DNA of 64,000 bases from Streptomyces sp. 1-11. GTDB lineage: Bacteria; Actinomycetota; Actinomycetes; Streptomycetales; Streptomycetaceae. The stretch is taken from contig NZ_BJTV01000016.1 in NCBI RefSeq assembly GCF_007176755.1, positions 62,001-126,000 of the forward strand, given 5' to 3'. The translations under genes and the position numbers were made by a program. How positions within the stretch are numbered: the first letter of the stretch is position 1; every line of letters starts with the position of its first letter. The notes below the pieces were generated by a model. It was given only the letters and a program-made list of their open reading frames with translations, did not search any database and had not been told where the DNA came from. This document shows, in pieces, positions 1 through 64,000 of the stretch.

Positions 1-1
1 G

Positions 2-859
2 CCGTACCTGCTGATCGCGCCGGCCGCCCTGCTGATGCTGGGCTTCATCGCCTACCCGGTGCTCAGCGTCTTCTACTACAGCCTGCAGAACTACAACCCC
101 ACCAAGCCCTGGCGGAACGGCTTCGCGGGCCTGGACAACTTCACCCGGGCCTTCAGCCACGACCCGCAGTTCTGGGACACCCTGACCTTCAGCGCCAAGT
201 GGGTCGTGGTCGAGGTCGGGCTGCAACTGCTGTTCGGCCTGGCCCTGGCGCTCATCGTCAACCAGACCTTCGTGGGCCGCTCGCTGGGCCGCGCCCTGGT
301 CTTCTCGCCCTGGGCCGTCTCCGGTGTGCTGACCTCGGTGATCTGGGTGCTGCTCTACAACTCCCAGACCGGCATCACCCGTTACCTCGCCGACGCCGGG
401 ATCGGCTCCTACGGCACGAGCTGGCTCTCCGACACCTCGACGGTCTTCCCGGCGGCGGTCGTCGCCGACCTGTGGCGGGGCGTCCCCTTCTTCGCCATCC
501 TCATCCTCGCCGACCTGCAGTCCGTCTCCCGCGACCTGTACGAGGCCGCCGAGGTCGACGGGGCCGGCCGCCTGAAGCAGTTCTGGCACATCACCCTGCC
601 CCACCTGAAGGACGCCATCGTCCTGTCCACGCTGCTGCGTGCGGTGTGGGAGTTCAACAACGTCGACCTGCTCTACACCCTGACCGGCGGCGGACCGGCC
701 GGCGAGACCACCACGCTGCCCCTCTACATCGCCAACACCAGCGTCGACGCCCACAACTTCGGCTACGCCTCCGCCCTGACGACGGTGGCGTTCGTGATCC
801 TGCTCTTCTGCTCGATGGTCTATCTGCGGCTGAGCAAGTTCGGAGGTGAGACCAAGTGA
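2..859 (+). CDS. Sugar ABC transporter permease (5' end cut by window)
   Basis: Inner-membrane permease of a binding-protein-dependent carbohydrate importer (MalF/UgpA-like). The frame is open to the left edge and begins PYLLIAPAALLML, the usual first membrane segment of this family, so only a short N-terminus is missing. The EAAxxDGAGxxxxFWxIxLP loop that docks the ATPase is visible near 541-600 (EAAEVDGAGRLKQFWHITLP). The stop overlaps the GTG start of the second permease, so the two are translationally coupled. Neighbours point to uptake of pectin- or hemicellulose-derived oligosaccharides; the substrate is inferred. Confidence 0.93.
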   Translation, partial: PYLLIAPAALLMLGFIAYPVLSVFYYSLQNYNPTKPWRNGFAGLDNFTRAFSHDPQFWDTLTFSAKWVVVEVGLQLLFGLALALIVNQTFVGRSLGRALVFSPWAVSGVLTSVIWVLLYNSQTGITRYLADAGIGSYGTSWLSDTSTVFPAAVVADLWRGVPFFAILILADLQSVSRDLYEAAEVDGAGRLKQFWHITLPHLKDAIVLSTLLRAVWEFNNVDLLYTLTGGGPAGETTTLPLYIANTSVDAHNFGYASALTTVAFVILLFCSMVYLRLSKFGGETK

Positions 860-1740
860 TCACCGAGATCGCTCCCGCGCCCGAGCGGGTCGTGTCCGAG
901 CCCGCCCGTCCGCGCGGCAGGCGCCGCGCCTGGGACGAGGTCCCGCGCTGGCAGATCTACCTCCCGCTGTCGGTGTACCTGCTGTTCACCCTGGTCCCCT
1001 TCTACTGGATCCTGCTCTTCGCCCTCCGCCCGGCCGGCTCCACCTCCCTGGTCCCCTGGCCGGTGACGTTCGAGCACTTCGGCAAGGTGTGGACCGACCG
1101 CGGCTTCGGCACCTACTTCGCCAACAGCGTCTACGTCGGCTTCGCCACCCTGGTCCTGACCACGGTGGTCGCCCTGGCCGGCGGCTACGCCCTGGCCCGT
1201 TTCGACTTCCGGGCCAAGCGCGGCTTCATGCTGGCCCTGCTCTGCTCCCAGTTCGTGCCGGGCGCGCTGCTGCTGGTGCCGCTCTTCCAGATCTTCGCCC
1301 GGCTGTCGATGATCAACTCGCTCGGCAGCGTCGTCATCGCCGAGACCGTCTTCCAGCTCCCGTTGTCGATGATCCTCATCAGCGGGTTCATCCGGAACGT
1401 GCCGTACTCCCTGGAGGAGGCCGCCTGGGTGGACGGCTGCAACCGGCTCACCGCCTTCCGGATCGTCGTGCTGCCGCTGCTGCGGCCCGGGCTGATCGCC
1501 GTCGGCTCGTTCGCCTTCGTGCACGCCTGGAACCACTTCCTGTTCGCCCTGATGTTCCTCTCCGACCAGGGCAAGCAGACCATCCCGGTCGGCCTCAACA
1601 CGCTGATGAGCGCCGACAGCGTCGACCTGGGCGCGCTGGCCGCGGGCGGCATCATCGCCGCCGTACCGGTGGTCGTCGTGTTCGCCTTCATCCAGAAGTG
1701 GCTGATCACCGGCTTCAGCGCGGGGGCGGTGAAGGGATGA
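856..1740 (+). CDS. Sugar ABC transporter permease, second subunit
   Basis: MalG/UgpE-type permease, 294 residues with about six membrane segments. The GTG start overlaps the stop of the previous permease by four bases. The ATPase-docking loop EEAAWVDGCNRLTAFRIVVLP lies about two thirds along (around 1414-1475). It pairs with the upstream permease and the binding lipoprotein at 5332. No ATPase gene is present in the locus; in Streptomyces many such importers share the ATPase MsiK, so that is the likely energiser (inference). Confidence 0.95.
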   Translation: MITEIAPAPERVVSEPARPRGRRRAWDEVPRWQIYLPLSVYLLFTLVPFYWILLFALRPAGSTSLVPWPVTFEHFGKVWTDRGFGTYFANSVYVGFATLVLTTVVALAGGYALARFDFRAKRGFMLALLCSQFVPGALLLVPLFQIFARLSMINSLGSVVIAETVFQLPLSMILISGFIRNVPYSLEEAAWVDGCNRLTAFRIVVLPLLRPGLIAVGSFAFVHAWNHFLFALMFLSDQGKQTIPVGLNTLMSADSVDLGALAAGGIIAAVPVVVVFAFIQKWLITGFSAGAVKG

Positions 1741-2876
1741 CCCTCCCCGTCGTGCTGGCGGGCGCGCGCGGCCACGGCCGCTGGCACCTGGACAACATCC
1801 GCCGGCTCCAGGCGAAGGGCGCCGTCCGGCTGGCCGGCGTCTGCGAGCTGACCCCGCTGGCCGAGGACGAGATCCCCGACGGCCTCGGCACGCCCGAGCA
1901 GTCCGCGGACTTCGGGGCGCTCCTCGACTCCACCGGCGCCCGGGCCGCCGTCGTCTGCACCCCGATCCCCACCCACGCCGAGCTGGCGCTGACGGCCGCC
2001 GAACGGGGCGTGCACCTGCTGCTGGAGAAGCCGCCGGCGCCCTCCTACGCCGAGTTCCGGCGGATGGCCGACGGGATCGCCGGGGCCGGCGTCGCCTGCC
2101 AGATCGGCTTCCAGTCGCTCGGCTCGCACGCCGTGCCCGCGATCCGGCGGCTGCTCGCCGAGGGCGCCATCGGCGAGGTCACCGGGGTCGGCGGCGCCGG
2201 GGCCTGGGCCCGGGACGAGGCCTACTACCGGCGGGCGCCCTGGGCCGGCCGGCGGCGGCTGAACGGCGCCGACGTGGTCGACGGGGTGCTCACCAACCCG
2301 CTCGCGCACGCCGTCGCCACCTCCCTCGCCGTGCTCGGCGCCACCCGGGCCGAGGACGTCGAAGGCATCGACACCGAGCTGCTGCGCGCCAACGACATCG
2401 AGTCGGACGACACCTCCTGCGTCCGGGTGCGCACCACGCACGGCCCGGTCACGGTGGCCGCGACCCTGTGCGCCGAGCGGCCGGGGGAGCCGTACGTCCT
2501 GGTGCACGGCAGCAGGGGCCGGATCACCTTTTGGTACAAGCAGGACCGGGTGCTGCTGCAGCGGTCCGGCCACGGTCCGCGGGAGACCTCCTACGGCCGC
2601 ACCGACCTGCTGGAGAACCTGGTCGGGCACCTCACCGGCGGCACCCCGCTGCTGGTCGCCCCGGACGAGACCGGCGCCTTCATGAAGGTCGTCGAGGCGG
2701 TCCGCACCGCCCCCGACCCGCTACCGCTGCCCCGCGAGGCCTGGCACCGGCCGCCCGGCGCCGGCCGCCGGGTCGTCACCGGCGTCGACGCCCTGGTCGC
2801 CGCCTCGGCCGACACCCTCGCCCTCTACTCCGAACTGGGCGCCCCCTGGGCCCCGCACGAAGAGGTGAGCACCTGA
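1737..2876 (+). CDS. Gfo/Idh/MocA-family oxidoreductase
   Basis: NAD(P)-dependent sugar or sugar-acid dehydrogenase family, 379 residues. The ATG overlaps the permease stop (ATGA). The N-terminal Rossmann segment reads VLAGARGHGRWHLDNI, and the family EKP motif appears as LLLEKPPAPS near residue 100. The C-terminal part (VTGVGGAGAWARDEAYYRR onward) is the substrate-binding half. It lies between the permeases and a DUF6807 protein, a pairing often seen in sugar catabolic loci. The actual substrate cannot be read from the sequence; a pectin- or arabinan-derived sugar is the contextual guess. Confidence 0.9.
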   Translation: MTLPVVLAGARGHGRWHLDNIRRLQAKGAVRLAGVCELTPLAEDEIPDGLGTPEQSADFGALLDSTGARAAVVCTPIPTHAELALTAAERGVHLLLEKPPAPSYAEFRRMADGIAGAGVACQIGFQSLGSHAVPAIRRLLAEGAIGEVTGVGGAGAWARDEAYYRRAPWAGRRRLNGADVVDGVLTNPLAHAVATSLAVLGATRAEDVEGIDTELLRANDIESDDTSCVRVRTTHGPVTVAATLCAERPGEPYVLVHGSRGRITFWYKQDRVLLQRSGHGPRETSYGRTDLLENLVGHLTGGTPLLVAPDETGAFMKVVEAVRTAPDPLPLPREAWHRPPGAGRRVVTGVDALVAASADTLALYSELGAPWAPHEEVST

Positions 2877-3754
2877 TGTCCCACGACACGCCGGTCCTGC
2901 GGGTCGCGGGCCGGCCGGTCGGCCGGTACGTCACCCGGCCCGAACTGCCGGCCCGCCTCTCCCCGCGCCCCTATCTGCACCCCGTCACCACCCTGGCCGG
3001 CACGGCGGTCACCGAACTCGGCCCCGCCGACCACGCACACCACCTCGGCGTCGGTGTCGCCGTCCCCGACGTCGAGGGGCACAACTTCTGGGGCGGCCGC
3101 ACCTTCGTCCGCGGCCGGGGCCCCACCGAGCTGGACAACCACGGCGCCCAGCGGCACACCGCCTTCCAGCTGCTGGACCCCGACGGCTTCGTCGAGGAGC
3201 TGCGCTGGGTCGCCGCCGGCGGCGAGCTGCTGCGCGAACGCCGCACCGTCGCCGCGACCGGCCTCGACGACCGGGCCTGGGCGCTGGACCTCACCTTCTC
3301 CCTCACCAACGTCACGGCCGGCCCGCTGTCCCTCGGCAGCCCCGCCACCAACGGGCGCCCCGGCGCGGCCTACGGCGGCTTCTTCTGGCGGGCCCGCAAG
3401 GAGCCGCGGGCGCCGGAGGTCTTCACCGCGGACCGCGCGGGCGAGGCCGAGGTGCACGGCGGGCGCGCCGACTGGCTGGCGCTGGCCGGCGGCGGGTCCC
3501 CCCGCCCCGGTGAGGCCGGGAGCGGGGGAGCGTGGACGCTGGTGTTCGCCGGGGCCACCGAGGAGACCCGGCGGGACCCGTGGTTCGTGCGGGCCGCCGA
3601 CTACCCCGGGGTGGGCTCGTCGCTGGCCTCCGCCGAACGGCTGCGGGTGCCGCCCGGCGAGACCGTCGTCCGCCGTGTCGTCACCGTGGTCGCCGACGGA
3701 CGGCTCGACCGGGCCGAGGCGGCCGCGCTGGTCCGCAGGGCGGTGAGCCGGTGA
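2876..3754 (+). CDS. DUF6807 (PmoA-like) family protein
   Basis: A 292-residue cytoplasmic protein of the DUF6807 family, historically called PmoA although there is no methane oxidation context here. The start overlaps the previous stop by one base (TGATG). Visible features are YLHPVTTLAGTAVTELGPADHAHHLGVGVAV, split by a His-rich DHAHH stretch, and later NHGAQRH and GGFFWRARK. The conserved histidines suggest a metal or sugar site, but no activity is established. The frequent partnership with Gfo/Idh oxidoreductases suggests a joint role in sugar conversion (inference). Confidence 0.8.
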   Translation: MSHDTPVLRVAGRPVGRYVTRPELPARLSPRPYLHPVTTLAGTAVTELGPADHAHHLGVGVAVPDVEGHNFWGGRTFVRGRGPTELDNHGAQRHTAFQLLDPDGFVEELRWVAAGGELLRERRTVAATGLDDRAWALDLTFSLTNVTAGPLSLGSPATNGRPGAAYGGFFWRARKEPRAPEVFTADRAGEAEVHGGRADWLALAGGGSPRPGEAGSGGAWTLVFAGATEETRRDPWFVRAADYPGVGSSLASAERLRVPPGETVVRRVVTVVADGRLDRAEAAALVRRAVSR

Positions 3755-5283
3755 CCGCCGGCACGTACCGGAACCCGGTGCTGGACGCCGACTGGTCCGA
3801 CCCGGACGTGGTCCGCGTGGGCGACGACTTCTACCTCACCGCCTCCAGCTTCGGCCGCGTCCCCGGTCTGCCGCTGCTGCACTCGCGCGACCTGGTCAAC
3901 TGGACCCTGGCCGGCCACGCCCTCGAACGCCTCGAACCGGAGGAGGAGTTCGCCGTCCCCCGGCACGACCGCGGCGTGTGGGCGCCCTCGATCCGCCACC
4001 ACGACGACCGCTTCTGGATCTTCTGGGGCGACCCCGACCAGGGCGTCTTCCAGGTCAACGCGCCCCGGATCCGCGGGCCCTGGACCCGCCCGCACCTGGT
4101 CAAGGCGGGCAGCGGCCTGATCGACCCGTGCCCGCTCTGGGACGAGGAGACCGGCGAGGCCTACCTGGTGCACGCCTGGGCCAGGTCCCGCTCCGGCGTC
4201 AAGAACCGGCTCACCGGCCACCGCATGCACCCGGACGGCACCTCGCTGCTGGACGACGGCCAGGTGATCGTCGACGGGGACCGCCTCCCCGGCTGGTTCA
4301 CCCTGGAGGGGCCGAAGCTCTACCGGCACGACGGCTGGTTCTGGATCCTCGCGCCCGCGGGCGGCGTGGAGACCGGCTGGCAGGGCGCCTTCCGCTCGCG
4401 CGGCTTCTTCGGGCCGTACGAGCAGCGGATCGTCCTGGAGCAGCAGGACACCGAGGTCAACGGGCCGCACCAGGGCGGCTGGGTGCGCACGGCGGCCGGC
4501 GAGGACTGGTTCCTGCACTTCCAGCAGCGCGGGGCCTACGGCCGGGTGGTCCACCTCCAGCCGATGCGCTGGGGCGCCGACGGCTGGCCGGTGCTGGGGG
4601 AGGACGGCGCGCCCGTCACCGTGCACCGGGCGCCGGACCTCGCCCCGCAGCCGCCGGCCGCGCCGGCCACGGACGACGACTTCCCCGGCGGACGCCACGG
4701 CCGCCAGTGGCAGTGGACCGCCAACCCGGGCACCGGCTGGACCACCCAGCACCGCGCCGACGGGCTGCGGCTGACCTGCGTCCGCTCCGCGGACGCCGAC
4801 GACCCGCGGTGCCTGCCGAACGTGCTCACCCAGCGCCTGCCCGGCTTCCCCTGCACGGTGGAGGCCGAACTGCGCCTCGACGGCGGCGAGCCGGGGGCGC
4901 GGGCGGGACTCGCCGTGCTCGGCGACGCCTACGGCTGGATCGGGCTCGAACGGGGGACCGACGGGACGGTCCGGCTCGTGCACCGGTTCGCCGAGGCCGC
5001 GGCCGGCGCCGAGCGGGACGCCGGACCGTCGTGCCCGGCGCCCGGCGGACGGGCCCTGCTGCGGATCGGGATCGGGGCCGGGGCGCGCTGCCGCTTCCAC
5101 TACGACTTGGGGGACGGCCCACGCCCCTCCGGGCCGGTGTTCGCGGCCACCCCCTGGCGCTGGGTGGGCGCACTGCTCGGCCTGTTCGCCGTCGCCCCCG
5201 AAGGGCCGGGCCCCACCGGCACGGCGACGTTCACCCGGTTCCGCGTCACCCCCAGCGGTCCGCGGGCGCGGGCCGGCCACTGA
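3751..5283 (+). CDS. GH43-family glycoside hydrolase
   Basis: A 510-residue protein starting at a GTG that overlaps the previous stop (GTGA). The N-terminus shows the GH43 signature NPVLDADWSDPDVVRVGDDFYL with the catalytic-base Asp in DWSDPD. HSRDLVNW, IDPCPLWDEETGEAYLVH and TLEGPKLYRHDGW follow, giving a five-bladed propeller of about 300 residues. The C-terminal 200 residues look like the beta-sandwich found in beta-xylosidase/arabinofuranosidase members. No signal peptide is seen, so it probably cleaves imported oligosaccharides in the cytoplasm. Alpha-L-arabinofuranosidase or beta-xylosidase activity is likely but unresolved. Confidence 0.9.
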   Translation: MTAGTYRNPVLDADWSDPDVVRVGDDFYLTASSFGRVPGLPLLHSRDLVNWTLAGHALERLEPEEEFAVPRHDRGVWAPSIRHHDDRFWIFWGDPDQGVFQVNAPRIRGPWTRPHLVKAGSGLIDPCPLWDEETGEAYLVHAWARSRSGVKNRLTGHRMHPDGTSLLDDGQVIVDGDRLPGWFTLEGPKLYRHDGWFWILAPAGGVETGWQGAFRSRGFFGPYEQRIVLEQQDTEVNGPHQGGWVRTAAGEDWFLHFQQRGAYGRVVHLQPMRWGADGWPVLGEDGAPVTVHRAPDLAPQPPAAPATDDDFPGGRHGRQWQWTANPGTGWTTQHRADGLRLTCVRSADADDPRCLPNVLTQRLPGFPCTVEAELRLDGGEPGARAGLAVLGDAYGWIGLERGTDGTVRLVHRFAEAAAGAERDAGPSCPAPGGRALLRIGIGAGARCRFHYDLGDGPRPSGPVFAATPWRWVGALLGLFAVAPEGPGPTGTATFTRFRVTPSGPRARAGH

Positions 5284-5331
5284 CCCCACAGCTCCACCAC
5301 CTCACTGGATCCAGCAGAAGAGAGCCGACCG

Positions 5332-6669
5332 ATGAGAAGCAGCATCCGCAGAAGCAGGCGCGCCGCCACCGCCGTCGCCCTGGGTTCCGTCCTCGCGCTG
5401 ACCGCCACCGCCTGCGGCGACGACGGCAGCGGCGGCGCGGGGGACAAGGGGGGCGAGGGCTCCGGCAAGGGGACGATCACCTTCTGGGACAACAACGGCG
5501 GGGTCCGCACCGACATCTGGAAGCAGGTCATCGCCGACTTCGAGAAGAAGTACCCCGGCATCAAGGTCGAGTACGTCGGCATCCCGGCCGCGAGCGCGCA
5601 GTCCAAGTACGACACCGCCATCCAGGGCGGCGGGCTGCCCGACGTGGGCGGCGTGGGCACCGCGATGCTCGCCGAGGTCGCCGTCCAGGGCGCCCTGGAG
5701 CCGCTGGACGGCCGGCTGGAGAAGAGCCCGCTGAAGGGCAGGCTGAGCCAGAACCTGCTCGACGTCAGCAAGTCGGCCGGCGGCGGGGACAAGCTGTACC
5801 AGGTGCCGACCTCCGCCAACAACGGCACCCTGTGGTACCGGACGGACCTGTTCGAGAAGGCCGGTCTCGACGCGCCGACCACCTGGCCGAAGTTCTACGA
5901 GGCGGCCGGCAAGCTCACCGACCGGGGCAGGAACGAGTTCGGCTTCACCATCCGCGGCGGCGAGGGCGCCATCGCCCCGGCCCTCGACGCGGTCTACGGC
6001 CAGACCGGCATCACCTCGTTCTGGAAGGGCGACAGGACCACCGTCAACGACCCGAAGAACGTCGCCGCGCTGGAGAAGTACGTCGCGCTCTACAAGAAGG
6101 ACACCCCGTCCGCCGACGTCAACAACGACTTCACCAAGATGGTCGCCCAGTGGGACAGCGGCACGATCGGCATGCTGAGCCACAACCTCGGCTCCTACCA
6201 GGATCATCTGAAGGCGCTGGGCAAGGACAAGTTCCGGGGCGTGCCCAACCCCACGCTTGAGGACGGCACCCGGGTGCAGGTGTCCAACCCGGTGGACGGG
6301 CTGAGCCTGTTCAGGTCGAGCAAGAACAAGGCGGCCGCCTGGAAGTTCATCGAGTTCGCCCTCTCCGCAGCGGAGAACTCCAAGTTCAACGAGTCCGCGG
6401 GACAGGTGCCGGCCAACACCGACGCGGCGAAGGACGCGTGGATCCAGCGGGCCGAGCCGACCAAGCTGGCGGCCGAGGCGCTGAACGGCGCCGACACGAA
6501 GATCGTCCAGCTGCCGTACTACCTGCCCGACTGGAACACCATCTCCAAGGCGGACAACGAGCCGAACTTCCAGAAGCTGCTGCTCGGGAAGATGACCGCC
6601 AAGCAGTTCCTGGACACGCTCGCCGAGCAGCTCAACGCGGCCCAGGCGGACTGGAAGAAGAACCACTGA
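5332..6669 (+). CDS. Sugar-binding lipoprotein of the ABC importer
   Basis: Extracellular solute-binding protein, 445 residues. Its N-terminus is basic (MRSSIRRSRRAATAVA), then hydrophobic, ending in a lipobox LTATACG, so it should be lipid-anchored outside the membrane. The mature part begins GTITFWDNNGG, typical of cluster-1 sugar-binding proteins, and carries PDVGGVGTAMLAEVA. It is the last transporter component in the run, about 50 bases after the glycosidase, whereas binding proteins often come first. The ligand is inferred to be a pectin or arabinan oligosaccharide from the pectinase genes that follow. Confidence 0.93.
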   Translation: MRSSIRRSRRAATAVALGSVLALTATACGDDGSGGAGDKGGEGSGKGTITFWDNNGGVRTDIWKQVIADFEKKYPGIKVEYVGIPAASAQSKYDTAIQGGGLPDVGGVGTAMLAEVAVQGALEPLDGRLEKSPLKGRLSQNLLDVSKSAGGGDKLYQVPTSANNGTLWYRTDLFEKAGLDAPTTWPKFYEAAGKLTDRGRNEFGFTIRGGEGAIAPALDAVYGQTGITSFWKGDRTTVNDPKNVAALEKYVALYKKDTPSADVNNDFTKMVAQWDSGTIGMLSHNLGSYQDHLKALGKDKFRGVPNPTLEDGTRVQVSNPVDGLSLFRSSKNKAAAWKFIEFALSAAENSKFNESAGQVPANTDAAKDAWIQRAEPTKLAAEALNGADTKIVQLPYYLPDWNTISKADNEPNFQKLLLGKMTAKQFLDTLAEQLNAAQADWKKNH

Positions 6670-6679
6670 CCCCGGGCGG

Positions 6680-6735
6680 CCGCCTCGCGTGGGCGCGCCC
6701 CGGCCCGGCAGGGCCGGCCGCGCCCACGCGGCGGA
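6680..6735 (+). terminator. Strong hairpin after the transporter run
   Basis: CGCGTGGGCGCG at 6686-6697 pairs perfectly with CGCGCCCACGCG at 6719-6730, with a further GC stem between. No T-run follows. It may terminate the transporter mRNA, stabilise its 3' end, or attenuate read-through into the pectate lyase gene. Confidence 0.55.
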
Positions 6736-6792
6736 GCGGCACGCCCGCCCGGCCCCCGATCCCGTTCCCCCGTGAAAGAGGAGACCCGCACA

Positions 6793-8109
6793 GTGCGTAC
6801 ACCTGTATGTCATGGACGTGTCATGGCGGCCCTGGTGGGCTGCACCGCGCTCGTGCTCGCCGTCACCGGCACCGCCCCCGCGCAGGCCGCGCACCGGGCC
6901 GCGACCGAGCGGCAGGTCCTGCCCGCCGGCGACGGCTGGGCCGCCTACGGCGCCGGGACCACCGGCGGCGCGGCCGCCGACCGCGCGCACGTCCACACCG
7001 TGACCACCTGGGAGCAGTTCAAGGCGGCCCTCGCCGACGACGGCGGCGCCCCGAGGATCATCAGGGTGAAGGGCGTCATCGACGCCGACGGGCCGGGCTG
7101 CGACACGTTCGCCGCGCCCGGCTACGACTTCGGCGCCTACCTGGCCAAGTACGCCCCGGAGAACTGGGGGCGCACCACCACCCTCGACGGCGAGCCCGAC
7201 GACAGCCCCGAGGGCCTGCGCCGCGCCTCCGCCGCCGGCCAGGACGCCTACATCAAGGCGGACGTCCCGGCCGACACCACCATCGTCGGCGTGGGGAGGA
7301 ACGCCGGCTTCAACGGCGCCAGCCTCCAGATCAAGGGCGTCGACAACGTCATCGTCCGCAACCTGCGCTTCGAGAGCCCCCTCGACTGCTTCCCGCAGTG
7401 GGACCCGACCGACACCGCGGACGGCAACTGGAACTCCGAGTACGACAGCGCCGTGATCCACGGCTCCACCCATGTCTGGATGGACCACAACACCTTCACC
7501 GACGGCGACCACCCGGACAGCACCCTGCCGCACTACTTCGGGCGGATCTACGAGCAGCACGACGGCGAGCTGGACGTCGTCAAGGGCGCCGACTACGTCA
7601 CCGCCTCCTGGAACGTCTTCGAGGACCATGACAAGACGATCCTCGTCGGCAACAGCGACAGCGCCGCCACGGCCGCCGTCGACCGCGGCCACCTCAAGGT
7701 CACCTTCCACCACAACCTGTTCCGCAACCTGGTGGAACGCGCGCCCCGGGTCCGCTTCGGCCAGGTCGACTCGTACAACAACCACTTCGTCGCCGGCGAC
7801 GGATACTCCTACAGCTACGGCATCGGGATGGAGTCCCAGCTCGTCGCCGAGCACAACGCGTTCACGCTGCCGGACGGGGTCACGGCCGGACCGATCCTGA
7901 AGAAGTGGAAGGACGCGCCGGTCACCGCCGCCGACAACTACGTCAACGGCCGCCTCACCGACCTGATCGCCGTCCACAACGCCGAGGTCCCCGGCGAGAC
8001 CCTGCGGTCCGGGGCCGGCTGGACCCCGGTCCTGCGCACCAGGGTCGACCCGGCCAGGGCCGTGCCGGGCCTCGTCGGCCACCGCGCGGGCGCGGGCCGC
8101 ATCGGCTGA
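6793..8109 (+). CDS. Secreted pectate lyase, PL1 family
   Basis: Cleaves polygalacturonate by beta-elimination outside the cell; 438 residues. A GTG start at 6793 is chosen because AAAGAGGAG lies just upstream and gives an ordinary signal peptide ending APAQA; an in-frame GTG at 6772 would place that Shine-Dalgarno inside the gene. PL1 hallmarks are VWMDHNTF, DGELDVVKGADYVTASWNVF and the catalytic-arginine motif RAPRVRFG. The calcium-binding acidic residues of the beta-helix are in the DGD and DG-LD segments. It stands with the methylesterase and the importer as one pectin-use locus. Confidence 0.93.
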   Translation: MRTPVCHGRVMAALVGCTALVLAVTGTAPAQAAHRAATERQVLPAGDGWAAYGAGTTGGAAADRAHVHTVTTWEQFKAALADDGGAPRIIRVKGVIDADGPGCDTFAAPGYDFGAYLAKYAPENWGRTTTLDGEPDDSPEGLRRASAAGQDAYIKADVPADTTIVGVGRNAGFNGASLQIKGVDNVIVRNLRFESPLDCFPQWDPTDTADGNWNSEYDSAVIHGSTHVWMDHNTFTDGDHPDSTLPHYFGRIYEQHDGELDVVKGADYVTASWNVFEDHDKTILVGNSDSAATAAVDRGHLKVTFHHNLFRNLVERAPRVRFGQVDSYNNHFVAGDGYSYSYGIGMESQLVAEHNAFTLPDGVTAGPILKKWKDAPVTAADNYVNGRLTDLIAVHNAEVPGETLRSGAGWTPVLRTRVDPARAVPGLVGHRAGAGRIG

Positions 8110-8135
8110 CGACCCGTCCGGGGCCGGACCTCCGG

Positions 8136-8210
8136 CCCCGGACCACCGCCAGGTCTCTGGGCCCGGACCACCGCCAGGTCTCCGGCTCCGGACCACCGCC
8201 GGGCCACCGG
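8136..8210. repeat. Three 25-bp tandem repeats after the pectate lyase gene
   Basis: Units at 8136-8160, 8161-8185 and 8186-8210 share CCGGACCACCGCC, and the first two differ at only two positions. They lie between the lyase stop and the methylesterase Shine-Dalgarno. No protein-coding role is apparent. Confidence 0.8.
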
Positions 8211-8269
8211 CCCCGGCCCCCCTGCCGCCCGCACCGCCCGCGTCCCACCCATCGCGAAGGAGCACCCGT

Positions 8270-9391
8270 ATGCCCTCGGCCCGACCACCCCTGTCCAGAC
8301 GGCGTCTCCTCGCGGCGGGGGCCGCTGCCGCCGCCGCGCCGGGCCTCGCCGCCGCGCCCGCCCGGGCCGCCGGCGGGCCCGGCCCGTTCGGCCGCCACGG
8401 GTCACCGGCCCGCCGCCGCACCCCGGGGACCCTGTACGTCGACCCCGGCGGCCGGGGCGACTTCACCTCCGTCCAGGCCGCGGTGACCGCGGCCACCGGC
8501 GCCGGCCGCACCCTGGTCATCGCGCCCGGCGACTACCGGGAGACGGTGCTCGTCGACGCCGGCCGTACGGACATGACCTGGATCGGCGCCTCCGGGGACC
8601 CGGGGGGCGTCGTGATCGTGTACGACAACGCGGCCGGCACCCCCAGACCCGGCGGCGGCACCTACGGCACCTCCGGCTCGGCCACCGTCACCGTGCAGGC
8701 CGACGGCTTCACCGCCCACCGGATCACCTTCGCCAACGACTGGCTGCGCGCCGGACACCCGGACGTCACCGGCACCCAGGCCGTCGCCCTCAAGGCGCAG
8801 GGCGACCGGACCGCCTTCCTGCACTGCCGCTTCCTGGGCCACCAGGACACGCTGTACGCCGACACCACGGCCCTCGGCGTCCTCGCCCGCCAGTACTACG
8901 CGCACTGCTACGCCGAGGGCGACGTCGACTTCGTCTTCGGGCGGGCCACCGCCGTCTTCGAGCACTGCCGCTTCCGCACCCTGAACCGCACGGAACTGGC
9001 CACCGCTCCCTACGGCTTCGTCTTCGCGCCCTCCACGGCCGGCGCCAACCCCCGCGGCTTCCTGGTGCTCCACGGCCGGGTCGGCGGCGAGGCCCCGGAC
9101 GGGTACTACGAACTGGCCCGCCCCTGGGTGCCCAGCTCGGACCCCACCGCCCGCCCCATGCTGACCGTCCGCGACACCTGGCTCGGCCCCGGCATCGACG
9201 CGGTGGCTCCCTACACGGACATGTCGGCCGCCCACCCCTGGCAGGACCAGCGGTTCGCCGAGTACCGCAACACCGGCCCCGGCGCCGTCGTCACCGTCCC
9301 GGGGAACCGGCCGCAACTGACCGCGGCACAGGCGGCGTCGGCGACCCGGGAGACCCACCTCGGCGACTGGGCGCCCTGGAAGGAGTGCTGA
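8270..9391 (+). CDS. Secreted pectin methylesterase, CE8 family
   Basis: Removes methyl groups from pectin so that the neighbouring lyase can cleave it; 373 residues. The N-terminus has a twin-arginine signal (SRRRLLAAGAAAAAAPG), suggesting Tat export. Family motifs occur in order: GDYRETVLV, TQAVALKAQGDR, FLGHQDTLY, EGDVDFVFGRA and ELARPWVPSS. Catalytic Asp residues are in QDTL and DFVFG; the substrate-binding Arg is in ARPW (LGRPW in most members). A good GAAGGAG Shine-Dalgarno precedes ATG 8270. Confidence 0.93.
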   Translation: MPSARPPLSRRRLLAAGAAAAAAPGLAAAPARAAGGPGPFGRHGSPARRRTPGTLYVDPGGRGDFTSVQAAVTAATGAGRTLVIAPGDYRETVLVDAGRTDMTWIGASGDPGGVVIVYDNAAGTPRPGGGTYGTSGSATVTVQADGFTAHRITFANDWLRAGHPDVTGTQAVALKAQGDRTAFLHCRFLGHQDTLYADTTALGVLARQYYAHCYAEGDVDFVFGRATAVFEHCRFRTLNRTELATAPYGFVFAPSTAGANPRGFLVLHGRVGGEAPDGYYELARPWVPSSDPTARPMLTVRDTWLGPGIDAVAPYTDMSAAHPWQDQRFAEYRNTGPGAVVTVPGNRPQLTAAQAASATRETHLGDWAPWKEC

Positions 9392-9417
9392 CGGCACGTC
9401 CGGCCGGAGACGGCGCG

Positions 9418-9461
9418 GGGGCCTCTCGCCCGATGGCTTGATATCGATCGGGCAAAGGCCC
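9418..9461 (+). terminator. Hairpin after the pectin methylesterase gene
   Basis: GGGGCCTCTCGCCCGAT is answered by ATCGGGCAAAGGCCC across a short AT-rich loop, with one mismatch or bulge. It sits 27 bases after the stop and ends the pectin locus. Confidence 0.5.
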
Positions 9462-9498
9462 TCGCGCTACCCCGGGTGACGCGCGTAGAACACCTGTC

Positions 9499-10296
9499 AT
9501 GCGTACATCACAGCGGATCGCGGCGGTCACCGCCGCCTGTGCCCTCGCCGGCGGCGCCCTGTACGGCGCCGGTGCGGCCACCGCCGGTCAGTCGACGGCG
9601 AACTCCACCCACGAGCCCTACAACATCGGGCTCCTGGTGAAGGACATCGACACCTACTACGGCACCACCGCCGACAGCGACGGCGTCTACCAGGCCTCCC
9701 CGGACAGCCCGTACGCCAAGGACCTGGCGCGCATCGACGCCGACGCCCGGAACTGGATCGACAAGGCGGCCCGCAAGGCCCACAAGCACGGTGAGAAGCC
9801 GGCCGTCGTCTTCGACATCGACGACACCCTGCTGCTCAGCCTCGACTACGAGAAGCGCTACAACTACACGTACAACTCCACCACGTGGAACGACTACGTG
9901 AACCGCGCCGACCGCCCGGCCGTCTTCGGCAGCCCCGAACTGGTGCGCTACGCCGACTCCAAGGGCGTGGAGGTCTTCTACAACTCCGGTCTCAGCGAGG
10001 CGCAGCGCGCCGGCGCCGTGGAGAACCTGAAGAAGATCGGCGCCGACGTCAACCTCGACGCCGGCCACATGTTCCTCAAGGACAAGGCCGCACCTCCGGC
10101 CTACCTGAGCGACTGCGCCACCCCGGGCACCTGGAACTGCACCACCGTGCAGTACAAGGCCGGCACCCGCGAGCACATCGAGGACGACCTCGGGTACGAC
10201 ATCATCGCCAACTTCGGCGACCAGTACTCGGACCTGGACGGCGGCCACGCCGACCGCACCTACAAGCTGCCGAACCCGACGTACTTCGTGTCCTGA
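9499..10296 (+). CDS. Secreted HAD-family acid phosphatase
   Basis: Exported phosphatase of 265 residues with a signal peptide (basic MRTSQR, hydrophobic stretch, cleavage near ATAGQST). The HAD nucleophile motif is VVFDIDDTLL at about residues 103-112. YNSGLSEAQR may correspond to motif II, FLKDK supplies motif III, and NFGDQYSDLDGG motif IV. The sequence resembles the plant acid phosphatase / HAD subfamily IIIB group. The substrate is not predictable; release of phosphate from extracellular organic esters is likely. It is a monocistronic gene flanked by hairpins. Confidence 0.88.
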   Translation: MRTSQRIAAVTAACALAGGALYGAGAATAGQSTANSTHEPYNIGLLVKDIDTYYGTTADSDGVYQASPDSPYAKDLARIDADARNWIDKAARKAHKHGEKPAVVFDIDDTLLLSLDYEKRYNYTYNSTTWNDYVNRADRPAVFGSPELVRYADSKGVEVFYNSGLSEAQRAGAVENLKKIGADVNLDAGHMFLKDKAAPPAYLSDCATPGTWNCTTVQYKAGTREHIEDDLGYDIIANFGDQYSDLDGGHADRTYKLPNPTYFVS

Positions 10297-10323
10297 CGCA
10301 CCGCCGCACGCGCAGGCGGTCCG

Positions 10324-10370
10324 CGACGACGGCCCCGCCGGGGATCCCCGGCGGGGCCGCCCGTCGTCGT
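10324..10370. terminator. Long GC-rich inverted repeat, two-way terminator
   Basis: GACGACGGCCCCGCCGGGGA pairs with TCCCCGGCGGGGCCGCCCGTCGTC, with a small bulge and almost no loop. It lies between the phosphatase stop and the 3' side of the convergent membrane-protein gene, so it can serve both. Confidence 0.75.
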
Positions 10371-10423
10371 GGCGAAGGTGACGGGCCCACCCGTACGAGC
10401 CGCAGGTCCTCGTCTTCTTCCCG

Positions 10424-10497
10424 GGGCCGCCGCGCCCGCGCCGCTGCACAGGGCCGCCGCGCCCGCGCCGCTGCACAGGGCCGCCACGGCCCGCGCT
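10424..10497. repeat. 27-bp tandem repeat behind the membrane-protein gene
   Basis: Two identical 27-base units (10424-10450, 10451-10477) beginning GGGCCGCCGCGCCC, plus a partial third copy. On the minus strand they start just downstream of the stop codon of the gene ending at 10503. Confidence 0.85.
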
Positions 10498-10502
10498 CTT
10501 CG

Positions 10503-11348
10503 CTACGAGCCGTCCCCGCCGCCGTCGTGGGCCGCGAAGGCGCCGGTGACGGTGTACCGCGCGCCCGCGGCCCCCGTGATCGTGTAGCTGTCGTCCTTCG
10601 CGTCCCGCCCGCCGCGCGCGTGGTCGTACTGACCGGCGAAGATCCACTCGCCGGCCGGGACCGTGCGGCCGTCCTTCAGCGTCCAGGTGAAGACGAGGAA
10701 CCCGCCGCGCTCCTCGGCGCGCTGGGTGAAGTCGGCCTCGGGCAGGGTGCGCCAGGCACCGGTGGACGACACCCCGCCGGTCTGCGCGATCCGCAGCTCC
10801 ACGGACAGGGCGCTGAGTCGCCGGGAGGTCCTGAGCGTCACGTCGCTCTGCGCCCAGAAGTCGTTGCCGTGCGGGTCCACCGAGCCGTCCGACCACAGCG
10901 GACCCTGCTGCCCTGCCCGGGCGGCGGGCGGCGGCACGGAGGACTCCGGCGTCCGGGGCGCGGCGGGGTCCGGTCCGGGCGCGGTGTGCGTGGCGCCGGG
11001 CACGGGGCCGGCGGAGTGCGCCGGGGGCCGGTTCGCCGCGTCCGGCGAGGGGGCGGGTGTGGACGCGGGCGCCGGCGACACGGCGACGGTCCGCCGGGCC
11101 GGCGGCTCCTGCCTGACCGCGGAGGCCACCGCGTACCCGCCGGCCGCGAGCACGGCGGCCGCCCCCGCCGCCGCGAGCACCTTCAGCCGGCCGGCCACCG
11201 GCGGCCGGCCGCCCCGGCGTCCCGGCGGGTCCTGCGCGGCCGTCCCGCGCTCCACCCGGGCCAGGATGCGCGCCCGGTCGGGTTCATGGGCCTCGGCCGC
11301 CTCGTGCAGCCGGGCGCGCAGCTCCTCGTGCCCGTCCCGCCGCCTCAT
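10503..11348 (-). CDS. Membrane protein coupled to the ECF sigma factor
   Basis: A 281-residue single-pass protein. Residues 1-55 are charged and cytoplasmic (MRRRDGHEELRARLHEAAEAHEPDR), followed by a membrane segment LKVLAAAGAAAVLAAGGYAVAS. After that comes a Pro/Ala-rich linker and an outer C-terminal domain (LWSDGSVDPHGNDFWAQSDVTL to GAFAAHDGG). Its ATG overlaps the sigma-factor stop (ATGA). The topology and coupling fit an anti-sigma-like regulator or a cell-surface partner of the sigma factor. No zinc-binding anti-sigma HxxxCxxC motif is seen, so the role is inferred only. Confidence 0.78.
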   Translation of the reverse strand: MRRRDGHEELRARLHEAAEAHEPDRARILARVERGTAAQDPPGRRGGRPPVAGRLKVLAAAGAAAVLAAGGYAVASAVRQEPPARRTVAVSPAPASTPAPSPDAANRPPAHSAGPVPGATHTAPGPDPAAPRTPESSVPPPAARAGQQGPLWSDGSVDPHGNDFWAQSDVTLRTSRRLSALSVELRIAQTGGVSSTGAWRTLPEADFTQRAEERGGFLVFTWTLKDGRTVPAGEWIFAGQYDHARGGRDAKDDSYTITGAAGARYTVTGAFAAHDGGGDGS

Positions 11349-11911
11349 CGGTTCCTTCCTCCGCTCCCGCCGCCCCGGGCCGCGGCCGCGTGCACCCGCT
11401 GAGGCACCCCCTGACCGCCGAGCAGCCTCTGCAGCTCGGCCACCCCCTTGGACGTCTGGCTCTTCACCGTACCCACCGACACCCCGAGGGCCAGTGCGGT
11501 GTCCTTCTCCGACAGGTCGAACGCGTGCCGGAGCACCACGCACGCCCGTTTGCGGAACGGCAGCCGGCGCAGGGCCTCCCGCACGTCGACCACGCCCGCC
11601 ACGTCGGGGTTCTCGGTCCGCTCCTCCCGGTGCGGCCAGAACAGCGCGATCCGGCGCCGTTCGCGCACCGCGGCGCGGATGCGCGTCCGGGCCAGGTTGG
11701 CGACCACGCCCCGCGCGTACGCCACCGGGTGGCCGGCCGCGCGCACCCGGTCCCAGCGGTGCCACAGGGCCAGCAGGGCGTCCGCGGCCAGGTCGTCGGC
11801 CGCGTCCGCCTCGCCGGTCAACAGGTACGCGAGTCGCGCGAGTTCGGCGTAGTGCCGTTCGAAGAAGGCGTGGAACTCCACGGAGGCGGCGTCGTCGACG
11901 ACCGGGCCCAC
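11345..11911 (-). CDS. SigE-family ECF RNA polymerase sigma factor
   Basis: A 188-residue extracytoplasmic-function sigma factor. Region 2 is visible as FHAFFERHYAELARLAYLLTGEADAADDLAADALLALWHRW. Region 4 runs from REALRRLPFRKRACVVLRHAFDLSEKDTALALGVSVGTVKSQ. It resembles the actinobacterial SigE-family clade in NCBI naming, which is not the same as S. coelicolor sigma-E. Its stop overlaps the membrane-protein start, so the two are made together. The regulon is unknown. Confidence 0.9.
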   Translation of the reverse strand: MGPVVDDAASVEFHAFFERHYAELARLAYLLTGEADAADDLAADALLALWHRWDRVRAAGHPVAYARGVVANLARTRIRAAVRERRRIALFWPHREERTENPDVAGVVDVREALRRLPFRKRACVVLRHAFDLSEKDTALALGVSVGTVKSQTSKGVAELQRLLGGQGVPQRVHAAAARGGGSGGRNR

Positions 11912-12070
11912 GAGTGACCTCTTCTCGGTACGGGTCCGTGCGTGTCACCACACGCGAACGATCGGCGGGGCCCCGATTCCGTAACACGAGGAAAACCTGA
12001 ACCGGGTCCGGCAGGGGAACAATCCAGCCAGCATCCGCGCACCTTTGATCAGGCGACGAGGAGTACGACC

Positions 12071-13522
12071 ATGTCCCAGACGCAGAAGGCGGAACAACGG
12101 CCCGGTGCCGCACCGCCCGCGGGCAACGGCGTCGACCGGTACTTCAGAATCTCCGAACGGGGATCCACTTTCGGCCGGGAGATACGCGGCGGCTTCGCCA
12201 CCTTCTTCACCATGGCCTACATCCTCGTGCTGAACCCCATCATCCTGGGCAGCGCCGAGGACAAGTTCGGCCACACTCTCGACACCGGCCAACTCGTCAC
12301 CGCCACCGCGCTGGTGGCCTGCGTGATGACGGTGGTCATGGGCGTCGGGGGCAACCTGCCGCTCGCCATCGCCGCGGGTCTCGGCCTCAACGCCGTCGTC
12401 GCCTTCCAGCTGGCCCCGCTGATGAGCTGGGCGGACGCGATGGGCCTCGTCGTCCTCGAAGGCGCCGTCATCTGCCTGCTGGTGCTCACCGGACTCCGCG
12501 AAGCGATCATGAACGCGATCCCGCAGCAGCTCAAGCAGGCCATCGGGGTCGGCATCGGCCTGTTCATCGCCTTCATCGGCTTCGTGGACGCCGGGTTCGT
12601 CAGCCGCATCCCGGACGCCGCGCACAGCACCGTGCCCGTCCAGCTCGGCGCGGTCGGACGGCTGACCGGCTGGCCCGTGCTGGTTTTCTGCCTCGGCGTG
12701 CTGCTGACGATCGCCCTGCTCGCCCGCAAGGTGAAGGGCGCGATCCTCATCAGCATCGTCACCATGACGGTCGTCGCGATCGTCATCGACGCGGTCGCCG
12801 ACATCAAGAGCTGGGGCCTGACCACGCCGAAGGTGCCCGACAAGATCGTCGCCGCACCCGACTTCGGGCTCGTCGGTCACTTCAGCCTGTTCGGCGGCTT
12901 CGCCAAGGCCGGTGTGCTCACCGCCGTGCTGCTCGTCTTCACCCTCATCCTGTCCGACTTCTTCGACGCCATGGGCACCATCGTCGGCATCAGCGCCGAG
13001 GCCGGGCTGCTCGACGACCAGGGACAGGTGCCCGGCATCGGCCGGGTGCTGTTCATCGACGGCGCCGCGGCCGTCGCGGGCGGGATCGGATCCGCCTCCT
13101 CCAACACCGCCTACATCGAGTCAGCGGCCGGCGTCGGGGAGGGCGCCCGCACCGGCTTCGCCAACCTCGTCACCGGCGGCCTGTTCGGGCTGGCGCTCTT
13201 CCTCACCCCGCTGCTGACCATCGTCCCGCTGCAGGCCGCCGCACCCGCGCTGATCGCGGTGGGCTTCCTGATGATGACCCACGTCAAGCACATCGACTGG
13301 GACCGGTACGAGATCGCCATCCCGGCGTTCCTCACCATCGCCGCGATGCCGTTCACCTACTCCATCACCGACGGCATCGGCGCGGGCTTCCTGTCCTACG
13401 TGCTCATCAAGACGGTCCTGGGCAAGGCCAGGGAGGTCAACTGGCTGCTGTGGGGAGTCTCCGCGCTGTTCCTGGTGTACTTCGCGATCGACCCGGTGGA
13501 GCAGGTCCTGGGCGTCGGGTGA
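12071..13522 (+). CDS. NCS2-family purine/uracil permease
   Basis: A 483-residue membrane transporter with about 12-14 hydrophobic segments, of the guanine/hypoxanthine (AzgA/GhxP-like) branch of NCS2. Typical segments are GFATFFTMAYILVLNPIIL, AAGLGLNAVVAFQL and SASSNTAYIESAAGVGEGARTG, the last being the substrate-site region. ATG 12071 has CGAGGAG upstream; in-frame codons before it lack a good Shine-Dalgarno. The gene is divergent from the sigma factor. The exact base transported is not certain. Confidence 0.92.
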   Translation: MSQTQKAEQRPGAAPPAGNGVDRYFRISERGSTFGREIRGGFATFFTMAYILVLNPIILGSAEDKFGHTLDTGQLVTATALVACVMTVVMGVGGNLPLAIAAGLGLNAVVAFQLAPLMSWADAMGLVVLEGAVICLLVLTGLREAIMNAIPQQLKQAIGVGIGLFIAFIGFVDAGFVSRIPDAAHSTVPVQLGAVGRLTGWPVLVFCLGVLLTIALLARKVKGAILISIVTMTVVAIVIDAVADIKSWGLTTPKVPDKIVAAPDFGLVGHFSLFGGFAKAGVLTAVLLVFTLILSDFFDAMGTIVGISAEAGLLDDQGQVPGIGRVLFIDGAAAVAGGIGSASSNTAYIESAAGVGEGARTGFANLVTGGLFGLALFLTPLLTIVPLQAAAPALIAVGFLMMTHVKHIDWDRYEIAIPAFLTIAAMPFTYSITDGIGAGFLSYVLIKTVLGKAREVNWLLWGVSALFLVYFAIDPVEQVLGVG

Positions 13523-13527
13523 GACGG

Positions 13528-13558
13528 ACGGGGGCGGCCGCGTGCGGACCGCCCCCGT
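13528..13558. terminator. Convergent terminator hairpin
   Basis: ACGGGGGCGG at 13528-13537 pairs perfectly with CCGCCCCCGT at 13549-13558. It fills the 43-base gap between the permease and the convergent penicillin-binding protein gene. Confidence 0.75.
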
Positions 13559-13565
13559 GCCGCGC

Positions 13566-15020
13566 CTACTTGAGCGCCGCCTGCATCATCGCCCTGGCCA
13601 CCGGCGCCGCGAGCCCGTTGCCGCTGACCTCGGAGCGGGCCGCGTCCGACTGCTCGACCATCACCGCGACGGCGACCTCCTTGCCGGTGCCGTCCGATTT
13701 GCCGTACGAGGTGAACCAGGCGTAGGGCGTCTTGCTGTTGTTCTCACCGTGCTGGGCGGTACCCGTCTTGCCGCCGACCGTCGCCCCGTCGATCAGCGCG
13801 TTCGTACCGGTGCCGTCCTTCACCACCGTCTCCATCGCCGACCGCAACTGCGCGGCGGTGGCGGAGCCGACGACCTGCTTGCTGTCCGTGCCGTCGTCGT
13901 AGTCCTTCAGCACGTCGCCGTCGCCGTCGGTGATCCGCGACACCATGTGCGGCGAGACCAGCTTGCCGCCGTTCGCCATCACCGCGGAGACCATGGCCAT
14001 CTGCAGCGGGGTCGCCGTGACGTCGAACTGGCCGATGCCGGACAGGGCGGTCTGCGCCTCGTCCATCCCGGAGGGGTAGACGCTGGGGTACGCCCGCACC
14101 GGGACGTCCTGCTTCCGGTCGTTGAAGCCGAACTTCTCCGCCATGGCCCGCACCTTGTCCTGACCGAGGTCGACGGCCATCTTGCCGAAGACGTTGTTGC
14201 AGGAGTAGCGCAGCGCGACCCGGATCGAGGCGTTCTCGCACGGTGCCGAGCGGTTCTCGTTGACCAGATCCTTGGTGGAGCCCTTCAGGGTGTACGGGTC
14301 GGGGCTGTCGGTCGGGTCGTCCACGTTCTTGTAGAGCCCGCTCTCCAGCGCCGCGGCGGCGACGACCAGCTTGAACGTCGAGCCCGGCGGCAGCGGCTGG
14401 CGCAGCGCGCGGTTGACGAGCGGCTTGTCCTTGTCCGCGTTGAGCGACTTCCAGGCTGCCCCGGCGGTGTTCGCGTCGGTGAGCCGCGTCGGGTCGTACG
14501 ACGGCGTCGACACCGCCGCGAGGATCTTCCCGGTCTTCGGGTCGAGGGCGACGGCGGCGCCCTTGTTGCCGCCGAGCGCCCGGTACCCGGCCTTCTGCAC
14601 GGCCGGGTCGATCGTCGTGACGACGTCGCCCGGGTCGGCGCGCTTGCCGGTCACCGTGCCCAGCACGGTCTTCAGTCTGCTGTCCGTGCCGTTGAGCAGG
14701 TCCTGGTAGATGCCCTCGAGCTGGGTCGGGGCGTAGGCCTGGGAGGCGTAGCCGGTCACCGGCGCGTACAGCTCGCCGTCGCGGTACGTCCGCTTGTACG
14801 CGAGGTCGCCGCCCTTCGTCCGGGCCGAGCCGGTGACGGCGCTGCCGGCCACGATGATGTTCCCCAGCGGCTGCGAGTACGTTTCGATGACGTTCCGCCG
14901 GTTGTTCTGGTCGTCCGCGAGGGCCGTTCCGTCGTAGTACTGCACCCAGGTCGCCCTGACCAGCAGGGCGAGCACGAGCAGCAGGGTGAAGACGGAAGCC
15001 CGCCTGATCGTCTTGTTCAT
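13566..15020 (-). CDS. Penicillin-binding protein, class B transpeptidase (PbpA-like)
   Basis: Membrane-anchored peptidoglycan transpeptidase, 484 residues. The N-terminal anchor is MNKTIRRASVFTLLLVLALLV. The start at 15020 gives this normal N-terminus; an in-frame extension upstream carries unrelated sequence. The three penicillin-binding motifs are present: STFK near residue 217, SCN near 273 and KTGT near 418. It resembles the shorter Streptomyces PbpA/FtsI paralogues, which lack a long N-terminal domain and a PASTA tail. Likely substrate is nascent peptidoglycan in growth or sporulation; which process is not shown. Confidence 0.92.
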   Translation of the reverse strand: MNKTIRRASVFTLLLVLALLVRATWVQYYDGTALADDQNNRRNVIETYSQPLGNIIVAGSAVTGSARTKGGDLAYKRTYRDGELYAPVTGYASQAYAPTQLEGIYQDLLNGTDSRLKTVLGTVTGKRADPGDVVTTIDPAVQKAGYRALGGNKGAAVALDPKTGKILAAVSTPSYDPTRLTDANTAGAAWKSLNADKDKPLVNRALRQPLPPGSTFKLVVAAAALESGLYKNVDDPTDSPDPYTLKGSTKDLVNENRSAPCENASIRVALRYSCNNVFGKMAVDLGQDKVRAMAEKFGFNDRKQDVPVRAYPSVYPSGMDEAQTALSGIGQFDVTATPLQMAMVSAVMANGGKLVSPHMVSRITDGDGDVLKDYDDGTDSKQVVGSATAAQLRSAMETVVKDGTGTNALIDGATVGGKTGTAQHGENNSKTPYAWFTSYGKSDGTGKEVAVAVMVEQSDAARSEVSGNGLAAPVARAMMQAALK

Positions 15021-15156
15021 GCCGCTGGTGAAGACGAGCCGGACGGGGCAATCGTTCCCGTCCGCCCCTTTTCTCATCCCGCGTTCAGAAAGCCCGCCGC
15101 GTACACGACGATCCGCACTCGCCCGGGAGACGGAGACCGCCGTGAGCGCGCCGGGC

Positions 15157-15927
15157 CTACAGCCGCCGCGTCGCCAGCGTCAGCCGGTCCCGCGCGTCGA
15201 ACAGCGCGTCCTTGATCATCTGCTCGTGGGCGGGGGTCAGCCGGGCCACCGGCACCGAGCAGCTGATGGCGTCCCTGGCGGGGGTGCGGTACGGGATCGC
15301 CACGCCGAAGCAGCGCAGCCCCAGGGTGTTCTCCTCGCGGTCGACGGCGAAGCCCTGTTCCCGGACCTGGTTCAGCTCCTCGATCAGCTTCTCCCGGTCG
15401 GTGATGGTGTGCTCGGTGAGCGCGGGCAGCGTCTCCGGCAGCAGCTTGCGCACCTGCTCGTCGGTGTGGGTGGCGAGCAGCGCCTTGCCGAGGGAGGTGG
15501 AGTGGGCGGGCAGCCGCCGGCCCACCCGGGTGAACGGGCGCAGGTAGTGCTGCGACTGCCGGGTGGCCAGGTACACCACGTTCGTGCCGTCGAGCCGGGC
15601 CAGGTGGATGGTCTCGGTGGTGTCGTCGGAGAGGCGGTCCAGGGTCGGCCGGGCGGCCGCCACCACCTCGTCGCCGTCGATGTAGGACGTGCCGACCAGC
15701 AGCGCCCGCACCCCGATGCCGTACCGCGTGCCCGTGGCGTCGGTCTCCACCCAGCCCAGCTCCACGAGCGTGCGCAGCAGCATGTACAGGCTGGACTTGG
15801 GGTATCCGACGGCCTCCTGCACCGCCGCGAGGGAGTGCATGCCGGGCCTGCCGGCGAAGTACTCGAGCAACTCAACGGTCCGCACCGCGGACTTGACCTG
15901 GGCCCCGCCCGTCTCGCCTGCCGACAT
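15157..15927 (-). CDS. IclR-family transcriptional regulator
   Basis: A 256-residue regulator with an N-terminal winged helix (VKSAVRTVELLEYFAGRPGMHSLAAVQEAVGYPKSSLYMLLRTL) and a C-terminal effector domain (VARLTPAHEQMIKDALFDARDRL at its end). ATG 15927 is preferred over ATG 15945 because AAGGGG lies about nine bases before it. The gene is divergent from a ketoglutarate-semialdehyde dehydrogenase, with a palindrome between them at 15992-16009. It probably controls that gene and itself in response to a sugar-acid intermediate (inference). Confidence 0.9.
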   Translation of the reverse strand: MSAGETGGAQVKSAVRTVELLEYFAGRPGMHSLAAVQEAVGYPKSSLYMLLRTLVELGWVETDATGTRYGIGVRALLVGTSYIDGDEVVAAARPTLDRLSDDTTETIHLARLDGTNVVYLATRQSQHYLRPFTRVGRRLPAHSTSLGKALLATHTDEQVRKLLPETLPALTEHTITDREKLIEELNQVREQGFAVDREENTLGLRCFGVAIPYRTPARDAISCSVPVARLTPAHEQMIKDALFDARDRLTLATRRL

Positions 15928-15991
15928 CGCCCTTGACCCCTTCATTCGACGGGAAATAGTCTCCGAGCAGCATATTCACCATCAGAGACGG

Positions 15992-16009
15992 CGTTCAGTA
16001 TATCGAACG
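15992..16009. promoter_or_regulatory. Candidate IclR operator palindrome
   Basis: CGTTC-AG-TATA-TC-GAACG is an imperfect 18-base palindrome with perfect five-base arms and a TATA centre. It lies in the 130-base divergent intergenic region between the IclR gene and the dehydrogenase gene, about 50 bases before the latter's GTG. Confidence 0.5.
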
Positions 16010-16057
16010 CGCTGGTGGTTGACCCAGCGAATGCGGCCTTAACTGGAGGGACCCGCG

Positions 16058-17587
16058 GTGGCAGCAGCACCAGTCTGGAGTGTCGACCCGCGCACCGGGA
16101 AGCAGCGTGAACAGGTCGCGGTGGAGGCGACGGCCCAGGAGGTGGACGCGGCCGTCCGGGCGGCGCACGCCGCGCGCGGCTCCCTCGCCGACCGCGCCGT
16201 GCGCTCGGCCTTCCTCCGCTCGGCCGCCGCCGGCCTGGAGGCCGCAGCGGACGGCCTGATCGAGACCGCCGACGCCGAGACCGCCCTCGGCCCGGTCCGC
16301 CTCACCGGAGAACTCGCGCGCACGGTCTACCAGCTGCGGGCCTTCGCCGGCATCGTCGACGAGGGCGCCTTCCTGGACGTGATCGTCGACCACCCCGACG
16401 ACACCGCCACCCCGCCCGTCCCGGACCTGCGCCGGTACAAGGTGCCGCTGGGCGTGGTCGCCGTCTACTCCGCCTCCAACTTCCCCTTCGCCTTCTCCGT
16501 GGCCGGCGGCGACACCGCCAGCGCGCTGGCCGCGGGCTGCCCGGTGGTCGTCAAGGCCCACCCCGACCACCCGGCCCTGTCCGAGCAGGTCGCCGCGGTG
16601 CTGCGCCGGGCGGCCGCCGAGCACGGCATCCCCGAGGGGGCCGTCGGCCTGGTGCACGGCTTCGAGGCGGGCGTCGAGCTGATCACGCACCCGCTGGTCG
16701 CCGCCGCGGGCTTCACCGGCTCGGTGCGCGGCGGGCGCGCCCTGTTCGACGCGGCGGCCGCGCGTCCGGTGCCGATCCCGTTCCACGGCGAGCTGGGCTC
16801 GCTGAACCCGGTCCTGGTCACCGAGGCGGCCGCGGCCGAGCGGCCCGAGGCGATCGGCTCCGGACTCGCCGGGTCCATGACCCTCGGCGTCGGCCAGTTC
16901 TGCGTCAAGCCGGGCCTGGTGCTGGTGCCGTCCGGCGACGCCGGCGACCGGCTGCTGAAGTCCCTGGCCGACGCCGTCGGCGGCACCGCCGCCGGGGTGC
17001 TGCTCGACCACCGGATGCGGGACAACTTCATCGCGGGCGTGGCCGAGCGGGCGCAGCTCCCCGGGGTGGAGACGCCGGTCACGCCGGGCGCCGGCGGCGA
17101 GCACACGGTGAGCGCGGGCTTCCTGACGGTCCCGGCGAGCGGTCTGACCGCCGAGGGGGCGTACGACCTGCTGCTGGAGGAGTGCTTCGGGCCGGTGACC
17201 GTGGTGGTCCGCTACGCCGACGACGGCGAGGCCACCGCCGTGCTGTCGCGGCTGCCGGGCAACCTCACGGCCACGGTGCACCTGTCGGCCGGGGAGGCCG
17301 CCGGCGAGGGGCAGGGCGCCCGGATCCTCGCCGAGCTGACCCCGCTCGCCGGACGCGTGCTGGTCGACGCCTGGCCGACCGGGGTGGCGGTGGCGCCGGC
17401 CCAGCACCACGGCGGGCCGTACCCCGCGACCACCTCCACCTCCACCTCCGTGGGCGGCACCGCCATCGAGCGGTGGCTGCGGCCGGTCGCCTACCAGAAC
17501 GCGCCCGAGGCCCTGCTGCCCCCGGAGCTGCGCGACGACAACCCGCTCGGGCTCCCGCGCCGGTTCAACGGCCGGCTGGAGCACTGA
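16058..17587 (+). CDS. 2,5-dioxovalerate (ketoglutarate semialdehyde) dehydrogenase
   Basis: Oxidises 2-oxoglutarate semialdehyde to 2-oxoglutarate, the last step of non-phosphorylative arabinose, galacturonate/glucarate or hydroxyproline breakdown; 509 residues. Aldehyde dehydrogenase features are SASNFPFAFSV (active-site Asn), FHGELGSLNP (general-base Glu near 244) and GQFCVKPG (catalytic Cys near 283). GTG 16058 follows GGAGGG. The KGSADH subtype is indicated by the missing HPDHPALS-to-cofactor insertion pattern of other ALDHs and by overall resemblance, not by a unique residue. The divergent IclR gene supports sugar-acid catabolism. Confidence 0.85.
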   Translation: MAAAPVWSVDPRTGKQREQVAVEATAQEVDAAVRAAHAARGSLADRAVRSAFLRSAAAGLEAAADGLIETADAETALGPVRLTGELARTVYQLRAFAGIVDEGAFLDVIVDHPDDTATPPVPDLRRYKVPLGVVAVYSASNFPFAFSVAGGDTASALAAGCPVVVKAHPDHPALSEQVAAVLRRAAAEHGIPEGAVGLVHGFEAGVELITHPLVAAAGFTGSVRGGRALFDAAAARPVPIPFHGELGSLNPVLVTEAAAAERPEAIGSGLAGSMTLGVGQFCVKPGLVLVPSGDAGDRLLKSLADAVGGTAAGVLLDHRMRDNFIAGVAERAQLPGVETPVTPGAGGEHTVSAGFLTVPASGLTAEGAYDLLLEECFGPVTVVVRYADDGEATAVLSRLPGNLTATVHLSAGEAAGEGQGARILAELTPLAGRVLVDAWPTGVAVAPAQHHGGPYPATTSTSTSVGGTAIERWLRPVAYQNAPEALLPPELRDDNPLGLPRRFNGRLEH

Positions 17588-17632
17588 CCGGAGCGGCGGG
17601 ACGTGGCACGAGGAACCTGGGACACTCACGCG

Positions 17633-18241
17633 ATGGACGTCGAACTCCCCGAACTCCCCTTCCCCCTGCGGACCTACGGTCCCGACGGCAACTGGTCCTA
17701 CGAGGGCGGCGTGCTCACCGGCTGGGCCGGGCCCCGGCAGGACCGGTTCGTGCCGCCCACCGGCGAGGCCCTGGACCCCGCCGCCGACGCGCCCCGGCTG
17801 CTCGGGGCGCCTGAGGGGGACTTCCAGCTCATAGCCAGGGTCACCGTGGGCTTCGGCGCGGCCTTCGACGCGGGCGTGCTGTACGTCCACGTCGGCGACC
17901 GCGCCTGGGCCAAGCTCTGCCTGGAGTACTCCCGGGACGTGCCCACCGTCTGCACGGTGGTCACCCGGGGGCACTCCGACGACGCCAACTCCTTCACCGT
18001 GGAGGGCAGCTCGGTCTGGCTGCGGGTCAGCCGGACCGGGCGCGCCTTCGCCTTCCACGCCTCCCGGGACGGCGTGCGCTGGACCTTCGTCCGGCTTTTC
18101 ACCCTGGGCGAGGAGAAGGAGTCCGGCGCGGCGCTGGTCGGCTTCATGACCCAGTCGCCGCTGGGGGAGGGCTGTGTGGTGACCTACGACCACCTCGAGT
18201 TCCGGGCCGGCTGGCCGGACGACCTGCGCGACGGCAGCTGA
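17633..18241 (+). CDS. DUF1349 domain protein
   Basis: A 202-residue protein covered by a DUF1349 concanavalin-like beta-sandwich: NWSYEGGVLTGWAGPRQDRFV, DFQLIARVTVGFGAAFDAGVLYVHVGDRAWAK, and HASRDGVRWTFVRLF. ATG 17633 gives MDVELPELPF, the usual family N-terminus; a GTG at 17603 is an alternative. There is no signal peptide. The relatives' function is unknown, although carbohydrate binding is often suggested. The stop codon lies inside a 16-base tandem repeat. Confidence 0.8.
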   Translation: MDVELPELPFPLRTYGPDGNWSYEGGVLTGWAGPRQDRFVPPTGEALDPAADAPRLLGAPEGDFQLIARVTVGFGAAFDAGVLYVHVGDRAWAKLCLEYSRDVPTVCTVVTRGHSDDANSFTVEGSSVWLRVSRTGRAFAFHASRDGVRWTFVRLFTLGEEKESGAALVGFMTQSPLGEGCVVTYDHLEFRAGWPDDLRDGS

Positions 18242-18289
18242 GCGCGACGGCAGCTGAGCGCGGCGGCGGCTGAGCGCGGCGGGCGGGGC
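18226..18289. repeat. Four 16-bp tandem repeats spanning a stop codon
   Basis: Units start at 18226, 18242, 18258 and 18274. The first two are identical (GCGCGACGGCAGCTGA) and the others are diverged. The first unit encodes the last residues and stop of the DUF1349 protein, so the 3' end of the gene has been copied behind itself. Confidence 0.85.
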
Positions 18290-18333
18290 GCGGCCGGGGA
18301 ACCGGAGCCGCGCCCCGGCACGTCCCCGCGGGT

Positions 18334-18840
18334 GTGAGCGAAGCGCACCCGGCCACCGGGACCCTCGTGATCAGGACGGCCCTGCCCGCGGAGGCGGGTG
18401 CCGTGGCGGAGTTGCACGTCCGGGCGAGGTCGACGTACTACCCGGACGGCCTCCCGGACGACGGCCTCGACTGGCCGGCCAGGTGGCGCGAGGCGATCGG
18501 ACGGCCCGACGGGCACGTGCTGTGCGCCGTCGAACGGGGACGGCTCGCCGGCATCGCCTCCTTCCGCGCCCCCGAGGGCGGGCCGGCCGGCACGGTCAAG
18601 CTGTTCCAGTTCCACGTCGACCCCGGCCGCTGGCGCGCCGGCGTCGGAACGGCGCTGCACACCGCCTGCGTGGAGCAGTGGCGGGCCGACGGCGTCCGGA
18701 CCGCGGTCCTCGACGTGCACGTGGACAACCGGCGCGCCCAGGCCTTCTACGCACGCCAGGGCTGGGTCCCCGACCCGGAGAACCCGACCGCCGAGGGCGA
18801 CCACCATCTCTTCCTGCGCCTGGCGGTCGCCGGGGAATGA
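18334..18840 (+). CDS. GNAT-family N-acetyltransferase
   Basis: A 168-residue acetyl-CoA-dependent transferase. The acetyl-CoA binding loop is seen as LFQFHVDPGRWRAGVGTALH (R/Q-x-x-G-x-G/A form RWRAGVG). The C-terminal signature VLDVHVDNRRAQAFYARQGWV is typical of the family. GTG 18334 is the best-placed start; a later in-frame GTG at 18367 is possible. The acceptor substrate cannot be predicted. It is probably transcribed from its own promoter, because tandem repeats fill the preceding gap. Confidence 0.87.
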   Translation: MSEAHPATGTLVIRTALPAEAGAVAELHVRARSTYYPDGLPDDGLDWPARWREAIGRPDGHVLCAVERGRLAGIASFRAPEGGPAGTVKLFQFHVDPGRWRAGVGTALHTACVEQWRADGVRTAVLDVHVDNRRAQAFYARQGWVPDPENPTAEGDHHLFLRLAVAGE

Positions 18841-18851
18841 ACGCCGCTGCT

Positions 18852-18861
18852 TGAACGTTCA
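18852..18861. promoter_or_regulatory. Perfect 10-bp palindrome before the DsbA-like gene
   Basis: TGAACGTTCA, 56 bases before the ATG, sits in the only non-coding gap between the acetyltransferase and the thioredoxin-fold gene. It could be an operator or part of a -35 region; the evidence is only the symmetry and the position. Confidence 0.35.
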
Positions 18862-18917
18862 CGTACGCGCGAGGAGAACCCCTCCGCATCCGTACGACCT
18901 GGAGAAGAGCCGAGAGC

Positions 18918-19634
18918 ATGCGCGTCGAAATCTGGAGCGACATCGCCTGTCCCTGGTGTTATGTCGGAAAGGCCCGCTTCGAGAAGGCGCTCGCGGCCTT
19001 CCCGCACCGCGACGACGTCGAGGTGGTGCACCGCTCCTTCGAGCTGGACCCCGGCCGCGCCAAGGGCGACGTCCAGCCGGTGCTGACCATGCTCACCCGG
19101 AAGTACGGCATGAGCGAGGCGCAGGCCCAGGCAGGCGAGGACAACCTCGGCGCCCAGGCCGCCGCCGAGGGCCTGGACTACCGCACCCGTGACCGCGACC
19201 ACGGCAGCACCTTCGACATGCACCGCCTGCTGCACTTCGCCAAGGCGCAGGGCAGGCAGGACGAGCTGCTGCAGATCCTCTACCGCGCCAACTTCGCCGA
19301 GGAGCGGTCCGTCTTCGGCGAGGACGACGAGCGGCTGGTGGAGCTGGCCGCCGAGGCCGGCCTGGACGCAGGGGCCGCCCGGGCGGTCCTCGCCGACCCC
19401 GCCGCCCACGCCGACGAGGTCCGCGCCGACGAGCGCGAGGCCGCCGAGCTCGGCGCGACCGGCGTCCCCTTCTTCGTCCTCGACCGCAAGTACGGCGTCT
19501 CCGGAGCCCAGCCCGCCGAGGTCTTCACCCGGGCGCTGGCCCAGGCCTGGGGCGAGCGCTCCCCGCTGAAGCTGGTCGACGAGGGCGCGGCCGAGGCCTG
19601 TGGCCCGGACGGGTGCGCGGTGCCGCAGCACTGA
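18918..19634 (+). CDS. DsbA-family (FrnE-like) thiol oxidoreductase
   Basis: A 238-residue cytoplasmic thioredoxin-fold protein. The redox motif CPWC is at residues 11-14 (SDIACPWCYVGKARFE). The cis-proline region is GATGVPFFVLDRKYGVSGAQPAEVF. The helical insertion between strands contains FDMHRLLHFAK. There is no signal peptide, so disulfide exchange or polyketide/glutathione isomerase-like chemistry in the cytosol is likely. A C-terminal CGPDGC pair may add a second redox site. The start has GAAGAG upstream. Confidence 0.9.
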   Translation: MRVEIWSDIACPWCYVGKARFEKALAAFPHRDDVEVVHRSFELDPGRAKGDVQPVLTMLTRKYGMSEAQAQAGEDNLGAQAAAEGLDYRTRDRDHGSTFDMHRLLHFAKAQGRQDELLQILYRANFAEERSVFGEDDERLVELAAEAGLDAGAARAVLADPAAHADEVRADEREAAELGATGVPFFVLDRKYGVSGAQPAEVFTRALAQAWGERSPLKLVDEGAAEACGPDGCAVPQH

Positions 19635-19732
19635 GAAACCGCAGGCCGGCGCGGACGTATAAGGAGCACTGGGAGAACCTGCGCGAAAACTGGCGATGGA
19701 CGGCGGGTTCGCCGGGCCGCACAGTGGACCCC

Positions 19733-20794
19733 ATGGAGACCACGGAGACGTTCGAGAGCCTCGTCCGCGCCGAGTTCGCCCCCAGGAGCAGCTACCTCAA
19801 CACCGCCGGAAACGGCCTGCTGCCCGCCCGTACCGTCACCGCCCTGCACGAGGCGGCTCTGCTGCGGGCCGAGGGCCGGCCGCTGCTGCCGCTGTACGAG
19901 GACGTCGAGGCCTGCCGGGCCGCCTACGCCCGGCTCGCCGGCGTTCCGGCCGGCCGTGTCGCGGCCGGCGCCTCGGTCGCCGCGCACACCGCCGTGATCG
20001 CAGCGTCGCTGCCCGCCGGCGCCGAAGTGCTCACCGCCGAGGACGACTTCACCTCGGTGCTGAATCCGTTCCACGTCCGCGGCGACCTCAAGGTGCGGTC
20101 GGTCCCGCTGGAGCGGATCGCCGAGTCCGTCCGCCCGGACACCGCGCTGGTCGCGCTCAGCGCCGTGCAGTCCGCCGACGGACGCGTGGCCGACCTGGCG
20201 GCCGTGCGCGAGGCCGCCCGCGAGCACGGCGCGCGCACCTACGTCGACTTCTCCCAGTCCGCCGGCTGGCTCCCCATGGACGCGGCCGCCTTCGACTTCA
20301 GCGCCACGGTCTCCTTCAAGTGGCTGCTCGGCCCGCACGGCGCGGCGTTCCTGGTGGTCCCGGAGGACCTCGGCGGGCTGAGCCCGGTGCTGGCGGGCTG
20401 GGTCGCGGGGGAGCGGCCGTGGGACAGCTGCTACGGACCGGTCCGGGAACTCGCCCACTCAGCGCGGCGGTTCGACCTCAGCCATGCCCTGTTCACGTAC
20501 GCGGGGCTGCGCCGCTCGCTGGAACTCGTCGAGGAGATCGGGCTGCCCGCCCTGCACGCGCACGCCGTGCGGCTCGCCGACCGGTTCCGGACCGGGCTCG
20601 CCGGCCTCGGCCACGAGCCGGTGCCCGCGCCCGGCTCCGCCATCGTCTCGGTGCCGGGACTCGGCCACCTCCAGCCCGGGCTGAGCGAGGCCGGTATCGA
20701 GGTGTCCGACCGGGCGGGCAATCTGCGCGCGGGTTTCCACCTCTACAACACCCCGGCGGACGTGGACCGGCTGCTGGACGCGCTGTCCCGCTGA
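19733..20794 (+). CDS. Class V aminotransferase-fold PLP enzyme
   Basis: A 353-residue pyridoxal-phosphate enzyme. SSYLNTAGNGLLPARTV forms the N-terminal substrate loop, YVDFSQSAGWLPMD holds the cofactor-binding Asp, and SFKWLLGPHGAAFL holds the Schiff-base Lys. ATG 19733 (METTETFESL) is chosen over upstream in-frame codons that encode unrelated sequence. Relatives include cysteine desulfurase/isopenicillin epimerase-like proteins with unassigned substrates. It is convergent with the ectoine operon, from which a perfect 14-base-pair hairpin separates it. Confidence 0.85.
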   Translation: METTETFESLVRAEFAPRSSYLNTAGNGLLPARTVTALHEAALLRAEGRPLLPLYEDVEACRAAYARLAGVPAGRVAAGASVAAHTAVIAASLPAGAEVLTAEDDFTSVLNPFHVRGDLKVRSVPLERIAESVRPDTALVALSAVQSADGRVADLAAVREAAREHGARTYVDFSQSAGWLPMDAAAFDFSATVSFKWLLGPHGAAFLVVPEDLGGLSPVLAGWVAGERPWDSCYGPVRELAHSARRFDLSHALFTYAGLRRSLELVEEIGLPALHAHAVRLADRFRTGLAGLGHEPVPAPGSAIVSVPGLGHLQPGLSEAGIEVSDRAGNLRAGFHLYNTPADVDRLLDALSR

Positions 20795-20804
20795 CCACGC
20801 GACC

Positions 20805-20844
20805 GGGCCGGAGCCTCCCGTCCCACACGAGGAGGCTCCGGCCC
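20805..20844. terminator. Convergent terminator, perfect 14-bp stem
   Basis: GGGCCGGAGCCTCC (20805-20818) and GGAGGCTCCGGCCC (20831-20844) surround a 12-base loop. It lies between the aminotransferase and the 3' end of the ectoine operon and can stop both. Confidence 0.8.
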
Positions 20845-20869
20845 GGCGGTCGGAGGGGTCTACTCAACC

Positions 20870-21053
20870 GGAGTGAAGTCGCGGGCCCCGATGCTGCGTC
20901 TTCCCGGGGGGCGACCCCCGGACCCCCGGCCGGAAATGCTCACCGGACCGGAGTGAAGTCGCGGGCCCCGATGCTGCGTCTTCCCGGGGGGCGACCCCCG
21001 GACCCCCGGCCGGAAATGCTCACCGGACCGGAGTGAAGTCGCGGGCCCCGATG
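20870..21053. repeat. 80-bp tandem repeat copying the 3' end of ectD
   Basis: Two identical 80-base units (20870-20949, 20950-21029) are followed by a 24-base partial third copy inside ectD (21030-21053). Each unit carries the sequence for the last ectD residues GARDFTPV plus the downstream stretch; the copy next to the gene includes the stop. The unit also contains a CCGGGGGG/CCCCCCGG-type hairpin. This is a recent local duplication, because the two full units show no differences. Confidence 0.92.
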
Positions 21054-21907
21054 AACTCCGGCCTGCGCACCGGCGCCGCGAACGGCTCCACCGCCTTGTT
21101 CTCCACGCTGTTGAAGACGATGAAGACGTTGCTGCGCGGGAACGGCGTGATGTTGTCGCCGGAACCGTGCATGCAGTTGCAGTCGAACCAGGTCGCCGAG
21201 CCGGCCTTGCCGGTGAACAGCCGGATGCCGTACTCGCCGGCCATCTTCGTCAGCGCCTCGTCGGACGGGGTGCCCGCGTCCTGCATCTGCAGCGACTTCT
21301 TGTAGTTGTCCTCGGGCGTGGCCCCCGCGCAGCCCAGGAACGTGCGGTGCGAGCCCGGCATGATCATGAGCCCGCCGTTGGTGTCGTAGTTCTCGGTCAG
21401 CGCGATCGAGACGGACACCGTGCGCATGTTGGGCAGGCCGTCCTCGGCGTGCCAGGTCTCGAAGTCCGAGTGCCAGTAGAAGCCGCTCGCGCCGAAGCCC
21501 GGCTTGACGTTGATCCGCGACTGGTGGACGTACACGTCGGAACCGAGGATCTGCCGGGCCCGGCCGACCACCCGCTCGTCGCGCACGAGCTTCGCGAACA
21601 CCTCGCTGATCCGGTGCACTTCGAAGACCGAGCGGATCTCCTTGGACTTCGGCTCGACGATCGAGCGCTCGTCGGCCCGGATCGCCGGGTCGGCGACCAG
21701 CCGGTCCAGCTCGCTCCGGTAGACCTCGACCTCGTCCGGGGTGATGAGCTGGTCGACGGCGAGGAAGCCGTCGCGCTCGAACGCCTGCAGGTCGGCCGTC
21801 GCGATCGGGCCGGGCGTGTCGGGGGAGCCCCAGACCACCGGGTCCTGGCGGGGCACGGCCACCTCACCGGCGCCGCGGCTGGGGTACAGGTCCGTGACAG
21901 CGGTCAT
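21020..21907 (-). CDS. ectD: Ectoine hydroxylase EctD
   Basis: Fe(II)/2-oxoglutarate-dependent dioxygenase making 5-hydroxyectoine from ectoine; 295 residues, the usual length. The EctD signature region is FYWHSDFETWHAEDGLPNMRTVS, with iron ligands in HSD and later in CNCMHGSGDNITPFPRSN, and the 2-oxoglutarate Arg in PRSN. ATG 21907 follows AGGAGGTGTG and lies five bases after the ectC stop. The gene closes the ectABCD operon. Its final codons are duplicated downstream as an 80-bp tandem repeat. Confidence 0.97.
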   Translation of the reverse strand: MTAVTDLYPSRGAGEVAVPRQDPVVWGSPDTPGPIATADLQAFERDGFLAVDQLITPDEVEVYRSELDRLVADPAIRADERSIVEPKSKEIRSVFEVHRISEVFAKLVRDERVVGRARQILGSDVYVHQSRINVKPGFGASGFYWHSDFETWHAEDGLPNMRTVSVSIALTENYDTNGGLMIMPGSHRTFLGCAGATPEDNYKKSLQMQDAGTPSDEALTKMAGEYGIRLFTGKAGSATWFDCNCMHGSGDNITPFPRSNVFIVFNSVENKAVEPFAAPVRRPEFIGARDFTPVR

Positions 21908-21912
21908 GGGTG

Positions 21913-22317
21913 TCACACCTCCTCGGGCTCGGTGAGCAGCGGGTAGACGCCGTTCTCGTCGTGGTCCTCCCGTCCGGTCACGGGCGGGTTGAACACGCAG
22001 ATGCAGTGGAAGTCCTCCTTGACGCGCAGCGTGTGCCGCTCGTGCCCGTTCAGGAGGTACATGGTGCCGGGGGTGATGGTGTACACCTTCCCGGTCTCGC
22101 GGTCGGTGAGCTCGGCCTCGCCCCGGGTGCAGACGACGGCCTCGATGTGGTTGGCGTACCACATGTTCGTCTCGGTGCCCGCGTACAGGATGGTCTCGTG
22201 CACGGAGAAGCCGACCCGCTCCTTGGCGAGGACGATCCGCTTGCTCTCCCACGTGCCGGACGCGGACTTGATGTGCCGGTCGGTGCCTTCGAGGTCCTTG
22301 AACGATCGGACGATCAC
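21913..22317 (-). CDS. ectC: L-ectoine synthase EctC
   Basis: Cyclises N-gamma-acetyl-diaminobutyrate to ectoine; 134 residues with a cupin fold. [38 protein letters not shown], interrupted here only for description, is the family N-terminus. The metal-site residues lie in [15 protein letters not shown] and [12 protein letters not shown]. It is the third gene of the operon, five bases before ectD and about 66 bases after ectB. Confidence 0.97.
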
Positions 22318-22383
22318 GGTGCTGTACTTCCTCCTGGTCGAACGGTTGCTCCGCGGTGCGGCCGGCGGGCCGCGCGGAGCGGG

Positions 22384-23655
22384 TCAGACGGTCTCGCGGA
22401 CGGCGCGGGAGAGGACGCTGAGGCCCTCGTCCAGCTCGTCGGGGGTGATGGTGAGCGCCGGCAGCAGCTTGACGACCTCGCCCTCCGGGCCCGAGGTCTC
22501 GATGAGCAGCCCCAGCTCGAAGGCGCGCCGGGCGACCCGCGAGGCCCGGTCCTTGCCGTGGAACTCCAGGCCCCACACCAGGCCGCGGCCGCGGTACTCC
22601 TTCACGTCGGCGAGGTTCTCCTCGGTGATGGAGATCAGGGCCTGCTCGACCTGCTCGCCGCGGGTGCGGGTCTGCTTCTCCATGGCGGAGCCGTCGGTCC
22701 AGTAGGTCTCCAGGGCCGCGGTGGCGGTGACGAACGCGGGGTTGTTGCCGCGGAAGGTGCCGTTGTGCTCGCCCGGCTCCCAGACGTCCAGCTCGGGCTT
22801 GAACAGGCACAGCGACATCGGCAGGCCGTAACCGCTGATCGACTTCGACACGGTGACGATGTCGGGCGTGATCCCCGCCTCCTCGAAGGAGAAGAAGGCG
22901 CCCGTGCGGCCGCAGCCCATCTGGATGTCGTCGACGATGAGCAGCATGTCCTGGCGCTCGCACAGCTCGGCCAGCGCCCGCAGCCAGGCGGCGCGCGCGA
23001 CGTTGATGCCGCCCTCGCCCTGCACGGTCTCCACGATCACGGCGGCGGGCTTGTTGAGGCCGGACCCCTGGTCCTCGAGCAGCCGCTCGAACCACAGGAA
23101 GTCGGGGACCTGGCCGTCGAAGTAGTTGTCGAACGGCATGGGGGTGCCGTGCACCAGCGGGATGCCGGCGCCGGCCCGCTTGAAGGCGTTGCCGGTGACC
23201 GCGAGGGAGCCCAGCGACATGCCGTGGAAGGCGTTCGTGAACGACACGATCGCCTCCCGCCCCTTCACCTTGCGGGCGAGCTTCAGCGCCGACTCGACCG
23301 CGTTGGTGCCCGTCGGACCCGGGAACATGACCTTGTACGGCAGGTCGCGCGGGCGCAGCACCAGGTTCTCGAAGGTCTGCAGGAAGCTCCGCTTGGCCGT
23401 GGTCGACATGTCCAGGCCGTGGGTGACGCCGTCCCGGGACAGGTAGTCGATGAGCGCCCGTTTGAGCACCGGGTTGTTGTGCCCGTAGTTGAGCGAGCCG
23501 GCCCCGGCGAAGAAGTCGAGGTACGCGTGGCCGTCCTCGTCGTACATTCGGCTGCCCTGCGCACGGTCGAACACGGTGGGCCAGCCGCGGCAGTAGCTGC
23601 GCACCTCGGATTCGAGGGTTTCGAAGACGCTCAGGTCGGGCTGGGTGATCGTCAC
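22384..23655 (-). CDS. ectB: Diaminobutyrate-2-oxoglutarate transaminase EctB
   Basis: First step of ectoine synthesis: aspartate semialdehyde to L-2,4-diaminobutyrate, with glutamate as amino donor. It has 423 residues. Class III aminotransferase marks are FPGPTGTNAVESALKLAR (phosphate binding), LLIVDDIQMGCGRTG (Asp for the cofactor nitrogen) and VSKSISGYGLP (Schiff-base Lys). It starts 13 bases after the ectA stop and belongs to the same minus-strand operon. Confidence 0.97.
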   Translation of the reverse strand: MTITQPDLSVFETLESEVRSYCRGWPTVFDRAQGSRMYDEDGHAYLDFFAGAGSLNYGHNNPVLKRALIDYLSRDGVTHGLDMSTTAKRSFLQTFENLVLRPRDLPYKVMFPGPTGTNAVESALKLARKVKGREAIVSFTNAFHGMSLGSLAVTGNAFKRAGAGIPLVHGTPMPFDNYFDGQVPDFLWFERLLEDQGSGLNKPAAVIVETVQGEGGINVARAAWLRALAELCERQDMLLIVDDIQMGCGRTGAFFSFEEAGITPDIVTVSKSISGYGLPMSLCLFKPELDVWEPGEHNGTFRGNNPAFVTATAALETYWTDGSAMEKQTRTRGEQVEQALISITEENLADVKEYRGRGLVWGLEFHGKDRASRVARRAFELGLLIETSGPEGEVVKLLPALTITPDELDEGLSVLSRAVRETV

Positions 23656-23668
23656 GGTGGGTCGCTCC

Positions 23669-24187
23669 TCAGTGCGCGGTGGTGGGGGTGAGGGGGCCGA
23701 TGCGGTACAGGACTTCGGGGTCGTGCGGGCCGTCCGGGAACAGGCCGGCCGGGAACAGCACCTCGCGGGTCAGGTCCGCGCCGTGCCGTTCGGCGAAGGA
23801 GGTGAAGAGCCGCTCGGAGGCCGTGTTGCCCGGGGTGATGGTGGTCTCGATGCCGGTGATCCCGCGCTCGTCGGCGAGCCGGGCGGTCAGCCCGTCCAGC
23901 AGTGCGGCGGCGATGCCGTAGCCGCGGTGGGCGGAGTCCACGGCCACCTGCCACACGAGCAGGGTGCGGGGGTCGTCGGGCCGCACGTACCCGGTGACGA
24001 AACCGACGGGCTCGCCGTCCGCGCCGCGGGCCACCGCCGAGGTGGCCGCGAAGTCCCGGCACCACAGCAGATAGCTGTACGAGGAGTTCAGGTCGAGGGT
24101 TTTCGATTCCTTGGCGAGCCGCCAGAGCGAGGCTCCGTCGGTCACCGCCGGTCGGTCTATCAGCAGGTCTGCTGGTGCGGCAGTCAT
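23669..24187 (-). CDS. ectA: Diaminobutyrate acetyltransferase EctA
   Basis: Acetylates L-2,4-diaminobutyrate to N-gamma-acetyl-diaminobutyrate; 172 residues, GNAT fold. Family marks are LDLNSSYSYLLWCRDF near the N-terminus, VWQVAVDSAHRGYGIAAALL as the acetyl-CoA loop, and ETTITPGNTASERLFTSFA. It is the first gene of ectABCD. The 311-base AT-richer upstream region holds the promoter, a palindrome and a GlnR-type box, consistent with osmotic and nitrogen control. Confidence 0.96.
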   Translation of the reverse strand: MTAAPADLLIDRPAVTDGASLWRLAKESKTLDLNSSYSYLLWCRDFAATSAVARGADGEPVGFVTGYVRPDDPRTLLVWQVAVDSAHRGYGIAAALLDGLTARLADERGITGIETTITPGNTASERLFTSFAERHGADLTREVLFPAGLFPDGPHDPEVLYRIGPLTPTTAH

Positions 24188-24268
24188 GCGGATGGAATTT
24201 AGCGAGACAAATTGAAGAATGCACGGGCGGCATCGACGGCACTCACGACCACGCCGATGAAATGTCGG

Positions 24269-24286
24269 GTTTGACCTACATCAAAC
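24269..24286. promoter_or_regulatory. Palindrome GTTTGA-N6-TCAAAC in the ect promoter region
   Basis: Perfect six-base arms, 82 bases upstream of the ectA ATG and within the AT-rich stretch where the promoter should lie. It is a candidate operator. No regulator gene is adjacent. Confidence 0.45.
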
Positions 24287-24315
24287 TATGACAAAGAGTC
24301 TCGCCTGTGGAGTGT

Positions 24316-24331
24316 GTCACATACATGAAAC
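24316..24331. promoter_or_regulatory. GlnR-type box upstream of ectABCD
   Basis: GTCAC-ATACAT-GAAAC matches the GTnAC-N6-GnAAC pattern of the nitrogen regulator GlnR exactly. It lies about 129 bases before the ectA start. GlnR repression of ectABCD has been reported in S. coelicolor, so the site is plausibly functional here. Confidence 0.6.
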
Positions 24332-24451
24332 ACGCCGGAAAACCCACCCGTTTAGCCATGTGAAAAGCGGGCAGAAGAAGACGGGAAGCTATCGGCGGAC
24401 GAATTCGCGGAATTTGTGAAACTAATTTGAATTTCCACTCCGGCAATGAAA

Positions 24452-24478
24452 ACGGCCCGCACGGTGCGTGCGGGCCGT
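24452..24478 (-). terminator. Intrinsic terminator for the minus-strand aminotransferase
   Basis: ACGGCCCGCAC pairs perfectly with GTGCGGGCCGT over a five-base loop. On the minus strand it is followed by TTTTC, giving a real U-run, which is uncommon in this genome. Confidence 0.85.
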
Positions 24479-24498
24479 CGTTTCGCGGACTTCTGCCG

Positions 24499-25599
24499 TC
24501 ACCGCCAGGCGTCGTCCGCCGCCCGGCGTGCCGCCGCCACGTCCACCGTCAGCCCCTGCGCGGCGAGCGCCCCGCCCAGGGCCGCCAGGCAGGCGTGCAC
24601 GGCGTCCCGCGTGGCATCCGGCCCGTAGTGGTTCACCCGGATCATCTCCTTGGCCAGGGCGCCGCCGCCGGCGGCCAGCGGCAGCCCCGGCTCGCTCCCC
24701 AGCGCGTGCGCCACCAGCTCCGACGCCACCGTGCCGGAGGGCGCCCGCAGGGTGGTGGCGACCGGCGCCGCGTCCCCGGCCTCGTGCACGTACGGCTCCA
24801 GGCCGCCCCCCAGCGCCGCGGCGCCCGCCCGGGCGGCCCGCGCTGCGCCGGCGTGCCGCGCCATCACCGCGTCGAGGCCCGCGGACTCGATCCGCTCCAG
24901 GCACGCCTCCAGCGCGAGCATCTCCAGCTGGGCGGGAGCGTGCAGCAGCGCCTTGCGGCCGCCGTCGATCCAGCGCTCCTTCCAGTCCAGCAGGGAGAGG
25001 TAGGAGCGGCGCGGGGCGTTCGGGTTGGCCGCCATGCGCGCCCACGCCCGCTCGCTCACCGAGATCGCCGACACCCCGGCCGGCCCGCCCATCGCCTTCT
25101 GCGCCCCGATCACGCACAGGTCGACGCCCCAGGCGTCCGGCAGCACCGGCTCCGCGCCGACCGAGGCGACCGCGTCCAGGTAGAACAGCGCGCCCTGCTC
25201 CCGCACCGCCTCGCCGATCTCCGCGACCGGGTTGGTGTTGCCCGTCGCCGCCTCGGCGTGCACCAGCGACACGAAGTCGATCTCCGGGTGCTCGGCGAAC
25301 GCCTCCCGGACCGCGGAGGCCGTCACCGCCGTGTGGAAGGGCACCGCGAGGTCGTGCACCGTGGCCCCGCAGTCCCGCAGCCAGTCCCCGAAGGTCTGCC
25401 CGTACGGACCCGTGATCACGTTGAGCGCCGTCGTGCCGGGGCCGGCCGCCGCGCGGATCGCGCCCTCCAGCGGCAGGAGCGCCTCGCCCTGGGTGATCAC
25501 CACGTCCTGGCGGGTGTCCAGCAGCCGGGCCACCCGGTCCTCGATGGCGGCGAACCGTTCGGCGCTCAGCGGGGGCAGATCGAGGAGGGGGTGGGTCAC
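24499..25599 (-). CDS. Class V aminotransferase (alanine-glyoxylate/serine-pyruvate type)
   Basis: A 366-residue PLP enzyme. ALNVITGPYGQTFGDWL, SLVHAEAATGNTNPVAEIG (substrate loop), LFYLDAVASVGAEPVLPDAWGVD (cofactor Asp) and VIGAQKAMGGPAGVS (Schiff-base Lys in AQKAMGGP) follow the alanine-glyoxylate aminotransferase pattern. GTG 25599 gives the usual THPLLDLPPLS N-terminus; GTG 25620 is an alternative. It is divergent from the amino-acid ABC transporter, so a role in amino-acid use is likely. The amino donor is not known. Confidence 0.87.
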   Translation of the reverse strand: MTHPLLDLPPLSAERFAAIEDRVARLLDTRQDVVITQGEALLPLEGAIRAAAGPGTTALNVITGPYGQTFGDWLRDCGATVHDLAVPFHTAVTASAVREAFAEHPEIDFVSLVHAEAATGNTNPVAEIGEAVREQGALFYLDAVASVGAEPVLPDAWGVDLCVIGAQKAMGGPAGVSAISVSERAWARMAANPNAPRRSYLSLLDWKERWIDGGRKALLHAPAQLEMLALEACLERIESAGLDAVMARHAGAARAARAGAAALGGGLEPYVHEAGDAAPVATTLRAPSGTVASELVAHALGSEPGLPLAAGGGALAKEMIRVNHYGPDATRDAVHACLAALGGALAAQGLTVDVAAARRAADDAWR

Positions 25600-25733
25600 G
25601 GCGCTGCTCTCTTCGCTCACGAGGGTCCACGAGGCCGGCCGAAGGCCGACGGAAACGAGGGTAACGCCCGCCCTCCACCCCCTCGCGACCGGCGACTTCT
25701 CAGGCCGGAACGCCCCTCGGTCATCGGTTTGAT

Positions 25734-25761
25734 TTGAGAGACCCAAACATCTCCTTATAAT
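25734..25761 (+). promoter_or_regulatory. Consensus-like promoter of the amino-acid transporter operon
   Basis: TTGAGA (25734-25739), a 16-base spacer, then TATAAT (25756-25761), 35 bases before the ATG. A perfect -10 is rare in this GC-rich genome and fits the housekeeping sigma factor HrdB. Confidence 0.6.
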
Positions 25762-25796
25762 CGGAACCCAAGATTCCCCCCACTGGAGACCTCCCC

Positions 25797-26639
25797 ATGA
25801 AAACGCTCCTCGGGCGCCGGACCCGCCTTCTGGCCGCCACCACCGCCACGGCCGGGCTCGTGCTCGTGGCCGGCTGCTCCTCGGGCAACGGGGGAGGCGG
25901 CGCCACGGTCAAGGGGGTCCACCTCGTCAAGGCGGGCCAGCTGACCACCTGCACCCACCTGCCCTACCCGCCGTTCCAGTCGGAGGTGAACGGCAAGGTG
26001 CAGGGCTTCGACGTCTCCCTCGTCGACCTCGTCGCCAAGGACCTCGGCGTCAGGCAGCAGATCCTCGACACGCCGTTCGAGAACTTCAAGACCGGCGCGT
26101 TCCTCAACTCCGGCCAGTGCGACCTGGCCGCGGCCGGCATGACCATCACCGCCGAGCGCAAGAAGAACGTCGACTTCTCCGACCCGTACTTCGAGGCCAC
26201 CCAGGCGGTCCTGGTCGACAGGAACAGCGGGATCAACTCCCTCGACGACGTCAAGGCCAAGGGCAAGAAGCTCGGCGCCCAGGCGCAGACCACCGGCGAG
26301 GACTACGTCAAGGGCAAGGGCTACGACCCGATCTCCTTCGAGTCCTCCGACGCGGTCCTCAACGGCCTGCGCACCGGCCAGGTCCAGGCCGTCGTCATCG
26401 ACTACCCGGTCGTCCAGGGCTGGCTGAAGGACAAGGCGAACGCCGGCCGGTTCAAGGTCGTCGGCAACCTCAAGACCGGTGAGCAGTACGGGTTCACCTT
26501 CAAGAAGGGCAACACCAAGCTGCGCGAGGCCGTCAGCAAGGCGATCGCCGACGCGAAGGCCGACGGCACGTACAAGAAGCTGTACGAGAAGTGGATCGGC
26601 CCGTACGACGCGTCCGCCGCCTCCCCCTCGGCCTCATGA
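25797..26639 (+). CDS. Amino-acid-binding lipoprotein of an ABC importer
   Basis: Extracellular solute-binding protein family 3, 280 residues. A lipoprotein signal ends in the lipobox LVAGCSSG. The mature part has [28 protein letters not shown] and [30 protein letters not shown], characteristic of polar amino-acid binding proteins. Its stop overlaps the permease start (ATGA). The ligand is not resolved. Confidence 0.93.
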
Positions 26640-27469
26640 CCGACACCGGCACAGCACTGCGGCCGAAGAAGAAGGGCCTGACCCGGCGGCAGCGGCGCAG
26701 CCTGTCCAGGACGGTGCAGTACGTCGTGTTCGCCGCCGCCGTGATCGCGTTCGCGCTGGCGGCGGACTGGGGCCGGCTGAAGAACCAGTTCGCCCAGGGC
26801 AGCATCGCCAAGGAGATGTTCCCCGAGGTCATCACGCTGGCCCTGAAGAACACCGTGCTCTACACGCTGTCCGGCTTCGTCGTCGGACTCGTGCTCGGCA
26901 TGGTCATCGCCCTGATGCGGCTGTCCTCCGTGGGCCCGTACCGCTGGGTGGCCGGCATCTACATCGAGATCTTCCGCGGCCTGCCGGCCCTGCTGATCTT
27001 CATCTTCGTCGGCGTGGCCGTGCCGCTCGCCTTCCCGGGCACGCAGATCCCGGGCGGCACGTACGGCAAGGTCGCCATCGCGCTCGGCCTGGTCTCGGCC
27101 GCGTACATGGCCGAGACGATCCGCGCCGGCATCCAGGCCGTGCCCAAGGGCCAGATGGAGGCGGCCAGGTCGCTCGGCTTCTCGCCGGCCCGGGCCATGG
27201 TCTCGATCATCGTCCCGCAGGCCTTCCGGATCATCCTGCCGCCGCTCACCAACGAACTCGTCCTGCTTTTCAAGGACTCCTCGCTGGTGCTGTTCCTCGG
27301 CGTCACCCTCGAGGAGCGCGAACTGTCCAAGTACGGCCGCGATCTGGCCAGTACCACCGCCAACTCCACGCCCATCCTGGTCGCCGGCCTGTGCTACCTG
27401 CTGGTGACCATCCCGCTCGGCTACGTCGTGCGCCGCATGGAGTCCAGGTCCCAGGAGGCGATCCGGTGA
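26636..27469 (+). CDS. Polar amino-acid ABC transporter permease
   Basis: HisM/GlnP-type permease, 277 residues, with a charged cytoplasmic N-terminus ([15 protein letters not shown]) before about five membrane segments. The docking loop is [29 protein letters not shown] 26636 overlaps the binding-protein stop; its own stop overlaps the ATPase start (GTGA). A single permease implies a homodimer. Confidence 0.94.
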
Positions 27470-28260
27470 GCCGCGCGGAGATCCAGGTCCAGGACCTGCA
27501 CAAGTCCTTCGGCGACAACCACGTGCTGCGCGGCATCGACCTGGAGATCGGCCAGGGCGAGGTCGTCTGCGTCATCGGGCCCTCCGGATCCGGCAAGTCC
27601 ACGCTGCTGCGCTGCGTGAACCTGCTGGAGGAGCCCACCGGCGGCCGGGTCTTCGTCGGCGGCACCGAACTGACCGACCCCGACGTGGACATCGACGCCG
27701 CGCGCCGCCGCATCGGCATGGTCTTCCAGCAGTTCAACCTCTTCCCGCACCTGAGCGTCACCGACAACCTCACGCTGCCGCAGCGCCGCGTCCTCGGCCG
27801 GGACAAGGCGACCGCCGCGCGGATCGCCGCCGAGAACCTGGAGCGCGTCGGCCTGGCCGAGAAGGCGCAGGCCTACCCGTCCTCGCTCTCCGGCGGCCAG
27901 CAGCAGCGGGTGGCCATCGCCCGGGCGCTCGCCATGGGCCCGGAGGTGATGCTGTTCGACGAGCCGACCTCCGCCCTCGACCCCGAACTGGTCGGGGACG
28001 TCCTCGCGGTGATGCGCCGGCTCGCCGAGGAGGGCATGACCATGATGGTCGTCACCCACGAGATGACCTTCGCGCGCGAGGTCGCCGACCGGGTCGTCTT
28101 CATGGACGGCGGCGTGATCGTCGAGGACGGCCGCCCCGGCCAGGTCATCGGCGCCCCCCGGCACGAACGCACCCGCCACTTCCTCTCCCGCCTGCTGGAC
28201 CCGGCGATGGCCGAGGTCGAGGAGGAGAGCTCCGACCAGGTGGGCGGGGCCGAGCGGTAG
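27466..28260 (+). CDS. Polar amino-acid ABC transporter ATPase
   Basis: A 264-residue GlnQ-like ATPase powering the importer. Walker A is GPSGSGKS (about 39-46), the Q-loop is FQQFNLFPH, the signature is LSGGQQQR (about 142-149), Walker B is [12 protein letters not shown], and the switch His is in VVTHEMTFA. The GTG start overlaps the permease stop by four bases, completing a fully coupled three-gene operon. Confidence 0.96.
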
Positions 28261-28278
28261 CTCACTAAGGTGCCGGGT

Positions 28279-29370
28279 ATGAGCGATGACGCGGTGCTGC
28301 ACGTGAGGGGGCGGGTCCTGGCCGGACCCGAGGACGTCCGCGACGAGCTGTGGGTGGTCGGGGGCCGCGTGTCCTACGACCGCCCCGCCGGGGCGCGCGA
28401 CGTGACCGTCGTCGAGGGCTGGGCGCTGCCCGGCCTGGTCGACGCGCACTGCCACGTCGGCCTCGGCGCCGAGGGCCCGGTGGACGCGGACACCGCCGAG
28501 AAGCAGGCGCTGACCGACCGGGAGCGGGGCACCCTGCTGATCCGGGACGCCGGCTCGCCCTCCGACACCCGCTGGATCGACGACCGCGAGGACCTTCCGA
28601 AGATCATCCGGGCCGGCCGGCACATCGCCCGTACCCGCCGCTACATCCGCAACTACGCCTGGGAGGTCGAACCGGAGGACCTGGTGGACTACGTCGCCCG
28701 GGAAGCGGAGCGCGGCGACGGCTGGGTCAAGCTGGTCGGCGACTGGATCGACCGCGACCTCGGCGACCTCTCCGCCTGCTGGCCGCGGGAGGCGGCCGAG
28801 GCCGCCATCGCCGAGGCCCACCGGCTGGGCGCCCGCGTCACCGCGCACTGCTTCGCCGAGAGCTCCCTGCGCGACCTGGTCGAGGCGGGCATCGACTGCG
28901 TCGAGCACGCCACCGGCCTGACCGACGACCTGATCCCGCTGTTCGCCGAGCGGGGCGTGGCGATCGTCCCGACCCTCGTCAACATCGCCACCTTCCCGCG
29001 GCTCGCGGCGGGCGGCGAACGCAAGTATCCGCGCTGGTCGGCCCATATGCGCCGGCTGCACGAGCGCCGCTACGACACCGTGCGCGGCGCCCACGACGCC
29101 GGCATCCCGGTCTACGTGGGCACCGACGCCGGCGGCACGCTGGCCCACGGGCTGGTCGCGGCCGAGGTCGCGGAACTGGTCACCGCGGGCATCCCGCCGG
29201 TGCGGGCGGTGGCGGCGGCGAGCTGGAGCGCGCGCGCCTGGCTGGGCCGGCCCGGCCTGGAGGAGGGCGCACCGGCCGACCTTGTGGTGTACGAGGCCGA
29301 TCCGCGGGCGGACGTCCGGGTGCTGGCGGCGCCGCGCCGGGTGGTGCTGAACGGACGGGTCGTGGAGTAG
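28279..29370 (+). CDS. Amidohydrolase-family metal-dependent hydrolase
   Basis: A 363-residue TIM-barrel amidohydrolase. Metal-ligand motifs occur in order: DAHCHVG (HxH), VKLVGDW (bridging Lys region), VTAHCF, CVEHATG and GTDAGG. It resembles imidazolonepropionase/prolidase-like enzymes of unassigned substrate. It begins 18 bases after the transporter ATPase, so it is probably co-transcribed and may hydrolyse the imported compound, perhaps an amino-acid amide or peptide (inference). Confidence 0.87.
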   Translation: MSDDAVLHVRGRVLAGPEDVRDELWVVGGRVSYDRPAGARDVTVVEGWALPGLVDAHCHVGLGAEGPVDADTAEKQALTDRERGTLLIRDAGSPSDTRWIDDREDLPKIIRAGRHIARTRRYIRNYAWEVEPEDLVDYVAREAERGDGWVKLVGDWIDRDLGDLSACWPREAAEAAIAEAHRLGARVTAHCFAESSLRDLVEAGIDCVEHATGLTDDLIPLFAERGVAIVPTLVNIATFPRLAAGGERKYPRWSAHMRRLHERRYDTVRGAHDAGIPVYVGTDAGGTLAHGLVAAEVAELVTAGIPPVRAVAAASWSARAWLGRPGLEEGAPADLVVYEADPRADVRVLAAPRRVVLNGRVVE

Positions 29371-29548
29371 GGCGCGCGGGAGGGCCGGGCGGCACGGGCG
29401 GGGCGGGTGAACGAATGTGCCCGGCGATTCGAAGACGCGTACGGAAACTCCACGATGGAGTGAAGTAACGCTGGATCGCCGACCGTTCACCCACAGTGCG
29501 TACAAGGTTGACGTGTCCCAAGCAGTTTCCTCTGGGGGTCCCACCGCC

Positions 29549-30445
29549 TTGAACAGCAACAACTTCCGCATGCCCGTACGCAGGATCGCCACGGCCGCGA
29601 CGGTTACCGCGCTCGCCGCGGCGCCCGCGCTGCTGGGCGCGAGCGCCGCGCACGCCACCACCGGCCACGGCCGCGCCTCCGCCGTCGTGCTCCGCACCGG
29701 GCTCGACGTGTCCCTGCTCAACAAGACCGTGAACGTCCCGCTCGCGGTCTCCCTCAACGAGGTCCAGGCGCCGCGCAGCGCCGACCGTACCGCCCTGACG
29801 GCCCGTCTCGACGGCGTGAACGGCGGCCGCCCGTTCACCGTCCTCGGCGCGGAGGCCGCCTCCGCCCGTGCCACGGCGAACGGCCGGCTCGCCGAGGGCT
29901 CCGTCCGCCTCGTCCACGCCAAGCTGCACGTCCCGGGCCTGCCCCTGCTCTCCGTGGTGGAGGTGGGCACGGTCACCGCCAAGGCGACCTGCGCCGCCGG
30001 GAAGGCGCCGGTCGCCTCGGCGAATGTCCTCGGTGCCGTCACGGTCCTCGGCAAGCGGGTCACGCTGACCGCCGGCAGCCCCGCCGTGGTGAAGGTGCCG
30101 GGCGTCGGCGAGGTCGGCCTCGACCTCTCCCAGCGCCGGACCACCTCCCGTACGGCGGCCGCCACGGCACTCGAACTCAAGGTCTCCATCAACCCGTTGA
30201 AGCTGAACGTGGCCGAGGTGAACGGCACGGTCACGCTCGCCAAGGCCACCTGCGAGACCCCCGCACCCGCCCGGCACGACTCCGGCACCGCCCCCGAGGT
30301 CAAGCCCCAGGGCGCCCCGGGCGCCCAAGCCGACCTCGCGGAGACGGGCGGCGACTCGGCCACCCCGTACATCGCGGGCGGCGCGCTGGCACTGCTGCTG
30401 GCCGGCGGAGGCGCGGTGACCGTGGCCCGCCGCCGCAGGAACTGA
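29549..30445 (+). CDS. LAETG-anchored surface protein (SCO1860-like)
   Basis: A 298-residue secreted protein. TTG 29549 has CTGGGGGT upstream and is the likely start; ATG 29570 is an alternative. A signal peptide (VRRIATAATVTALAAAPALLGASAAHA) is followed by about 200 residues of beta-rich sequence. The C-terminus is a sorting signal: LAETG at 263-267, a hydrophobic stretch, and the basic tail ARRRRN. LAxTG is the motif of Streptomyces class E sortases, so it should be covalently attached to the cell wall. Function unknown. Confidence 0.85.
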   Translation: MNSNNFRMPVRRIATAATVTALAAAPALLGASAAHATTGHGRASAVVLRTGLDVSLLNKTVNVPLAVSLNEVQAPRSADRTALTARLDGVNGGRPFTVLGAEAASARATANGRLAEGSVRLVHAKLHVPGLPLLSVVEVGTVTAKATCAAGKAPVASANVLGAVTVLGKRVTLTAGSPAVVKVPGVGEVGLDLSQRRTTSRTAAATALELKVSINPLKLNVAEVNGTVTLAKATCETPAPARHDSGTAPEVKPQGAPGAQADLAETGGDSATPYIAGGALALLLAGGGAVTVARRRRN

Positions 30446-30462
30446 CGGGCCCCGGCCTCAAG

Positions 30463-30490
30463 GGGGGCGCCGGGCCGGGACGGCGCCCCC
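30463..30490. terminator. Convergent terminator hairpin
   Basis: GGGGGCGCCG pairs perfectly with CGGCGCCCCC over an eight-base loop, between the surface-protein stop and the convergent end of the first cobalamin run. Confidence 0.75.
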
Positions 30491-30503
30491 GGCGGCGCCC
30501 CGG

Positions 30504-31580
30504 CTACGGCAGTGCGGCCGACAGCGCAGCCAGGAACCCGCTCACCGTCCCCCGGTCCCGCACCGCCACCCGCACCCACTCGTCCCCGTCCAGGCCCGGG
30601 AACGTGTCCCCGCGCCGCACCGCGTACCCGAGCTCACGCAGCCGGCCCCGTACGGCACCCGCCTCCGGCAGCCGTACCAGCACGAACGGCCCCTCCGCCG
30701 GCGACACCACCCGCACCCCGCGGGACGCCAGCGCGGCGAGCCCGGCCAGCAGGTGGCCGCGGTCCGCCGCGATCCGGTGCGCCGCGTGCGCCGCCTCCGC
30801 CAGCGCCCGCGGCGCCACACACGCCTCGGCCGCGGCGAGGGCCGGCGTCGACACCGGCCACAGCGGCTGGGCCCGCTCCAGCGCGTCGATCGTCTCCGGC
30901 GCGGCCAGCACGTACCCGATGCGCAGCCCGGCCAGCCCCCAGGTCTTGGTCAGACTGCGCAGCACGACGAGACCGGGCACGTCGGTCCGCCCGGCCAGCG
31001 CCTCCCGCTCACCGGGCACCGCGTCCATGAACGCCTCGTCGACCACCAGAACCCGGCCGGGCCGGGCGAGCCCGGCGACCGAGCCGGCCGGGTGCAGCAC
31101 CGACGTCGGGTTCGTCGGGTTCCCGATCACCACCAGGTCCGCGTCCTCGGGCACCGCCGCCGGATCCAGCCGGAACCCGTCCGCCGCCCGCAGCAGCACC
31201 CGGTCCACGGTGTGCCCCGCGTCCCGCAGCGCCGCCTCCGGCTCGGTGAACTGCGGATGCACCACCACCGGCCGGCGCACCTTCAGCGCCCGCGCCAGCA
31301 GCACGAACGCCTCCGCCGCCCCCGCCGTCAGCAGCACTCGCTCCGCCGGCAGGCCGTGCCGCGCGGCGACCGCCGCCCGCGCGGCCCGTCCGTCCGGGTA
31401 GGCCGCGAGGGACGGCAGCGAGGCGGCGATCTCCTCCCGCAGCCACTGCGGCGGGGTGTCCGCACGGACGTTGACGGCCAGATCGACCAGCCCCGCGCCG
31501 TCGTCACGCGTCTCCGCGTCCCCGTGGTGACGCAGGTCGGGCCCGCCGCCCGGGACGGCCCCGGTCTCCTCAGTGCGCAT
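30504..31580 (-). CDS. cobC: CobC-like PLP enzyme (cobalamin aminopropanol branch)
   Basis: Class I/II aminotransferase fold of 358 residues, related to histidinol-phosphate aminotransferase and CobD/Rv2231c-type threonine-phosphate decarboxylases. Visible marks are VNVRADTPPQWL, VVIGNPTNPTSVL, VLVVDEAFMD (cofactor Asp) and LRSLTKTWGLAGLRIGY (Schiff-base Lys). ATG 31580 overlaps the cbiX end by 11 bases. It is last in the cobM run. Making (R)-1-aminopropanol phosphate for cobalamin is the likely role; the name CobC follows actinobacterial usage. Confidence 0.85.
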   Translation of the reverse strand: MRTEETGAVPGGGPDLRHHGDAETRDDGAGLVDLAVNVRADTPPQWLREEIAASLPSLAAYPDGRAARAAVAARHGLPAERVLLTAGAAEAFVLLARALKVRRPVVVHPQFTEPEAALRDAGHTVDRVLLRAADGFRLDPAAVPEDADLVVIGNPTNPTSVLHPAGSVAGLARPGRVLVVDEAFMDAVPGEREALAGRTDVPGLVVLRSLTKTWGLAGLRIGYVLAAPETIDALERAQPLWPVSTPALAAAEACVAPRALAEAAHAAHRIAADRGHLLAGLAALASRGVRVVSPAEGPFVLVRLPEAGAVRGRLRELGYAVRRGDTFPGLDGDEWVRVAVRDRGTVSGFLAALSAALP

Positions 31581-32475
31581 GGCTGTGCGAGTGCCCCCCG
31601 TGGTGGTGGCCGTCGTCGTCGGGGTGGAAGTGCGGCTGCTGCGGCAGCCCGACCTTGTCCTCGAAGCCGGGCAGCGCGATCCGGTACACACAGGAGTCGC
31701 AGTTCATCCGCAGATCGCCCTTGACGGCCTCCGCGTACCGCTCCATCACCAGGTCGAGCAGCTCCGGCTCGGGCCCGATGACGTCCGCGGAGCGCACCTC
31801 CAGCTCCGGGTGCGCGGCCGCCCACTCCTCGGTCTGCCGGCGCACCCGGTCCGGCAGGATGCCGGTGAACAGGAAGTACGGCAGCACGACGATCCGCCGC
31901 GCCCCCAGCCGTGCGCACCGGTCGAGCCCGCCGGGCACGTCGGGCGCCGCCAGCGACACGAACGCCGTCTCCACCCCGGCGTAGCCGCGCCCCTCCCACA
32001 GCAGCCGGGCCGCCTTGTGCACCTCGGCGTTGGCGTCCGGGTCGGTCGACCCGCGCCCCACCAGCAGCACGGTCACGTCGGACCGCTCGGCGGACGTACC
32101 GGCCAGCGCCTCCTCCAGCCGCCGCCGCAGCACGTCCAGCAGCGCCGGGTGCGGGCCGAGCGGCCGCCCGTAGGTGTACGAGATGCCCGGGTGCCGCTCC
32201 TTCTCCCGGTTCAGCGCCGCCGGGATGTCGCCCTTGGCGTGCCCGGCGGACACCAGCATCAGCGGTACGGCGGCGAAGCGCCGCACGCCCCGCTCCACCA
32301 GTTCGGCGACCGCCTCGCCCAGCGGCGGCGGGGACAGCTCGATGAAGCCTCCCGCGACGGGCAGTTCGGGGTGGCGGCGGCCCAGCTCCCGTACGAAGTC
32401 GCGGAACGCCTCGGCTCCGGCCTCGTCCCGGGTGCCGTGGCCGGCGATGAGCAGGGCGGGGGGCGGGGTGGTCAC
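31570..32475 (-). CDS. cbiX: CbiX-type sirohydrochlorin chelatase with His-rich tail
   Basis: A 301-residue class II chelatase that inserts cobalt (or iron) into sirohydrochlorin. Two chelatase repeats are visible: LLIAGHGTRDEAGAEAFRDF with the metal-site His in GHGTRD, and VTVLLVGRGSTDPDANAE. PLMLVSAGHAKGDIPAAL carries the second conserved His. The C-terminus ends in a His/Asp run (FHPDDDGHHHGGHSHSHAH) likely to store or deliver metal. The GTG start overlaps cobH. It is unusual beside a CobN-type late chelatase. Confidence 0.9.
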   Translation of the reverse strand: MTTPPPALLIAGHGTRDEAGAEAFRDFVRELGRRHPELPVAGGFIELSPPPLGEAVAELVERGVRRFAAVPLMLVSAGHAKGDIPAALNREKERHPGISYTYGRPLGPHPALLDVLRRRLEEALAGTSAERSDVTVLLVGRGSTDPDANAEVHKAARLLWEGRGYAGVETAFVSLAAPDVPGGLDRCARLGARRIVVLPYFLFTGILPDRVRRQTEEWAAAHPELEVRSADVIGPEPELLDLVMERYAEAVKGDLRMNCDSCVYRIALPGFEDKVGLPQQPHFHPDDDGHHHGGHSHSHAH

Positions 32476-33059
32476 GGGGTCTCCTTCGGGGAAATCGGGT
32501 GGTACAGCAGGGCGTTGAGCGCGGCGGCGGCGACCGCCGACCCGCCCTTCTCGGACACGTTGCTCACGGCGGGCAGCCCGCTCGCGCGCAACGCCTCCTT
32601 GGACTCCACCGCGCCGACGAAGCCGACGGGCAGGCCGACGACGAGTGCGGGGGAGGCGTCCAGGGCCAGCAGCTCCTCGAGGGCGGTCGGCGCGTTCCCG
32701 ATCACCCACAGGGCGCCGGGCCCGACCTGTTCGTAGGCGAGCCGGACGCCGTGCGCCGAACGGGTCAGCCCCGGACCGGCCACGGCGTCCTTCAGGCGGC
32801 AGACGGTCTCCCGGCGGGTGATGCCGGCCCCGACCATCTCGACGTCCACGACGACCGGCGCCCCGGCGTGCAGCGCGGCGTGCGCCCTGACCAGGTCGTG
32901 CTCGTCGGTGACGAGGTCGGTCGCGTAGTCCAGGTCGGCGGCGGAGTGGACGACCCGCTCCACCACCGCCCGGGTCAGCGGCGGGAGGTGCGAGGTGTCC
33001 AGCCGGGCGCGCAGCCGCCGGTAGGACTCCTGCTCGATGGGGTGGACGACACGGTTCAC
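32472..33059 (-). CDS. cobH: Precorrin-8X methylmutase CobH/CbiC
   Basis: Moves the C-11 methyl group to C-12 to give hydrogenobyrinate; 195 residues. The family features VHPIEQESYRRLRARLD, VEMVGAGITRR, WVIGNAPTALEEL and GLPVGFVGAVESKEAL are present, with the catalytic His in the HPIE/VVHSAADL segments. GTG 33059 overlaps the CbiG-CobJ stop and its own stop overlaps cbiX. It is one enzyme of the tightly coupled cobM run. Confidence 0.93.
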   Translation of the reverse strand: MNRVVHPIEQESYRRLRARLDTSHLPPLTRAVVERVVHSAADLDYATDLVTDEHDLVRAHAALHAGAPVVVDVEMVGAGITRRETVCRLKDAVAGPGLTRSAHGVRLAYEQVGPGALWVIGNAPTALEELLALDASPALVVGLPVGFVGAVESKEALRASGLPAVSNVSEKGGSAVAAAALNALLYHPISPKETP

Positions 33060-34747
33060 TTCGGCGCCTCCTGCCAGCGGTAGCCGCGCGGGGTCACCAT
33101 GCGCCCGGCGACGCTCCGGGTCGCGGTGTTGCCCACGGTGACGACCGTCATCATGTCGACCGTCGCCGGGTCCAGTCCGCCGAGCGTGGTCAGCCGGCTC
33201 GACTCGTCCGGCCGGGAGGCGTTGCGCACCACGCCGACCGGCGTCGCCGGGTCCCGGTGCCCGGCGAGGATCGCGAGCGCCTTCGGGAGCTGCCAGTCGC
33301 GGCCCCGGGAGCGCGGGTTGTAGAAGGTGACCACGATGTCCGCCTCGGCCGCCGCCCGCACCCGCCGCTCGATGACCTCCCACGGCGTGTGCAGGTCGGA
33401 CAGGCTGATGGACACGTGGTCGTGGCCGAGCGGCGCCCCGAGGATCGCCCCCGCGGCGAGCGCGGCGGTCACGCCCGGCACGCCGACCACGTCGATGTCG
33501 TCGGAGGCCTCGGCGAGCGCGGGCGACGCCATCGCGTACACGCCCGCGTCACCGCTGCCGATCAGCGCCACCGCGTGCCCGCGCCGGGCCTCCTCGACGG
33601 CCGTACGGGCCCGCTCCTCCTCCGCGCCGAGACCCGACTCCAGCACCCGGGTGCCGGGCCGCAGCAGGTCGCGGATCTGATCGACGTACTGGTCGAGGCC
33701 GACCAGCACCGAGGCCCGCCGCAGCTCCGCCGTCGCGCGCGGGGTGAGCAGGTCCCGGGCGCCCGGACCGAGCCCGACCACGGCGAGCCGCCCGCGGCCC
33801 GGGCGCCGTGCCACGGCGCAGGTCGCCATCGCCGGCCGGCCGTCGGCGCGCACCGACTTCCGCTTGGGCACGAGGAGTTCGCCGCCGCGCGCCAGCGCCG
33901 CCGCCTCCGCCACCGAGGGCGTGCCCACGGCCGCGAGCGGCGCGCCGGACGGGTTGGGCACCGCCACGTCCGCCAGCTCAGCCGCCGGGTACGTCACCAG
34001 GGGCACCCCCAGCCGCTCCGCCGCGGCCACGACGCCCGGCTCCTCGGACTTGGCGTCCACGGTGGCCAGTTCCGTGACCGACCGAGGCGACAGACCCGCC
34101 TCCCGCAGCGCCTCCTCGACCAGGGCGAGCACCTCGTCCGCCGGCGCGCCCCGGGAGGCGCCCACGCCGACCACCAGGGACGGCGGCCTGAGCAGCACCT
34201 CCCGCTCGCCCGGGGCCACGGCCCGGTCGGTGAGCCGCACGGTGTACGCGCCCGCCGGCGAGAAGGGCAGCGCGGGCAGCGGCCACGGCACCTCGGCCGC
34301 CAGGGCGACCGGCTCGCCGTCCAGCAGGGCCCGCGACACCGCGGCGACAGCGCCCTCGTACGGGAGTCCGAGGGTGTCGAGGCCCGGCAGTCCCACCGCG
34401 TCCGTCGCGGTCGTCACCACCGGCTCGGCGCCCAGCAGCCCGCCCACCTCGCGGGCGAGTTCGTTGGCTCCGCCGCCGTGCCCGCCGAGCAGCGACACCG
34501 CGAACCGGCCGCCCTCGTCCACGCACACCACGCCGGGGTCGGCCGTCTTGTCGCCGAGCAGCGGCGCGAGCAGCCGTACCGCCGCGCCCGTCGCCAGGAA
34601 GCAGACGAGCTGCTCGCACTCGGCGAACGCGGCCCGTACGGCCTCCCCGGCGCCGCCGTCGTACACCCGCGTACGGTCCGGCCAGGCCGCGGCCAGCCGG
34701 TCGCGCGCCGCCGCGCCCGCCGCGGTGGCGGAGATGAGGCCGATCAC
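33056..34747 (-). CDS. CbiG-CobJ fusion (precorrin-5A lactonase plus precorrin-3B methyltransferase)
   Basis: A 563-residue bifunctional protein. Residues 1 to about 310 are CbiG-like: LVCFLATGAAVRLLAPLLGDK, LLGGHGGGANELA and the C-terminal lobe VVGVGASRGAPADEVLALVEEAL. From about 315 the CobJ/CbiH methyltransferase begins with GRLAVVGLGPGARDLLTPRA (SAM loop) and continues ALIGSGDAGVYAMASP, FYNPRSRGRDWQLPKAL. It acts in ring contraction and C-17 methylation. The GTG start overlaps the cobL stop. Fusion of these partners is also known in other actinobacteria. Confidence 0.92.
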   Translation of the reverse strand: MIGLISATAAGAAARDRLAAAWPDRTRVYDGGAGEAVRAAFAECEQLVCFLATGAAVRLLAPLLGDKTADPGVVCVDEGGRFAVSLLGGHGGGANELAREVGGLLGAEPVVTTATDAVGLPGLDTLGLPYEGAVAAVSRALLDGEPVALAAEVPWPLPALPFSPAGAYTVRLTDRAVAPGEREVLLRPPSLVVGVGASRGAPADEVLALVEEALREAGLSPRSVTELATVDAKSEEPGVVAAAERLGVPLVTYPAAELADVAVPNPSGAPLAAVGTPSVAEAAALARGGELLVPKRKSVRADGRPAMATCAVARRPGRGRLAVVGLGPGARDLLTPRATAELRRASVLVGLDQYVDQIRDLLRPGTRVLESGLGAEEERARTAVEEARRGHAVALIGSGDAGVYAMASPALAEASDDIDVVGVPGVTAALAAGAILGAPLGHDHVSISLSDLHTPWEVIERRVRAAAEADIVVTFYNPRSRGRDWQLPKALAILAGHRDPATPVGVVRNASRPDESSRLTTLGGLDPATVDMMTVVTVGNTATRSVAGRMVTPRGYRWQEAPK

Positions 34748-35976
34748 TTCGCTACTCCTTCACTGGTCGCCGGGGGCCTGACGCCCCACAGCAGGAAAAC
34801 CGGATTGGCCGCCGCCAGCCGGGTCACGTCCCCGGGCAGCGGCGCCAGCCGGGACGACTGCAGCAGCACGCCGTCACAGCGCAGCCCCGCGCCCGTCAGC
34901 GCCGCCCGCGCGGCCGGCACCCGGTCCAGCGCGGCCAGGGCGACGACGACGGTCCGCCGGGCCCGCCGCGCGCACGCGCCGACGATGTCCGGCAGCTCGC
35001 GCCCCCCGCCGCCGACGAACACCGCGTCCGGGTCGTCGAGCCCGTCCAGCGCGTCCGGCGCCGCACCGTGCACCACGTCCACGTCGACCCCGTGGGCGGT
35101 GGCGTTGGCCCGGATCCGCCCGGCCCCCTCCGCGGTCCGCTCCACGGCGACGGCGGCCGCGCCGAGCCGCGCGCACTCCACGGCCACCGAACCCGAACCG
35201 GCCCCGACGTCCCACACCAGGTCGCCCAGGCGCGGGCCCAGCCGGGCCAGCGCCAGCGCCCGCACCTCGAACTTGGTGATCATCGAGTCGCGGTGCGCGA
35301 ACTCGCCCTCGTCCAGGGCCCATCCGGCGGGCCGCGCCCCCGCCCCGGCGACCGTCCGCACCGCGCCCAGCGTCCGCGCCTCGTCCAGGCACAGCACCAC
35401 GCTCACCGCCGTGCCCCAGTCCCGGGCGGCGGCCTCGGCGGGCGTCACCCGCTCCACGCGCTCGCGCTCCGGATCGCCCAGCGCGCTCGCCACCACCAGC
35501 ACCCGGCCGCCGCCGAGCGCGGCTCCCAGCTCGGCCGGCCCGGCGCCCGGCCCGGTCAGCACGGCCACCTTCGGGTGCGCCCGGCAGGCGTTGACCGCCG
35601 TACGCAGGTCCCGCCCGTGCGCGCTGACCACGACCGCGTCGTCCCACGGCAGCCCCAGCCGCGCGAACGCGGCGGCCACCGAGGACACCCCCGGCCGCAC
35701 GTCCAGCCGGCCCGGCCCGAACCGCTCGGCCAGCGCCCGCACGATCCCGAAGAACCCCGGGTCCCCGGAGGCCAGCACGACCACCGGCAGTCCCCGGTCC
35801 ACGCACTCCCCGATCGCGTCCAGGGCGGGCGCCAGCGGCCCCAGCACGATCCGCCCGGCACCCTCGGGCAGGTCCACGGCGTCCAGGTGCCGCCGTCCGC
35901 CCACGACGAGTGCGGCCCCGGCGAGCACCTCGCCCGGGACCGGCGCCCCCGTCCCGGTGCCGACGACCGTGATCAA
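34744..35976 (-). CDS. cobL: Precorrin-6Y methylase CobL (CbiE-CbiT fusion)
   Basis: Methylates C-5 and C-15 and decarboxylates the ring-C acetate; 410 residues. The N-terminal CbiE-type methylase has TVVGTGTGAPVPGEVLAGAALVVGGRRHLD, VVLASGDPGFFGIV and the RPGVSSVAAAFARLGLPWDDAVVVSAHGRD region. The C-terminal CbiT-type domain has ITKFEVRALALARL and VWDVGAGSGSVAVECARLG. The start is a TTG overlapping the cobM stop (TTGA), with GAGGGCGAAGAG upstream. Confidence 0.92.
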   Translation of the reverse strand: MITVVGTGTGAPVPGEVLAGAALVVGGRRHLDAVDLPEGAGRIVLGPLAPALDAIGECVDRGLPVVVLASGDPGFFGIVRALAERFGPGRLDVRPGVSSVAAAFARLGLPWDDAVVVSAHGRDLRTAVNACRAHPKVAVLTGPGAGPAELGAALGGGRVLVVASALGDPERERVERVTPAEAAARDWGTAVSVVLCLDEARTLGAVRTVAGAGARPAGWALDEGEFAHRDSMITKFEVRALALARLGPRLGDLVWDVGAGSGSVAVECARLGAAAVAVERTAEGAGRIRANATAHGVDVDVVHGAAPDALDGLDDPDAVFVGGGGRELPDIVGACARRARRTVVVALAALDRVPAARAALTGAGLRCDGVLLQSSRLAPLPGDVTRLAAANPVFLLWGVRPPATSEGVAK

Positions 35977-36797
35977 CTCTTCGCCCTCTGCTCGCGCAGC
36001 GCCCGCCGCGCCTCCGGGTCGGCCTTGCGGTACCCGTGGAAGTGGCCGGGGTGGTACAGGTGCGAGCGGGTCCCGTGGGCGTCCAGGGCCGGGCCGACCA
36101 GGAAGAGGGTGTGCTTCCAGAGCCGGTGCTCCTTGACCGTCTCCTCCAGCGTGCCGATCGTGCACTTGACGACCAGCTCCTCCGGCCAGGTCGCCTGGTA
36201 CGCGACGACCACCGGGGTGTCCGTCGGGTAGCCGCCCTCCAGCAGCTCCCGCACGAGCTGGCCGCTGCGCGCCGCCGACAGGAACACCGCCATCGTGGTG
36301 CCGTGCCGGGCGAACTCGCGCACCTCCTCGCCGGGCGGCATCGGCGTCTTGCCGCCCCCGAGCCGGGTCAGGACGACCGACTGGGCCACCTCGGGGATGG
36401 TCAGCTCCCGCCGGGCGAGGGCGGCCACGGCGGAGAACGAGGACACCCCCGGCACGACCTCCGTCGCGATGCCGATCTCCGCGCACCGGTCGAGCTGCTC
36501 CTGGGTGCCGCCCCACAGCGCCGGGTCACCGGAGTGGATCCGCGCGACCCGCAGCCCCCCGGCGTGCGCCCGCCGGTAGACGGCCACCACGTCCTCCAGC
36601 GACATGGCCGCCGAGTCCAGCACCTCCGCGTCGTCCCGGGCGTGCTCGAGGACCTCGGCCTGCACCAGGCTCGCCGCCCAGATCACCACGTCGGCCGCCG
36701 CGATCGCGCGCGCGGCCCGGAACGTCAGCAGATCGGCGGCGCCGGGGCCGGCACCGACGAACGTCACCTTGCCGGCGGGGGCATCGGCCATGGCCAT
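35973..36797 (-). CDS. cobM: Precorrin-4 C11-methyltransferase CobM/CbiF
   Basis: Adds the C-11 methyl group of the corrin ring; 274 residues. VTFVGAGPGAADLLTFRA is the SAM-binding start, with IHSGDPALWGGTQEQLD and VVPGVSSFSAVAALA as family motifs. It is the first gene of the cobM-cobC run. ATG 36797 or 36791 could start it. No cobalamin riboswitch is recognisable in the 120-base upstream gap, unlike the cobD operon. Confidence 0.93.
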   Translation of the reverse strand: MAMADAPAGKVTFVGAGPGAADLLTFRAARAIAAADVVIWAASLVQAEVLEHARDDAEVLDSAAMSLEDVVAVYRRAHAGGLRVARIHSGDPALWGGTQEQLDRCAEIGIATEVVPGVSSFSAVAALARRELTIPEVAQSVVLTRLGGGKTPMPPGEEVREFARHGTTMAVFLSAARSGQLVRELLEGGYPTDTPVVVAYQATWPEELVVKCTIGTLEETVKEHRLWKHTLFLVGPALDAHGTRSHLYHPGHFHGYRKADPEARRALREQRAKS

Positions 36798-36917
36798 GGG
36801 AAGGGGTCCTCTCGTGGGAAAGACGCAGGTCTGTTATGGGATGGAACGTCAGGGTCTGGGGGAGTGCGGAAGGCCCCGGATGTGCGCGAAGGCGCCTTCA
36901 TCGGATAGCAAGGGCCC

Positions 36918-37649
36918 ATGGCGGTCTTCGTCGCGCTCGGCGCGTTCCTGATGACGCTGGCCGGCGGCTGGACGGCACAGCGCGTGACCGACCGTCGCCA
37001 TCTCGTCCTGGGTCTGGCCGGCGGCCTGATGCTGGGCGTGGTCGGCCTCGACCTGCTCCCGGAGGCGCTGCACGCGGCGGACCGCGAGATCTTCGGCGTG
37101 CCGGCGGCCCTGCTGCTGTTCGTGGCCGGGTTCCTGCTGGCCCATCTGGTGGAGCGCACCCTGGCCGCGCGCCAGGCGTCGCACGGGGGCGACGAGCACG
37201 TGCACCGCGCGCCCGAGGTGGGCCTGACGGCGGCGGCCGCGATGGTGGGTCACAGCGCCATGGACGGCGTGGCCATCGGCGCCGCCTTCCAGGTGGGCGG
37301 CGGCATGGGCGCGTCCGTGGCGCTCGCCGTGATCGCGCACGACTTCGCCGACGGCTTCAACACGTTCACCATCACCAGCCTGTACGGCAACGCCCGCCGC
37401 CGGGCGATGGGCATGCTGCTGGCCGACGCCTGCGCCCCGCTGCTGGGCGCGCTGTCGACGGTCTTCGTCCACATCCCCGAGCCGGTGCTCGGCGGCTATC
37501 TCGGCCTCTTCGGCGGCGTGCTGCTCTACCTCGCCGCCGCCGAGATCCTGCCCGAGGCCCACCACGAGCACCCGGCACGCTCCACCCTGCTGTTCACGGT
37601 CGCGGGTGTGGCCTTCATCTGGCTGGTGGTCGGCGTCTCCGGGGGCTGA
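36918..37649 (+). CDS. ZIP-family metal transporter
   Basis: A 243-residue membrane protein with eight predicted helices. The metal-path motifs of helices IV and V are GHSAMDGVAIGAAF and AHDFADGFNTFTI, and an acidic/His patch EILPEAHHEHPA lies near the end. A His loop GGDEHVHRAP follows helix III. It sits on the opposite strand between two cobalamin runs, divergent from cobM and only 14 bases from the convergent cobI. Import of cobalt or zinc is the likely job; cobalt is suggested by context only. Confidence 0.88.
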   Translation: MAVFVALGAFLMTLAGGWTAQRVTDRRHLVLGLAGGLMLGVVGLDLLPEALHAADREIFGVPAALLLFVAGFLLAHLVERTLAARQASHGGDEHVHRAPEVGLTAAAAMVGHSAMDGVAIGAAFQVGGGMGASVALAVIAHDFADGFNTFTITSLYGNARRRAMGMLLADACAPLLGALSTVFVHIPEPVLGGYLGLFGGVLLYLAAAEILPEAHHEHPARSTLLFTVAGVAFIWLVVGVSGG

Positions 37650-37663
37650 CCGCACGGGCCGTC

Positions 37664-38395
37664 TCACAGCTTCCCGCCCCGCCCGCCGTCGCGCCGCGGC
37701 GGCGCGATCAGCGTGGAGAGGTACGGCAGCGGCGCCCCGTCCAGCTCGGCGGCCGGCCGCACCGACTCCTCCGGCAGCCCGAGCGCCGAGCCCCACACCG
37801 CGTCCTGGATCCGCCCGGTCTCCCGCAGCGCCTCGGCGACCTCGGTGGCCTGCCGCCCGAACTTGTACGCCACGACCGTGCCCGGCCCCGCCAGCGCCTC
37901 CCTGAGCGCCGCCGAGCCCGCCGTCACCGGCACCAGGGTCAGCGGCTCGGTGCCCTCCGTCAGCACCGCGCCGGAGCGCGCCGCCAGATCCTGCATGGCG
38001 GTGATCCCGGGCACGGTCTGCACCACGGTCCCCGGCACCAGCTCCGCGATGGTCTGCGCGAGATACGTGAACGTCGAGTACACGTTGGGATCGCCGATGG
38101 TGGCGAAGGCGACCGACCCGTGCCGCTCCAGCAGCCCGGCGACCCGCTCGCCCGCCGCGTCCCAGGCGGCCTCCCGGCGGGCCCGGTCGGTCCGCTCGTT
38201 CAGCGCGAACACCACCCGGACGACCTTCTCCGCGGGCACGTAGTGCAGCACCGTCGCCTCGGCCCGGCCGCGCTCGCCCGTGTCCAGCACGGGGACGACG
38301 ACGACCTCGGCCGCGCGCAGCGCGTTGACCCCCTTGACGGTCACCAGCTCCGGGTCGCCGGGTCCGACCCCGACTCCGACCAGCCTGCTGCTCAT
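37664..38395 (-). CDS. cobI: Precorrin-2 C20-methyltransferase CobI/CbiL
   Basis: Adds the C-20 methyl to precorrin-2; 243 residues. LVGVGVGPGDPELVTVKGVNALRAAEVV is the SAM-binding N-terminus. FATIGDPNVYSTFTYLAQTI and VPGITAMQDLAAR match the family. ATG 38395 overlaps the cobB stop (ATGA). It is the last gene of the riboswitch-controlled operon. Confidence 0.93.
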   Translation of the reverse strand: MSSRLVGVGVGPGDPELVTVKGVNALRAAEVVVVPVLDTGERGRAEATVLHYVPAEKVVRVVFALNERTDRARREAAWDAAGERVAGLLERHGSVAFATIGDPNVYSTFTYLAQTIAELVPGTVVQTVPGITAMQDLAARSGAVLTEGTEPLTLVPVTAGSAALREALAGPGTVVAYKFGRQATEVAEALRETGRIQDAVWGSALGLPEESVRPAAELDGAPLPYLSTLIAPPRRDGGRGGKL

Positions 38396-39759
38396 GACGT
38401 CCGGCACCTCTCCACGAACCGACGGGCGGCACCGGGCGCGGCGGCCCAGTGCGTGTGCAGATAACTCGCGTGCACGCCCTGCTGTACGAAACCCTCGACG
38501 CGCCGGACCGGAGCCGTGAGCCCCCAGGCGGGAGCGGCGCCGGCGCCCGGCTCGACGACCGTGCGGTGGAACTCGTGCCCGCGCGTGCGCGTCCCCGCGA
38601 CGGCCAGCACACTGTCGCCGACGGCCACCGCCTCCCGGTAGCCGAGAGTGAGCCGTTCGCCCATGCGGGCGCCGGCGTCCAGCACCCCGCACATGGGCCG
38701 CCCGTCCAGCTCCCGGCACAGGTAGAGCAGCCCCGCGCACTCCGCGGCCACCGGAGCGCCGCCCAGCGCGAGTCCGGCGACCGCCTCGCGCAGCGGCTCG
38801 TTGGCGGACAGCTCGGCCGCGTACACCTCCGGGAAGCCGCCCCCGACGACCAGCCCGGCGGTGCCCGCGGGCAGTTTCTCGTCCCGGAGCGGGTCGAAGG
38901 TGACGACCTCGGCGCCGGCGGCGGCGAGCAGCTCGGCGTGCTCCGCGTAGGAGAAGGTGAACGCCGGGCCGCCGGCGACGGCGACCACCGGCCCCCGCCT
39001 CCCGGCGGGCCCGGCCGCGGCGGCCAGGGCCTCGGCCGGGTCCCAGGGCGCGCCCGGCACCGCGCCCGCGCTCCGCGCCAGCCGCAGGAGCGCGTCCAGA
39101 TCGCAGCCCTCGGACACCGCGGCCGCCATGGCCGCCACGGCGTCCACCGCCGCGGCCCGCCGCTCGGCGGCCGGGACCAGCCCCAGGTGCCGCGACGGCG
39201 TGTCCATCCGAGCCGCCCGCCGCAGCACGCCGAGCACCGGAACCCCGGAGGCGTCCAGCGCCTCCCGCAGCAGCGCCTCGTGCCGGTCGGACGCCACCTT
39301 GTTGAGGATCACGCCGCCGATCCGCACCTCCGGGTCCCAGGAGGCGAACCCGTGCACCAGGGCCGCCACCGACCGCGACTGCGAGGACGCGTCCACGACC
39401 AGCACCACCGGCGCCCGCAGCAGCTTGGCGACATGGGCGGTGGAGGCCAGCTCGCCCTGGCCCGCCGCCCCGTCGTACAGCCCCATCACGCCCTCGACCA
39501 CGGCGAGGCCGCACCCCCGCGCCCCGTGCAGGAACAGCGGAGCGACCAGCTCCGGCCCGCACAGGTACGCGTCCAGGTTGCGGCCCGTCCGCCCGGCGGC
39601 GAGCGCGTGGTACCCGGGGTCGATGTAGTCCGGCCCGACCTTGTGCGGGGACACGGCGAGCCCCCGTGCGGCGAACGCGGCCATCAGCCCCGTGGCGACG
39701 GTGGTCTTGCCGCTGCCCGACGCGGGCGCGGCGACGACCAGCCGGGGCACCGGCGACAT
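38392..39759 (-). CDS. cobB: Hydrogenobyrinate a,c-diamide synthase CobB/CbiA
   Basis: Glutamine- and ATP-dependent amidation of the a and c side chains; 455 residues. The P-loop is APASGSGKTTVATGLM. DYIDPGYHALAAGR and VVEGVMGLYDG are from the synthetase half. The glutaminase half has VVGGGFPEVYA and AAECAGLLYLC with the nucleophile Cys, and GHEFHRTVV. ATG 39759 shares one base with the cobO stop (TGATG); in-frame GTG codons just upstream are alternatives. Confidence 0.93.
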   Translation of the reverse strand: MSPVPRLVVAAPASGSGKTTVATGLMAAFAARGLAVSPHKVGPDYIDPGYHALAAGRTGRNLDAYLCGPELVAPLFLHGARGCGLAVVEGVMGLYDGAAGQGELASTAHVAKLLRAPVVLVVDASSQSRSVAALVHGFASWDPEVRIGGVILNKVASDRHEALLREALDASGVPVLGVLRRAARMDTPSRHLGLVPAAERRAAAVDAVAAMAAAVSEGCDLDALLRLARSAGAVPGAPWDPAEALAAAAGPAGRRGPVVAVAGGPAFTFSYAEHAELLAAAGAEVVTFDPLRDEKLPAGTAGLVVGGGFPEVYAAELSANEPLREAVAGLALGGAPVAAECAGLLYLCRELDGRPMCGVLDAGARMGERLTLGYREAVAVGDSVLAVAGTRTRGHEFHRTVVEPGAGAAPAWGLTAPVRRVEGFVQQGVHASYLHTHWAAAPGAARRFVERCRTS

Positions 39760-40367
39760 CACCACTCGATGCCCTTCTGGCCCTTCTGGCCCACGTCCAT
39801 GGGGTGCTTGACCTTGGACATGTCGGTGACCAGATCGGCGAGATCCACCAGCTTGCGCGGCGCGTTCCGCCCCGTGATCACCACGTGCTGGGTGCCCGGC
39901 CGGGCGCGCAGCACGTCCACCACCTCGTCCGTGTCCACCCAGCCCCAGTGCATCGGGTAGGCGAACTCGTCCAGCACGTACAGCCGGTACGTCTCGGCCG
40001 CCAGGTCCCGCTTGACCTGCTCCCAGCCCTCCCGGGCCTTCTCCTCGTTGGTCGCGTTGTCACCCTGGATGTCCCGCTGCACCCAGGACCAGCCCTCGCC
40101 CATCTTGTGCCAGTCGACGCTCCCGCCCTCGCCGGAGGCCCCGAGCACGCGCAGCGCGTTCTCCTCGCCGACCTTCCACTTGGCGGACTTGACGAACTGG
40201 AACACCCCGATCGGCCACCCCTGGTTCCAGGCCCGCAGCGCCAGCCCGAAGGCGGCGGTGGACTTGCCCTTGCCGACGCCGGTGTGCACGACGACCAGCG
40301 GACGGTTGCGGCGCTGACGGGTCGTCAGCCCGTCGTCCGGTACGACACTCGGCTGCCCCTGCGGCAT
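39759..40367 (-). CDS. cobO: Cob(I)yrinate a,c-diamide adenosyltransferase CobO/BtuR
   Basis: Attaches the adenosyl group to cobalt; 202 residues. The P-loop is VHTGVGKGKSTAAFGLALRA. The conserved YVLDEFAYPMHWGWVD and VITGRNAPRKLVDLADLVTDM complete the CobA/CobO pattern. The ATG shares one base with the chelatase stop (TAATG). It is followed directly by cobB. Confidence 0.95.
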   Translation of the reverse strand: MPQGQPSVVPDDGLTTRQRRNRPLVVVHTGVGKGKSTAAFGLALRAWNQGWPIGVFQFVKSAKWKVGEENALRVLGASGEGGSVDWHKMGEGWSWVQRDIQGDNATNEEKAREGWEQVKRDLAAETYRLYVLDEFAYPMHWGWVDTDEVVDVLRARPGTQHVVITGRNAPRKLVDLADLVTDMSKVKHPMDVGQKGQKGIEW

Positions 40368-42375
40368 TACGCGGCCCTCCTCGAAGTCCCCTGCACATCC
40401 CTGACCAGCCCGGCGATCGAGTCGGCCCGCAGCTCGTCCAGCGTCACCGCGGTGCCGCCCAGGTCGCCCGCGAGCCGCCCGGCGAGCCCGAGCCGCACCG
40501 GCCCCGACTCGCAGTCCACGACCACCGAGGCGACGCCCTCCGCCGCGAACAGCCGCGCCGCCCGCCCCGCCAGGGCCACCGGCTCAGGGCCGCCGGTGGC
40601 CCGTCCGTCCGTCACCACCACGACCAGCGGCCGCCGCGCCGGATCCCGCAGCCGCTCCACCCGCAGCGCCTCGTGCGCCTTCAGCAGCCCGGCCGCCAGC
40701 GGCGTACGGCCGCCGGTCGGCAGCGACTCCAGCCGGACGGCGGCCGCGTCGACGGAGGAGGTCGGCGGCAGCGCCAGGTCGGCGGCGGACCCCCGGAAGG
40801 TCACCAGACCCACCTTGTCCCGCCGCTGGTAGGCGTCGAGGAGCAGCGACAGCACCGCGCCCTTCACGGCGCTCATCCGCTGCCGCGCCGCCATCGACCC
40901 GGAGGCGTCCACCACGAACAGCACGAGGTTGCCCTCCCGCCCCTCCCTGGTCGCCTGCCGCAGATCGTCCCGGCGGACCACGAGACCGGGCCCGGACCGC
41001 CCCCGCGCCCGCTGGTGCGGCGCCGCCGCCAGCACGGTCGCCGCCAGATGCAGCTTGGTCAGCGCGCCCCGGGGCCGCCTGGCCCCGGTGGTCCGCCCGT
41101 GCTCGGTACGCGCCCGCGAACGCCGGCCGGCCGCGCCCTCGCCGACGCCGGGCACGCTCAGCACCTTCGTGCGGAACGGCTCGGCGGCCCGTGCGGCCGG
41201 CTGCTCCTGCCCCCCGGAGGGCTGCGGCTGCCCGCCCGCACCGTTCTCCGGCGGCGCGGCCGCGCCGCCGTCGTCCTCCGGGCCGCCGTCGGGCGCCGGC
41301 TGCCCGCCACCGCCGCCGGGGCCCTCGGGGCCGGGGTCGGGGTCGTCGTCGCCCTCGTCCTCGCCCTCGCCGGAGAACTGCTCCAGCGTCTCGTCCAGCT
41401 TGTCCTCGTCCAGCCCCGGCGCGTCGAAGGGGTTGCGCCGCCGCCGGTGCGGGAGCGCGAGCAGCGCGGCCTGCCGCACGTCCTCGGCGAGCACCTCGGT
41501 CCGCCCCGCCCACGCGGCCAGCGCGGTCGCGGTACGGGCCATCACGATGTCGGCGCGCATGCCGTCCACCTCGAAGGCCGCGCAGGTCGCCGCGATCTGC
41601 CGCAGCGCGCCGTCGCCGAGGCGCACCCGCGGCAGCAACTCCCTCGCGGCGACGATCCGCTGCCGGACGGCGGCCTCCTCGCCGGCCCACCGCGCGGCGA
41701 AGGCGCCGGGGTCGTTGTCGTACGCCAGCCGGCGCCGTACCACCTCCACCCGCTGGTCCGGCTCCCGCGAGGCGGCGACCTCCACGGTCAGCCCGAACCG
41801 GTCGAGCAACTGCGGCCGCAGCTCGCCCTCCTCGGGGTTCATGGTCCCGACGAGCAGGAACCGGGCGGCGTGCCGGACCGAGACCCCCTCGCGCTCGACG
41901 TAGGAGGCGCCCATCGCGGCCGCGTCCAGCAGCAGGTCCACGAGATGGTCGTGCAGGAGGTTGACCTCGTCCACGTACAGGATCCCGCGGTGGGCGTCGG
42001 CCAGCAGGCCCGGTTCGAACGCCTTCACGCCCTCGGCGAGCGCCCGCTCGATGTCCAGGGCGCCGACCAGCCGGTCCTCGGACGCGCCCACGGGCAACTC
42101 GACCATCCGCGCGGGCCGTTCGGCGCCCTCGCCGGTCCGGTGCGGACCGTCCGGGCAGGACGGGTCCGGTGCCGCCGGGTCACAGGAGAACCGGCACCCG
42201 GGGACGACGGCGACCCGCGGCAGCAGCGCGGACAGGGCACGGACGGCCGTGCTCTTCGCGGTGCCCTTCTCGCCGCGCACCAGCACACCGCCGACCGCCG
42301 GCGACACGGCGTTCAGCAGCAGCGCGAGCCGCAGGTCGTCCTGGCCGACAACGGCCGTGAAAGGGAACGGGGTGG

Positions 42376-42379
<4 letters not shown>
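40367..42379 (-). CDS. Cobaltochelatase ChlI/ChlD-like subunit (AAA+ plus VWA)
   Basis: A 670-residue fused partner of CobN. The N-terminal AAA+ (BchI/ChlI) part has [19 protein letters not shown] (Walker A), [22 protein letters not shown] (Walker B) and [24 protein letters not shown] Pro/Gly/acidic linker spans about residues 330-400. The C-terminal von Willebrand A part (ChlD-like) has the MIDAS motif DASGSM. It replaces the separate CobS and CobT of the classical aerobic pathway. The GTG start overlaps cobN. Confidence 0.9.
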
Positions 42380-46037
<3,658 letters not shown>

Positions 46038-46041
<4 letters not shown>

Positions 46042-47546
46042 GCGGGCGCTCCCGGTGGAATGAAAGGCAGTCCTTGCGGCGCGCCCGACTCGATGAGCCG
46101 CCACAGCGCGTCCGTGTCCGCGTGCTGTTCGATCAGGTCGCCGAGCCGGTCGAGCTGCTCCTCGCGCAGCGCGGCGAACGAGGTGGCGGGGGCCGGCACG
46201 AAGCGGCGCCCCGCGGCGGCCGCCACCTCGCGCAGGAAGGCCCGGCGGAAGCCGTCCGACTCCAGCGAGCCGTGCCAGTGCGTGCCCCACACCGAGCCGA
46301 CCCGGCAGCCGTCGAGGAAGGCCTCGCCGCCGAGCACCTCGGCGACCCCGTGATGGATCTCGTACCCCTCGACCGGCTCGCCCAGGGCCTCGCCGGACGG
46401 CCGGGCCAGGGTCTTCTCGCGGGCGAACCGCACTCGCACGGGGAGCATGCCGAGCCCGTCGACGGCGCCGGCGCGCGACTCGACCTCGTCCTCGATGTGC
46501 TCGCCGAGGACCTGGAAGCCGCCGCATATCCCGAGCACCGGGCGGCCCTGCGCGGCCCGGCGCGCGAGCGCGTCCGCGAGCCCGCGCTCGCGCAGCCACG
46601 CCAGCGCCCGCACGGTCCCGCGGGTGCCCGGGACCACCACCAGGTCGGCGTCGGCGAGTTCCTCCGGCCGGTCCACGAACCGCACCACGACGCCCGGTTC
46701 GGCGGCCAGCGCGTCCACGTCGGTGAAGTTGGACATCAGCGGGACGGCGCACACGGCGACCCGCAGCACGTCCTCGCCGGCCGGCGGCGTCACGGCGGAC
46801 TCCCTGACGGCGCCGCGCAGCGAGACGCGCAGCCCGTCCTCCTCGTCGATGCCGAGCCCGTGCCGGAACGGCAGCACTCCGTAGGTGCGCCGCCCGGTGA
46901 GGCCCTGGAGCATGTCGAGGCCCGGCTCCAGCAGGGAGACGTCCCCGCGGAACTTGTTCACCAGGAACCCGGCGACCAGTTCCTGGTCCTCGGGCGCCAG
47001 CAGGGCGACGGTGCCGAAGAAGGAGGCGAAGACGCCGCCCCGGTCGATGTCGCCGACCACGAGCACGGGCAGCCGCGCGCCCCGCGCGACGCCCATGTTG
47101 ACGATGTCCGTCCGCCGCAGGTTGATCTCCGCGGGCGATCCGGCCCCCTCGCAGATCACCGCGTCATACGTGCCCCGCAACTCGGCGAGGCAGTCCAGCA
47201 CCGTGCCCAGCAGCCGCTGCTGCCGGCCGCCGTGGTAGCCGCGCGCGCTCATCTCGCCCACCGGCCTGCCCAGCAGCACCACCTGGCTGCTCTGCTCACC
47301 GCCCGGCTTGAGCAGCACCGGGTTCATCAGCGCGGTCGGCTCCACCCGGCAGGCCTGCGCCTGCATCGCCTGCGCCCGCCCGATCTCGGCGCCCTCGCGG
47401 GTGACGAAGGAGTTGAGGGACATGTTCTGCGCCTTGAACGGCGCGACCTTCACGCCCTGGCGCACCAGCCACCGGCAGATACCGGCCGTCACGACGCTCT
47501 TGCCGGCGTCGGAGGTGGTGCCGGCGACGAGGAGACCGCCGTTCAC
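46038..47546 (-). CDS. cobQ: Cobyric acid synthase CobQ
   Basis: Amidates the b, d, e and g side chains of adenosylcobyrinate diamide; 502 residues. The P-loop-like start is [23 protein letters not shown], followed by [13 protein letters not shown] and [17 protein letters not shown]. The glutaminase Cys lies in [13 protein letters not shown] and the His in GTHWHG near the end. The GTG overlaps the cobD stop. Confidence 0.95.
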
Positions 47547-48487
47547 TTGCCACGTCCCTTCACGAGGAGGCGCGCGCCGGCGGTGACACCGAGCGCGAGC
47601 AGGCCGACCCGGCGGGAGAGCCGTACGGCCCGTTCGATGTCGGCGGCCCGGACGGTCCGCCCGGCGCCGCCGTTGAGCACGGGCCGGTGCTCCACCCGCC
47701 CGGCGTAGGAGAGCGTCCCGCCCAGCCGCACCCCGAGGGCGCCGGCGAACGACGCCTCCACGGGCCCGGCGTTGGGGCTCGGGTGCCTGGCCGCGTCGGC
47801 CCGCCAGGCCCGCACGGCGCCGCGCGGGTCAGGACCCGCGAGCGCGGCGAGCACCGCGGTCAGCCGGGCCCCCGGCCACCCGGCGACGTCGTCGAGGCGG
47901 GCGGACGCCCAGCCGTACCGGCGCAGCCGGGGCGACTTGTGACCGACCATCGCGTCCAGGGTGTTGACGGCCCGGAACCCGAGCAGACCCGGCACCCCGC
48001 CCACGGCGCCCCACACCAGCGCGCCCACGACGGCGTCGGAGGTGTTCTCGGCGACGGACTCGACCACGGCCCGGGCGATCCCGTCGGCGTCCAGCGCCTG
48101 CGGGTCCCGGCCGCACAGGTGGGGCAGCCGCGCCCGGGCCGCCGTCAGGTCCCCGGCCTCCAGGGCGCGCCCGACGGTCCGGGCCTCGCGGGCGAGGGAG
48201 GTGCCCCCGACGACGGCCCAGGTGGCCACGCCGGTCAGCGCGGCGGAGGCGACGGGGGAGCGGCGCACGGCCCGTTCGGCGACGAGTCCGGCGGCCACGG
48301 CGCCGCCGGCGCACACGGCGGTGTGCAGCGCGCCCCAGCCGCGGTGGTCGTGCCACAGCACGCGTTCCACGGCAGCGGCCGCCCGCCCGAACACGGCGAC
48401 CGGGTGCCCGCGGCGGGGATCGCCGAGGAGCAGGTCGCCGAGAAGGCCGGCGGCGGCGCCGTACGCGTAAGCGCGATCGGCACCCAT
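47543..48487 (-). CDS. cobD: Adenosylcobinamide-phosphate synthase CobD/CbiB
   Basis: Membrane enzyme joining aminopropanol (phosphate) to adenosylcobyrate; 314 residues with several hydrophobic helices. [18 protein letters not shown] near the N-terminus, [24 protein letters not shown] and [16 protein letters not shown] are the family motifs. It is the first gene of the seven-gene operon behind the cobalamin riboswitch. Confidence 0.93.
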
Positions 48488-48599
48488 CGGCTCAGCCGGC
48501 CGTGGGCACAGGGGCGGTCCTTGCGGCTGTCCTCGATCTGCGGCCGAGCATGGCGATATGTGTCCTCACTCAGGGTGTCCACGCCCTGGTTCGACGAAG

Positions 48600-48745
48600 C
48601 CGGCGGTGAGAGTTCCTGGCTCCCGGGGATCGCTCCCCGGTCACAGTGGCGGGACCGCGCCGGATTCGCACCGGGCTTCCTCTCCTGCCGCCGTACATGG
48701 CCCGGGCAGTCCACCACGCCCCCCGAAGGGCCGTCAACTTGCCTT
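48600..48745 (-). promoter_or_regulatory. Cobalamin riboswitch upstream of cobD
   Basis: Read on the minus strand, the leader contains GGAAGCCCGGTGCGAATCC, then GGTCCCGCCACTGTGACC (the B12 box, 48639-48656), then GGAGCCAGGAACTCTCACCG. These are the core, in order, of the adenosylcobalamin aptamer. Outer boundaries are approximate. It lies about 110 bases before the cobD start and should shut the operon when cobalamin is plentiful. The GC-rich 3' part could hide the ribosome site or fold a terminator. Confidence 0.92.
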
Positions 48746-48802
48746 TGACCTGCGGGGGGAGAGTGTGCTGAGCCCCACACCGGCGCGATCGGGACAGCGA
48801 AA

Positions 48803-48838
48803 AGGCTCCCCGCCGGAACACACACCGGCGGGGAGCCT
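48803..48838 (-). terminator. Strong terminator between pit operon and riboswitch
   Basis: AGGCTCCCCGCCGG and CCGGCGGGGAGCCT form a perfect 14-base-pair stem with an eight-base loop. On the minus strand TTTTCGC follows. It ends the pit/small-protein transcript just before the cob riboswitch leader. Confidence 0.88.
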
Positions 48839-48856
48839 CTTCGGGAACTGCTCAGG

Positions 48857-49084
48857 TCAGGGCTTGGCCACGATCAGGTAGATGCCGTACGCCACGGCCG
48901 CCGCGCACGCGGCGAAGCACACGTAGGCGCCGGTCACGGCGAGCCCGGCGGACCCGCCCTGCGCCGCCGCCCGCTCCCGGCGGGCCAGGCCGTTGACGCC
49001 GAGGGTGAACAGGGCCACCAGGCCCACCGCGAAGGCGAGGCTGACGCCGAAGACGGATCCGATGGCCGCCCAGTCGATCTTCAT
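48857..49084 (-). CDS. Small two-helix membrane protein
   Basis: A 75-residue protein with two hydrophobic segments (VFGVSLAFAVGLVALFTLGV and VTGAYVCFAACAAAVAYGIYLIV) joined by a basic loop GLARRERAAAQGG. It starts 24 bases after the phosphate transporter stop, so it is co-transcribed with it. Its function is unknown; the constant position behind pit suggests an accessory role. Confidence 0.8.
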   Translation of the reverse strand: MKIDWAAIGSVFGVSLAFAVGLVALFTLGVNGLARRERAAAQGGSAGLAVTGAYVCFAACAAAVAYGIYLIVAKP

Positions 49085-49108
49085 GTCGCTATTCCTCCGG
49101 TAACCGGG

Positions 49109-50389
49109 TCAGACGGTGGCGGCCGGCGGGACGGCCGGGGCGGCCGGTGCCGTGACTTCGACGACGGCCGTGGCCGGGCCGCCGGACTGCTCCGGGAAGC
49201 TGACGACCGGACCCTCGCCGAGGGCGGCGGCGCCGGCCGGCGGCGGGGCCACCGCGGCGATCGCGGTGGTCACCACACCGGCGGGCTCGTCGGTGCCGTT
49301 GACGTTGGTGTGGTCGACGACCTCGCGGCGGGACAGCTTCCAGATGACGGCGCTGGAGCCGACCAGGAAGACCGCGACGAGGGCGGTGCCCCAGTCGCCC
49401 AGGCCCGTGACGGACTCGGCGAGGGCGCCGACCAGGGCGGCGGCGGGCAGGGTCAGGACCCAGGCGACCGCCATGCGGGTGGCGGTGGACCAGCGGACCA
49501 CACCGCCCTTGCGGCCCAGGCCCGCGCCCATCACCGAACCGGAGACGACGTGCGTGGTGGACAGCGAGAAGCCCAGGTGCGAGGAGGCCAGGATGGCGGT
49601 GGCGGCGCTGGTCTGGGCGGCGAAGCCCTGACGCGGCTCCAGCTCGGTCAGGCCCTTGCCCATGGTGCGGATGATGCGCCAGCCGCCGATGTAGGTGCCG
49701 AGCGCGATGGCCAGGCCGGCGGAGAGGATCACCCAGGTGGGAGGGTTGGAGCCCGGGGCGATGGCGCCGCCCGCGATCAGCGCCAGGGTGATGATGCCCA
49801 TCGTCTTCTGGGCGTCGTTGGTGCCGTGGGCGAGGGAGACCAGTCCGGCGGAGGCGATCTGGCCGGCGCGGTAGCCCTTGCGGGTGGCCTCGCCCTCGGC
49901 CTTGCCGCCGATCCCGTAGGAGAAGCGCGTGGACAGCATGGCGGCCAGGCCGGCCACGACCGGGGCGGCGACCGCCGGCAGCAGCACCTTGGTGACCAGG
50001 ACGTCGCCGTGCACGGCGCCGAAGCCCGCCGAGGCGACGGTGGCGCCGATCAGGCCGCCCATCAGGGCGTGGGAGGAGCTGGAGGGCAGTCCCACCAGCC
50101 AGGTCAGCAGGTTCCAGAGGATCGCGCCGACCAGGGCGGCGAAGATGACCTCGGGACGGATGCCGTTCTCATCGACGAGACCCTTGGAGATCGTGTTGGC
50201 GACCTCCACGGAGAGGAAAGCGCCCACCAGGTTCAGCGCGGCGGACATGGCCACCGCGACCTTGGGCTTGAGCGCACCGGTCGAGATGGTGGTGGCCATC
50301 GCGTTGGCGGTGTCGTGGAAACCGTTCGTGAAATCGAACGCGAGTGCGGTTACCACCACAATCGCGAGGATCAGCGAGAAGCTTTCCAT
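49109..50389 (-). CDS. pit: Inorganic phosphate transporter, Pit family
   Basis: Low-affinity proton/metal-phosphate symporter, 426 residues with about ten helices. The PiT signatures are duplicated: DFTNGFHDTANAMATTISTGAL in the first half and SLAHGTNDAQKTMGIITLAL in the second. GLPSSSSHALMGGLIGA and LSTTHVVSGSVMGAGLGRK are the paired loops. A long, non-conserved Ala/Pro tail follows. From synteny it corresponds to S. coelicolor pitH2. A PHO box sits upstream, so PhoP control is likely. Confidence 0.95.
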   Translation of the reverse strand: MESFSLILAIVVVTALAFDFTNGFHDTANAMATTISTGALKPKVAVAMSAALNLVGAFLSVEVANTISKGLVDENGIRPEVIFAALVGAILWNLLTWLVGLPSSSSHALMGGLIGATVASAGFGAVHGDVLVTKVLLPAVAAPVVAGLAAMLSTRFSYGIGGKAEGEATRKGYRAGQIASAGLVSLAHGTNDAQKTMGIITLALIAGGAIAPGSNPPTWVILSAGLAIALGTYIGGWRIIRTMGKGLTELEPRQGFAAQTSAATAILASSHLGFSLSTTHVVSGSVMGAGLGRKGGVVRWSTATRMAVAWVLTLPAAALVGALAESVTGLGDWGTALVAVFLVGSSAVIWKLSRREVVDHTNVNGTDEPAGVVTTAIAAVAPPPAGAAALGEGPVVSFPEQSGGPATAVVEVTAPAAPAVPPAATV

Positions 50390-50437
50390 TTACCCAGGCA
50401 ATCGTTCGAGCGTCATTGGCGGGTTGAACGTAGGCAA

Positions 50438-50459
50438 CCTGGGTGAACGGAAGGTGAAC
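50438..50459 (-). promoter_or_regulatory. PHO box (PhoP direct repeats) upstream of pit
   Basis: On the minus strand GTTCACCTTCC is followed at once by GTTCACCCAGG: two 11-base direct-repeat units matching the PhoP consensus. A degenerate further unit (GTTCAACC) lies closer to the gene. The distance to the ATG is about 49 bases. Confidence 0.8.
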
Positions 50460-50460
50460 T

Positions 50461-50737
50461 GGGCCGGGCGCGGGAGTGTCGGGAACGGCGGTCCGGGATT
50501 CCGCTACGGGCCGGCGCCCGGACGCCCCTTGGCCCCTGGCCGCGCGCGAGGCCCCGCGGCGGCCCCCGCGGCCCGGGAAAGAGATTCCGGTCACTCCCGC
50601 CGGCCCGCCTCCCGCCGTGCCGCCGGGACGTCCACGACGACCGCCCGCCGGGCGGTGAACCGGCCCCTGACGTGCTGTGACGGGCGATCCACAGCGGGTG
50701 GCCCGCCCCGCGCCCGGCGGGCTGGCAGGATCACGGC
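50461..50737. other. Intergenic stretch without a recognised gene
   Basis: Beyond the PHO box the gap to the aldolase gene is plain GC-rich sequence. No convincing reading frame, hairpin or promoter was identified. The aldolase promoter should lie toward its right end. Confidence 0.5.
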
Positions 50738-51403
50738 ATGGCTGAACAGCGGCGCGACACGGAAGAGCGGCAGCGGGTCTGGGCGGAACTGGTCGCCACG
50801 GCCCGCCGGACCGTGACCGACGGGCTGGTCGTCGGCACCTCGGGCAACCTCTCCGCACGCGTGGGGGACCTCGTGCTGGTCACCCCCACGGGCGTGCCCT
50901 ACGACCGGCTCACCCCGGCCGACGTCACCGCCGTAGACCTCGACGGCCGGCAGGTGCTCGGCACGCTCGTGCCGACCAGCGAGCTGCCGATGCACCTCGC
51001 CGTGTACCGCTCCACCGGCGCCCGGGCCGTCGTCCACACCCACGCCGTGCACGCCACCGCCGTCTCCACCCTCGTCGATGAGCTGCCCCCGATCCACTAC
51101 ATGACCGCCGCCCTCGGCGGCCCGGTCCGGGTCGCCCCCTACGCGGCCTACGGCACCGACGAACTGGCCGGGAACATGCTCACGGCGCTGGCCGGCCGCT
51201 CCGGCTGCCTGCTGCGCAACCACGGCATGGTCACCCACGGCGCCACCCTCGACCAGGCCTACGACCGCACCGCCCAGCTCGAGTGGATGTGCCGGCTGTG
51301 GCTGACGGCCTCCTCCGTGCCGGGACTGACGCCCGCTCTGCTGACGGAGGCACACATCGCCGAGGCCGGGGCACGCTTGAAGGGATACGGACAACGGAGG
51401 TGA
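50738..51403 (+). CDS. Class II aldolase/adducin family protein
   Basis: A 221-residue zinc-dependent aldolase of the fuculose-phosphate type. GTSGNLSARVGDLVLVTPTGVPY is the substrate/phosphate site. The zinc ligands are HTHAVHATAVS and LLRNHGMVTHG. It cleaves an L-sugar phosphate (fuculose-, rhamnulose- or methylthioribulose-related) to dihydroxyacetone phosphate and an aldehyde; the substrate is unproven. The end overlaps the Shine-Dalgarno (GGAGGTGA) of the hydrolase that follows. Confidence 0.9.
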   Translation: MAEQRRDTEERQRVWAELVATARRTVTDGLVVGTSGNLSARVGDLVLVTPTGVPYDRLTPADVTAVDLDGRQVLGTLVPTSELPMHLAVYRSTGARAVVHTHAVHATAVSTLVDELPPIHYMTAALGGPVRVAPYAAYGTDELAGNMLTALAGRSGCLLRNHGMVTHGATLDQAYDRTAQLEWMCRLWLTASSVPGLTPALLTEAHIAEAGARLKGYGQRR

Positions 51404-51407
51404 CCCC

Positions 51408-52673
51408 TTGTCGTCGCACAGCCATCCGCCCCGTCCCCCGGCCGCCCGGCTGCCCCTGGCCCGGCTGACCCCCGGCCGCCGGCCCCTGCCGTCCGGCCCG
51501 GCCCTCCGGCTGGCCGGTTCCGGCGCCCCCCGTGACACTGGAGCCGTGCGCACCGTCAGAGCCACCGCCGCCGCCCTCGGCGCCGTCCTGGCCGCCGGCG
51601 CGGCCTCCGTCGCCGCCGGCCGGCTGGCCAGCGACGCCGCACTGAAGGCGGCACCGGGCCGGCCGCTGCCCACCGAACCCCGGCTCACCGTGCACGGCAC
51701 CTCCGCTGGGCGGATCGCCCTCACCCGCGACCTGGCGTCGCTGCGCCCCGGCACCTACGGCCTGGCCGGCGACGGCTCACACGCGGTCGTCGGGCCGCTG
51801 CTGGACTCGGCCGAGCACACCGCCGACAGCGTCGTCAGGCGCCTGATACGCGTCACCCACGGCACCTTCGCCCCCGGCGACCCGGTGTGGCTCACCCCGA
51901 ACGTCCACGTCGGCGACCCGGGCACCGCACTCGGCCTCGAACACGCCGACCTCGACGTGCCCGGGGAACTCGGTACGCTGCCCGCCTGGTTCGTGCCCGG
52001 ACACCGGGACGCCTGGGTGATCGCGGTGCACGGCCTCGGCACCACCCGCGAGCACGCCCTGAACGTCATGACGTACCTCCACCGCCGCCGCGTCCCGGTC
52101 CTCGCCCTCGCCTACCGCGGCGACCTCGGCGCCCCGCGCCCGCCGGACGGCCTCAACCACCTCGGCCAGACGGAGTGGCGCGACGTGGACGCGGCGATCC
52201 GGCACGCCGTCCGCTGCGGCGCCGACCGGGTCGTCCTCCTCGGCTGGTCCACCGGCGCCACCATGGCCCTGCGCGCCGCCGAGCACTCCGCCGTGCGCGA
52301 CCGCGTCGCCGGGCTGGTCCTGGACTCGCCGGTACTGAACTGGCAGGCCACGCTGCGCGCCCTCGCCCAGGCCCGGCACACCCCCGACGCCCTGCTGCCG
52401 CTCGCGGTGCGGGCCGCGCAGGGCCGGGCCGGACTGCACGCCGACCGCGGCGCCCACGCCGCCGACCCCGGCCGGCTCGGCGTGCCCACCCTGATCATCC
52501 ACGGCCCCGACGACGTGGTGGCCCCGTGGGAGTACTCCCGCCGCCTCGCCGCCCGCCGCCCCGACCTCATCGCGCTGCACACCGTCGCCCAGGCCCCGCA
52601 CGCGGCCATGTGGAACGCCGACCCGGACGAGTACGAGGAGCGGCTGCGCCGGTTCCTGACCCCGCTGATGTGA
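51408..52673 (+). CDS. Alpha/beta hydrolase with N-terminal signal or anchor
   Basis: A 421-residue hydrolase. TTG 51408 is chosen because GGAGG sits seven bases before it; GTG 51546, which gives VRTVRATAAALGAVLAAGAA at the very N-terminus, is an alternative. The hydrophobic segment there suggests export or a membrane anchor. VIAVHGLGTTREHALN is the oxyanion region, LLGWSTGATMALRAAEHS holds the nucleophile Ser (GWSTG), HGPDDVVAPWE the Asp and APHAAMW the His. Substrate unknown. It is translationally close to the aldolase. Confidence 0.85.
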   Translation: MSSHSHPPRPPAARLPLARLTPGRRPLPSGPALRLAGSGAPRDTGAVRTVRATAAALGAVLAAGAASVAAGRLASDAALKAAPGRPLPTEPRLTVHGTSAGRIALTRDLASLRPGTYGLAGDGSHAVVGPLLDSAEHTADSVVRRLIRVTHGTFAPGDPVWLTPNVHVGDPGTALGLEHADLDVPGELGTLPAWFVPGHRDAWVIAVHGLGTTREHALNVMTYLHRRRVPVLALAYRGDLGAPRPPDGLNHLGQTEWRDVDAAIRHAVRCGADRVVLLGWSTGATMALRAAEHSAVRDRVAGLVLDSPVLNWQATLRALAQARHTPDALLPLAVRAAQGRAGLHADRGAHAADPGRLGVPTLIIHGPDDVVAPWEYSRRLAARRPDLIALHTVAQAPHAAMWNADPDEYEERLRRFLTPLM

Positions 52674-52853
52674 CGGCCGGCGGCGGACTCCGGTACGGCG
52701 CCGGTCCGCCCGCCGCCGGCCGTTCCGCCAAGGGCCGCACCCCTGGCCTGATCCCGCCTGCGGCCGCCCGCCGACCGGGCGCGCAGGCCGGCCCCGTCGC
52801 CCCCTGGGGCATTCCGTTTGGGTTTTCGCACCGTCAACCGGAAGACTGCACCC

Positions 52854-54263
52854 GTGACGTCCCGTATCCCGCGCGACTCCAGGCTTCGACTCGTCCGACC
52901 GCGACCCCTGGCCGCCGCCCCCAGAGCTGTGAACCAGCGACGCCCGCGCCGCCCCGCACCCCGGCCGCCGGAGGGCACCCCCGCCCCGGCCGAGCTGGCC
53001 CGAATGGCGCGCACCGGTCTGGCCGGTGCGGTCCGGGTGGCCCGCTGGGCCGACTCCGCCCTCGGCCCCGGCAGCGACGCCGCCACCGCCGACGGCAAGG
53101 CCACCCTCTCCGACGCGACCGCCGAACGGGCCGCCGCCGGCCTCGGCCTGGACGCCGACCGGGTCCGGGCCGACTGGGACACCGCCCGCCTCGCCGGACT
53201 CATCGAGGTGCACGGGGACAACGCGCGCCCCGGCTGGCGGCTGCGCGCCTGGGACCGCGACGACAGCGCCGTGCTGCGCGGCTGGGTCGCCCTGTTCGAC
53301 GCCTGGTCGCTGGCCAGCCCGGAGCCCGCGGAGTTCGAGCCGGCCGCCGTCGCCGAGGTCGTCTCCGCCATGCCCCAGGTGCTGTCCTTCCTGCAGCTGT
53401 CCGCCGGCCCCGTGCCCGTGGAGCAACTGCTCGACCTGCTCCAGCAGCGGGTCACCGAACTGCGCACCGAGCGCTGCGAGGTCTCCTACGAGCCCGGCGC
53501 CGCCGGCGCGTCGGGCCCCGCGGAGCCCCGGCCCACCGCGGACACCCCGCTCGCCCCGCTCCTGGACTGGGCCCTGACCGCCCTCGCCGCGGTCGGCGCC
53601 CTGACCTACGGCGACGGCCAGGCCACGCTCACCCCGCTGGGCAGCTGGGCGGTCTGGGTCAAGCTGGAGCAGATCTGCGTGGCCGCGCAGAGCCCGGCCG
53701 GCAACATCGAGCAGTCCGCCGAGGACATGCTCCGCGGCTGTGCCCAGCTCCGCCCCAACGCCGCCCGCGCCGAGTACCGCGCCTGGCTCGCCGCCCGCCC
53801 CGTCGGCAGCGCCGTCACCGAGCTGCTCGCCGCCGCCCGCGGCGACGACGCCCTGCTGCGCGGCCTCGCCTTCGAGGCGCTGCGCGTCGTCGGCGCCCCC
53901 GCCGAACCCGAGGTGCACGCGGTCCTGGACGACCCCGCCCTCAGGCCGTACGCGCTGCTGTGGCTCGCCGAGCACGACGGCGTCGACCCGGAGGACGCCC
54001 ACGAGGTCCTCACCCGCGAGGAGGCCACCTGGCTGTGGGTCGACACCGCCGCGGCCGTGGCCGACCACGGCGAGACGTCGATGCTGATACGGCACCTGGA
54101 GGCCGCGGTGCAGCCCACCGTCCCCACGCTGCTGGACGAGGTCCGCGCCGTCGGCCACCCGCGCACCGTGCAGGTCCTGGTCGCCCTCGCCGCCGCCCAC
54201 CCCGACCCGGCCCTCGCCAAGGCCGTCCGGCGGGCCGCCTTCCAGGTGCACACCGGCGGCTGA
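52854..54263 (+). CDS. Conserved hypothetical protein of 469 residues
   Basis: No family was recognised with confidence. GTG 52854 is the most plausible start. After a basic, Pro/Arg-rich N-terminus (to about residue 45) the protein is mainly helical: LARMARTGLAGAVRVARWADSAL, LSDATAERAAAGLGLDADRVRADWDTARLAGLIEV (winged-helix-like spacing), then LLDWALTALAAVGALTY. The last 150 residues read as short alternating helices (VLDDPALRPYALLWLAEHDGVDPEDA), like HEAT-type repeats. There is no signal peptide or membrane segment. It is conserved by position next to the ABC-F gene in Streptomyces as remembered. Confidence 0.75.
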   Translation: MTSRIPRDSRLRLVRPRPLAAAPRAVNQRRPRRPAPRPPEGTPAPAELARMARTGLAGAVRVARWADSALGPGSDAATADGKATLSDATAERAAAGLGLDADRVRADWDTARLAGLIEVHGDNARPGWRLRAWDRDDSAVLRGWVALFDAWSLASPEPAEFEPAAVAEVVSAMPQVLSFLQLSAGPVPVEQLLDLLQQRVTELRTERCEVSYEPGAAGASGPAEPRPTADTPLAPLLDWALTALAAVGALTYGDGQATLTPLGSWAVWVKLEQICVAAQSPAGNIEQSAEDMLRGCAQLRPNAARAEYRAWLAARPVGSAVTELLAAARGDDALLRGLAFEALRVVGAPAEPEVHAVLDDPALRPYALLWLAEHDGVDPEDAHEVLTREEATWLWVDTAAAVADHGETSMLIRHLEAAVQPTVPTLLDEVRAVGHPRTVQVLVALAAAHPDPALAKAVRRAAFQVHTGG

Positions 54264-54275
54264 ACCGGAGCGCCC

Positions 54276-54340
54276 GACCGGCCGGGAAGCGCCGTCGGCC
54301 GCCGCGTCCCGGCGGGCGCGCCGGCGCTTCCCGGCCGGTC
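54276..54340 (+). terminator. Very long hairpin after the hypothetical gene
   Basis: GACCGGCCGGGAAGCGCC and GGCGCTTCCCGGCCGGTC form a perfect 18-base-pair stem around a structured 29-base loop, 12 bases after the stop. There is no T-run, as usual in this genome. Confidence 0.75.
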
Positions 54341-54554
54341 AGCCGCCGGTCCCGGGCGCGAACCGTGCTCCCGGTCCGCCGGAGTGCCGCGGCCCCCGGA
54401 GCCGACCGTCACCGCGACCTCCCCCTTGCCCTGGCCCTGAACCGGCACGGCGTGCGCCACCGTGCCGCCCGCCGTCCCGAGCCCCGCAGCCGCCGCCGGC
54501 ATCCACCGGCAGGCGCGGGGGACGGACCCAGGAAAACCGCTTGCACGGTCCCGT

Positions 54555-54560
54555 TAGACT
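54555..54560 (+). promoter_or_regulatory. Candidate -10 box for a leaderless leader-peptide transcript
   Basis: TAGACT lies seven bases before an ATG at 54567. A transcript starting at the normal distance would begin on that ATG, so it would be leaderless. A -35 element at standard spacing is weak (GAAAAC). Confidence 0.45.
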
Positions 54561-54566
54561 TGGCCC

Positions 54567-54590
54567 ATGGCCATTCTCCTCGCGCATTAG
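54567..54590 (+). CDS. Possible seven-codon leader peptide of the ABC-F gene
   Basis: ATG GCC ATT CTC CTC GCG CAT TAG encodes MAILLAH, ending 59 bases before the ABC-F start. It follows a good -10 box at leaderless spacing. Short upstream peptides commonly control antibiotic-resistance ABC-F genes by ribosome stalling. The segment after the stop can fold (GACG/CGTC and GGCGG/CCGCC pairs). No Shine-Dalgarno is needed if the mRNA is leaderless. Expression is not shown by the sequence alone. Confidence 0.45.
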   Translation: MAILLAH

Positions 54591-54649
54591 ACGGCGGGAA
54601 CGTCCTCAGCCGCCCACCGCCAATCCTCAGTACGCCCTGGAGTCTGTCC

Positions 54650-56246
<1,597 letters not shown>

Positions 56247-56248
<2 letters not shown>

Positions 56249-56376
56249 TCGAAAGTCTGATCCACGGCGTATGGATCATTCGGCCGAGCCGTGATCCATC
56301 ATCTGTGTGAGATCTCCTCGTACCGACGTGTGTCGTACACCGATTTCGCGGCCGATCCCCCCGGTACCAAGGGATC
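56247..56376. promoter_or_regulatory. Cluster of seven GATC sites upstream of gbn
   Basis: GATC begins at 56247, 56259, 56274, 56293, 56311, 56354 and 56373, far denser than chance for a GC-rich sequence. The pair ATGGATCA (56271-56278) and TGATCCAT (56292-56299) forms an inverted repeat, as do GCCGATCCC (56351-56359) and GGGATCGGC (56371-56379). The next gene encodes a GATC-binding protein, so autoregulation is plausible. The hairpins may also end the ABC-F transcript. Confidence 0.55.
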
Positions 56377-56583
56377 GGCCGCCTCGCGTCCCTGACCTGG
56401 CAGTTCGCGGAACCACCCGTTCGGCCGTGTGTCCCCAAGGTCATGGAATCCGGGATTCCGTATGTGGGGATGCGCTCCTGTCGTCACGGCGATGTCTCAC
56501 GGACCTTGCCGAATGGGTGGCCATCCCGCCCCGGAGGGGTGATCATGAGGAGACCAGAGCGCACTTCCCATGAGGAGGCACGG

Positions 56584-56805
56584 GTGGCCGAGACTCTGAA
56601 GAAGGGCAGCCGGGTGACCGGCGCCGCGCGCGACAAGCTCGCGGCAGACCTGAAGAAGAAGTACGACTCCGGTGCGAGCATCCGGGCGCTGGCCGAGGAG
56701 ACCGGCCGCTCGTATGGCTTCGTGCACCGGATGCTCAGCGAGTCGGGCGTCACGCTCCGTGGGCGTGGCGGAGCGACCCGGGGCAAGAAGGCCGCAACGT
56801 CCTGA
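56584..56805 (+). CDS. gbn: GATC-binding nucleoid-associated protein Gbn
   Basis: A 73-residue basic DNA-binding protein. GTG 56584 follows GAGGAGG and gives VAETLKKGSRVTG, matching S. coelicolor SCO1839 as remembered; an upstream ATG at 56545 is a less likely start. The helix-turn-helix is YDSGASIRALAEETGRSYGFVHRMLSE, and the C-terminus is a basic RGRGGATRGKKA tail. Gbn was described as a small nucleoid protein recognising GATC and influencing development and antibiotic genes. Confidence 0.88.
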   Translation: MAETLKKGSRVTGAARDKLAADLKKKYDSGASIRALAEETGRSYGFVHRMLSESGVTLRGRGGATRGKKAATS

Positions 56806-56932
56806 CTCCGGGCGGCCATCGGCTTCGATGGTGGCCACCCGGCCAGCAGTCTGAACGGCCGGGTGGTTACTGTGCAGTCACTTAGCATGCCGTACGGCAA
56901 TGTGTGATGACCGCACCCATCGGAGGCGCCCC

Positions 56933-57736
56933 ATGGCTTCGCCCGACCAGGACCTCGCTCCTGTACTCGACAAGGACGGCGTACGGCTCACCGTCGACGA
57001 CGCGCTCGCCACGGTGACGCTGGCCAACCCGGCCAAGCGCAACGCGCAGAGCCCCGCCATGTGGCGGGCGCTCACCGAGGCCGGCCGGCTGCTGCCGGGC
57101 TCCGTCCGCGTCGTGGTGCTGCGGGGCGAGGGCCAGTCCTTCTCCGCCGGGCTGGACCGCATGATGTTCACCCCGGACGGTATCCCGGGCGAGCCGACCT
57201 TCATCGAACTCGCGCGTCGTGACGACGCCGGGCTCGACGCGACCATCGCCGAATACCAGGAGGCGTTCACCTGGTGGCGGCGCAACGACATCGTGTCCGT
57301 CGCCGCCGTACAGGGGCATGCGATCGGTGCCGGGTTCCAGCTCGCGCTCGCCTGCGATCTGCGGGTCGTCGCGGACGACGTGCAGTTCGCCATGCGCGAG
57401 ACCTCGCTCGGCCTCGTTCCCGACCTGACCGGCACGCATCCGCTGGTCGGGCTGGTCGGGTACGCCCGCGCGCTGGAGATCTGCGCGACGGGCAGGTTCG
57501 TCGGAGCCGACGAGGCGGTGGCCTCCGGGCTGGCCAACCTCGCGGTGCCCGCGGCCGAACTCGACGGCGCGGCCCGGGACCTGGCCGCGGCGTTGCTGGC
57601 CGCTCCGCGCGACGCGGTCGTGGAGACCAAGGCGCTGCTGCGGGGCGCCCCGGAACGGGACTACGACACCCAGCGGGCCGCCGAACGGGCCGCCCAGGCC
57701 CGGCGACTGCGGGACCTGGCCGGCATCGGAGAGTAA
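56933..57736 (+). CDS. Enoyl-CoA hydratase/isomerase family protein
   Basis: Crotonase-fold protein of 267 residues. LANPAKRNAQSPAMWRAL is the CoA-adenine side, GEGQSFSAGLDRMMF forms the first oxyanion-hole peptide and VQGHAIGAGFQLALACDLRV the second. The general-acid position is FAMRETSLGLVPDLTGTHPL. ATG 56933 follows CGGAGG. Acyl substrate unknown. Confidence 0.9.
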   Translation: MASPDQDLAPVLDKDGVRLTVDDALATVTLANPAKRNAQSPAMWRALTEAGRLLPGSVRVVVLRGEGQSFSAGLDRMMFTPDGIPGEPTFIELARRDDAGLDATIAEYQEAFTWWRRNDIVSVAAVQGHAIGAGFQLALACDLRVVADDVQFAMRETSLGLVPDLTGTHPLVGLVGYARALEICATGRFVGADEAVASGLANLAVPAAELDGAARDLAAALLAAPRDAVVETKALLRGAPERDYDTQRAAERAAQARRLRDLAGIGE

Positions 57737-57768
57737 GCCCGCGGCACGCGGCGCGATGCGTGCCGTCG

Positions 57769-57948
57769 GTCATGCCACGCCGGTGATCAGGACGGCCGCC
57801 GCCGGGTGGTCGCCCAGGGCGTCCGGCACCGCTTCACGGTCCCGCCGGGCCGTCTCTCGTCAAGCCACGCCGGTGATCAGGACGGCTACCGTCGGGTGGT
57901 CGTCCAGGGCGTCCCGCACCGCCTCGCGGACCCGTCGGGACACGTCCA
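57769..57948. repeat. 90-bp tandem duplication of a gene's 3' end, in frame
   Basis: Copy B (57859-57948) encodes the C-terminus and stop of the minus-strand gene; copy A (57769-57858) follows it at exactly 90 bases and is diverged. Read in the same frame beyond the stop, copy A gives RETARRDREAVPDALGDHP then AAAVLITGVA and a stop, parallel to the real end DALDDHPTVAVLITGVA. Confidence 0.88.
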
Positions 57949-58585
57949 GAGCCCGGTGGGTGCCGTCCGTCGCCAGTTCCACGCGGACGTGCCGGTGCGG
58001 CAGCGCGGCGGCCCCGGCGCGCCGCTCGATGTGGACGGCCCGGCCGAGACCGCCGAGCGACCCGGTCAGCCGGGTGACCCCGGGGACGGACAGCGCCGCC
58101 GCCGCCGCGCGGGCCTCGTCGCCGGCCGCGGGCTCCCGGGCGGCCGGCGGCCGCGGGGCGTCCACCGGCGGGCCCGGCTCGTCCGCCGCCTCCAGCAGTT
58201 CCGTCACCCGCAGGTCCACCTCCGTCACCGCCAGGCCCAGGACGTCCGTCGCCGCCGTCAACAGGGCCAGCCGCAGGCGGGACGCCGTCGCCGGCAGCGG
58301 CTCGGCGGCCGGGGCCGCGAAGTCCGCCGCGATCCGCAGGCCGCCCGCGGGCAGCGCGCCCGGCGGCCGCGGTACGACGGGGTCGTGGACGTCGTCCGGA
58401 TCGGCGAGCGTGATCCGCGCCGTGCCGAGGCGCACGCCCGGCACCCCGCCCGCGGCACGCCCCAGCACCGCCTCGACCGCCCGCTGGACGATCCACGCGC
58501 CGTCGCGCGGGCCGCCGAGCGGCAGCAGTCTGCCCAGGCCCGGCCGCTGCCCCGCCACCCGTGTCCACCGGTCTTCTGCCGTCAT
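57860..58585 (-). CDS. Asp23-cluster associated protein (P10-type annotation)
   Basis: A 241-residue soluble protein, divergent from the Asp23 operon. ATG 58585 starts MTAEDRWTRVAG. Two similar halves are suggested: IVQRAVEAVLGRAAGGVPGVRLGTARITLADPDD and later RRVREAVRDALDDHPTVAVLITGVA. The latter resembles the Asp23 ending SVRENVVDAVERMAGLEVVEVNIAV in the neighbouring gene. It is probably a degenerate Asp23-like partner in the envelope-stress cluster (inference). Streptomyces homologues are sometimes given an uninformative viral P10 name. The 3' end is duplicated downstream. Confidence 0.75.
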   Translation of the reverse strand: MTAEDRWTRVAGQRPGLGRLLPLGGPRDGAWIVQRAVEAVLGRAAGGVPGVRLGTARITLADPDDVHDPVVPRPPGALPAGGLRIAADFAAPAAEPLPATASRLRLALLTAATDVLGLAVTEVDLRVTELLEAADEPGPPVDAPRPPAAREPAAGDEARAAAAALSVPGVTRLTGSLGGLGRAVHIERRAGAAALPHRHVRVELATDGTHRALDVSRRVREAVRDALDDHPTVAVLITGVA

Positions 58586-58672
58586 TCCTCCAGCCTGCCG
58601 CATCCACGGCGCGCAATCGCGCAACCTTGCTTACGGTGGTCGGAGAACGACGACCGAAAGGGACGTGCGGCG

Positions 58673-59146
58673 ATGACCGAGATGACGACGACCCCAGACG
58701 GTGACAACGAGCCACAGCTGACGACCCGCAAGCCCACCCGGCGCGGTGGCGGAGACCCGGCGACCCGCGGGCGTACCACCATTTCCGACGGTGTCGTGGA
58801 GAAGATCGCCGGGATGGCCGCCCGCGACGTGCTCGGCGTGTACGCCCTGGGCAGCGGACTGGCCCGGACCTTCGGCGCGGTGCGCGACCGGGTGCCGGGC
58901 GGCTCGAAGTCCGTGACCCGGGGAGTGAAGGCGGAGGTCGGCGAGGTGCAGGCCGCGCTCGACCTGGAGATCGTCGTGGAGTACGGCGTGTCCATCTCCG
59001 ACGTCGCCCGCTCGGTGCGGGAGAACGTGGTCGACGCCGTCGAGCGGATGGCGGGACTCGAGGTCGTCGAGGTCAACATCGCGGTGAGCGACGTCAAGCT
59101 GCCCGAGGAAGAGGAGGAGGAGCCCGAGCCGCCCCGCATCCAGTGA
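58673..59146 (+). CDS. Asp23/Gls24 family envelope stress protein
   Basis: A 157-residue protein. The Asp23 domain runs from GRTTISDGVVEKIAGMAARDVLGVYAL to VVEVNIAVSDVKLPEE. An acidic C-terminal tail EEEEEEPEPP follows. Relatives in Firmicutes are held at the membrane by AmaP and respond to alkaline and envelope stress. It opens a five-gene plus-strand run ending in AmaP. A disordered N-terminus of about 30 residues precedes the domain. Confidence 0.9.
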   Translation: MTEMTTTPDGDNEPQLTTRKPTRRGGGDPATRGRTTISDGVVEKIAGMAARDVLGVYALGSGLARTFGAVRDRVPGGSKSVTRGVKAEVGEVQAALDLEIVVEYGVSISDVARSVRENVVDAVERMAGLEVVEVNIAVSDVKLPEEEEEEPEPPRIQ

Positions 59147-59209
59147 CGCCCCGGCCGCCCGGGGCCGCGCCCCCGGGACCGCCCCGCCGACGGACTGAAG
59201 GAGTGCTGC

Positions 59210-59404
59210 ATGAGCATGGCCATGGTCGGCATGATCGCCGGAATGGCGCTGGGATTCGCCGGGTACTTCGGCGGCTTCGGGGCCTTCCTGCTGGTGGCGG
59301 CGCTGGGCGCCGTCGGGTTCGTCGCCGGCCGGTACCTGGAGGGCGACCTGGAGCCCGGAGACCTCTTCCGGGGCCGGGGCGTCCGGCGCGAGCGGCGGAG
59401 ATGA
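59210..59404 (+). CDS. Small glycine-rich membrane protein of the Asp23 cluster
   Basis: A 64-residue protein with one long hydrophobic hairpin (MIAGMALGFAGYFGGFGAFLLVAALGAVGFVAG) and a basic tail RGRGVRRERRR. AAGGAG precedes the ATG. It resembles the DUF2273-like small membrane proteins that accompany AmaP. Its stop overlaps the next start (ATGA). Confidence 0.85.
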   Translation: MSMAMVGMIAGMALGFAGYFGGFGAFLLVAALGAVGFVAGRYLEGDLEPGDLFRGRGVRRERRR

Positions 59405-59820
59405 CCGCCGTGAGCACCGGGACCGGCACGGCGCGCCCGCCGCTGACCCCCGTGCCGCCCGGTGAACGCGGCGCCTTGCGGATCGCGGACCGGGTCGTGG
59501 CGAAGATCGCCTCGCGGGCCGCCCGCGAGGCGCTCGGCCCGCTGCCCGCGGACGCCGCCGCCCCGCACGCCGCGGTGGCCGTCCACTCCCACCCCCGGGC
59601 CGGCTCCGGGGTGGGAAGCCCCGTCGGCACGGCCCGCGTGCGCGTGCAGGTCGAACTCGCCCACCCCGCCGACATCGGCTCCCGCTGCGCCGCCGTGCGC
59701 AGGCGGGTCACCGAGCGGGTGGGCGAACTGGCGTGCATGGAGGTGCTGGAGGTCGCCGTACGGGTCGAGCGGCTGCATCTGGCGCCGCGGCCCGGCACCC
59801 TCCACGGGAGGGCGCGATGA
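59401..59820 (+). CDS. Second Asp23-like protein
   Basis: A 139-residue paralogue of the first Asp23 gene: LRIADRVVAKIASRAAREALGPLP at the start and RVTERVGELACMEVLEVAVRVERLHLAP near the end, matching the alternating pattern of the domain. ATG 59401 and its stop both overlap neighbours by four bases. It lacks the acidic tail of its partner. Probably part of a hetero-oligomer with the first Asp23 protein. Confidence 0.82.
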   Translation: MTAVSTGTGTARPPLTPVPPGERGALRIADRVVAKIASRAAREALGPLPADAAAPHAAVAVHSHPRAGSGVGSPVGTARVRVQVELAHPADIGSRCAAVRRRVTERVGELACMEVLEVAVRVERLHLAPRPGTLHGRAR

Positions 59821-60452
59821 GCGAGCCCCACCCGTCCGAGGACACCGGGCGAGCGCCCGTGCCCTACCCCGACGAGGCCGCCGGCGGACCAGCGCCCCTG
59901 CTCGACCGGGGCAGCGGCCGCTTCTGGTCGCCGCGCCGGGTCCCCGCGTGCGTCGTCGCCCTGCTCCTGCTGGCCGGCGCGGGCGTCCTGCTGTACGACG
60001 TGGTCGCCGTACGCGTCCACCGCCCCGCGATGCACTGGCGCCGCGTACTGGCCCGGCAGCTCGCCGAGCGCCCCCTGGACGACGTGTGGGTGCTGACCGG
60101 CGCGGGCGTCGCCGCCGCCCTCGGCCTGTGGCTGGTCGTGCTCGCCCTGACCCCCGGCCTGCGCGCCCTGCTGCCGATGCGGCGTCCGCACGCCGACGTC
60201 CGCGCCGGCCTGCGCCGCGACGCGGCCGCCCTGGTGCTGCGCGACCGCGCCCTCACGGTCTCCGGCGTACGCGAGGCGCGGGTGCGGATGCGGCGCCGCC
60301 GGGCCCGCGTCCGGGCGCTCGCCCACTTCCGCGAACTGGACGACGTGCGGGCCGACCTTGACACCGTGCTCGGCGACGCGGTCGGCGGGCTCGGCCTCAG
60401 CCGGCCGCCGGCGCTGTCGGTCTCCGTCCGGCGGCCCGGACGGAAGGGGTGA
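59817..60452 (+). CDS. DUF6286-type membrane protein
   Basis: A 211-residue protein with two membrane segments, VPACVVALLLLAGAGVLLYDVV and VLTGAGVAAALGLWLVVLALTPGL, then a cytoplasmic basic domain (LRRDAAALVLRDRALTVSGVREARVRMRRRRARV). The cytoplasmic part has the same layout as AmaP's (a membrane pair, then an Asp23-like beta-alpha domain). The ATG overlaps the previous stop and its stop overlaps amaP. Confidence 0.82.
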   Translation: MSEPHPSEDTGRAPVPYPDEAAGGPAPLLDRGSGRFWSPRRVPACVVALLLLAGAGVLLYDVVAVRVHRPAMHWRRVLARQLAERPLDDVWVLTGAGVAAALGLWLVVLALTPGLRALLPMRRPHADVRAGLRRDAAALVLRDRALTVSGVREARVRMRRRRARVRALAHFRELDDVRADLDTVLGDAVGGLGLSRPPALSVSVRRPGRKG

Positions 60453-61039
60453 CGACGGTGCGCACCGGACGCGTGAACCGCGTACTGCTCTTCCTCCTGG
60501 GGCTCCTGCTGCTCGCCGGGGGCGGCTCGGTGCTCGCCGTGGGCCTCGGCGTCCGGACGCCGCGCCGCTGGCTGCACGCCGGCCCGCACGACGTCCTGCT
60601 CAGCGCCGCCGAGCGCACCCGGTGGCGGGACGCCGGCTGGTGGTGGCCGGCGGTCATCGGGGGCCTGGCCGTCCTCGTCCTGCTCGCCCTGTGGTGGCTC
60701 GCCGCGAACCTGCGCCGGCGCCGCCCGGCCGAGGTCCTGGTCGACACCGGGGACGGCGAGGGCGCCCTGCTGCGCGGACCGGCCCTGGCGTCGGCGGTCA
60801 CCGAGGACGCGGGCCGGCAGCCGGGCGTCGCCCACGCCGAGGCCGTGCTGACCGGCCGCCGCACCAGGCCCGCGGTCAGGGCCGGGCTGCGTCTGGAGCC
60901 GGCCGCCGACCCGGCCGGGGCGCTGAGCGAGTTCACCGCCGGGCCCCTGACCCGCGCGCGCGAGTCGGCGGGCCTGGCCTCGCTCCCGGCGGAGGTGCGG
61001 CTGCGGGCGGTCAGGCACCGCGCGGAACGGGTCTCCTGA
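60449..61039 (+). CDS. amaP: Alkaline-shock membrane anchor AmaP
   Basis: A 196-residue protein with two membrane helices (VNRVLLFLLGLLLLAGGGSVLAVGLGV and WPAVIGGLAVLVLLALWWLAAN) followed by a cytoplasmic domain. The AmaP family anchors Asp23 to the membrane. The GTG overlaps the previous stop (GTGA). As the last gene of the run it completes the Asp23-membrane complex. Confidence 0.85.
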   Translation: MTTVRTGRVNRVLLFLLGLLLLAGGGSVLAVGLGVRTPRRWLHAGPHDVLLSAAERTRWRDAGWWWPAVIGGLAVLVLLALWWLAANLRRRRPAEVLVDTGDGEGALLRGPALASAVTEDAGRQPGVAHAEAVLTGRRTRPAVRAGLRLEPAADPAGALSEFTAGPLTRARESAGLASLPAEVRLRAVRHRAERVS

Positions 61040-61093
61040 CCGCCGTCTCGCGCGGCCCCGGACGAGATGCCCGGCCGCCCGCTCGCGCGGACC

Positions 61094-61849
61094 TCAGAAG
61101 CCGTGCCGCATGCCGCCGTCCACCGGCACCATGATCCCGGTGAGGTAGGAGGCCGCCGGGGACAGCAGGAACGCCGCGACCCTGCCGAACTCCTCCGGCG
61201 CCCCGTACCGGCGCAGCGGGATCCGGGACTCGCTCGCCGCCCGGGTCGCCTCCGGATCGGCCGACAGCGAGTCCAGCTCGCGCACCCGGTCCGTGTCGAT
61301 GCGGCCCGGCAGCAGGCCCACGACCCGGACGCCCCGCGGCCCCAGCTCGTCGGCGACCGACTTCGCGAACCCGGCGAGCCCCGGCCGAAGCCCGTTGGAG
61401 ATGGTCAGCCCCGGGATGGGCTCGTACACCGAGCCGGACAGCACGAAGCCGATGACACCGCCCGGCTCCAGCTCGGCCCCCGCCGTGCGGGCGAACCGCA
61501 CCGCGCCGAGGAACACCGACTCGAAGGCGTCCCGCCACTGCTCGTCGGTGTTGTCGGAGACGAACCCCGGCGCCGGGCCGCCGACGCTGACCAGCACGCC
61601 GTGGAAGCCGCCGAAGTGCTCCCGGGCGGCCGCGATCAGCCGCTCGGCCGCCTCCGGGTCGGCGTTGCCGACGGCCACGCCCACCGCGTTCGGGCCCAGT
61701 TCGGCCGCCGCGTCGGCGACCCGCTTCTCGTCGCGGCCGGTGACGACCACCTTCGCCCCGTCGGCGATCAGCTCCCGCGCGGCGGCGTTGCCCAGCCCCC
61801 GCGTCGCGCCGGTGACGACGTACACCCGGTCCTTCAGTCCAAGATCCAT
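61094..61849 (-). CDS. Atypical short-chain dehydrogenase/reductase
   Basis: A 251-residue Rossmann protein. The cofactor loop TGATRGLGNAAAREL and the typical ending GIMVPVDGGMRHGF are intact. LVSVGGPAPG replaces the usual NNAG, and the YxxxK catalytic pair is missing: the expected segment reads ISNGLRPGLAGF. This variant group is known among FabG-like proteins, but its chemistry is unclear; it may bind a nucleotide without being a normal reductase. It ends close to the AmaP gene on the other strand. Confidence 0.85.
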   Translation of the reverse strand: MDLGLKDRVYVVTGATRGLGNAAARELIADGAKVVVTGRDEKRVADAAAELGPNAVGVAVGNADPEAAERLIAAAREHFGGFHGVLVSVGGPAPGFVSDNTDEQWRDAFESVFLGAVRFARTAGAELEPGGVIGFVLSGSVYEPIPGLTISNGLRPGLAGFAKSVADELGPRGVRVVGLLPGRIDTDRVRELDSLSADPEATRAASESRIPLRRYGAPEEFGRVAAFLLSPAASYLTGIMVPVDGGMRHGF

Positions 61850-61854
61850 GACAT

Positions 61855-63639
61855 CTATCCTGCCCCCTCGCCGCCGAACAGGGCGAGGGCGGTGTTCACC
61901 AGCGCGATGTGGCTGAACGCCTGTGGGAAGTTGCCGAGCTGGCGGCCCAGCTCGTGGTCGTACTCCTCCGCGAGCAGCCCCACGTCGTTGACGAGGCCGA
62001 CCAGCCGCTCGAACAGCTCCCGGGCCTCCGCCGTGCGGCCCGTCATGTGCAGGGCCTGCGCGAGCCAGAAGGAGCAGGCGAGGAAGGCGCCCTCACCGCC
62101 CGGCATGCCGTCGACGCCGACCGCGTCGGTGTCGTAACGGCGCACCAGCCCGCCGTGGTCCAGGTCCTCCCGGATCGCGTCTACCGTGCCGATCACCCGC
62201 GGGTCGTCGGGCGGCAGGAAGCCGTAGTAGGGGATCAGCAGCAGCGCGGCGTCCAGTTCGCGCGAGCCGTAGTACTGCGTGAAGGTGTTCCGCTCGGGGT
62301 CGTACCCCTTCTCGCACACCTCGCGGTGCACCTCGTCGCGCATCGCCCGCCAGCCGTCGATGTCGCCGGGCAGCTCCGGGTACCGCTCCAGGGTCCGTAC
62401 GGCCCGGTCGGCGGCGACCCACACCATCACCTTGGAGTGCACGAAATGCCGCCGGCCGCCGCGCACCTCCCACAGGCCCTCGTCGGGCTGCCGCCAGGCC
62501 GATCGCAGGAACGTCATCAGCTCGCACTGCAGCGACCACATGTGCGGCTTGGCGGACAGGCCGGAGGCGCGGGCCAGGAACAGCGAGTCCATGACCTCGC
62601 CGTACACGTCGAGCTGGAGCTGGTCGACAGCCCCGTTGCCGACCCGCACCGGCGCCGAGTCGGCGAAACCGGGCAGCCAGGGCAGCTCCCACTCCGGCAG
62701 CCGCCGTTCGCCCGCCACGCCGTACATGATCTGCAGGTCTGCCGGATCGCCGGCCACCGCCCGCAGCAGCCAGTCGCGCCAGGCCTCGGCCTCGCCGTGG
62801 TAGCCGGCGGCCAGCAGGGCGCCCAGCGTGAGGGTGGAGTCGCGCAGCCAGCAGAACCGGTAGTCCCAGTTGCGCACACCGCCCGGCTCCTCCGGGAGGG
62901 AGGTGGTGGCCGCGGCGACGATCCCGCCGGTCGGGGCGTAGGTGAGCGCCTTGAGGGTGATCAGGGACCGGACGACGGCGTCCCGGTGCGGCCCGGTGTA
63001 GCGGCAGCGGGCCGCCCAGCGCCGCCAGTCCCGCTCGCTGGCGCTCAGCGCCGCGTAGGGGTCGACCAGCGCGGGACGCGGCTCGTGCGAGGGATGCCAG
63101 GTCAGCACGAACGCGACCCGCTCGCCCTCGGCGAGGGTGAACTCGGAGCGGGTGCAGAAGTCCTCGCCCCAGGTGCGCACATGGGGCTCGGCGCGCAGCC
63201 ACACCGAGTCCGGCCCGGCGACCGCCACCCGGTGACCGTCGGAGCGGCGCATCCACGGGACGATCGAGCCGTAGTCGAAGCGCAGGCGCAGCTCGCTGCG
63301 GACGGTGACCCGCCCGCTGACGCCCTCCACGATGCGTACGACGTCGGGCGCGCGGTCGCGCTGCGGCATCAGGTCGGTCACCCGCACGGTGCCCTCGGCG
63401 GTGTCCCACTCGGTGTCGAGGACCAGCGTGTCGGGCCGGTAGGCGCGGCGGGTGCAGGCGCCCGCGCCCTTCGGCGCGATCCGCCAGTGGCCGTTGTCCT
63501 CGTCGCCCAGGAGCCTCGCGAAGCAGGCGCCGGAGTCGAAGCGGGGCAGGCACAGCCAGTCGATCGAGCCGTCCCGGCCGACCAGGGCCGCGGTCTGCTC
63601 GTCCCCGATGACGGCGTAGTCCTCGATGCGCTCGTTCAC
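61855..63639 (-). CDS. GH15-family glucoamylase/trehalase-like hydrolase
   Basis: A 594-residue cytoplasmic (alpha/alpha)6-barrel enzyme. RIEDYAVIGDEQTAALVGRDGSIDWLCLPRFDS is the conserved N-terminal domain. RNWDYRFCWLRDS and VDQLQLDVYGEVMDS line the active site, the catalytic acid lies in GGEGAFLACSFW, and the base lies in LLAEEYDHELGRQLGNFPQAFSH. GTG 63639 gives the usual N-terminus; an ATG at 63723 would add about 28 unrelated residues. Actinobacterial members include trehalases, so trehalose or a glucan is the likely substrate. It starts six bases upstream of the SDR gene. Confidence 0.9.
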   Translation of the reverse strand: MNERIEDYAVIGDEQTAALVGRDGSIDWLCLPRFDSGACFARLLGDEDNGHWRIAPKGAGACTRRAYRPDTLVLDTEWDTAEGTVRVTDLMPQRDRAPDVVRIVEGVSGRVTVRSELRLRFDYGSIVPWMRRSDGHRVAVAGPDSVWLRAEPHVRTWGEDFCTRSEFTLAEGERVAFVLTWHPSHEPRPALVDPYAALSASERDWRRWAARCRYTGPHRDAVVRSLITLKALTYAPTGGIVAAATTSLPEEPGGVRNWDYRFCWLRDSTLTLGALLAAGYHGEAEAWRDWLLRAVAGDPADLQIMYGVAGERRLPEWELPWLPGFADSAPVRVGNGAVDQLQLDVYGEVMDSLFLARASGLSAKPHMWSLQCELMTFLRSAWRQPDEGLWEVRGGRRHFVHSKVMVWVAADRAVRTLERYPELPGDIDGWRAMRDEVHREVCEKGYDPERNTFTQYYGSRELDAALLLIPYYGFLPPDDPRVIGTVDAIREDLDHGGLVRRYDTDAVGVDGMPGGEGAFLACSFWLAQALHMTGRTAEARELFERLVGLVNDVGLLAEEYDHELGRQLGNFPQAFSHIALVNTALALFGGEGAG

Positions 63640-63739
63640 AGCATGCGGTTTCCCGGGGGCCCCGGGAGCCAACCAGGCGGTGCGCCGGGGGAGTGACCGG
63701 CGCGCCGGGGTCCGGGCGGTCATCCGCCGGCCGGGGCCG

Positions 63740-64000
63740 TCACACGGTGGCCGGTTCGCTCTCCTCGGAGGCCGTCTCGGCGGCCGCCTCCTCCCGGTCC
63801 CGGATCTCGCGCCGGACCAGGAACCACCAGCCCACCGGGACGCCGGCCGCGAACAGCCACCACTGGATCATGTACGCGTAGTTCAGCGGGGCGTCCTCGC
63901 TGCCCGGGTCGGAGATCTGCTCCGGGCTGCCGCCCCGGGCCCCGGGCGCCGTCTGCTCGACGTAGCCGCCGAGCACCTTCGCGCCGAGCCGCCGCGCCTC
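63740..64000 (-). CDS. SURF1-like protein, C-terminal part only
   Basis: The frame is open to the right edge, and 86 residues are visible. The end NYAYMIQWWLFAAGVPVGWWFLVRREIRD is the second membrane helix with its basic exit typical of SURF1 family proteins (cytochrome oxidase assembly). An acidic tail EEAAAETASEESEPATV follows. The first helix and the extracytoplasmic domain lie outside the window. The identification rests on this last region only. Confidence 0.75.
   Translation of the reverse strand, partial: EARRLGAKVLGGYVEQTAPGARGGSPEQISDPGSEDAPLNYAYMIQWWLFAAGVPVGWWFLVRREIRDREEAAAETASEESEPATV

Follow-up and report, generated by a model that had tools for sequence, protein, structure and literature searches.

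The ectoine genes ectABCD have been connected with several regulators in Streptomyces and elsewhere. According to the excerpts available of the papers cited here, GlnR inhibits ectABCD in S. coelicolor, an effect for which there is confirmation from A. mediterranei and from S. avermitilis (Shao et al. 2015, as summarised in the review PMC10704036). Chromatin immunoprecipitation (ChIP) found MtrA strongly enriched at the ectABCD promoter of both S. venezuelae and S. coelicolor (PMC13189361, PMC5845573), with no other MtrA ChIP target of S. venezuelae more highly enriched than ectABCD (PMC5845573). Sucrose-induced ectoine in S. venezuelae needs MtrA, the published evidence on MtrA comprising proteomics as well as ChIP (PMC13189361, PMC5845573); the earlier MtrA paper had guessed that MtrA represses ectABCD in S. 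coelicolor (PMC5845573). MtrA also recognises GlnR boxes (PMC6988585), and its sites are described as imperfect direct repeats with a spacer of 5-6 bp, with TTGCCCA and TGCCCGT as half-sites by SPR and a consensus invariant only at T1 and C4 (PMC13189361). In S. avermitilis a Rex operator, TTGTGATCGACTCCACAT, was predicted 155 nt before ectA and an ectABC probe was shifted by Rex, the site having 3 mismatches to the consensus and belonging to the less tightly bound class (PMC5355995); no in vivo effect of Rex on ect was seen in the excerpts available of the literature on Rex at ectABCD. ArgR shifted the corresponding region of S. coelicolor, where a weak box, ATTCGTAACCCCATCCGGCG (Ri 3.8 bits), lies 38 nt before the SCO1864 start codon (PMC5839063), and ect has been reported to be SigB-dependent (PMC11472566). 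The osmotic switch-on of the ectoine genes has nonetheless been described in a review as far from understood.

We analysed a Streptomyces window, by which we mean the whole stretch of 64,000 nucleotides, that carries ectABCD on its minus strand. The first gene, ectA (L-2,4-diaminobutyrate acetyltransferase; 23669..24187, ATG at 24187), was recognised from its open reading frame and a GNAT family match, ectB (22384-23655) and ectC (21913-22317) from the Pfam families Aminotran_3 and Ectoine_synth, and the open reading frame from 21020 to about 21910 is, judging by its sequence, presumably ectD. A terminator-like hairpin on the minus strand (24451..24479; fold of 24440-24500 at -33.1 kcal/mol, z -4.1) lies 3' of the upstream minus-strand gene and is the boundary of the ectA regulatory region. 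Class-V aminotransferase genes lie on both sides of ectABCD (19688-20794 and 24499-25716; Pfam). No regulator was recognised by a Pfam scan of five proteins flanking ectABCD. Elsewhere the genome encodes MtrA (NF040689, 396.6 bits against a cut-off of 300) and a Rex-type protein (PF06971 match at C1:907062-907205).

The original prediction had pointed to two elements about 30 bases apart upstream of ectA, a perfect GTnAC-N6-GnAAC site and a GTTTGA-N6-TCAAAC palindrome, and both are present exactly as it described them, at 24316-24331 and 24269-24286, with 29 bases between them. The former is the direct repeat GTCAC-N6-GAAAC (GTCACATACATGAAAC; 24316..24331, plus strand), which reads GTTTC-N6-GTGAC on the coding strand and is of the GlnR/MtrA type. 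Its two half-sites, at 11-bp spacing, show 0 mismatches to the GlnR consensus gTnAc-n6-GaAAc (PMC10704036). It fits the MtrA site G/T-T-G/A-A-C-C-N5-G-T-G/T-A-C-N loosely, that consensus being highly degenerate and its half-site too loose for assigning bases. As bare matches within the window both elements are weak: perfect GTNAC-N6-GNAAC occurs twice against 0.88 expected, with 21 of 100 shuffles reaching two, and GTTTGA-N6-TCAAAC is unique, with one site against 0.29 expected at up to 2 mismatches.

Other ectA promoters were compared. The set consisted of 199 distinct Streptomyces ectA upstream regions, 214 having been reduced to this number by discarding regions whose last 360 nt matched letter for letter; it contained 80 named loci picked for the closeness of their EctA to that of the window and, from genus genomes, 30 loci, 80 regions chosen among the matches listed and 25 further loci, while L031 and L101 were left out as too short. 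An ectA match at E<=0.001 was found in 196 of 199 genus genomes, some of these matches being weak and possibly other GNATs. Motifs were counted, unanchored, from 60 to 300 nt before the predicted start with dinucleotide shuffles as control, and 178 promoters were aligned on TGTGA-N7-CACA as an anchored set. Of the 199 regions, 6 gave no anchor in the typing and 3 lacked a match to the core promoter. Self-written patterns for the block adjoining the core promoter set three promoter types: B (140/199), A (44/199, the window included) and C (12/199). Type-wise counts use the anchored rows and the anchor is mostly the palindrome described below, so that palindrome counts by type are not independent; more generally, the ectA promoters share descent and all counts overstate the independent evidence.

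On the coding strand GTTNC-N6-GTGAC was found in 128 of the 199 regions against a shuffled mean of 0.1, and the box is therefore above chance. Spacing was rigid, with GTT[AT]C exactly 11 bp upstream of GTGAC in 119/178 anchored promoters and in none at the 11 other offsets tested. The strict tandem was missing from 71 of the 199 regions. The tie to nitrogen supply through GlnR that had been proposed thus stands in part: the conserved box and the published inhibition by GlnR speak for it, but GlnR alone is too narrow an owner in view of MtrA and of a Rex-like palindrome at the same place. The likeness to the described GlnR-ectABCD system lies in a GlnR-type box upstream of ectA, where GlnR represses ect (PMC10704036); the difference is that in the window a palindrome of higher conservation shares bases with the box, which may just as well belong to MtrA.

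This palindrome, TGTGA-N6-CCACA (TGTGACACACTCCACA; 24306..24321, minus strand), was not mentioned in the original prediction. Its general form [TC]GTGA-N6-NCACA was present in 190 of the 199 regions (shuffled mean 0.1); palindrome and tandem occurred together in 126, the palindrome only in 64, the tandem only in 2 and neither in 7. Six bases, TGTGAC at 24316-24321, are common to both elements, and the box is the less conserved half of the resulting composite. Outside Streptomyces the palindrome was found in 3 of 20 ectA promoters (shuffled 0.03) and the strict tandem in none of those 3, which favours an old, separate element. Genome-wide, the composite GTTNC-N6-GTGAC-N6-CACA had a match in 75 of 121 genomes against 9 for the reversed control; comparison by eye with the ectA coordinates, which placed part of the matches, put them upstream of ectA or scattered.

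The palindrome resembles the predicted S. avermitilis Rex operator, TGTGA-N6-CCACA standing before ectA at 155 nt there and at 134 here; the window site has one more mismatch, and the excerpts available mention neither an overlap with a GlnR/MtrA site nor conservation across the genus (operator from PMC5355995). Compared with the Rex consensus TTGTGAANNNNTTCACAA, which has T at position 10 (PMC5355995), it shows 4 mismatches, with CCACA in place of the second half of the Rex core TGTGA-N6-TCACA. Position 10 is T in 151/178 anchored promoters, which fits Rex, and position 11, T in good Rex sites, is C or A in 176/178 and T in 1. Because of the 4 mismatches and the rarity of T at position 11 we class the palindrome as Rex-operator-like and not as a Rex operator. 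The whole S. avermitilis operator was not found in the 199-region set, and its inner 16 letters are unchanged in one region (L116). In the genome of the window, Rex-like sites at up to 2 mismatches numbered 13 against 2 for a control pattern; five of the 13 are letter-identical to S. avermitilis Rex operators, including one, TTGTGCACGCGTTCACAA, that lies 122 bp from the PF06971 match.

Crp-type sites have the form TGTGA-N6-TCACA, with GTG-N6-GNCAC, G at position 10, as the Streptomyces Crp consensus. The palindrome shares this general form, and a Crp/Fnr-type site in place of a Rex site would account for its shape. We consider this unlikely: where the Streptomyces Crp consensus wants G, at position 10, G occurs in 1 of the 178 promoters and the prevailing base is the T wanted by the Rex consensus, and Rex itself shifted the ect promoter in S. 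avermitilis. Position 10 thus speaks against Crp as owner of the palindrome.

Taking the composite together with the separate array of half-sites described below, we favour, with some confidence, a multi-signal reading: these elements belong to one region through which several inputs control the ectABCD promoter, itself probably leaderless. An OmpR-family regulator would read the direct repeat, MtrA under osmotic stress and GlnR under nitrogen limitation, and the redox sensor Rex would read the overlapping palindrome; since the direct repeat and the palindrome share TGTGAC, the OmpR-family regulator and Rex should exclude one another. A further regulator presumably reads the separate array. 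Ectoine synthesis, which draws on glutamate, would thus be set jointly by the osmotic, nitrogen and redox state. The present analysis itself shows sequence, conservation, spacing, overlap and differences between clades, and work on other species has shown for GlnR, MtrA and Rex separately that they act at or bind the ectABCD promoter; that they use exactly these bases in this genome, and compete there, we infer. If the multi-signal reading is true, osmotic signals through MtrA, nitrogen signals through GlnR and redox signals through Rex would compete for the same few bases of a compact site, and it would be understandable that different studies of one ect promoter came upon different regulators. 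A site shared by Rex and GlnR or MtrA at ect was not found in the excerpts available of the literature searched.

Ten bases genewards of the Rex-like palindrome begins a 35-bp array of TTTGYCC-like half-sites (24261..24295, minus strand). In the window it comprises h1 (24289-24295) and h2 (24279-24285), followed by two half-sites in inverted orientation, h3' (24270-24276) and h4' (24261-24267); counted by eye, h1 and h3' have 6 of the 7 letters of TTTGYCC and h2 and h4' have 4. The GTTTGA-N6-TCAAAC palindrome (GTTTGACCTACATCAAAC; 24269..24286) is the inner pair of this array, h2 with h3'. In the 7.85-Mb genome its exact copy occurs at 24269-24286 only, with one more site at 1 mismatch, and among the 199 regions it occurs in one, that of the window. 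As a conserved operator the exact palindrome was therefore rejected; conservation across ect promoters holds for the box and not, letter for letter, for this palindrome. What is conserved at its position is the half-sites, and the statement that the second motif has no known owner stands. Defining a half-site as at least 5 of the 7 letters of TTTGYCC and measuring from the T of TGTGA, type A (n=43) had forward half-sites at 26 (79%) and 36 (60%) and inverted ones at 45 (65%) and 54 (47%), type B (n=136) a forward one at 26 (82%) and inverted ones at 43 (79%) and 53 (38%), and type C (n=12) forward ones at 26 and 35 (92% each) and inverted ones at 43 (67%) and 53 (83%). No second forward half-site (h2) was found at 20% or more in type B (n=136). 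The order is thus ++-- in types A and C and +-- in type B.

Inverted repeats scoring 7 or more lay over the array in 42/178 promoters against 3.0 in shuffles preserving single-base composition only; of three control stretches, +62 to +104 gave 21/178 against 5.0, an excess that perhaps comes from the CGCG-rich run before GATAACACA, and the two others gave 4 against 2.3 and 1 against 1.3. These counts bear on the framing of the locus as a GlnR box accompanied by an unrelated chance palindrome. In its favour are the published inhibition of ectABCD by GlnR (PMC10704036), the occurrence of the exact palindrome in a single region, and type-A arms that in the register of this palindrome covary no more than shuffled ones (3.63 against 3.57). 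The type-A box also has a more GlnR-like half: its upstream half-repeat is GTTTC (GAAAC) in 23/43 type-A against 3/136 type-B promoters, whereas GTTAC prevails in type B (91/136). The palindrome nevertheless sits on half-sites at fixed positions, with the inverted-repeat excess just given, and activation by MtrA is documented (PMC13189361), so that we give this framing little credence.

Another way to read the array would be as an RNA or DNA hairpin, an attenuator or a cruciform, and not as a protein operator. Some loci do have strong dyads, for example 11-bp arms in L066, and for a small number of arm pairs covariation exceeds that of shuffled sequence (type B, 29-46 with z 4.1; type A, 29-57 with z 4.7; outermost sum in type A 4.14 against 3.61). 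Over all arm pairs, however, there is little covariation: 6.35 against 6.05 in type B, 5.33 against 5.35 in the outer register of type A, and the value already given in its inner register, which is that of GTTTGA-N6-TCAAAC; protein half-sites therefore fit better than a hairpin. Moreover, the array lies upstream of the promoter placed beside the ATG and would thus not be transcribed from it. The hairpin or cruciform reading was accordingly rejected, a few pairs apart, and we hold it to be very improbable; the array would rather be a protein operator.

Whether this operator would need a new protein is a separate matter, as MtrA alone could be responsible for everything seen. The direct repeat, the CCACA half of the palindrome and the array would then be clustered MtrA half-sites, and the binding of Rex and GlnR in vitro would be side effects. 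The top rank of ectABCD among MtrA ChIP targets in S. venezuelae, the need for MtrA in sucrose-induced ectoine and the resemblance of the SPR half-sites TTGCCCA and TGCCCGT to the array arms TTTGCCC all suit this view. A consensus fixed only at T1 and C4 makes such resemblance cheap, though, and the inverted half-sites of the array do not agree with MtrA sites described as direct repeats, nor do the 64 of 199 regions that have the palindrome without a strict direct repeat. We regard control by MtrA alone as possible but doubtful, and return to the array as the target of a further protein.

Of 150 genomes, 6 contained an exact TTTGCCC-N10-GGGCAAA, in all six upstream of ectA, and 3 its reversed control. 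Six of six matches at ectA is not chance; the absence of the motif elsewhere is weak evidence of exclusivity, a few chance matches being expected. In a search for co-targets, the array pattern TTTGYCCNNNTTTGNNNNNRGGNCA at up to 1 mismatch had four matches in 15 genomes, one at ectA in G247, two of identical sequence in G020 and in G111 and a single one in G016. No co-target of the array emerged, but the search says little on this point, since in the remaining 14 genomes, that of the window included, the ectA array itself escaped the pattern. The identical pair is an array-like TTTGCCCGTCTTTGGTGCGCGGCCA away from ectA (G020:C40:91906-91930 and G111:C3:358171-358195). CosR is a MarR-type repressor of ect genes. 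A dedicated ect operator, as the TTTGYCC array would be, is likewise known for the MarR-type EctR; EctR overlaps the -10 region in a methylotroph, and among the five flanking proteins of the window no regulator was recognised (EctR from excerpts of PMC5924519). We tentatively propose that a regulator yet to be discovered, dedicated to ectABCD, uses the TTTGYCC-based array as its operator and is a Streptomyces counterpart of EctR/CosR beside the MtrA/GlnR/Rex site, in a clade whose promoter has been rewired by loss of the GGTAA-type -10 and of the proximal GATAACACA...GTAACCCC block; as a whole this proposal may well prove wrong. The array would point at one further ect-linked binding protein.

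The -10 hexamer TAAATT (within CGCTAAATT; 24196..24201, minus strand, -9 to -14) lies 8 nt before the ATG. Its form TA[AG][AG]TT precedes ATG[AC]C in 196 of the 199 regions; the spacer measures exactly 8 nt in all but 2 of these 196, where it is 7 nt. A likely -35, GTGCAT (24219..24224, minus strand, -32 to -37), precedes it with a 17-bp spacer; its role is presumed, and its position is conserved, as GTGCATTT in 27/43 type-A and as ATGCAATT in 91/136 type-B promoters. Because the 8-nt spacing of the -10 is rigid and no ribosome-binding site (no GGAG) was found before the ectA ATG in the window, transcription of ectA probably starts at or very near the ATG and yields a leaderless mRNA. About a fifth of transcripts in S. 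lividans and S. coelicolor are leaderless (PMC6742748); a start site for ectA was not found in the excerpts available of that paper, which covers S. lividans transcripts. On a scale with the A of the start codon at +1, the array extends from -74 to -108, the Rex-like palindrome from -119 to -134 and the tandem from -129 to -144. Between GTTTGA-N6-TCAAAC itself and the likely -35 downstream of it there are 44 bp, a position that is activating or looping rather than occluding, and the suggestion that it sits where a repressor would act found no support.

SigB-type promoters follow the consensus GNNT-N14-16-GGGTAC/T. The window has CGCTAA and lacks the SigB-type GGGTA at its -10, a difference that belongs to its promoter type: GGGTAA or CGGTAA occurs in 131/136 type-B and 12/12 type-C promoters, and CGCTAA in 37/43 of type A. 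In type B, GATA[AG]CA[CT]A was found in 128/136 anchored rows, in most cases with an AACCC-like element after it, and the distance from the box to the -10 was 156-158 in 119/136. In type A the same block was found in 0/43, an absence that is partly definitional, and the distance was 120 or 121 in 37/43, the few rows at 130-158 being probably mistyped; in type C it was 129 or 130. The -10 distance and the -10 letters are the differences that do not depend on how the types were defined. On a quick ectA tree the type labels require 6 changes, shuffled labels 51.6; the window falls within a well-supported set of 32 type-A rows.

Most of the promoters examined have a GGTAA-type -10 and the GATAACACA...GTAACCCC block; the clade of the window has neither. 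From the ingroup promoters we infer that the SigB-like -10 and the proximal element were lost in this clade, so that the distal composite would remain as its chief input among those known. In this it differs from the MtrAB-ectABCD system, to which it is otherwise alike in having an osmotic response regulator at the same promoter and GTnAC-type repeats (PMC13189361, PMC5845573); the excerpts available of these papers give no exact MtrA site at ectA. The ArgR box at SCO1864 lies in the same intergenic region as the elements of the window (PMC5839063) but on the CGTAACCCC block, which the window does not have. Results from model species may consequently not transfer to this clade, which is a prediction of the comparison.

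Some further observations were made along the way. One locus of the set (L122, in genome G118) carries the 20-base ArgR box of SCO1864 letter for letter, together with the GATAACACA block, and G118 is therefore probably S. coelicolor or a near relative. The type-C loci (L025, L026, L032, L038, L058, L061, L062, L074, L097, L099, L100 and L197) have a CGTGA-N6-GCACA-like palindrome, the strict GlnR/MtrA tandem in 1/12, and a block resembling GCATCACGGAATCACCACGGCC instead of GATAACACA...GTAACCCC. The second perfect GTNAC-N6-GNAAC match of the window, GTGACTGCACAGTAAC (56866-56881), lies 18 bases before an open reading frame (56900-57736) that by eye we take to resemble an enoyl-CoA hydratase. 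Finally, three GlnR/MtrA-like sites with one mismatch each are clustered at 11933-11948 (minus strand), 11944-11959 (plus) and 11981-11996 (plus), before a permease-like open reading frame (11942-13522, whose ATG is likely near 12071) and opposite another one; by eye the former is presumably a nucleobase permease and the latter is ECF-sigma-like, and the cluster may link nucleobase uptake to nitrogen.
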